Part shown: positions 1 through 25,989 of the stretch, in pieces | Layout of the letters: every line of letters starts with the position of its first letter | Numbering within the stretch: position 1 is the stretch's first letter | IMG/VR virus record: IMGVR_UViG_3300008448_000549 | Span: 1-25,989 of that record | Source: a virus | Length of the DNA: 25,989 nucleotides | Direction: 5' to 3' (one strand) | The notes under the pieces: generated by a model | The model's input: the letters and a program-made list of their open reading frames with translations, nothing else | Told to the model about the DNA's origin: nothing | Databases searched by the model: none | Program-made: the position numbers and the translations under genes

Positions 1-62
1 ATATATAACTATTTAATTTTGTTGCAATATAAGTACTAATTTTCAAAAAGTCAAATACTATG

Positions 63-386
63 TTATATAGTAAATGAATTTTCATGGCCATTAACGTATT
101 CTATAAATTCATATCCTAGATTACCTGTTGGCTCTTTACCTATTTGAGCTTCCATATGATGTAGCAATGCTTGTAGTCTATTATCATTATCGAGATCGCC
201 GTAAGCAATTGCCACTATATTATCATAACCATCTTTGGTTAGAAGTGTTATGTTTTTTTTATACTTACGCATAAGTAAATCAATCTTACTCTTGTTTGTT
301 TCTATCTTTACTTTAGAAGAAACACTTTCTTTGAGTATTGTATTAATTTCCTCACGTATAAGTTGTTTTAGTTCTGATAGTTTCAT
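63..386 (-). CDS. Small leader-bearing protein A, possible capsid-internal protein
   Basis: A 107-residue protein that I do not recognise by family. Its first 20 residues (M-K-L-S-E-L-K-Q-L-I-R-E-E-I, then I-L-K-E) match the leader of three other proteins in this window. L18-K19-E20 followed by S21 fits the L-x-E cleavage rule of T4-type prohead proteases, and I10-R11-E12 is a second possible site. The rest (residues 25-107) is a mixed alpha/beta domain with a Lys-rich N-terminal part and no catalytic motif I can name. The start overlaps the stop of the preceding leader-bearing gene by four bases (ATGA), so the two are probably translationally coupled. The shared leader is seen; packaging into the capsid is inferred. 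It is the last gene of the run inside the window. Confidence 0.85.
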   Translation of the reverse strand: MKLSELKQLIREEINTILKESVSSKVKIETNKSKIDLLMRKYKKNITLLTKDGYDNIVAIAYGDLDNDNRLQALLHHMEAQIGKEPTGNLGYEFIEYVNGHENSFTI

Positions 387-607
387 TTCACTTTACTTAA
401 AAAATTAATTAGATCAGGCATAGCATCTTTAGGTATAAAAACTTGACCAGCTAGTGTACCATTATTATAGTCGTATCTATAAATTCGTATACCATCTTTT
501 TTTGATTCTATTTCTAAGGTTCCGGAACGACCAAGTTTAGCTTTGGCTTCTCCTAGAGTTTTTCCTATTTCTTCTCTGATGATATTTTTTAATTCTGATT
601 TTTTCAT
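383..607 (-). CDS. Small leader-bearing protein B, possible capsid-internal protein
   Basis: A 74-residue protein. Residues 1-20 are the shared leader (M-K-K-S-E-L-K-N-I-I-R-E-E-I, ending L18-G19-E20, then A21). The L-x-E falls at exactly the same position as in proteins A and C although the middle residue differs, which suggests the site is under selection. The remaining 50 residues are one compact domain with alternating polar and hydrophobic residues (predicted strands about 29-58) and a C-terminal helix about 61-73. The layout loosely recalls small PC4-like single-strand DNA-binding domains, but I would not assign it. It lies two bases after the stop of protein C and overlaps protein A by four bases, so the three genes probably form one unit downstream of nrdA. 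Confidence 0.8.
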   Translation of the reverse strand: MKKSELKNIIREEIGKTLGEAKAKLGRSGTLEIESKKDGIRIYRYDYNNGTLAGQVFIPKDAMPDLINFLSKVK

Positions 608-609
608 TG

Positions 610-1221
610 TTATTTATTTTTCATCAAAGCAAAAAGGTCTACAAGATTTGTTTTCGAAAATTCAGTAGGTTTTTCATCAGCATAATCAGCATCAAATTGA
701 ATATAATATTTATCACCATTTATTTTTACAATTTTACCAAACCATGTACTTTTCATTCTTACAACCTCATCACCAACTTTAAGTTTGGTTTGTGGTGTTA
801 TTCTTGACCACTTACCAGCTTTGATTTCTTTTTTGACAGCTGGGCTTGCCCAGTTTGGAGCTCTTGTTGGATCTAAGTCATTCTTTATATACGCTATTAA
901 GTCATCTACATTTCCTTTAAGCAGTACTTTGTCGTCATATACAGTAAGATTTTTAGCGAAATTGGCTAGGGCGTCTGGGTTAAGTTTCTTACCTGCTTTC
1001 TGTCCTCCTAACTTGTACACCGCCATAAGTAGGTTTGATGTATCTTTTATAACTTTAGGATTTTTTGGATATGCAACAAAACGCTGCGTAGCTTTAGTAA
1101 GTATATTTTTCCACTCATCACCAGGATTGTTAAAGTCGTAGGAAGTAGGTAATACTGTAGCTTCTTTTAATACCTTTTCTATTTCCTCTTTGATGATTTG
1201 CTTTAGTTCTGATTTTTTCAT
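610..1221 (-). CDS. Leader-bearing protein C with C-terminal SH3/KOW-like domain
   Basis: A 203-residue protein when started at the ATG at 1221. An in-frame ATG at 1248 would add nine residues, but only the 1221 start aligns with the three other leader proteins (M-K-K-S-E-L-K-Q-I-I-K-E-E-I, then L18-K19-E20 and A21), so I prefer it. Residues about 25-140 look helical, with no known motif. Residues about 145-195 contain K-V-G-D-E-V-V-R-M, then G-K-I-V-K-I-N-G and Y-Y-I-Q-F, a pattern typical of SH3-like/KOW beta barrels that often bind nucleic acid. The gene follows nrdA closely. Capsid targeting is inferred from the leader. The binding partner of the barrel is unknown. Confidence 0.82.
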   Translation of the reverse strand: MKKSELKQIIKEEIEKVLKEATVLPTSYDFNNPGDEWKNILTKATQRFVAYPKNPKVIKDTSNLLMAVYKLGGQKAGKKLNPDALANFAKNLTVYDDKVLLKGNVDDLIAYIKNDLDPTRAPNWASPAVKKEIKAGKWSRITPQTKLKVGDEVVRMKSTWFGKIVKINGDKYYIQFDADYADEKPTEFSKTNLVDLFALMKNK

Positions 1222-1251
1222 TTTTTTTATTAAATGTTTATCATACATATT

Positions 1252-2976
1252 TTATCCTTCACAAGAAATACACTCGGATAATCGTTGTAAATTATCTCCT
1301 CTCAATACTGATTCAGTACGTAAGTAATATAATGTTTTAATTCCTTGTTTCCAAGCCTCTTTATGTACTTGACTAATCCATTTTGGAGTGTCATTTGGGT
1401 CAAAACATAGGTTTAATGAAATTGCTTGGTCTACATATTGCTGTCTAATACCATTTTGTTTTACAATTTCTAACTGGTTAATTTCTTTAAATGTTAAGAA
1501 CACTTCTTTTTCTTCATTAGTTAGAATATAATCAGGCAAACCATAAACAGAACCTTGATCCTTTAAAATTTGATCCCAAACACTATCAATGTTATATCCT
1601 TTCTTCTCAAGTAACGCTTCTAAAATTTTATTACGCTTAATGAATACACCTTTAGCTGTTTTCAAATTATAAACATTAGCTGGAATTGGTTCAATTGAAG
1701 GTGATACGCCTCCTGAAATATGAGCATTAGATACTGTAGGCGCGGGTGCTAGTAAGTGTGTATGTCTTAGACCTGTACCTTTACACCATTCTGGCTCACC
1801 ATATAATTCTGCTTGTTCTTTAGATGCTTTAATAGCCTCTCTTTGAATGAAATCAAACATTAATCTTGTATATGAGTTAGCCTGAATACCTACAAACGGT
1901 AATCCTTTTTGTTGTAGAAATGTATGCCAACCTAAAACACCCAATCCAATTGCTCTACCTTTAGTAGCAGAACGAACTGTGTTCTCCATAAACTTAACAT
2001 TCTTAGCTCTATCAATAAATTCTTGAAGTACACCTTCTAAGAACCAAATTGATAATTCAGGTAATGTCATTCCATTTTCAAACTTATAGTCTTTCCATTC
2101 ATCCCAACGAGCTAAATTCAAAGATGATAAACAACAAATAAATGAGTGTAATTCATCTGTATATAAAGCAATCTCAGTGCAAATGTTAGTCATTGACACT
2201 TTTAAGTTATTTTGCTTATATGCTTCAGGATTTGCTTTATTAATATTATCTTCAAACATAAGATAAGGCTCACCTGTTTCTAAACGTGTCTTAAGAATCT
2301 CACCCCATATTTTTAATGACTTAGGATCTTTATTCTCTAGTTTATTCATAAATTCATCATCAATAACAACACATTGATGAAGATTTAAACATTGTCTGTT
2401 AACATCTCCTTTAGGACGACGAATACCTAAAAATTCTTCTATGTCTGGGTGGTTAATACTTAAATTAACAGATGCTGCTCCTCTACGAACACTACCTTGG
2501 TTAGTGGCTAAGATTGTAGAGTCATAAATTTTACACCATGGAACTACACCTTCTGATACACCATTATCTCTAATGGCTTTACCTCTACCTCTGATACGTG
2601 ATACTCCGATTCCTACTCCACCACCCTGAGATGATAAACGCATTAATTCAGAATTTGCATCTGCAATACCTTCAATACTATCACCTACATCAATACCAAA
2701 ACATGAAATAGGCATTCCACGTTCTGTACCCATGTTTGATAATACTGGTGATGCTAAGCATAACCAGTTTTTAACTATTGCCTCATAAAACAATGGTTGT
2801 AAATCCTTACGTTTTAAACGGCGAGCAGCAAATTTACTTACTCTTTTATAAGCGTCAAATACATCTTCATCAGGTAGTAAATACCCTTTAGAAATCATAC
2901 TAACCGCTATTTCATCCATCCATTCAGGATAATGCTTCCCCTTAACCCAATTGCTTGTGTCTACTTGTATACTCAT
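1252..2976 (-). CDS. nrdA: Ribonucleoside-diphosphate reductase, large (alpha) subunit, class I
   Basis: The catalytic subunit that reduces ribonucleotides to deoxyribonucleotides for phage DNA synthesis. Key residues can be aligned with E. coli NrdA by motif: C92 in P-I-S-C-F-G and C281 in C-C-L-S-S-L-N form the redox pair; N264-x-C266-x-E268 is the active site with the thiyl-radical cysteine; Y550-Y551 (T-L-Y-Y) form the radical-transfer pair; the C-terminal C569-I-S-C572 is the cysteine pair that is re-reduced by thioredoxin or glutaredoxin. At 574 residues it is far shorter than E. coli NrdA (about 760) and starts just before the ten-helix barrel, so the N-terminal ATP cone is missing and dATP shut-off by that route is not expected. 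The ATG has the A-rich leader common here and no Shine-Dalgarno. Its partner nrdB is upstream, separated by the ART-like gene. Confidence 0.97.
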   Translation of the reverse strand: MSIQVDTSNWVKGKHYPEWMDEIAVSMISKGYLLPDEDVFDAYKRVSKFAARRLKRKDLQPLFYEAIVKNWLCLASPVLSNMGTERGMPISCFGIDVGDSIEGIADANSELMRLSSQGGGVGIGVSRIRGRGKAIRDNGVSEGVVPWCKIYDSTILATNQGSVRRGAASVNLSINHPDIEEFLGIRRPKGDVNRQCLNLHQCVVIDDEFMNKLENKDPKSLKIWGEILKTRLETGEPYLMFEDNINKANPEAYKQNNLKVSMTNICTEIALYTDELHSFICCLSSLNLARWDEWKDYKFENGMTLPELSIWFLEGVLQEFIDRAKNVKFMENTVRSATKGRAIGLGVLGWHTFLQQKGLPFVGIQANSYTRLMFDFIQREAIKASKEQAELYGEPEWCKGTGLRHTHLLAPAPTVSNAHISGGVSPSIEPIPANVYNLKTAKGVFIKRNKILEALLEKKGYNIDSVWDQILKDQGSVYGLPDYILTNEEKEVFLTFKEINQLEIVKQNGIRQQYVDQAISLNLCFDPNDTPKWISQVHKEAWKQGIKTLYYLRTESVLRGDNLQRLSECISCEG

Positions 2977-3029
2977 AATTTTTTTGTTTTATATAATTCA
3001 TTACATTATATGAAAAAGCATCATATTTA

Positions 3030-3707
3030 TTATTTAAGTTTTGAAATTATATATCGTTTTACATCTATTGTTAATGTATCGTATTTAGTATTTAATTTTT
3101 TATTAAAATATTCTATCATTTCATAATTAGGAAAATCAGAAGAATATTCTATTTTTTCTTTAGTTATAATATTATCAATATATTGCTTAACATCATCAGT
3201 TAAGGGTAAAGCTACCTGGTTGTAATCAACAAATTTTTTTCCTCTTCTTATTTTATCTGATACTTTTATAAAAGGGTATTTATCAATCAAATTTTTTATG
3301 GAGTTTGGATTGTATAATTCTTCACTACCAGGACTTATTCTTACTTCTATTATATAATCTATAATATTCTTAATATCTCCTTGTACTATTTCTTCCATTT
3401 CATCTTCAGATTCTTTATAATCAGGATAGTTAAAATAATAATTATATGGAGTAATTTTATATTTATTAGATAATTTATTTCCATCTATAGATATTCTAAC
3501 AGTTTTAGTACCGGTCCCTCCTACTCCCCCTATATCTCCCAATTTATCTCTAGTTAGAGATACTGTTGGGAGTTTGTCTTTTTCAAATTTGTTACTTGCC
3601 TTTAATGTGTTTGTTTTTAAAATATTAAGTAATGAGGACATATCTGTAAAGTGATATAAAGTACCTACTTGTTTGCCTTCATTTAATAAATCAATTAATT
3701 TTATCAT
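3030..3707 (-). CDS. ADP-ribosyltransferase-like (DarT/ART-fold) protein with possible capsid-targeting leader
   Basis: A 225-residue protein. Residues 17-34 read L-Y-H-F-T-D-M-S-S-L-L-N-I-L-K-T-N-T, the N-terminal NAD-binding pattern (Y-H-x-T, then a helix with a S-L-x-x-I-L core) seen in DarT-like and related ART-fold enzymes. V-S-L-T-R-D follows at 49-54, and E-E-I-V-Q-G-D-I at 105-112 is a plausible position for the catalytic glutamate (E105 or E106) before a strand. The first ten residues (M-I-K-L-I-D-L-L-N-E, then G11) resemble the ten-residue capsid-targeting peptides of T4 internal proteins and end in a perfect L-N-E site for the prohead protease. The gene sits between nrdB (11 bases away) and nrdA and reads as an insertion into the reductase pair. 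The ART fold is inferred from motifs; target and activity are unknown. Confidence 0.6.
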   Translation of the reverse strand: MIKLIDLLNEGKQVGTLYHFTDMSSLLNILKTNTLKASNKFEKDKLPTVSLTRDKLGDIGGVGGTGTKTVRISIDGNKLSNKYKITPYNYYFNYPDYKESEDEMEEIVQGDIKNIIDYIIEVRISPGSEELYNPNSIKNLIDKYPFIKVSDKIRRGKKFVDYNQVALPLTDDVKQYIDNIITKEKIEYSSDFPNYEMIEYFNKKLNTKYDTLTIDVKRYIISKLK

Positions 3708-3717
3708 AATTGTATTT

Positions 3718-4668
3718 TTATAGATCGTCCCAATCTGCAGTTGATTTAGAGTAAGATGTTACTCTACCTGCAAAGAAATCTTGATGTGTTTTGCCTGATG
3801 TTAAATGTCCAAACCATTCAATTTGTTTTAATAAGTTTGGATCAATATCATTATAGATAGGTTTGTAACCTAATTCTATCATTTTTTCATTAGCACGTGC
3901 TTTGATGAAATTCTTTAACTGTTCTTTAGTTAAACCTTCAATGTCACCCATTTCAAATGCTTTATCAATAAAATCAAATTCTAATTTAACTGATAACTCA
4001 CATGCTTCAACTATTTTGTCTCTTAGATCGTCAGTATTTAGATCTGGTCTTTCTTCTAGTAATGTTCTAAATAACCAACATCCTGCTTTAGAATGTAATG
4101 ATTCATCTCTAACACTCCATTCTACAATTTGACCTGTACCTTTCATTAAGTTTCTTAATTGAAAACTCATCAATACAGCAAATGAAGAAAATAAATTAAC
4201 ACCTTCAGTGAATGCTGAAAATATAGCTAATGATAATGCTTGTTCTTCTAAAGTAGTGCCTGGTGTTTCAATTAGACGCTCAATTTTAGCTTTTGATGTT
4301 TCGTCTTCTAAGAACGCTCTAAAATCATCTAAACCTAATTCTTCATTCAAACGAGCATAAGCCTCAGCATGTATTGATTCAAAATCAGCAAATACACGAG
4401 CCATTGCTTGAATTTCAGGTTTTGGAAACCAAATTGATACTTTAGTTGACCAATAGTCATTAACATGTACTTCTGTTTGAGCAAATGATTTTAAAATGTT
4501 ACCTATTAAGTTCTTTTCAGAATCATTTAGTTTTAACTTCCAATCATTTAAATCAGATGCAAGTGGTACTTCATCTGCTAACCAATGTGCTCTATGTTGG
4601 TCTTTATAAAAGTCAAACGCTGTCTGGTATTCAAACGGTTTGTAAAAATTGCGGGGCTCAATAATCAT
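3718..4668 (-). CDS. nrdB: Ribonucleoside-diphosphate reductase, small (beta) subunit, class I
   Basis: A ferritin-like R2 subunit of 316 residues that makes the radical used by NrdA. All six metal-ligand positions can be placed: E66, E97 and H100 (E-S-I-H), E155 (F-T-E-G), E189 and H192 (R-D-E-S-L-H). The radical tyrosine is Y104, four residues after H100 as in E. coli (E115, H118, Y122). Counting back 31 residues from E97 puts E66 where E. coli has D84, so the first ligand seems to be Glu rather than Asp. The acidic tail A-D-W-D-D-L is the usual docking peptide for NrdA. The start codon overlaps the helicase stop by four bases (ATGA). Confidence 0.96.
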   Translation of the reverse strand: MIIEPRNFYKPFEYQTAFDFYKDQHRAHWLADEVPLASDLNDWKLKLNDSEKNLIGNILKSFAQTEVHVNDYWSTKVSIWFPKPEIQAMARVFADFESIHAEAYARLNEELGLDDFRAFLEDETSKAKIERLIETPGTTLEEQALSLAIFSAFTEGVNLFSSFAVLMSFQLRNLMKGTGQIVEWSVRDESLHSKAGCWLFRTLLEERPDLNTDDLRDKIVEACELSVKLEFDFIDKAFEMGDIEGLTKEQLKNFIKARANEKMIELGYKPIYNDIDPNLLKQIEWFGHLTSGKTHQDFFAGRVTSYSKSTADWDDL

Positions 4669-6035
4669 AAATTGTCTTTAATTTCAAAAAATGCTTTCTG
4701 TAACTGTTCTCTCTCTAAATTTGTAACATCACTAAATTTATTCACTGGCTTAGCAGGATTAAAATTAGGCAACTCTTCATCATAGTCATCAAATATTTCC
4801 ATTTGACCTGTTGAGGTGTCAATTTTAGCTCCGTATGTCATACCATCTCCACCATATCTGTTTTTCATTATATGAAAACGACCTGTACCAGCGACTTTAT
4901 CCTCTTTCTTACGTGAGAGAGAAATAGCCACATCTGTAATCATGATTTTATCATAGCTACCTGCGGCTTTGTCGCCTTCGATGATATCATCTTTAGCGCC
5001 AGCACGATTAACTTGCGATACACTCCAAACAGGAATTTTTAACTCACGAGCTAATCCTTTTGTGCTAACATAAATATCATCTATTTCTTCTTTCCTATCA
5101 CCCTTAGATCTTTTAGATCTTAATAAATCAACATAGTCAATGATAATTAAATCAGGTTTTGTACCTTGGTCAATAGTCTTTTTAATATGAGCTTCTATAG
5201 TAGACATAGATGCTTTACCTGGTGAGTATTCTTTAATTATAAGATTACCTTCTAAACCATCAACTGTTTCTTGTACTCTGTCTTTATAATCATGAATCAG
5301 GTTAACAGGTACACCTGTAAAGAAGGCATCATATCGTTTACCAACATAACTTTCACTTAATTCAAGTGTATAGTGAATAACATTATAACCTAATTTAACA
5401 GCGTGACCTCCAAGTGCTATTAGTGTCCATGATTTACCACCACCTGGATTACCAAATATAAGACCAAAATCTCCATTACCTAATCCACCTTGGAATAGTT
5501 TATTAAATAAATCCCATGGTGTTGGAATTACTATTCGAGATTCTTCTCTATATCGAGTTTCAACGTCTTTATTATATTCTAGTCCTAAATTCTTATCACC
5601 ACCAGCTTTTAAAGCATTATCAACTAAATGTCTAATTGAATCATAATCACCTGCCTTCAATAATTCTACTGAAGTCATAAGTGCTTTTTTAAGTTGTTGG
5701 TTTTTACAGAAGTTAGAAAATTCTTCTTCAATATAAACTAAATCATCATTAGAAGCAGTATATGCTTCCTTAAGCTGTTCTTTAATAGATAATTGAAGTA
5801 CTTCGTTTTCAATTTTTTTCATCTCTGTTTTCAACACTTCCATTGTAGGTGTAGTGTGATACTTAGAGTAGTATTTAATGATTTCATTAATAATCCAACG
5901 ATGCGCTGAATTATCAAAGTACTCTTCACTAAGTACATCATTAATATTTATAAGGAATTCTTTATGTGTTAATAAAGAAGACAATACTTTGATCTGGAAA
6001 CCTGTTCCATATTGTGCTAATGTGTTTAATGTCAT
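4665..6035 (-). CDS. Replicative DNA helicase (DnaB/T4 gp41-like)
   Basis: A hexameric helicase of 456 residues that unwinds the phage replication fork. Residues 1-110 are a helical N-terminal domain of DnaB type (F-Q-I-K-V-L-S-S-L-L near the start). The RecA-like motor domain follows: Walker A G195-N-P-G-G-G-K-S202, Walker B L-I-I-I-D300-Y, the H4-type motif W-S-V-S-Q-V-N-R at 337-344, and K-N-R-Y-G at 391-395, an arginine-finger-like position. D-K-A-A-G-S at 355-360 is typical of DnaB. The acidic C-terminal tail (F-D-D-Y-D-E-E-L) may bind partners. It lies between the exonuclease (six bases upstream) and nrdB. No primase gene is visible in the window. Confidence 0.94.
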   Translation of the reverse strand: MTLNTLAQYGTGFQIKVLSSLLTHKEFLININDVLSEEYFDNSAHRWIINEIIKYYSKYHTTPTMEVLKTEMKKIENEVLQLSIKEQLKEAYTASNDDLVYIEEEFSNFCKNQQLKKALMTSVELLKAGDYDSIRHLVDNALKAGGDKNLGLEYNKDVETRYREESRIVIPTPWDLFNKLFQGGLGNGDFGLIFGNPGGGKSWTLIALGGHAVKLGYNVIHYTLELSESYVGKRYDAFFTGVPVNLIHDYKDRVQETVDGLEGNLIIKEYSPGKASMSTIEAHIKKTIDQGTKPDLIIIDYVDLLRSKRSKGDRKEEIDDIYVSTKGLARELKIPVWSVSQVNRAGAKDDIIEGDKAAGSYDKIMITDVAISLSRKKEDKVAGTGRFHIMKNRYGGDGMTYGAKIDTSTGQMEIFDDYDEELPNFNPAKPVNKFSDVTNLEREQLQKAFFEIKDNL

Positions 6036-6041
6036 AACTTA

Positions 6042-7088
6042 TTATTTAAAACTACTTAATACTTTAAATGTATCTCGAATCCAATAATCGGCATTTTTTA
6101 ATATATGTCCAAGTCCATCTTCGTTATACATTTTTAGAAATTCAGCTGATTTAAGTTTTTCAGCAGGTTGTTCAACTATTGTTTCAACATATAGTTTCTC
6201 ATCCTCATCCATTAATGGATTTTCTAAGTCCATCAACTTAAAATTCTTTCTAATACGATCACCTTCAAATATTACTTTAGAATAAATAACATTGTCTTTA
6301 AGTTTATCTTCACATAACTCAAAAACTTCATCTAATGTTACTTTATCTTTAGTTAATTCAGGAAATAATTTAAATAGTTTTTTAGGTCCCAAACCAGGTA
6401 TACCATCTATTTTGTCCGAATTATCTCCTAATAGTGTCTTATATAATATAAAATTCTGAGGTGGAAGGCCAAATTTATCTTTAACAGCTTTTGGTGTATA
6501 GTATTCTTTAATAATAGGACTATATACTGTAATGTTATTATTTACAAGTTGTAGAAAGTCTTTATCTGCTGATACTATAACACACTTAGAGTTAAATTTA
6601 GTTGACATATAGCTGGATAAATACGCTATAATATCATCTGCCTCGACTTTATCGATTGATATGAGGTTTACAGGTAAACACTTTAAATAATGTATTAAAC
6701 GAGTTATTTGATTAACTTTTGAGTCTTGTTCATCGTCAATACCTTCAAAAGCAGAATGATTAGTCATTCTAGCTATATTACGACCTGATTTATATTCGGG
6801 GTGTAAGTTCTTCCTATTTATGGAAGAACCTACTCCGTCGAATACTATGTAAACCGAAGTTGGTTTATTAGTGTTTATAAGAAATCCTAATGATCTCATA
6901 AAACCACCTAATCCACCAATGTGAGTCCCGTCTTGGTTTACATAACTTAAAACCGCAAAATTTCTCAAAAACAAATTTAACCCATCAATTATCAAGACTT
7001 TGTCATGCTTGTTAAAGGTTGCTTCTTGAGCAGGTTTAGAGTCTTGACTTATGTTATCAAATAACTTTAATAGGTCTTTTTTATCCAT
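6042..7088 (-). CDS. 5'-3' exonuclease, FEN/T4 RNase H family
   Basis: A 348-residue structure-specific nuclease that would remove RNA primers and 5' flaps during lagging-strand synthesis. The PIN-like domain shows its metal-binding acids in the usual order: D35 in I-I-D-G-L-N, D84 in V-F-D-G, E149-A-D151-D152, D175-K-D177 in S-A-D-K-D-F, and D222/D225 in G-D-N-S-D. I-P-G-L-G-P-K-K (230-237) is the helix-three-turn-helix DNA-binding motif. Length and order match phage FEN proteins such as T4 Rnh. About 30 extra N-terminal residues precede the first strand. Its start overlaps the recombinase stop by one base (TAATG), so the two genes are probably translationally coupled. Confidence 0.93.
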   Translation of the reverse strand: MDKKDLLKLFDNISQDSKPAQEATFNKHDKVLIIDGLNLFLRNFAVLSYVNQDGTHIGGLGGFMRSLGFLINTNKPTSVYIVFDGVGSSINRKNLHPEYKSGRNIARMTNHSAFEGIDDEQDSKVNQITRLIHYLKCLPVNLISIDKVEADDIIAYLSSYMSTKFNSKCVIVSADKDFLQLVNNNITVYSPIIKEYYTPKAVKDKFGLPPQNFILYKTLLGDNSDKIDGIPGLGPKKLFKLFPELTKDKVTLDEVFELCEDKLKDNVIYSKVIFEGDRIRKNFKLMDLENPLMDEDEKLYVETIVEQPAEKLKSAEFLKMYNEDGLGHILKNADYWIRDTFKVLSSFK

Positions 7089-8179
7089 TATTCTTCGTCT
7101 ATTAGGGTAATGTTTTCTTTACTTTCTTCCCATTCGGATTTATCTTCAGTAAGACCAAGACCCTCAATACTACCTAGAATATGAACCCACTCATGAGCAT
7201 GTTGTTTTTTATACTCATTTACATCTTTAGTATCATCATTTATAAAACCATGAACTGTAGCTACAACTGTATTTTTAGTTTGTAAGCCTGTAACGTGATT
7301 TTTATCTACTGATACTTTAGTACGAACAGCAAATTCTACTTCTTTACCGTCTTTAGTTGCTTTCATTTTACTTGTACCACTATTAGTAATATTACCAAAA
7401 GTAATAACAACTGAGGCATCTAAAAACATTGTTTCACCATTTTTCATTTTCATCTTAGGTTGAGCAAATATATTTTCAGCTGGTGCAACCCAGATCTTAT
7501 TAATAGCTACCATTGTATTAGTATATGGTGAATTTTCTTTACGTGACAGTGGGAAGCGTTGGTTAATAAAATTTCCAAATTGTTGTGACATCGCACCTGC
7601 GTTCCACATTGGATTATTTTTATTCGCTTCAACACTCATTTTACAAGGTATAGAACCAATTGAATCCCAAAAGAAACATAAATCATAAGGTAAATTACCT
7701 TTCTTTTGTTCATCTAACAAGTCAGCTATAAACTCAGCTACATCTTCAATTGTTTGAAGTGAACTTCTGTCGTTATATAAGAAAAAACCTTTATAATCTA
7801 TAACTTCTCCTGTTGATTCATCAACAACATCTTCAACTTGGAATCCCATTTGTTTAGCGTGTTCCCAAGACCATTTCATCTCTGTAATAATAAACACAGG
7901 TAAAATGCCCATTTTCTGGGCATTTATTGCCAATTCAAGTAAAGCTGTTGTTTTACCTGTATTACTGTGTCCTCTTAAGAGATTAATATGGCCTATGGCT
8001 GCGCCTGGAAGAGAAGTTGATTCTTGTAAAGCCTCTGAAAATGGAATCCATCTTTGTTCTTTGAACTTGACTGTACTGTTTAGCAGCTTTTTCTCTTTAA
8101 ATTTCTCTAGATTGAAATTAGCTTTAATTTCACTAGAGACCGCTGTCATTAAAGATTCTTTTTCTTTTTTCTTGGCCAT
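7088..8179 (-). CDS. uvsX: UvsX/RecA-like recombinase
   Basis: A 363-residue strand-exchange ATPase for recombination-dependent replication and repair. Walker A is G70-H-S-N-T-G-K-T-T78, Walker B is L-C-F-F-W-D172-S, and I-T-E100 is a plausible catalytic glutamate. The N-terminal 40 residues are Lys/Glu-rich, as in proteins that bind their neighbours in a filament. The C-terminal tail is acidic, as in RecA and UvsX. It is placed 19 bases after gp32 and directly before the exonuclease and helicase, the company expected for a T4-type recombination and replication cluster. A general RecA paralogue is the alternative; the phage context favours UvsX. Its leader is AT-rich with no Shine-Dalgarno. 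Confidence 0.88.
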   Translation of the reverse strand: MAKKKEKESLMTAVSSEIKANFNLEKFKEKKLLNSTVKFKEQRWIPFSEALQESTSLPGAAIGHINLLRGHSNTGKTTALLELAINAQKMGILPVFIITEMKWSWEHAKQMGFQVEDVVDESTGEVIDYKGFFLYNDRSSLQTIEDVAEFIADLLDEQKKGNLPYDLCFFWDSIGSIPCKMSVEANKNNPMWNAGAMSQQFGNFINQRFPLSRKENSPYTNTMVAINKIWVAPAENIFAQPKMKMKNGETMFLDASVVITFGNITNSGTSKMKATKDGKEVEFAVRTKVSVDKNHVTGLQTKNTVVATVHGFINDDTKDVNEYKKQHAHEWVHILGSIEGLGLTEDKSEWEESKENITLIDEE

Positions 8180-8198
8180 TTAAAATGTAAATTTAAGA

Positions 8199-9038
8199 TT
8201 ATTCTTCGTCTTCAAACACTGAATCAAACTTATTAGCTTTAGAAGTCTTAGCTTTACCCCTAGGCGCTGAATAATTTGATTGAGCTGGTGCTTCATCTTC
8301 CCATGGAAGGTCATTTGGTACATCTGTAGCTTCTTCAGTTGTTGTTTCTTCTTCAGCATCTGGGTTTAAGAAGTTATATAACATACCTTTAATGTCTTCG
8401 AAAGATGATTTCTTTTGAAGTTCAAGAACATTTGGTTGTTCTGTTAACCAATTTTTAACTTGGTTCTTGTCATCACTTAAAGCGGATGTTTTAGGTTTGA
8501 TACGAAGAGCACCAATTTTAACTTTACCACCTACGCTACCATCAGCATTAGGAACAATTTCTACTGTAAAGTCACGACCTTCAGTGATTGAAGTAAAATC
8601 ACCATAGTCTTCATCCTCAGCAATACCTAATAATTGCATGTAAATTTCTTTACCAAATTCCCATAGACGAACACCTTTGTCTTCTTCACCACGAACAATT
8701 ACAGGTGCAAAAACACGCATTTTAGGATCTAACTTTTTAGCTAATTTCCAATTTTCAGAACCACCAGCGTCACGAAGTTGGTTAGCCATTTCAACGATTG
8801 GATCTTTTTCACCCCAGTTAGTTAAAGCGTATGTTGGGAATTTTGAAAATCCGTAGTGGACGAACACTTCTTGGAATGGATTTTCTTTGTTTAATTTAGA
8901 AGGCACAAAACGAATTTGATACTTACCTTCAGTTTTTGGTTTCCAATAGTACTTGGAATAGTCAATTTTTTCTTTCTTACCAGAAGAATTAGACGTTTGT
9001 AGAGAACTTAGTCTCTGTTTGATTGCATTAATGTCCAT
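8199..9038 (-). CDS. Single-stranded DNA-binding protein, T4 gp32-like
   Basis: A 279-residue protein that would coat single-stranded DNA at the fork. The N-terminal basic helix (I-K-Q-R-L-S-S-L-Q at 5-14) resembles the self-assembly segment of gp32. The middle has the aromatic and basic character of an OB fold (Y-Y-W-K-P, Y-Q-I-R-F-V-P-S, V-R-L-W-E-F-G). From about residue 228 it becomes very acidic (E-E-E-T-T-T-E-E) and ends D-S-V-F-E-D-E-E, the partner-binding tail of gp32. It contains no cysteine at all, so the zinc site of T4 gp32 is absent. It is preceded by the longest gap in the window (171 bases), which holds a promoter-like motif and a hairpin. Confidence 0.87.
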   Translation of the reverse strand: MDINAIKQRLSSLQTSNSSGKKEKIDYSKYYWKPKTEGKYQIRFVPSKLNKENPFQEVFVHYGFSKFPTYALTNWGEKDPIVEMANQLRDAGGSENWKLAKKLDPKMRVFAPVIVRGEEDKGVRLWEFGKEIYMQLLGIAEDEDYGDFTSITEGRDFTVEIVPNADGSVGGKVKIGALRIKPKTSALSDDKNQVKNWLTEQPNVLELQKKSSFEDIKGMLYNFLNPDAEEETTTEEATDVPNDLPWEDEAPAQSNYSAPRGKAKTSKANKFDSVFEDEE

Positions 9039-9170
9039 AAATTTAATTTTGGTTTTTAATTTGTTATTATAATGTAATACACTTTGTTTAATAGGCCAAA
9101 CTGCTTTTAAATAAGCTTAAATTGCCTTTATTTTTATTCGTGTGAAAATTCTTAACTGTAGTTAACCAGT

Positions 9171-9190
9171 ATAAACACCTTTGTGTTTAT
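9171..9190 (-). promoter_or_regulatory. Hairpin in the gp32 leader
   Basis: ATAAACAC (9171-9178) pairs perfectly with GTGTTTAT (9183-9190) around a four-base loop. On the minus strand no run of T follows, so it is not a standard intrinsic terminator. It begins at the downstream edge of the promoter-like motif, so it would sit at the very 5' end of a gp32 transcript. Confidence 0.55.
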
Positions 9191-9199
9191 TATAAATAT
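9190..9199 (-). promoter_or_regulatory. Promoter-like 10-mer, copy 1 (gp32 leader)
   Basis: Coding-strand ATATTTATAA, an exact copy of the element found before six structural genes. It lies about 150 bases before the gp32-like start and just after the stop of leader protein D. Confidence 0.5.
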
Positions 9200-9209
9200 T
9201 AAAAAGAAA

Positions 9210-9569
9210 TTAAGGAATTAACTTAATATATTCTTTTTTTATACGTGTTGTACTATTTTCATCATATGATTCAAACGTTCCTTCTTCTTCATCATACCAT
9301 CCTTCTTCTCCTTTTTGAATATATAACATACCATCCCCTTCTTTTTTTATTTGAGATAAAGTATATCCCGATAACTCATATGAAGGAACAGCTTCACCTC
9401 TATATTGTTTTAGTTCTCCTGAAGCTCCATCACCAATATAGTAAACATTTGTTAAAATTTTAGCTTTAGGAGAATTAGGATTGATCCATTCTGGGCTAAT
9501 TCCTTCAGAATTATTTAATATTTTTTCAATTTCCTCTTTGATAATTTGTCTTAACTCTGACTTTTTCAT
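9210..9569 (-). CDS. Small leader-bearing protein D
   Basis: A 119-residue protein with the leader M-K-K-S-E-L-R-Q-I-I-K-E-E-I-E-K-I-L shared with proteins A-C. It differs at the predicted cleavage point: residues 18-20 are L-N-N instead of L-x-E, although I10-K11-E12 is kept. The rest (about 25-119) is unrelated to the other three in sequence. It is rich in Gly, Tyr and acidic residues (E-E-G-W-Y-D-E-E-E-G-T-F-E-S-Y-D) and looks like an all-beta domain. It is the only leader protein away from the nrdA-proximal cluster and lies directly before gp32. Its start overlaps the stop of the preceding 146-residue ORF by four bases. Function unknown. Confidence 0.78.
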   Translation of the reverse strand: MKKSELRQIIKEEIEKILNNSEGISPEWINPNSPKAKILTNVYYIGDGASGELKQYRGEAVPSYELSGYTLSQIKKEGDGMLYIQKGEEGWYDEEEGTFESYDENSTTRIKKEYIKLIP

Positions 9570-10006
9570 AGTTCTATTATAGAATGTACTTTTGTATTAA
9601 GTTGTTTTAACTCATTGTGCTGGGTAAGTAAAATACAATTGCGATAGTGCGGCCAATTTATTTTATAAGAAACATCTACTACACCACCATTTAGTCTTTT
9701 TATTAACTCATTTAAAGCATTGATAGTATAAAGTGAGTTAGTTTCTTTTTTACGGTGTACTAAAATTGTATTTTCAGGAATAGAATTAACATTACCTTGA
9801 TCAACATTGTAAGTAAGAACATACTCATTCGTACTCTTAACAAAAAGTACAAACATTTTATTATACATGATAGTATAAGAATTAGTAATATTCTCGATTA
9901 ACGTTTCTAGCTCTTCCCCACTAGTGAACGTACAAAATAATTTGTTGTTCAAATCTTTAAAGTCTATGTCCACGTCATACATATAGTCATTAATGTTCAA
10001 AATCAT
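9566..10006 (-). CDS. Unknown protein following the DNA polymerase
   Basis: A 146-residue soluble protein with no recognised motif. It has a hydrophobic-polar alternation typical of a small alpha/beta domain, two cysteines (C25 near the N-terminus and one in N-C-I-L-L near the C-terminus), and no signal peptide or membrane helix. The start lies 17 bases inside the end of the polymerase gene and its stop overlaps the start of leader protein D, so it is locked between them and is probably cotranslated. A polymerase accessory role is possible only by position. Confidence 0.7.
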   Translation of the reverse strand: MILNINDYMYDVDIDFKDLNNKLFCTFTSGEELETLIENITNSYTIMYNKMFVLFVKSTNEYVLTYNVDQGNVNSIPENTILVHRKKETNSLYTINALNELIKRLNGGVVDVSYKINWPHYRNCILLTQHNELKQLNTKVHSIIEL

Positions 10007-11273
10007 AATTCTTTCCTCTATTAATCTTTATAGATAAATTCATTTCTTTAAATATGTCTTTTATTTGTTCTAACTCATCTTCTTCATCTTCATCCCAATC
10101 TATAAGAAACGAATCGTAAGTATATAGAACTACTTTAGAATATTTACCTAATAATATTTTATGTATTTTAAGTAATATCTGTATGTTAATAGAAGTTTCC
10201 ATATTCTGCAAGATATAATTGAAAAGTTTTTGTGGAGTCATTTTATCCAATTTATCTTTTTCAAATCTATATTTTGATATAGGAGCTTCTATATATCCTT
10301 GTTCATTAAATAATTTCCATTGTTTATTAATATATGATTGTACTTTTTGAAAGAACTCTAAATGTTGATATTCTTTAAAGATACCTCCATATAATTGTTT
10401 AAATGTTAATTCTTTTGCTTCGGCGTAACTTACACCATACATTTCAGCAAACTCAGAATGGATATCAGGATTATCAAACGTATAATCGATGATTTGTCCT
10501 GCAAGTGTTGGATGATAAGCTGATATGTCGATTTCCAAAAATTCATTATTACGTGGTATAAGGCTTGCTCTTGAATGATTATCTTTATTTAGAGCAGCAA
10601 AATTAATTCCATTAAAAGCGTTTGATGGCCTTCTAGTAGTAGTATTGAGATTATATTGGGTATAAATGGTATTACCGTCTATAGAATATAATTCATTATT
10701 TGGTTCATAAAACTTATAGAATTTGTTTAAATCAACTTTAACGCCGTTTTTTTCTACTCCAAAGAATGCTAAAGCACCTTTGTTATAAAATTTTAAATAC
10801 TCTGGCTTAGGTGATTCAAGTGTTTCTTTAAGCTGGTTATAAATATTCTCACATACCTCATAATGTTTAACTATGGGTATAATTCTATTTATATCTGTTT
10901 TATTAGGTTGTTGTCTGTAGAACAGATCAAATATAGGTAGTTTAGGTGTTTCAACATTTTTAACTGAGGAAATATCTATTACCTTGTTTAACTGGAAATA
11001 ATATAAGAATGATTTTTTGTCTCGAACATATATTGTATCTAGTTGCTGGAATAAACGTTTGATATAAGTTTCACCTACAGAAAGTGTTTCACTGTGATCA
11101 ACACATATTATATAGCCTTTAGTATCTGTTAAAGGTCTAATGTAGATTAAAGAGACATTATTAAGTACTGGGTGTATATAATTATGAGATGGAATTATCT
11201 CTACGAATACTTCTTTATACTCGTTGAGATAAAACGTTTCTAACTGTTCCTTATTTTCTATAATCCAAAACAT
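9990..11273 (-). CDS. DNA polymerase, family A, short form
   Basis: A 427-residue protein. Motif A is E-I-D249-I-S-A-Y-H-P, with the catalytic Asp. T-T-R214-R-P-S matches the T-G-R-L-S-S motif of Pol I. Motif B (O-helix) is K287-E-L-T-F291-K-Q-L-Y295-G, with the same K-x3-F-x3-Y-G spacing as E. coli K758/F762/Y766. Motif C is Y-T-Y-D387-S, where most family A enzymes have H-D-E, so the second acidic residue is replaced by Ser. The first 100 residues resemble the shape of a 3'-5' exonuclease domain, but the D-x-E motif is not visible (V-F-V-E-I-I-P), so proofreading is probably lost. At 427 residues it is much shorter than Pol I or T7 polymerase. T4-like phages normally use a family B polymerase; none is present in this window. 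Confidence 0.82.
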   Translation of the reverse strand: MFWIIENKEQLETFYLNEYKEVFVEIIPSHNYIHPVLNNVSLIYIRPLTDTKGYIICVDHSETLSVGETYIKRLFQQLDTIYVRDKKSFLYYFQLNKVIDISSVKNVETPKLPIFDLFYRQQPNKTDINRIIPIVKHYEVCENIYNQLKETLESPKPEYLKFYNKGALAFFGVEKNGVKVDLNKFYKFYEPNNELYSIDGNTIYTQYNLNTTTRRPSNAFNGINFAALNKDNHSRASLIPRNNEFLEIDISAYHPTLAGQIIDYTFDNPDIHSEFAEMYGVSYAEAKELTFKQLYGGIFKEYQHLEFFQKVQSYINKQWKLFNEQGYIEAPISKYRFEKDKLDKMTPQKLFNYILQNMETSINIQILLKIHKILLGKYSKVVLYTYDSFLIDWDEDEEDELEQIKDIFKEMNLSIKINRGKNYDFEH

Positions 11274-11334
11274 ATATAACCTTTATTGCGCGTAGGACCA
11301 ATATAGTAATTATATTTTGGAGGCCAAATTATTT

Positions 11335-11865
11335 TTAAGAGAGGTTTTTATAATATTGGGTCCAATTTTCTTTTAAGTATAAACTTAAACCTAATACTTT
11401 TTCTTTAGCCTCAGTTAACTCAGTTATATTTTTATTAGTTTGAGCTACTTGATTAATATCTCCTGTTAATCGCCATGATAAAGAAAACACTCTATATGAA
11501 CGCCAAGGTACTTGGGGATCTTGTTGTTGATATTTTTGATAAATATCTTTAGAAATCTCTGTAAAAATAGCTTGGTTTCTCTTAATATTAAAGTATCTTG
11601 TAAATTCGCCTACTTGATAATCCTGAGGTGTAGGTAAAAGTGGATTATAAGGTATCACTAATGGAATGATACCTCCTCCATCTTCAAAAGGTGTAGCTAT
11701 TAATTCTTGAGAATCAGGTTCATTAGGGGTTTTACCTGTATAAAATTTACCATTATATAACTTATAATAAAATCCGATATAATCTTGGAGAGTAGAAGCT
11801 ATAGCATAATCTCCCCCAGATGTATATAAATTAGTTTGTATTTTATTTTTAGGTATATAAGTCAT
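11335..11865 (-). CDS. Conserved phage virion-type protein of unknown function
   Basis: A 176-residue protein. The N-terminal part (Y-I-P-K-N-K-I-Q-T-N-L-Y-T-S-G-G, then Y-I-G-F-Y-Y-K-L-Y-N-G-K-F-Y-T-G) is all-beta in character and looks like a type often found in tail regions of environmental myoviruses; I cannot name its role. The C-terminal third is helical (about 100-170). It begins one base after the 1061-residue baseplate gene ends and is the last gene of the structural block, followed by a 61-base gap before the polymerase gene. A baseplate or wedge-associated role is inferred from position only. Confidence 0.72.
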   Translation of the reverse strand: MTYIPKNKIQTNLYTSGGDYAIASTLQDYIGFYYKLYNGKFYTGKTPNEPDSQELIATPFEDGGGIIPLVIPYNPLLPTPQDYQVGEFTRYFNIKRNQAIFTEISKDIYQKYQQQDPQVPWRSYRVFSLSWRLTGDINQVAQTNKNITELTEAKEKVLGLSLYLKENWTQYYKNLS

Positions 11866-11866
11866 A

Positions 11867-14800
11867 TTATATGTTCATATGTATATGTCCTCCACTAGCC
11901 CATTTAACTGGCTGTTGGTATTCATCATCTACTCTATTAAAATATTTATTAGCTATTTTAATAACATTATTTATTTTTTCTTTTTCTTCATTAGTATAAA
12001 CCCCATTAACTCGAGCATCTCCTCCTTTAGGTTTTGACACTCTATTTGTAACTCCATTAATAGTAATATCTAAAGCTTTACCAGATGGATGTATTTTACT
12101 TTTACTATATTTAACATGCCAATTATCATTTCCTGCTGTAAAAGTAATATTATAACCAGGGTAAGTAGCTTTTAAATCTCTAATGAATTTTTCAGCTGCT
12201 AAATATGTTCCTTCTAAAATATCATATCCTGAGCTATCTAATTCTTTTCCTTTTTCTGAGTATCCTAATTCACTTATAACAGCTCTAAGTTTATTTGCAT
12301 TAACACTACCTAATTGAGTTGAAGGAGTATTATTTGCGTTTACATTTACTCCACCACTTATTATTTTAGGAAATTTTACATTAGTATTTTTAGTACCTTT
12401 TAATTTAGGTATAGATAATGTTTCAATAGAAGTATACCATCCGTTAGTATCTATTTTATGATTTACACCTCTGATAATAAATCTAATTCTATTTTGGTAT
12501 TCATCAGGAAGTAAAGTTTCATCTATATCGAAAGTTTGATATATTTTCATCCCACTTAAACCATCCATAGTTAATTGTAGATTTAAAGGAATAAAACCAG
12601 TACCTGATATATTTTTATCATTAATATATGTACCTATATTAAATTGTAATACATCTGTTATATAAGATTCAAAAGATGATATAACTTCTTCACTAAAGGA
12701 TGAATCATTATAAACTATCCAAACTCCACCAGCTATAGTAAAAGCTTTAGCTTCTTTAGGTTCTAAATCTAATAATTTATATAAATACGCTATGTAATTA
12801 TTATAAGCTATCTGGTATTTATCTATTCCTCCTTTAGGATCAACATTTAAATTTTGTTTAACTTCTAAAAATCTATCAACTAATCCAGCGTTAAATTCAC
12901 TAAAAGCAGTAGAGTTAGAGATTAATGTATTTCCATTTGCTTGAGCGCCTAAAGCAATAGTGTTAGCTATTTTAGAAAATAATTCACTTTTTAATCCAAA
13001 ATTAGTGACAAAACTTCCTCCATTATTACCTTCTTTTAATAAATTAATATTTAATTTAGTAATATTATTTTTATTAATATCATCAAATTTAATAGGAGTT
13101 AAAGCATTATCTATAATAAAATACGTATTAATATTATCTTTATAAATAATTTCAAAATCATTAATATAACCTAATGATCTTTTTACACCGTTCATTAAAT
13201 TAGTTAAAAAATCATATAATGGTACATTTCCATCAGTATCAATATTACTATCTAAAGTAGAAATAATAAAATCAATATTTAAATATATATTCATTGTTTT
13301 ACCAATAAATTTATTATCGGTTAAAAAATCTTTACTTAAATATCGAAGTCTACCACCTTCACCTTCTTTAAGTAAATCTTCAATTCTATTATCTTCTTCA
13401 TAAGTTTCAACTATTACAGATACAGTTTGAAATGATGCTTCACCTTCTACAGTATTAGCATTAAGTATTCCACCTACTTTTGTTCTAATAGCAGATATAA
13501 TATCTTCTCCAGATTTAATTAATCCTACATTATCATAATTAATAAAAAACGCTCCTCCTTTAGGAGAATCAACACTTATTATTACAGAATCTCCTATATT
13601 TACATTACTAGGTAATTCATTTATAGGAGTACTTGTAGATGTAGATTGTACATTACTAAACCAATATCCTTTTTCAACTTGCCCACTTGTTCCAAAATAA
13701 TAAGTAGTTATTTTTTTAGAATAACCTGCACTTTGAGATTTTTTTCCTTCAAATATTCTATCTAATTCTACTGGGAGTAAACATATTCTTGGGTCTAGCG
13801 GAATTTGTTTAGGTATAGTAAAACACTCATTATTATCAAAATTATGATCTATAAAAAACACAGGTGGATTTGATTTTTTAGAAGTATCATAATATAATAA
13901 AAAAGATTCTATAACACGAAGTAAAGTACCTAATTTAATATAATACTGTCGTAAAGGTTTATTATTATCATCAACAACTAAATCATCAAAATCAACAACT
14001 GTTCCTTCTTTCCAAGACAATATCCCATTTGGAGATTTAACACTTTGATCATCCCCAGGAGACTTATAATTAGATTTTAACCCAGTAACAAAAGATAAAC
14101 TATCTGTATCTAAAGCATTTGAATCTGGGTTTACTTTAATACCATGAAGATATCCTCCATTATCCTCTATTTTTTGTTTAATGAAACCTAATATTTTATG
14201 TAATGTTGATTTATTATAAATTATTGCTGAGTCTCCTTCTTTAATAGGTTTAGCAGTTTGATCTGGGGATATATTAGAATTAATTTTTAAAGATTCAATA
14301 ACATCCCCTGTTGATATAGCATTTATAGTAACATTATAACTTCCATTTTCTAATAATTCCCAATTGAAATTTTTTACAACTCCAAAAAAAGCATCATAAT
14401 TTCCACCAGAATTTGCTCTTTCTTTTTCAATTTCTTTAAGTAATTCCTCTTGAGTAGAAAAACCAGTTTTACTTAAAAATTTAGATGATAAATCTGGGAT
14501 GTTAAACTTATTAATTAATTCTCCTTTATTATTAAAATATAAAGTATGACCCCATTCTAATAATAATGAATATCTTAATTTTAAAAATAGAGTACTAATT
14601 ATTTTAAATTGTGATAAGTTATGACATATAATTTGTATATTAGCTTCTCTTAAAGAACCTCGGTTTAAAGATTTAATATCCGCTGATACTATACCTGGAG
14701 GAGGAACTAAACCGTAGTCTGGGTCTGATGTGAAACCATACGATGAATATAATCTATCATACCCAATACCTGAGGTAAATTCACTATTAAAATTAGCTGA

Positions 14801-15052
14801 GAATAAAATATAATCCTTAGCTAAATTAGCTCCAGTGAAACTATTAGGGACATTAAAGCCCATAGCTCTTAGTTTATCAAGACCATTATTATCATTCGCT
14901 ACATCTATACCAGATGTTAATCTTAAAAAAGATGTTTTATTAGTAATATATTTTAAAATATCATTATCTTTGTCTCTTAAAGATAATTTATTTTGACGAA
15001 TATTAACTTGTCTTTGTACATATGGATCAAAACTTTCTCCTATTATAGCCAT
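11867..15052 (-). CDS. Large baseplate protein with C-terminal M15-type peptidase domain
   Basis: A 1061-residue protein, the largest in the window. Residues about 1-900 are a long structural region rich in Asn, Ser and Gly with no motif I recognise; the position next to the LysM and gp48/gp54-like genes indicates a baseplate part. Residues about 920-1061 look like a peptidoglycan peptidase of the M15 type: I-H988-P-S-G-K-A-L-D995-I is the H-x6-D zinc motif and G-H1056-I-H1058-M supplies the third ligand. A cell-wall-cutting domain on the baseplate would play the part of the T4 gp5 lysozyme during DNA entry, cutting the peptide rather than the glycan. The domain is at the very C-terminus, so it may be exposed or cleaved. 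The peptidase call is firm by motif; the N-terminal role is inferred. Confidence 0.82.
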   Translation of the reverse strand: MAIIGESFDPYVQRQVNIRQNKLSLRDKDNDILKYITNKTSFLRLTSGIDVANDNNGLDKLRAMGFNVPNSFTGANLAKDYILFSANFNSEFTSGIGYDRLYSSYGFTSDPDYGLVPPPGIVSADIKSLNRGSLREANIQIICHNLSQFKIISTLFLKLRYSLLLEWGHTLYFNNKGELINKFNIPDLSSKFLSKTGFSTQEELLKEIEKERANSGGNYDAFFGVVKNFNWELLENGSYNVTINAISTGDVIESLKINSNISPDQTAKPIKEGDSAIIYNKSTLHKILGFIKQKIEDNGGYLHGIKVNPDSNALDTDSLSFVTGLKSNYKSPGDDQSVKSPNGILSWKEGTVVDFDDLVVDDNNKPLRQYYIKLGTLLRVIESFLLYYDTSKKSNPPVFFIDHNFDNNECFTIPKQIPLDPRICLLPVELDRIFEGKKSQSAGYSKKITTYYFGTSGQVEKGYWFSNVQSTSTSTPINELPSNVNIGDSVIISVDSPKGGAFFINYDNVGLIKSGEDIISAIRTKVGGILNANTVEGEASFQTVSVIVETYEEDNRIEDLLKEGEGGRLRYLSKDFLTDNKFIGKTMNIYLNIDFIISTLDSNIDTDGNVPLYDFLTNLMNGVKRSLGYINDFEIIYKDNINTYFIIDNALTPIKFDDINKNNITKLNINLLKEGNNGGSFVTNFGLKSELFSKIANTIALGAQANGNTLISNSTAFSEFNAGLVDRFLEVKQNLNVDPKGGIDKYQIAYNNYIAYLYKLLDLEPKEAKAFTIAGGVWIVYNDSSFSEEVISSFESYITDVLQFNIGTYINDKNISGTGFIPLNLQLTMDGLSGMKIYQTFDIDETLLPDEYQNRIRFIIRGVNHKIDTNGWYTSIETLSIPKLKGTKNTNVKFPKIISGGVNVNANNTPSTQLGSVNANKLRAVISELGYSEKGKELDSSGYDILEGTYLAAEKFIRDLKATYPGYNITFTAGNDNWHVKYSKSKIHPSGKALDITINGVTNRVSKPKGGDARVNGVYTNEEKEKINNVIKIANKYFNRVDDEYQQPVKWASGGHIHMNI

Positions 15053-15054
15053 AA

Positions 15055-15354
15055 TTAAGAGTTTAAATTGTTATAACTTGATATTATATTTGTAGGATTA
15101 TTAGGAATTCTAATTTGAGAACCTACAGGTATATATAATGAATTTTGAGGTAAAGTTTCATTAGCAATAGAAATAATCCACCATAAAGATGAATCACCAT
15201 AATATTGTAGTGCTAATAAATCAAATCTATCACCTATTGTTGTTTCTACATAAATATCATCAACAGATAAAGAAATTCGTGGGTACTTGTTATCTTTATA
15301 ATAACGAGTACCTGTTGAATTTTTTATAATTGGTATGTTTTGATATCTATTCAT
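15055..15354 (-). CDS. Baseplate protein with LysM-type fold, gp53-like
   Basis: A 99-residue protein. T-I-G-D-R-F-D-L-L-A-L-Q-Y-Y-G-D-S-S-L-W-W (39-59) followed by L-Y-I-P-V-G-S-Q-I-R-I-P (73-84) is the LysM-like pattern seen in small baseplate wedge proteins such as T4 gp53 and phage gpX-type proteins. In this context it acts in protein assembly rather than necessarily in cell-wall binding. Its ATG overlaps the stop of the preceding gp48/gp54-like gene by one base (TAATG), and the large baseplate gene follows two bases later, so the three are probably translationally coupled. Confidence 0.82.
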   Translation of the reverse strand: MNRYQNIPIIKNSTGTRYYKDNKYPRISLSVDDIYVETTIGDRFDLLALQYYGDSSLWWIISIANETLPQNSLYIPVGSQIRIPNNPTNIISSYNNLNS

Positions 15355-16913
15355 TATATATTTCTAATAAAATTTTCTTTAATTTGAGGAGTAAAATTAT
15401 GAATTGGAGTGAATGATAAATCTACTTCAATCATACGTGGTAATTGACCTACAAATTCATCTCCATCTGGGCTATCATCTTCTAATTTAAAAGGACTACC
15501 ATCTTCTTTTCTATTTAAATCCCACCCAGCTTCAAAACTTGGTTTTAAATTAATATTTTGTACAATACCTGGGACATCTAGTAAGTAATCTCCAATTGTC
15601 ATTCTAATAAAATTACCTCTCATTAAACCAGCATCTGAGTAACTAGGTGCTGTTACTCCTACTAAATAATTTAATTTTTGATATATAGGTAACATTTCTG
15701 CTCTTGAGTGGGCATATATTGTGAATGATAATGAGATGTCTCTAGAGAAGCCAGCGTATTTGTAAAAGTTTTCAGCTCTACCTACATATTTATAAGATTG
15801 CCAATCAGCTTTAAAACCATCACCTAAATTGTTTATATAAGCTCTAAAAAATAAAAAAGAATTATCAATATTATCTACTGTATTATTATTTATTATTTCA
15901 AAGTAAAACTTAACTAAATCACTATTTTTATAGTCTTCAATACTTCCTGATGTCAATATTCTAGACGCATTTATTTCATCTACAGCATAAAAATTATTAG
16001 GATTAGTTTTTGGAGGTATACTCCTATATTCTGTGTATGAAGTTTGATATGTATCTTCTCTATTAAAATTCCCAGGTGTACCTATACCTACTCTACTCAT
16101 ATATGGATTGTAAGTATTGTTTAGTGAGTTTAGAGTTGTGCTTCCTCTTTTTCCTGCTCTTTCAATATCTACAGTAGGTAATATTGTTTCACTACTTGTA
16201 GGGTCAAATCTTTTAAAAATCTCTAAAGCATCTTTAGTTACAACTTCATTATTAGTTCTTTCTAAAGGATTACCATACCCATTACCAATAACTCTAATAT
16301 TAGTATTACCTATACCTAAAACACTACCTGGACCTCCTGAGTATGAGAATAAATAGTTAGGATTAGAACTAATATTATAAGTACTACTTAATAAAAAATT
16401 CTCAGGTTGATTAGATCTAGAATTTATTTGTTTTATTTTATATAAACCATATAATCTGTTAATATCTAGATCATTATCTCTTAAAGTAGTTCTGTAATAT
16501 CCACTACTACCTCCATTAAAATATCCTCTAGCAAAAGGATCTAATCCTTGTTTATTTAAGTGATATCCTATTGATGTCACACCAGCTTGAGCTAAAGTAT
16601 TTAATGGATTATAGATTCTACCAAGTCCACCAGGTACTTCAACATTTTGTCTTTCTAATAATTCTTGTTTAGCTATAAACTGTAAACCATTAGGAGACTT
16701 AGTATCTTTAAATAATTTAGTTAATCGACTAACATCCTGTTCAGAACTTACTAGGTTAAGACGTCCATTACGCAACAGAAAATCTGAAGCGTTTTCAGTA
16801 TAACCATCAGGTATAGGAGCAACTATATAAGGTTGGTTACTTGAACCTCCACCTTTTTGGTCATTCCCGTACTTTAAAGTCTTTAAATTGGTTTTTAAGT
16901 CTATTAATCCCAT
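15354..16913 (-). CDS. Baseplate/tail-tube junction protein, gp48/gp54-like
   Basis: A 519-residue protein. The N-terminal half is rich in Gly, Asn and Ser and looks extended. The C-terminal third (about 345-519) has the tube-like pattern: F-R-A-Y-I-N-N-L, W-Q-S-Y-K-Y-V-G-R-A-E-N-F-Y-K-Y, I-S-L-S-F-T-I-Y-A-H-S-R-A-E-M, then a strand-rich end. This order (tube-like fold with an R-A-E-M helix) fits proteins that cap the baseplate and start the tail tube. It shares M-G-L-x-D at its start with the small protein just upstream, and its ATG overlaps that gene's stop by one base. I am confident that it is a baseplate protein and less sure which T4 counterpart it matches. Confidence 0.7.
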   Translation of the reverse strand: MGLIDLKTNLKTLKYGNDQKGGGSSNQPYIVAPIPDGYTENASDFLLRNGRLNLVSSEQDVSRLTKLFKDTKSPNGLQFIAKQELLERQNVEVPGGLGRIYNPLNTLAQAGVTSIGYHLNKQGLDPFARGYFNGGSSGYYRTTLRDNDLDINRLYGLYKIKQINSRSNQPENFLLSSTYNISSNPNYLFSYSGGPGSVLGIGNTNIRVIGNGYGNPLERTNNEVVTKDALEIFKRFDPTSSETILPTVDIERAGKRGSTTLNSLNNTYNPYMSRVGIGTPGNFNREDTYQTSYTEYRSIPPKTNPNNFYAVDEINASRILTSGSIEDYKNSDLVKFYFEIINNNTVDNIDNSFLFFRAYINNLGDGFKADWQSYKYVGRAENFYKYAGFSRDISLSFTIYAHSRAEMLPIYQKLNYLVGVTAPSYSDAGLMRGNFIRMTIGDYLLDVPGIVQNINLKPSFEAGWDLNRKEDGSPFKLEDDSPDGDEFVGQLPRMIEVDLSFTPIHNFTPQIKENFIRNI

Positions 16914-17167
16914 TAACGAGGCATATTTTTAATATACTCTGTTGGAGCAGTACTTAAATCTAAGTTAGTTGGTTGTGGTAAAATATTAATAGTTCCATCT
17001 AAGTAAGCTTGAAAATCAGCATTTACTTGAGACGCATTATCCCCAGTAGTTGAATAACTATCATGTAATTTAGATAATTGAGTGGCTAGTGGGTTTATAG
17101 ACGGAGTATTTCCGTTATAAGCGGTTAAAATTGAACCTTGTTGTTGTAGTTTATCTAATAGTCCCAT
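16913..17167 (-). CDS. Small baseplate-associated virion protein
   Basis: An 84-residue protein with no catalytic motif: Gly-Leu-Leu-Asp start, then low-complexity Thr/Asn/Gln/Pro-rich sequence, as in small linking proteins of virions. It sits between the tape measure and the gp48/gp54-like gene, shares the M-G-L-x-D N-terminus with the latter and overlaps it by one base. A copy of the promoter-like motif lies 13 bases before its ATG. Function is inferred from position. Confidence 0.7.
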   Translation of the reverse strand: MGLLDKLQQQGSILTAYNGNTPSINPLATQLSKLHDSYSTTGDNASQVNADFQAYLDGTINILPQPTNLDLSTAPTEYIKNMPR

Positions 17168-17180
17168 TGTTTTAATTTTA

Positions 17181-17190
17181 TTATAAATAT
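17181..17190 (-). promoter_or_regulatory. Promoter-like 10-mer, copy 2
   Basis: Coding-strand ATATTTATAA, 13 bases before the ATG of the 84-residue virion protein, in the 29-base gap after the tape measure gene. Confidence 0.6.
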
Positions 17191-17196
17191 TAATTA

Positions 17197-19650
17197 TTAT
17201 TGAATTCTAACAGAACCTAAATTTAAAGCAGTACCTACCTTAGATGAATCCATATACACATTAGTATCTTTATTAAGTATCTGATTTAATATATTTTTAA
17301 TTTCAGCTAGTTCAGATGAAGAATTACCACCTAATATTTCTTTACCTCTAGGTGAGTTTAAAGGAATAATAGCCTCGGTACCTGCTTCTCCAACAGTAGC
17401 GTTTTTAAGTTTTTTAGTTACAATTCCTCCATTAGCAAATTCAGGACCAGCCATATCTCTAGCTGCTAAAGTAGCATCTAAACCAATTGATGCTGCTGTA
17501 CCTAATCCAGGTAATGTACCTGCTATACCACTAGCAGCTTCTAATCCAGCACCTGCCCAGTCACCTTCTAAAGCTCTTGAAGCTGCAAATCCTAAACCTG
17601 CTATAGCTCCTATAATAGGAATTTTCTTTAAAAATGATTTACCTAATGCTTTAAATAATCCTTTACCTGCTGCTTTGCCAACACCACCACCCCCAGCTCT
17701 AATAGCAGCTAATGCTGCTTTTGAAGTCATACCTGGATTAGCTGCTTTCATAGCGGCTACTTGTTGAGCCATAGTTTTAAGACCACTATTCATACCACTA
17801 GATAATCCTCCAGCTTCACTTCTTATACTTTTAAATATACCTAATACACCTTTTAATCCTTTTCCTAAATTCATTATACTATTAATTATAGAAAGCCCAG
17901 CCATTCCTCCTAAAATTAAAGCTATAGATTTAGCATGATCATTTATAAATTCAAATAATTTTTTAATAACATCTAATACTGGTTGTAAAGCATCAAAAGC
18001 CTCAATCATTTTTTGGGCAGATTCAGCTTGTAATTCAGCTAATGTTCTATTTTCTTGTTGGCGAACTAATTCATCATTTCCTAATTGTCCTATAAGTTTT
18101 TTTCTAGCTGCTTCTGCTTCCTCAATTTTTCCTTGTTGTTTTAATTGGTCTATTCTTTGTAATTCTAATTTAACTTTATCACTTAATTCTTCTTTAGTTT
18201 TAGCTCCAAGATTAGCTAATGCTGTTTGTTCCATCAATGAATTAGCCAATTCTTCTCTACTCATTCCTATCGCTCCAGCTATTGCTTCTTGTTGGATACG
18301 ATTCATTCTTGAAAACTTTTCTTGAGTAATACCTTGTTTAGCTATTTCTTTAGCTACTCCAGCTATATCATTATTTAAAGCATATAGTCTAGCTTGCTCT
18401 AAATTAAGATTTCTACCAGTTAATAATTCAGCTTCTAACTCAGAAGCAATAGATTGTTCAAAATTTAATAATGAATCTGCTATTTTATCAACATCTGATA
18501 AACTTAGTCCTAATTTTTTAGCTTCTATAGCTGCTATAGCTAAACTTTTCCCAGTTCCTTGAGTTGATATTTTAATAGCCGCACTAGTATTAGCTATATC
18601 TTTAGTAATAACTTTGTAATCAATAGCAGTTTTATTTAATGCATTACTTAATTTAACTTCACCTCGAATTTGATTACCTAAGTCTTTAGCGCTTATACTA
18701 CTAGCTTCTGTTAAAACAGCTAATTTGTTAGCTTCATCAACAGATAAACCTAAAAATTTAACTTGAGAAGCTAATTCTTCAGCTGTATCTTTACTTACAA
18801 TAGCTGTTGTACCTAAACTTTCAGAAAAACTTTCAACTGATTGTTGTAAATCTTTTCCTGTTAATCCTTGTATTCCTCTAGCGGTCTCATTAAAAGATCT
18901 AAGCATTTTATCTGCTGAGTCTTTAGACATATTTAAATTACGAGATAAAGATACACTTCTTTCATCCGCGTCTTTTAAACCTTTAACTAGAAATCCAATA
19001 CCTAACGCACCTAATCCTTTTACTAAAACACCACCTAATTCTTTAGCCCCAGTAGCAAAAGATTTTAATCTACCTGCTCCCTCAGAAGCTGCCTCTCTAG
19101 ATGCATCTGAGGCACTTTGAAATTCTTTAAATACTTTACTTAATAAAGGAATATCTTTAGCTAAATCAGATACTTTATCAAAAATCTTAGCTTTAGAATT
19201 AATTTTATCAAATTGATCTGATATCACTTTAGCAGTTGAAGCTTGCTCTCTTAATTTTTCAGCTCCATCTTCATATGCTCTAGCTACTTTAAATGCCTCT
19301 ACTGCTTGTTTTTTAGTTAAATTAGCAGCTTCAGCTCTTAATCGTGAAGCTTTAGCTTCTAACTTAAGGGCTTCTTCTTGTGCTTTTCTAACTTTATCTT
19401 GAAATCGAGATTGTTCTTTTTTAGAGGCTAAAGTTTTTGAATCTACTTTAGAAATAGCATCTGCTAAAGCTTTAGAAGCATTAAATCCTTCTTTAAAAGC
19501 ACTAACATTTTCCCCAGTTAATTTGCTTACTTTATTTAAAGTATTACCTATATTATTACTAATGGCATCTAAATCATTAAGCAAACCTATAGCATCTGCT
19601 CTTAAATTTTTTATGTCATCCTCATTAATATTACCTATTTTTTTAGCCAT
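17197..19650 (-). CDS. Tail tape measure protein
   Basis: An 817-residue protein. Most of residues 1-560 is predicted helical and Ala/Lys/Glu-rich, with coiled-coil character around 80-140 and 500-550. Hydrophobic segments follow (about 575-597, S-I-A-L-I-L-G-G-M-A-G-L, and an Ala/Gly-rich stretch about 670-720), typical of tape measures that enter the membrane. The end carries F-A-N-G-G-I-V (738-744) and G-E-A-G-T-E-A-I-I-P-L-N (754-765), a common tape measure C-terminal signature. At the usual 0.15 nm per residue it predicts a tail of about 120 nm. It follows the chaperone genes, the standard order. Confidence 0.93.
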   Translation of the reverse strand: MAKKIGNINEDDIKNLRADAIGLLNDLDAISNNIGNTLNKVSKLTGENVSAFKEGFNASKALADAISKVDSKTLASKKEQSRFQDKVRKAQEEALKLEAKASRLRAEAANLTKKQAVEAFKVARAYEDGAEKLREQASTAKVISDQFDKINSKAKIFDKVSDLAKDIPLLSKVFKEFQSASDASREAASEGAGRLKSFATGAKELGGVLVKGLGALGIGFLVKGLKDADERSVSLSRNLNMSKDSADKMLRSFNETARGIQGLTGKDLQQSVESFSESLGTTAIVSKDTAEELASQVKFLGLSVDEANKLAVLTEASSISAKDLGNQIRGEVKLSNALNKTAIDYKVITKDIANTSAAIKISTQGTGKSLAIAAIEAKKLGLSLSDVDKIADSLLNFEQSIASELEAELLTGRNLNLEQARLYALNNDIAGVAKEIAKQGITQEKFSRMNRIQQEAIAGAIGMSREELANSLMEQTALANLGAKTKEELSDKVKLELQRIDQLKQQGKIEEAEAARKKLIGQLGNDELVRQQENRTLAELQAESAQKMIEAFDALQPVLDVIKKLFEFINDHAKSIALILGGMAGLSIINSIMNLGKGLKGVLGIFKSIRSEAGGLSSGMNSGLKTMAQQVAAMKAANPGMTSKAALAAIRAGGGGVGKAAGKGLFKALGKSFLKKIPIIGAIAGLGFAASRALEGDWAGAGLEAASGIAGTLPGLGTAASIGLDATLAARDMAGPEFANGGIVTKKLKNATVGEAGTEAIIPLNSPRGKEILGGNSSSELAEIKNILNQILNKDTNVYMDSSKVGTALNLGSVRIQ

Positions 19651-19663
19651 TTAATGTATTTTA

Positions 19664-19673
19664 TTATAAATAT
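19664..19673 (-). promoter_or_regulatory. Promoter-like 10-mer, copy 3
   Basis: Coding-strand ATATTTATAA, 13 bases before the tape measure ATG and two bases after the hairpin at 19676-19701. Confidence 0.6.
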
Positions 19674-19675
19674 AG

Positions 19676-19701
19676 AGGGGTGTCATTTTTTAGACACCCC
19701 T
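19676..19701 (-). terminator. Strong hairpin over the chaperone stop codon, possible terminator or processing site
   Basis: AGGGGTGTC (19676-19684) pairs perfectly with GACACCCCT (19693-19701) around an eight-base A/T loop. This is unusually GC-rich for the window. The loop contains the last lysine codons and part of the stop of the 92-residue ORF. On the minus strand the stem is followed by TCTATATTTATAA, not a clean T run, so termination would be imperfect. The promoter-like motif follows at once. Confidence 0.55.
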
Positions 19702-19961
19702 GTATTATAAATTGGATATTTAACTTTTTTATTTTTAGCAGCTTCTTTAACTGCTTCTCCTTCTATCCAAGTAGACTCAGCTTCATTTTTCTTAGGTTCA
19801 TGATAATTAACTATAAGATTAAAAGTTAAATTTCTTAACCATATAGGCATATTATAAACTATATCCCAATCATAACCACCTTGACCATGAAACACTATTT
19901 CATGAATTTGTCTGAATAAATTTAATCTATAATCAAGCGTCAGGCCAAAAAAAGTTAACAC
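19683..19961 (-). CDS. Tail assembly chaperone, second ORF (probable frameshift extension)
   Basis: A 92-residue frame between the gp26/gp51-like gene and the tape measure, where many tailed phages encode the T part of a G/GT chaperone. It contains F-R-Q-I-H-E-I-V-F-H-G-Q-G-G-Y-D-W-D-I-V-Y-N-M-P-I-W-L, a pattern I associate with the small C-terminal partner of T4-type hub assembly proteins. Its only start is a GTG lying inside the end of the upstream ORF, with no ribosome-binding site, and the overlap contains a run of seven T. Reaching this frame from the upstream one needs a +1 or -2 shift, giving a product of about 330 residues. Separate initiation at GTG is the alternative. Confidence 0.75.
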   Translation of the reverse strand: MLTFFGLTLDYRLNLFRQIHEIVFHGQGGYDWDIVYNMPIWLRNLTFNLIVNYHEPKKNEAESTWIEGEAVKEAAKNKKVKYPIYNTGVSKK

Positions 19962-20676
19962 TGATTGGTAAATCTACAGCCTCCTCTCTGCCTTCACTTG
20001 TAGTTAAACTTACATTTAAATCTATATCTGGAGAAATTTCGTTATAATATTTTCTAAATTCTCTAGCGTCTTTAGCTAAAAAATAATTATTCACAAAATC
20101 TCTAATTTCAGCTTTTTCAGAAGAACCATTTACAGATGTTATAATATGTGCTAATCTAACTGTTACATCACTAGTTATATTTTTATTTATTTTTTGAAGA
20201 CCTTTTATTTCTTGTTCAATTTTATTTTCATCACCATGAGTTAATAATCTGAAAGTAATAACATTGCCTGAGTTAGGTAAAGTATAAGAAAACTCATTAG
20301 ATACAGCTTTAGCAAAATCAGGATGTAAAGGTTTAGATTCTAAAGCACTTAGATCAATTGATTGTTCTACACCATCATAATTAAAATCATATTTAGATCC
20401 ATAAGACAAAATACGTGCTGCTACCATTATCGCGTTTTTATCTCCTACTAATAAATCATTGTAATTAATATTTGATACAATTAATGATTGGAGTAATCTA
20501 TCTATCACTGTACCACTTTTAATATAATTTTGATTAGTTAGAATATCTTCTTCTTTAGCGGTCATATATTTCATTTCAATTTTACCACTAAATAAAGGAC
20601 TTTCTTTTGAATACAATAAACCTTTTGAAGGTAACTCAACTGTTTCAGTTGGGATGTTTAATTTATTTTTTTCCAT
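19933..20676 (-). CDS. Tail assembly chaperone/baseplate hub assembly protein, T4 gp26/gp51-like
   Basis: A 247-residue protein. E-L-P-S-K-G-L-L-Y, then K-Y-M-T-A-K-E-E-D-I-L-T-N, G-T-V-I-D-R-L-L-Q-S-L-I-V and L-L-V-G-D-K-N-A-I-M-V-A-A-R-I-L-S-Y-G are the signature blocks of the T4 baseplate hub assembly family (gp26/gp51 type). In relatives placed between the tube and the tape measure it probably coats the tape measure during tail assembly. The ORF ends ...N-F-F-W-P-D-A, and the two Phe codons lie in the seven-T run that I suggest as a slip site. A terminator and promoter-like motif precede it, so it appears to start its own transcript. Confidence 0.85.
   Translation of the reverse strand: MEKNKLNIPTETVELPSKGLLYSKESPLFSGKIEMKYMTAKEEDILTNQNYIKSGTVIDRLLQSLIVSNINYNDLLVGDKNAIMVAARILSYGSKYDFNYDGVEQSIDLSALESKPLHPDFAKAVSNEFSYTLPNSGNVITFRLLTHGDENKIEQEIKGLQKINKNITSDVTVRLAHIITSVNGSSEKAEIRDFVNNYFLAKDAREFRKYYNEISPDIDLNVSLTTSEGREEAVDLPISVNFFWPDA
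19947..19953 (-). other. Candidate programmed frameshift site
   Basis: Coding strand A-A-C then seven T then G-G-C: zero frame reads AAC TTT TTT TGG, and the 92-residue frame reads ACT TTT TTT GGC. The zero-frame stop is 12 bases beyond the run. A +1 shift (skipping one T) or a -2 shift joins the two ORFs. -1 is the commonest direction in tail chaperones, but +1 and -2 are known. Confidence 0.55.
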
Positions 20677-20692
20677 TTATAATAACTTTTGT

Positions 20693-20702
20693 TTATAAAT
20701 AT
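20693..20702 (-). promoter_or_regulatory. Promoter-like 10-mer, copy 4
   Basis: Coding-strand ATATTTATAA, 16 bases before the chaperone ATG and directly after an intrinsic terminator, which makes a promoter role the simplest reading. Confidence 0.65.
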
Positions 20703-20707
20703 ATAGA

Positions 20708-20737
20708 GAAAAAAGAAGTCCGCTAAAAAGCGGACTT
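20708..20737 (-). terminator. Rho-independent terminator after the tail tube gene
   Basis: A perfect 9-bp stem, AAGTCCGCT (20716-20724) with AGCGGACTT (20729-20737), four-base loop. On the minus strand it is followed by C and six T (20714-20709). It lies about 20 bases after the tube gene's stop, so it would end sheath/tube transcripts. Confidence 0.85.
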
Positions 20738-20756
20738 TCTTTAAAATATTTAATTT

Positions 20757-21245
20757 TTAGAAGTTTAATACACAGTAATCAACACCTACAGTCATTGTAA
20801 TATTTACAGCGGTATTTTCAGTATCCCAGTTATAATCTCCAAAATTAGCTTCCTTAATAAAAGCACCTTTAAGAATCCATTCACTTACTACATCACCTAC
20901 AGGACCAATTACGTTTAATGTTAAGTCTTTCTTATAGAAATCTGAGTAACCATCACGTCCTGTTACTGATTCGTGGTGTAAGCGAACCCATTCCATTACC
21001 GATTGTGCACCTGAAGGTGTAATTGGATCGAATAGAGTCATCTGAATATCACCCCAAGTAGTTTTACCTTTAACTTTACGTTGTATGTTAATGTGATTTA
21101 ACACTACTTCACCTTGAGTTAATGATACAGCGTTAACACCTTTCACTAAATAGCTAGGTATTCCGTCCATATACATGACGAATCGGTTAGCCTGTTTTGG
21201 TTCAAATGCTGTGAAAAATATTTCGTTTGCGTCTAATATTGCCAT
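20757..21245 (-). CDS. Tail tube protein, gp19-like
   Basis: A 162-residue protein that forms the inner tube. It starts with F-E-P-K-Q-A-N-R-F-V-M-Y-M-D-G-I-P and has the beta-strand order of the T4 gp19 family, including G-D-I-Q-M-T-L-F-D-P, the helix S-V-M-E-W-V-R-L-H-H, Y-K-K-D-L-T-L-N-V-I-G-P and the C-terminal strands A-V-N-I-T-M-T-V-G-V-D-Y. Length matches gp19 (163 residues in T4). It follows the sheath gene by 40 bases with its own promoter-like motif and is closed by a terminator, so high-level expression of sheath and tube can be separated from the chaperone gene. Confidence 0.93.
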   Translation of the reverse strand: MAILDANEIFFTAFEPKQANRFVMYMDGIPSYLVKGVNAVSLTQGEVVLNHINIQRKVKGKTTWGDIQMTLFDPITPSGAQSVMEWVRLHHESVTGRDGYSDFYKKDLTLNVIGPVGDVVSEWILKGAFIKEANFGDYNWDTENTAVNITMTVGVDYCVLNF

Positions 21246-21261
21246 TGTCTTATTTATTTAA

Positions 21262-21271
21262 TTATAAATAT
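21262..21271 (-). promoter_or_regulatory. Promoter-like 10-mer, copy 5
   Basis: Coding-strand ATATTTATAA, 16 bases before the tail tube ATG. Confidence 0.6.
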
Positions 21272-21285
21272 ATCGTTTTTAAGTT

Positions 21286-23010
21286 TTACACTGGGAAAGT
21301 AGCTCCAGTTGGGGTAATATTGAAATCTAAATAAATAAACTCAGCTGTCTTAGTTGGTTGTAAATAGATTTGACCTATTAATTCATTTCTATCAATTACA
21401 TCTGGTGTATTATTTGTATCATCCATTACTACTCTGAACGCATATAAACCTTGTCTTTGTTGTACAGTTTCAAGATATGGATTAACTTGGCTTAAGAATT
21501 GATTTCTTGTAGCGGCTGTATTTTGTTCAAACACTAAGTTAAGAGCTACTTGTGAGATATAAGACTTAAGTTGAATTAATAATCTTCTAACATTTACACG
21601 ATCAAGAGCAGATGCTGCTGATTGTAATGTTTTCTGACCATATACTACAACTCCAGTTCCTGGGAACGTTGCTATTGGATTTACTTTGTTTAAGTATAAA
21701 GTATCACGAGATGATTGTGGTAATTTTTGTTCTACACGAATTACTCTACTTAATCCACCTCTGTTTATACCTGCTGGTGCGAACCAAGGTTCAGCTACTT
21801 TATCATTATAAGCATAAACACCTGCAATCATAGTTGAAGCTGGAACCCAAACGTTTTTACCTGTTGCTGGGTCTTTAATTTGACACCAAGGCCAGTAAGC
21901 AGCAGCATATGATGTATCAAAACTAGCATTTGCTTCTCCGGTAACAGCAGTAACTGATGAACCATATCCTACTAAATCAACAACATAAATGTTATCTCCT
22001 CTATCTTGAGTGTTAGATACAATTTGTGCTACTTTACTTGTATGGGTTGCGAAATTACTTATTAAACCTGGAGTGTATAAAGCATTAAATTTATAATCAT
22101 CTTGGTTAGCTAATAAATCAATCATATTATCATAGTTATCAGCTACTAAACCTTGAGTATTAGTAGCGTTAGCTATAGTATCATAAAAATTAGCTCCTCC
22201 TTTTACATCACCTACAGCTCCACCAAATGTACCACTAGCTGCTAATGGAATAGAAGCTGTATAAGCGGCATTTGAAATTAAACCTGATGATAGTAAGTAA
22301 TTAGGTGTTTGTAAGTTTACTGATTTTACTCTTACATATCTTGAAGCATTCGGATATGAACCTGATACTTCAATTTGATTATTAGTTGAGTTGTAATTGT
22401 AAACATAATCACCTATTACTCTAGATATATAATTAGTTGATTGTGGGTCTAATGATAAGTTAGTCCATGTTTCTAATACAATTGGATTGTTTGTTGTATC
22501 GTTACCTTGTCTAATTAATAAACCAAACGTACCTGAAGATGTATTTGGGTTAATAATTTGCCAACGAATGTTATTTACAGATCCACTTGGTAAAGCACCT
22601 CTTGAGTCTTGAGTGCTTGTACTGTTCATTATAATACCTTCAGAGATAGTTTCAAGTGTAAATGCTGGTTGAGAAGCAGCTTGTGTACTAGCACTTATAG
22701 CTGAGCTTGTAGCTTCTGTATAAGTTCCAGATACTATTCTTGCTACTAACAATGTTTCACCTCCGTTAGCAAAATAATTGTAAGCTGCTATTGAAGTAAA
22801 ATAAGAGTAAGAATTACCTCCACTTATTAATAAATCTCCAAATTTATTTACATACTCTGAATATGAAGTAACAATTGTAGGTATTTCAACAGGTCCTTTA
22901 ACTGTCGGACCTATAATAGCAGCTCCTACAGTTATTGGGCGTTCGTTTACAAAGGATGTATCATTTTCTCTTGCTAATACACCAGGTGATATTAATGCGT
23001 TTGTTGCCAT
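21286..23010 (-). CDS. Contractile tail sheath protein, gp18-like
   Basis: A 574-residue sheath subunit. The N-terminus (L-I-S-P-G-V-L-A-R-E-N-D, then V-G-A-A-I-I-G-P-T-V-K-G-P and T-S-Y-S-E-Y-V-N-K-F-G-D) and the C-terminus (Y-L-Q-P-T-K-T-A-E-F-I-Y-L-D-F-N-I-T-P-T-G-A-T-F) are classic for phage sheaths. W-F-A-P-A-G-I-N-R-G near the middle is another conserved block. The central Ser/Thr/Asn-rich part (about 95-270) is probably the variable outer domain. T4 gp18 has 659 residues, so this is somewhat shorter. Its presence shows that the virion is a contractile-tailed myovirus. A promoter-like motif lies 25 bases upstream. Confidence 0.96.
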   Translation of the reverse strand: MATNALISPGVLARENDTSFVNERPITVGAAIIGPTVKGPVEIPTIVTSYSEYVNKFGDLLISGGNSYSYFTSIAAYNYFANGGETLLVARIVSGTYTEATSSAISASTQAASQPAFTLETISEGIIMNSTSTQDSRGALPSGSVNNIRWQIINPNTSSGTFGLLIRQGNDTTNNPIVLETWTNLSLDPQSTNYISRVIGDYVYNYNSTNNQIEVSGSYPNASRYVRVKSVNLQTPNYLLSSGLISNAAYTASIPLAASGTFGGAVGDVKGGANFYDTIANATNTQGLVADNYDNMIDLLANQDDYKFNALYTPGLISNFATHTSKVAQIVSNTQDRGDNIYVVDLVGYGSSVTAVTGEANASFDTSYAAAYWPWCQIKDPATGKNVWVPASTMIAGVYAYNDKVAEPWFAPAGINRGGLSRVIRVEQKLPQSSRDTLYLNKVNPIATFPGTGVVVYGQKTLQSAASALDRVNVRRLLIQLKSYISQVALNLVFEQNTAATRNQFLSQVNPYLETVQQRQGLYAFRVVMDDTNNTPDVIDRNELIGQIYLQPTKTAEFIYLDFNITPTGATFPV

Positions 23011-23035
23011 TATTTTTAATTAAGTTTTGTTTTGT

Positions 23036-23045
23036 TTATAAATAT
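23036..23045 (-). promoter_or_regulatory. Promoter-like 10-mer, copy 6
   Basis: Coding-strand ATATTTATAA, 25 bases before the sheath ATG. Confidence 0.6.
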
Positions 23046-23062
23046 TCTAAAATTAGTCAAAA

Positions 23063-23302
23063 CTAATTGCTAGTAAATTCTCCTTTATCTAGGTTGATAG
23101 TTCCATCTCCATATTTTTGTTGAAGTTGAGAACCTATTTTATCTTCCTCTTGTAATAATTGATTTAGTTGATAAAGCAATGATTGTTTTTGAGTCTCATA
23201 ATTTATCTCTAATAAACCAAACTGTTCAGATAAATTTTTTCTTTTATCTTGTAAATCTTTTAATTGTGTAATCTCTTCTTGTGTTAAAACTTTTGTTTCC
23301 AT
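23063..23302 (-). CDS. Small coiled-coil protein
   Basis: A 79-residue protein. Residues 6-63 form one long helix with regular hydrophobic spacing (L-K-D-L-Q-D-K-R-K-N-L, F-G-L-L-E-I-N-Y, L-L-Y-Q-L-N-Q-L-L), followed by a short tail Y-G-D-G-T-I-N-L-D. I think similar short coiled coils occur near tail genes in environmental phages, but I cannot give a function. It lies between the fibre-like gene and the sheath. Its leader is almost pure A before the ATG with no Shine-Dalgarno, which does not count against the gene here. Confidence 0.72.
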   Translation of the reverse strand: METKVLTQEEITQLKDLQDKRKNLSEQFGLLEINYETQKQSLLYQLNQLLQEEDKIGSQLQQKYGDGTINLDKGEFTSN

Positions 23303-23320
23303 TTTTTTTTATTTTTAAAT

Positions 23321-24472
23321 TTAAGCTACTTGAGTAACTGAAACTATAATAGAAGGAATAGCTGGAATATTACCTGTAGCACCAGCGTATAAGAATTGAG
23401 TAGTTGACTGATCACTTTGGTAAGCTATCTCTGCATATGAACCTGAATTAAATGTGTCAACAAAATTCCATGCTGCTACTCCATAGTCTGTAGTACCAAA
23501 ATCTATTACAGTCGCTGAATTTGCTATATTTACCCCATCTTTTTTAAACCATATGTTTATGTTAGTATTATTAGTAGGAGTATATGCTTGAACTGAGAAT
23601 TGTATATTATATATTCCTGTATTAGCAAATGTTATTCTACTTCCACTAACTACTGATATTCCACTAGAAACACTCACTGTACTATATATAAATGAACCAG
23701 ATACATTTTGGGTAGCATTTATACTAGCGGTATGATATGCTGAAATATAGTTAAATTGTTTTTGCCCATTTATATAAAGACCTGTACCTATACCATTACT
23801 AGTTAAACTTAAAGAACCAGTAATTGTTTGATTACCAACATAAACTGAAGAACCAGTGTAAAATTGAGAACCAGTTACTATAAAGATTGTATTACTAAAA
23901 ACTGAACTTCCACTTACTGTTATACTACCATTTAAAACAGTATTACCTGTTATAGTATTAGAACCACTTAAAGTGTGGGTTCCAATAAAACTTGTTGATC
24001 CTGAAATATTCACACTTCCACTTAAAATAGTATTTCCTATTAAAGTATTAGAACCTGTAACAGTTAATGAACCAGTTATTTGAACATTTTGAATTAGTGG
24101 GTTAACATATGATGAAGTTAAAGCTAAGGATGAGGTTAACTTAATTACATCTGATATACCATTTCCCGCACTATTTGATAATCGTAATCGCCCTGTTGAA
24201 TCATTACCTAAAGTCGCTCCTAAAGTAGTTGAATATGAAGATGTGGCAGCATATGAGGATGTGGCAGCATATGAAGATGATACTACACCTATAATTCCAC
24301 TTCCACTACCTACAAAAGATGAAGCAGTGATAGAAGTACTAGGAGCACTTATTGATGATCCTGTTACTTGTATTATTGAACCTGATAAAGTTGAAGATAA
24401 ATATGTAAGGTTACCATCCATCTCTGGGATAGTAAGTTTTGATCCTTTAACTGCTCTTAAAATTAATGGCAT
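23321..24472 (-). CDS. Fibre-like structural protein 1, repeat shaft with C-terminal beta domain
   Basis: A 383-residue protein. The start (L-I-L-R-A-V-K-G-S-K-L-T-I-P-E-M-D-G-N-L-T-Y-L) is a pattern typical of fibre and tail-appendage proteins. Residues 62-80 contain tandem S-S-Y-A-A-T hexapeptides. Residues about 125-225 are degenerate G-S repeats (L-T-V-T-G-S-N, L-S-G-S-V-N-I-S-G-S and so on) that suggest a trimeric beta shaft. Residues about 255-383 (Y-N-I-Q-F-S-V-Q-A-Y, I-N-I-W-F-K-K-D-G-V) look like a C1q/TNF-like beta sandwich, which could be the binding tip. There are no cysteines. It has a promoter-like motif 10 bases upstream. A host-binding role is inferred. Confidence 0.78.
   Translation of the reverse strand: MPLILRAVKGSKLTIPEMDGNLTYLSSTLSGSIIQVTGSSISAPSTSITASSFVGSGSGIIGVVSSSYAATSSYAATSSYSTTLGATLGNDSTGRLRLSNSAGNGISDVIKLTSSLALTSSYVNPLIQNVQITGSLTVTGSNTLIGNTILSGSVNISGSTSFIGTHTLSGSNTITGNTVLNGSITVSGSSVFSNTIFIVTGSQFYTGSSVYVGNQTITGSLSLTSNGIGTGLYINGQKQFNYISAYHTASINATQNVSGSFIYSTVSVSSGISVVSGSRITFANTGIYNIQFSVQAYTPTNNTNINIWFKKDGVNIANSATVIDFGTTDYGVAAWNFVDTFNSGSYAEIAYQSDQSTTQFLYAGATGNIPAIPSIIVSVTQVA
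24240..24275 (-). repeat. Two tandem 18-bp repeats inside fibre-like gene 1
   Basis: Two 18-bp units that differ only at the last base, encoding the hexapeptide repeat S-S-Y-A-A-T, with diverged partial units on both sides. The same peptide theme recurs in the adjacent fibre-like gene. Confidence 0.85.
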
Positions 24473-24482
24473 GTGTTTTTAA

Positions 24483-24492
24483 TTATAAATAT
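24483..24492 (-). promoter_or_regulatory. Promoter-like 10-mer, copy 7
   Basis: Coding-strand ATATTTATAA, 10 bases before the ATG of fibre-like gene 1. The spacing is so short that the transcript, if this is a promoter, would have almost no leader. Confidence 0.6.
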
Positions 24493-24509
24493 TAAAAAGT
24501 TTTTAAATT

Positions 24510-25424
24510 TTATCTAGCTATTTCTGTTATTCTTAACCACATTGAAGTAGCTGAATTTGTTATTGTGATACTATCATCTGCTGAATTCCTACGACAAGCA
24601 ACAACTATTGATTTAGCCACTGTATTAGAATTAGTATATCTTCCCATTAATGGAAATAAAACTGGACTTCGATTACCGTTAACTGTACTTTGTGTTGAGT
24701 AGGTTATCTCACTACCATCTACTTTTATTCTAGAAATATATGAGTCATTCCCTGTTCCTCCGCTAAAATCATAATTAGCTAAATGATAATGAATTATTAA
24801 ATAACTATTAGAACTCACAGGTGTATAGCTATAAGTTAAAAAATCTGTATCAGAAGTACTAGTAGCAATAGTTGTAGTACTGATCGTTACTTCAGTGTTA
24901 CTTAATATAGTATCTTTAATTACTTGACCAGTAGACCATGCACTTGGGTTTACCGCTCCTGCTACCGAGAGATTTCCTGTGTGTAAATCTAAACCGATTA
25001 GCTGTGTGTTACTACCTAACGTATTACTACCTCTTAAAATTCTAAAATAATTTTGATACGTATCTAACATAGAAGCTGAAGTATAAAGACCTCCAGACGC
25101 AGCTAATAATATTTGACCTCCCTCTCCATTACCTGGTATTATAGGAGGGTATACATTTAATGTAGCTTCTGTTGATGGAGTACTAGTTATACTTCCAATT
25201 GTTACATATTGATTTAAATTAGTAACATATGAAGAAGTTAAAGCATAAGAAGCTGTAGCCGCATAACTGGCACTTTCTATCTTCCCAGATATATAAGAAG
25301 CTGTAGTCGCATATGAAGCACTAACAACACTACCTAATAGTACTGAGGCAGTGGAAGCATATGATGCACTAATAGCTCTTTGAGCTATACTAGCATAAGC
25401 ACTTTGTCTAACTATTCCGGCCAT
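24510..25424 (-). CDS. Fibre-like structural protein 2, A-S-Y repeats
   Basis: A 304-residue protein. Residues 9-67 are repeats of S-A-S-Y-A-x-T-A-S-Y (at least five imperfect copies), ending in Y-A-L-T-S-S-Y-V, almost the same as L-A-L-T-S-S-Y-V in fibre-like protein 1. The middle (about 80-170) is Gly/Ser/Thr-rich. The C-terminal region (about 175-304: F-L-T-Y-S-Y-T-P, Y-L-I-I-H-Y-H-L, I-S-R-I-K-V-D-G) is strand-rich and ends in M-W-L-R-I-T-E-I, consistent with a beta-sandwich tip. It is unlike protein 1 there, so the two share a shaft module but not the tip. Its ATG lies one base after the stop of the upstream 59-residue ORF, so coupling is likely. Confidence 0.78.
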   Translation of the reverse strand: MAGIVRQSAYASIAQRAISASYASTASVLLGSVVSASYATTASYISGKIESASYAATASYALTSSYVTNLNQYVTIGSITSTPSTEATLNVYPPIIPGNGEGGQILLAASGGLYTSASMLDTYQNYFRILRGSNTLGSNTQLIGLDLHTGNLSVAGAVNPSAWSTGQVIKDTILSNTEVTISTTTIATSTSDTDFLTYSYTPVSSNSYLIIHYHLANYDFSGGTGNDSYISRIKVDGSEITYSTQSTVNGNRSPVLFPLMGRYTNSNTVAKSIVVACRRNSADDSITITNSATSMWLRITEIAR

Positions 25425-25425
25425 A

Positions 25426-25605
25426 TTATTTTAATATACTTTCAATATATGCTATAGCATCATCTGATTTAGTAAAAAAATTATTATTAAAATTCATAGT
25501 AATATCAAATAAAACTACACCATAATCAGTAACAGCTATAAATTGAGATTCATTAATAACATTAAAATCAGTTATAAACTCATAAAATTTATCATTTATC
25601 TTCAT
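25426..25605 (-). CDS. Small 59-residue protein between fibre-like genes
   Basis: An ATG-started ORF of 59 codons plus TAA, found by reading the gap between the two fibre-like genes. The protein begins M-K-I-N-D-K-F-Y-E-F and ends Y-I-E-S-I-L-K. It looks like a small alpha/beta domain, acidic, without cysteine or membrane helix. It fills the gap almost exactly: its stop is one base before the next ATG and its ATG is three bases after the upstream stop, which supports it as a gene. I do not recognise it; a fibre chaperone is possible by position. Confidence 0.62.
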   Translation of the reverse strand: MKINDKFYEFITDFNVINESQFIAVTDYGVVLFDITMNFNNNFFTKSDDAIAYIESILK

Positions 25606-25608
25606 ATT

Positions 25609-25989
25609 TTAAATTTTTTCAATTGTAATTCCATTACAAAAAGTACCATCACTAACTGATGAATTTTGTAATGAAACAATAAAATATTGATTAACAGTCC
25701 AATCTATATTAGATGATCCAATAGCTGTAGAAACACTAGTATCATCTGTAAAATAGTTTGTTGTAGCATTTATAGTCTGAGTGCTTGTAGCTGATTTAAT
25801 ATGAACTTCTCTTTTATGTTGAGCAAATACGTTAGCTGTTGCTAATAAAGTTGATTGCCCTATTTGAACTGCTCCTGTAATACTATCTATAGTATTAAGA
25901 TTAGCTCTCATAACACAGTTAGCCACAGCTCCTGATTTTCTCATTCTAATAACATATCTAAAAGCATCTCCTGTTGTAAAAGTATTAGC
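25609..25989 (-). CDS. Partial fibre-like structural protein, C-terminal end
   Basis: An open frame that runs off the window edge, so the gene starts outside; 126 residues are visible. An internal Met (25944) could be mistaken for a start, but the frame stays open upstream and reads A-N-T-F-T-T-G-D-A-F-R-Y-V-I-R. The visible part is strand-rich with Ser/Thr/Asn (V-H-I-K-S-A-T-S-T-Q-T-I-N-A-T-T-N-Y-F, then W-T-V-N-Q-Y-F-I-V-S-L), resembling the beta-sandwich ends of tail appendage proteins. It probably belongs to the same fibre group as the next two large genes. Confidence 0.65.
   Translation of the reverse strand, partial: ANTFTTGDAFRYVIRMRKSGAVANCVMRANLNTIDSITGAVQIGQSTLLATANVFAQHKREVHIKSATSTQTINATTNYFTDDTSVSTAIGSSNIDWTVNQYFIVSLQNSSVSDGTFCNGITIEKI

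What the first reader, a model, noticed from the sequence alone, without database searches (positions are those of the whole stretch)
3030..3707. ART-like effector with a T4-style ten-residue leader, inserted between nrdB and nrdA
M-I-K-L-I-D-L-L-N-E before G11 resembles the ten-residue T4 internal-protein leaders and ends in L-N-E. The following domain has Y-H-F-T, a S-L-x-x-I-L helix and E-E-I-V-Q-G-D-I, as in DarT/ART-fold enzymes. T4 Alt is an ADP-ribosyltransferase packaged in the head and injected. This may be an independent, small counterpart that modifies host RNA polymerase, another protein, or DNA.
Basis: partly seen in the sequence, partly recalled or inferred. Interest (0 to 1): 0.85.

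Follow-up and report, generated by a model that had tools for sequence, protein, structure and literature searches.

The report
Head-packaged ADP-ribosyltransferase effector, unnamed phage family
A T4-like phage, probably of Flavobacterium or relatives, carries a small enzyme predicted to tag molecules with ADP-ribose, behind a short address label that in T4 sends proteins into the phage head for injection; it belongs to a large phage family that Pfam and PHROGs do not name.

Summary
The 225-aa ORF (3030-3707, minus) lies between nrdB and nrdA; in the nearest isolate, Flavobacterium phage immuto, those genes are adjacent. A profile scan found at least 121 relatives in viral contigs. Across 30 very divergent members only H19, R53 and E105 are invariant, the predicted triad, except that E105 (in an ExE motif), not E106, is the fixed glutamate. 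AlphaFold models match the ADP-ribosyltransferase (ART) lobe of Tpt1 (Z 11.1) and DarT (Z 9.1). The leader MIKLIDLLNE|G fits the published T4 gp21 rule L/I-x-E: 37 of 39 relatives not caught by the search motif keep [LI]-x-E|[GAS] at the same place. Many unrelated proteins in the same contigs carry such leaders, and all 11 large contigs in which either was found encode both the gp21-type protease and gp23. In 16 relatives the ART is an internal domain of longer, often multi-enzyme proteins, always preceded by that site, suggesting polyproteins cut by the prohead protease. Not shown: packaging, cleavage, catalysis, target. Verdict: a new ART family, probably head-packaged and injected; new variant of a known kind (T4 Alt, internal proteins, polyvalent proteins).

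The parts
3030..3707 (-). ART-fold effector gene, 225 aa (stop codon included)
   Evidence: ORF; at least 121 relatives in viral contigs; ART fold
3678..3707 (-). Ten-residue leader MIKLIDLLNE, predicted capsid-targeting sequence; predicted prohead-protease cut after E10 (E10|G11)
   Evidence: fits L/I-x-E (PMC9026906); motif kept in 37/39 relatives outside the search motif
3252..3677 (-). ART catalytic domain, residues 11-152 (trimmed AlphaFold model)
   Evidence: pLDDT 83, pTM 0.80; Tpt1 Z 11.1, DarT Z 9.1
3651..3653 (-). H19 codon, invariant His of strand 1 (Y-H-F-T)
   Evidence: invariant in A4
3549..3551 (-). R53 codon, invariant Arg of S-x-T-R
   Evidence: invariant in A4
3393..3401 (-). 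E103-M104-E105, the ExE motif; E105 predicted catalytic glutamate
   Evidence: E105 invariant, E103 at least 90%; DarT has Q158-x-E160 (PMC11281641)
3718..4668 (-). nrdB (ribonucleotide reductase beta), upstream flank
   Evidence: ORF; by comparison with immuto nrdF/nrdA, adjacent without an insert
1252..2976 (-). nrdA-type ribonucleotide reductase alpha, downstream flank
   Evidence: ORF; immuto order
63..386 (-). ORF with leader-like start MKLSELKQLIREEINTILKE|S
   Evidence: sequence
383..607 (-). ORF with leader-like start MKKSELKNIIREEIGKTLGE|A
   Evidence: sequence
610..1248 (-). ORF with leader-like stretch MKKSELKQIIKEEIEKVLKE|A (after an upstream in-frame start)
   Evidence: sequence

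Best explanation
The gene makes a small NAD-dependent ADP-ribosyltransferase that is carried inside the phage head and injected with the DNA. Proposed steps: (1) the first ten residues (MIKLIDLLNE) act like a T4 capsid-targeting sequence and hold the protein in the scaffolding core; (2) the gp21-type prohead protease (family S77) cuts after E10 and leaves a 215-residue enzyme in the head; (3) it enters the next host cell with the DNA; (4) H19 and R53 help to hold and orient NAD and the substrate, and E105 of the ExE motif drives transfer of ADP-ribose to a host target early in infection. The nearest folds (DarT, Tpt1) act on nucleic acids, so a nucleic-acid target is at least as likely as a protein. 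Shown here by sequence and structure prediction: the family, the fold, the triad, the leader and its site, and that relatives' contigs encode the protease. Inferred: packaging, cleavage, injection, activity, target.
For: Fold: AlphaFold2 models; the top PDB hits are all DarT or Tpt1, VIA-align Z 11.1 Tpt1 and 9.1 DarT. Triad: only H19, R53 and E105 invariant in 30 divergent members. Sequence profile: DarT is the best PDB match, weak at E 0.32, aligning its YHIT; 28 of 70 members reach Pfam Tox-ART-HYD1 at E up to 0.1, best 1.2e-6. Leader: 37/39; non-homologous proteins of the same loci show [LIVMF]xE[AGS] at residues 9-22 in 47.6 of 315 clusters against 17-21 in control windows, and D or K variants are not enriched. 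Protease and gp23 in 11 of 16 contigs, the same 11. gp23, scaffold-like protein and protease of immuto carry L/I-x-E sites near their N-termini. Independent case: Alishewanella phage Slickus01 has a block of genes with MKIDxLYESLLEE|G-type leaders near its terminase, five of them this ART family and one an ART-PolyVal above the Pfam cut-off. T4 precedent: PMC9026906.
Against: No proteomics was found, so packaging is inferred. The gene sits among nucleotide-metabolism genes, not head genes, and lacks the ATATTTATAA element seen before six structural genes of this window. Leader genes are not enriched beside ART genes (26/239 against 59/497). Some distant relatives (Dickeya JA13, Pseudomonas Lu11) lack a recognisable L-x-E leader. 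Residues 153-225 have no assigned fold. The window is a fragment and does not itself show gp21.
Confidence: 0.64

Rival explanations
1. It is an ART enzyme made and used inside the infected cell (a ModA/ModB-like modifier or a superinfection-exclusion toxin), and LLNE|G is not a working packaging signal in this copy.
For: Position inside the nrdB-nrdA pair, no late-type element upstream, leaderless relatives in Dickeya phages.
Against: [LI]-x-E|[GAS] is kept at the same spot in 37/39 relatives independent of the search motif, with a variable middle residue, also as an internal site in 16/16 fused copies and as shared leaders in Slickus01.
Confidence: 0.2
2. It is a Tpt1-like RNA 2'-phosphotransferase or another NAD-using RNA-repair enzyme rather than an ADP-ribosyltransferase.
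For: Highest structural score is to the NAD lobe of Tpt1 (Z 11.1).
Against: Only the C-terminal lobe of Tpt1 is matched (archaeal chain residues 88-180). Tpt1 uses an R-H-R-R set without a catalytic glutamate (own knowledge), whereas this family has an invariant E105 in ExE, as DarT has Q158-x-E160 (PMC11281641). DarT scores within about 2 Z units and covers more residues (130 against 109).
Confidence: 0.06
3. It cleaves NAD (NADase or NAD phosphorylase) or lacks catalysis and acts as a binding protein, for example an inhibitor of host defence like the T4 internal proteins IPI-III.
For: Head-packaged T4 internal proteins inhibit GmrSD restriction enzymes (PMC12373910); some ART-fold toxins deplete NAD.
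Against: Invariance of exactly H, R and E argues for catalysis; it does not tell transfer from NAD cleavage.
Confidence: 0.1

Closest known systems
DarT (Pfam PF14487), DNA-modifying ADP-ribosyltransferase
   Same: Fold (Z 9.1, 130 residues aligned); Y-H-[FI]-T start of strand 1; invariant Arg and a (Q/E)-x-E glutamate
   Different: Known as a bacterial toxin paired with DarG; here phage-only in our scans, no antitoxin seen, and only 2/70 members reach the Pfam model at E up to 0.1 (best 0.0039)
T4 Alt and internal proteins IPI-III
   Same: Ten-residue leader ending in L/I-x-E; T4-like phage; Alt is a packaged, injected ART (PMC9026906, PMC9503650)
   Different: Alt has an R-S-E active site (PMC5512222), is much larger and is not related by sequence; packaging is unproven here
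Polyvalent proteins with ART domains (Tox-ART-HYD2 / ART-PolyVal PF18760)
   Same: ART domain in multi-enzyme phage proteins next to zincin peptidases and nucleotidyltransferases; Pfam's nearest model to many members is Tox-ART-HYD1
   Different: Their active site is H-Y-D; here H-R-E. Processing was proposed to be by the embedded zincin (PMC5512222); here the junction before the ART fits the prohead protease
Tpt1/KptA RNA 2'-phosphotransferase
   Same: NAD-binding lobe, Z 11.1
   Different: No N-terminal lobe here; invariant ExE glutamate present

Membership tests
ART superfamily | ART fold around an NAD pocket | tested here: met
   AlphaFold models; leading PDB matches all DarT or Tpt1
ART superfamily | Conserved catalytic triad in strands 1, 2 and 5 | tested here: met
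   H19, R53, E105 the only invariant columns of A4; that they meet in the pocket was not measured
ART superfamily | NAD-dependent transfer of ADP-ribose | not testable with these tools
   needs an enzyme assay
DarT (PF14487) | Match to the curated Pfam model | tested here: not met
   no match for the window protein; 2/70 relatives, best E 0.0039
DarT (PF14487) | Catalytic Arg and Glu (R51, E160 in Thermus DarT) | tested here: inconclusive
   R53 and E105 invariant, but residue-by-residue overlay not available
T4 Alt family | R-S-E active site | tested here: not met
   H-R-E instead; definition from PMC5512222
T4-type capsid-targeted internal proteins | N-terminal leader of about ten residues ending in L/I-x-E | tested here: met
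   MIKLIDLLNE|G; 37/39 relatives
T4-type capsid-targeted internal proteins | Phage encodes a gp21-type prohead protease | tested here: met
   in relatives' contigs, 11/16, all of those in which gp23 was found, and in immuto; not visible in the window fragment
T4-type capsid-targeted internal proteins | Protein present and cleaved in the virion, ejected with DNA | not testable with these tools
   needs proteomics and an injection assay
Tox-ART-HYD1 (PF15633) | Score above the curated cut-off | tested here: not met
   window protein no match; for the relatives whose bits were shown the scores were 19-23 against a cut-off of 25; 28/70 match at E up to 0.1, best 1.2e-6, bits not shown

The most novel reading that the evidence does not exclude
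T4-like phages of this group make multi-enzyme polyproteins (NMN adenylyltransferase, ART, zincin peptidase, HAD phosphatase and others) that the prohead protease cuts at L/I-x-E|G/A/S sites inside the head, so that one packaged chain delivers several separate effectors, including an NAD-making and an NAD-using enzyme, with the incoming DNA. The single-domain gene in this window is a stand-alone unit of that system.
Probability: 0.4. Interest if true: 0.85.

Novelty: new variant of a known kind. Interest (0 to 1): 0.62.

Why it matters
T4 Alt is the classic injected ART. Here is a separate ART family with another active-site set, present in at least 121 viral contigs plus isolates, without a PHROG or Pfam entry that names it, and mostly behind a leader that predicts delivery. 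If right, the leader rule lets one list the injected arsenal of T4-like environmental phages from sequence alone, and the internal copies suggest that the prohead protease also releases effectors from polyproteins, a role proposed so far for embedded zincins. Both claims can be tested in isolates (Slickus01, immuto, Mel-JY01).

Tried and rejected
Single-sequence searches gave almost nothing (Pfam, PHROGs, PDB, INPHARED); only the profile from five members opened the family. Bacterial and archaeal genomes: no relative, so a host toxin-antitoxin origin finds no support, although that scan needs near-exact short motifs. PADLOC: none. The idea that ART genes sit in cassettes of leader genes: not supported over all loci, though it holds in Slickus01. 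A T4 late promoter TATAAATA before the gene: absent and not enriched in the window. Enrichment of [LI]xE[AGS] in the multi-domain proteins outside the ART junction is modest (43 against 26.0, sd 5.3; control large ORFs also 158 against 113.6), so cutting at other junctions is only suggested. A search for virion proteomics of a relative: Atu_ph07 has 131 virion proteins (PMC6102473), but its ART-like protein could not be mapped to that list.

Full report
Observation. The ORF at 3030-3707 on the minus strand encodes 225 aa and starts at the first ATG of its frame. It lies ten bases after nrdB and before the nrdA-type gene. In the nearest isolate by tail sheath (Flavobacterium phage immuto, 55% identity) nrdF and nrdA are adjacent with a gap of nine bases and nothing between, so this looks like an insertion. 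A relative with 84% identity lies in a different place in another contig, so the gene moves as an accessory unit.

The family. Single-sequence searches found no Pfam, PHROG, PDB or INPHARED match of weight. A pattern scan gave three more members, and a profile of five sequences found 121 confirmed relatives in viral contigs, 80 of which were fetched. The one scan of 84,980 bacterial and archaeal genomes found none. Isolates hold distant members: Microcystis phage Mel-JY01 (three copies, one truncated), Vibrio phages of the 6E35 type, Alishewanella phages Slickus01 and Slicko01, Salicola phage SCTP-2, Pseudomonas phage Lu11, Dickeya JA phages, Bacillus SP-15. Those that were opened are annotated as hypothetical proteins.

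Fold and active site. AlphaFold2 with 70 relatives gave pLDDT 78, and with the trimmed domain 83 and pTM 0.80. The leading Foldseek PDB matches are all DarT and Tpt1, best E 9e-4. VIA-align gives Z 11.1 (rmsd 2.6, 109 residues) to yeast Tpt1 and Z 9.1 (rmsd 3.8, 130 residues) to Thermus DarT. Pfam's nearest models are Tox-ART-HYD1 (28/70 members, best E 1.2e-6; where bits were shown, 19-23 against a cut-off of 25) and DarT (2/70). The sequence profile places DarT first in the PDB but without significance (E 0.32). In an alignment of 30 members down to 18% identity, only H19, R53 and E105 are invariant, and E103, S50, T21, D75, G76 and I29 reach 90%. DarT uses R51 and E160 in Q158-x-E160 (PMC11281641). 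The set H-R-E differs from R-S-E of T4 Alt and H-Y-D of polyvalent ARTs (PMC5512222).

The leader. T4 gp21 cuts after L/I-x-E, and the first ten residues of IPIII suffice for packaging (PMC9026906). MIKLIDLLNE|G fits. Because one of the two search motifs contained E[GA]KQVGT, the test was made on the 39 members that do not match it: P3 is L or I in 39/39, P1 is E in 38/39, P1' is G, A or S in 38/39, and P2 varies freely. In 16 cases the ART is an internal domain of a longer protein, and the same site precedes it at the same distance in 16/16, whatever stands upstream. Distant Slickus01 copies, found by another route, have MKIDxLYESLLEE|G-type leaders although KQVG is lost. Unrelated proteins of the same loci show the motif at residues 9-22 in 47.6 of 315 homology clusters against 17-21 for control windows, while D and K variants of the motif are not enriched. 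In immuto, leader-type starts fall in 9 of 20 ORFs between 110 and 130 kb, which holds the head genes, and 7 of 189 elsewhere (P 8e-7; the region was chosen after seeing the data). These include gp23, the scaffold-like protein and the S77 protease, and elsewhere a protein starting MIKLIDLLTE|S. Of 16 contigs with family members, the same 11 hold both an S77 protease and gp23.

Context and mechanism. In Slickus01 the block near the terminase has five members of this family and an ART-PolyVal above the Pfam cut-off (PF18760, E 4e-11), most with the same leader. Iyer and co-workers predicted that many phage ARTs are head-packaged (PMC9503650). Large relatives join the ART to NMN adenylyltransferase-like, zincin and HAD domains (domain calls partly from motifs). 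The simplest reading is a packaged, clipped and injected NAD-dependent transferase. Whether it modifies protein, DNA or RNA is open; the nearest folds act on nucleic acids.

Limits. No virion data were found. The gene lacks the ATATTTATAA element that precedes six structural genes in the window, although six relatives have the TATTTATA core. Motif enrichment in long proteins outside the ART junction is modest. The model could not be overlaid on DarT residue by residue. The role of residues 153-225 is unknown.

Noticed in passing
window upstream of 16913-17167, 17197-19650, 19933-20676, 20757-21245, 21286-23010, 23321-24472 (minus strand): The element ATATTTATAA lies 19-34 bases before the ATG of six structural genes and before none of the replication genes; a candidate late promoter. 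TATTTATA occurs 30 times on the immuto + strand, often before late genes, and before six relatives of the ART gene.
   Followed up: partly
L050 3023-10311, L041 1159-10274: Many consecutive unrelated small genes share starts such as MKYVKTFESFVFE|A or MKHIHTFENFLNE|S, resembling the T4 internal-protein leader; some continue into NMN adenylyltransferase-like domains (FFPGRFQPFH).
   Followed up: partly
L047 2989-6963, L028 4855-7380, L034 5434-8325, L088 4177-8037; immuto gp183 (L119 9132-11855): Multi-enzyme proteins of 800-1325 aa with NMN adenylyltransferase-like, zincin, HAD and nucleotidyltransferase-like parts and L-x-E|[GAS] sites at several junctions.
   Followed up: partly
L123 1920-2834, 3004-3951, 5148-6029: Three ART-family paralogues of Pseudomonas phage Lu11 share the start MKIQLA without L-x-E; perhaps a leader for a protease of another specificity.
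   Followed up: no
L039 3-3245, residues 979-1076: A Hint/intein-like end follows a GGTYGHMNHPFD stretch in one of the multi-domain proteins.
   Followed up: no
window 1252-2976: The nrdA-type ORF is only 574 aa, short for a class I large subunit; immuto has one of similar length (about 570 aa).
   Followed up: no
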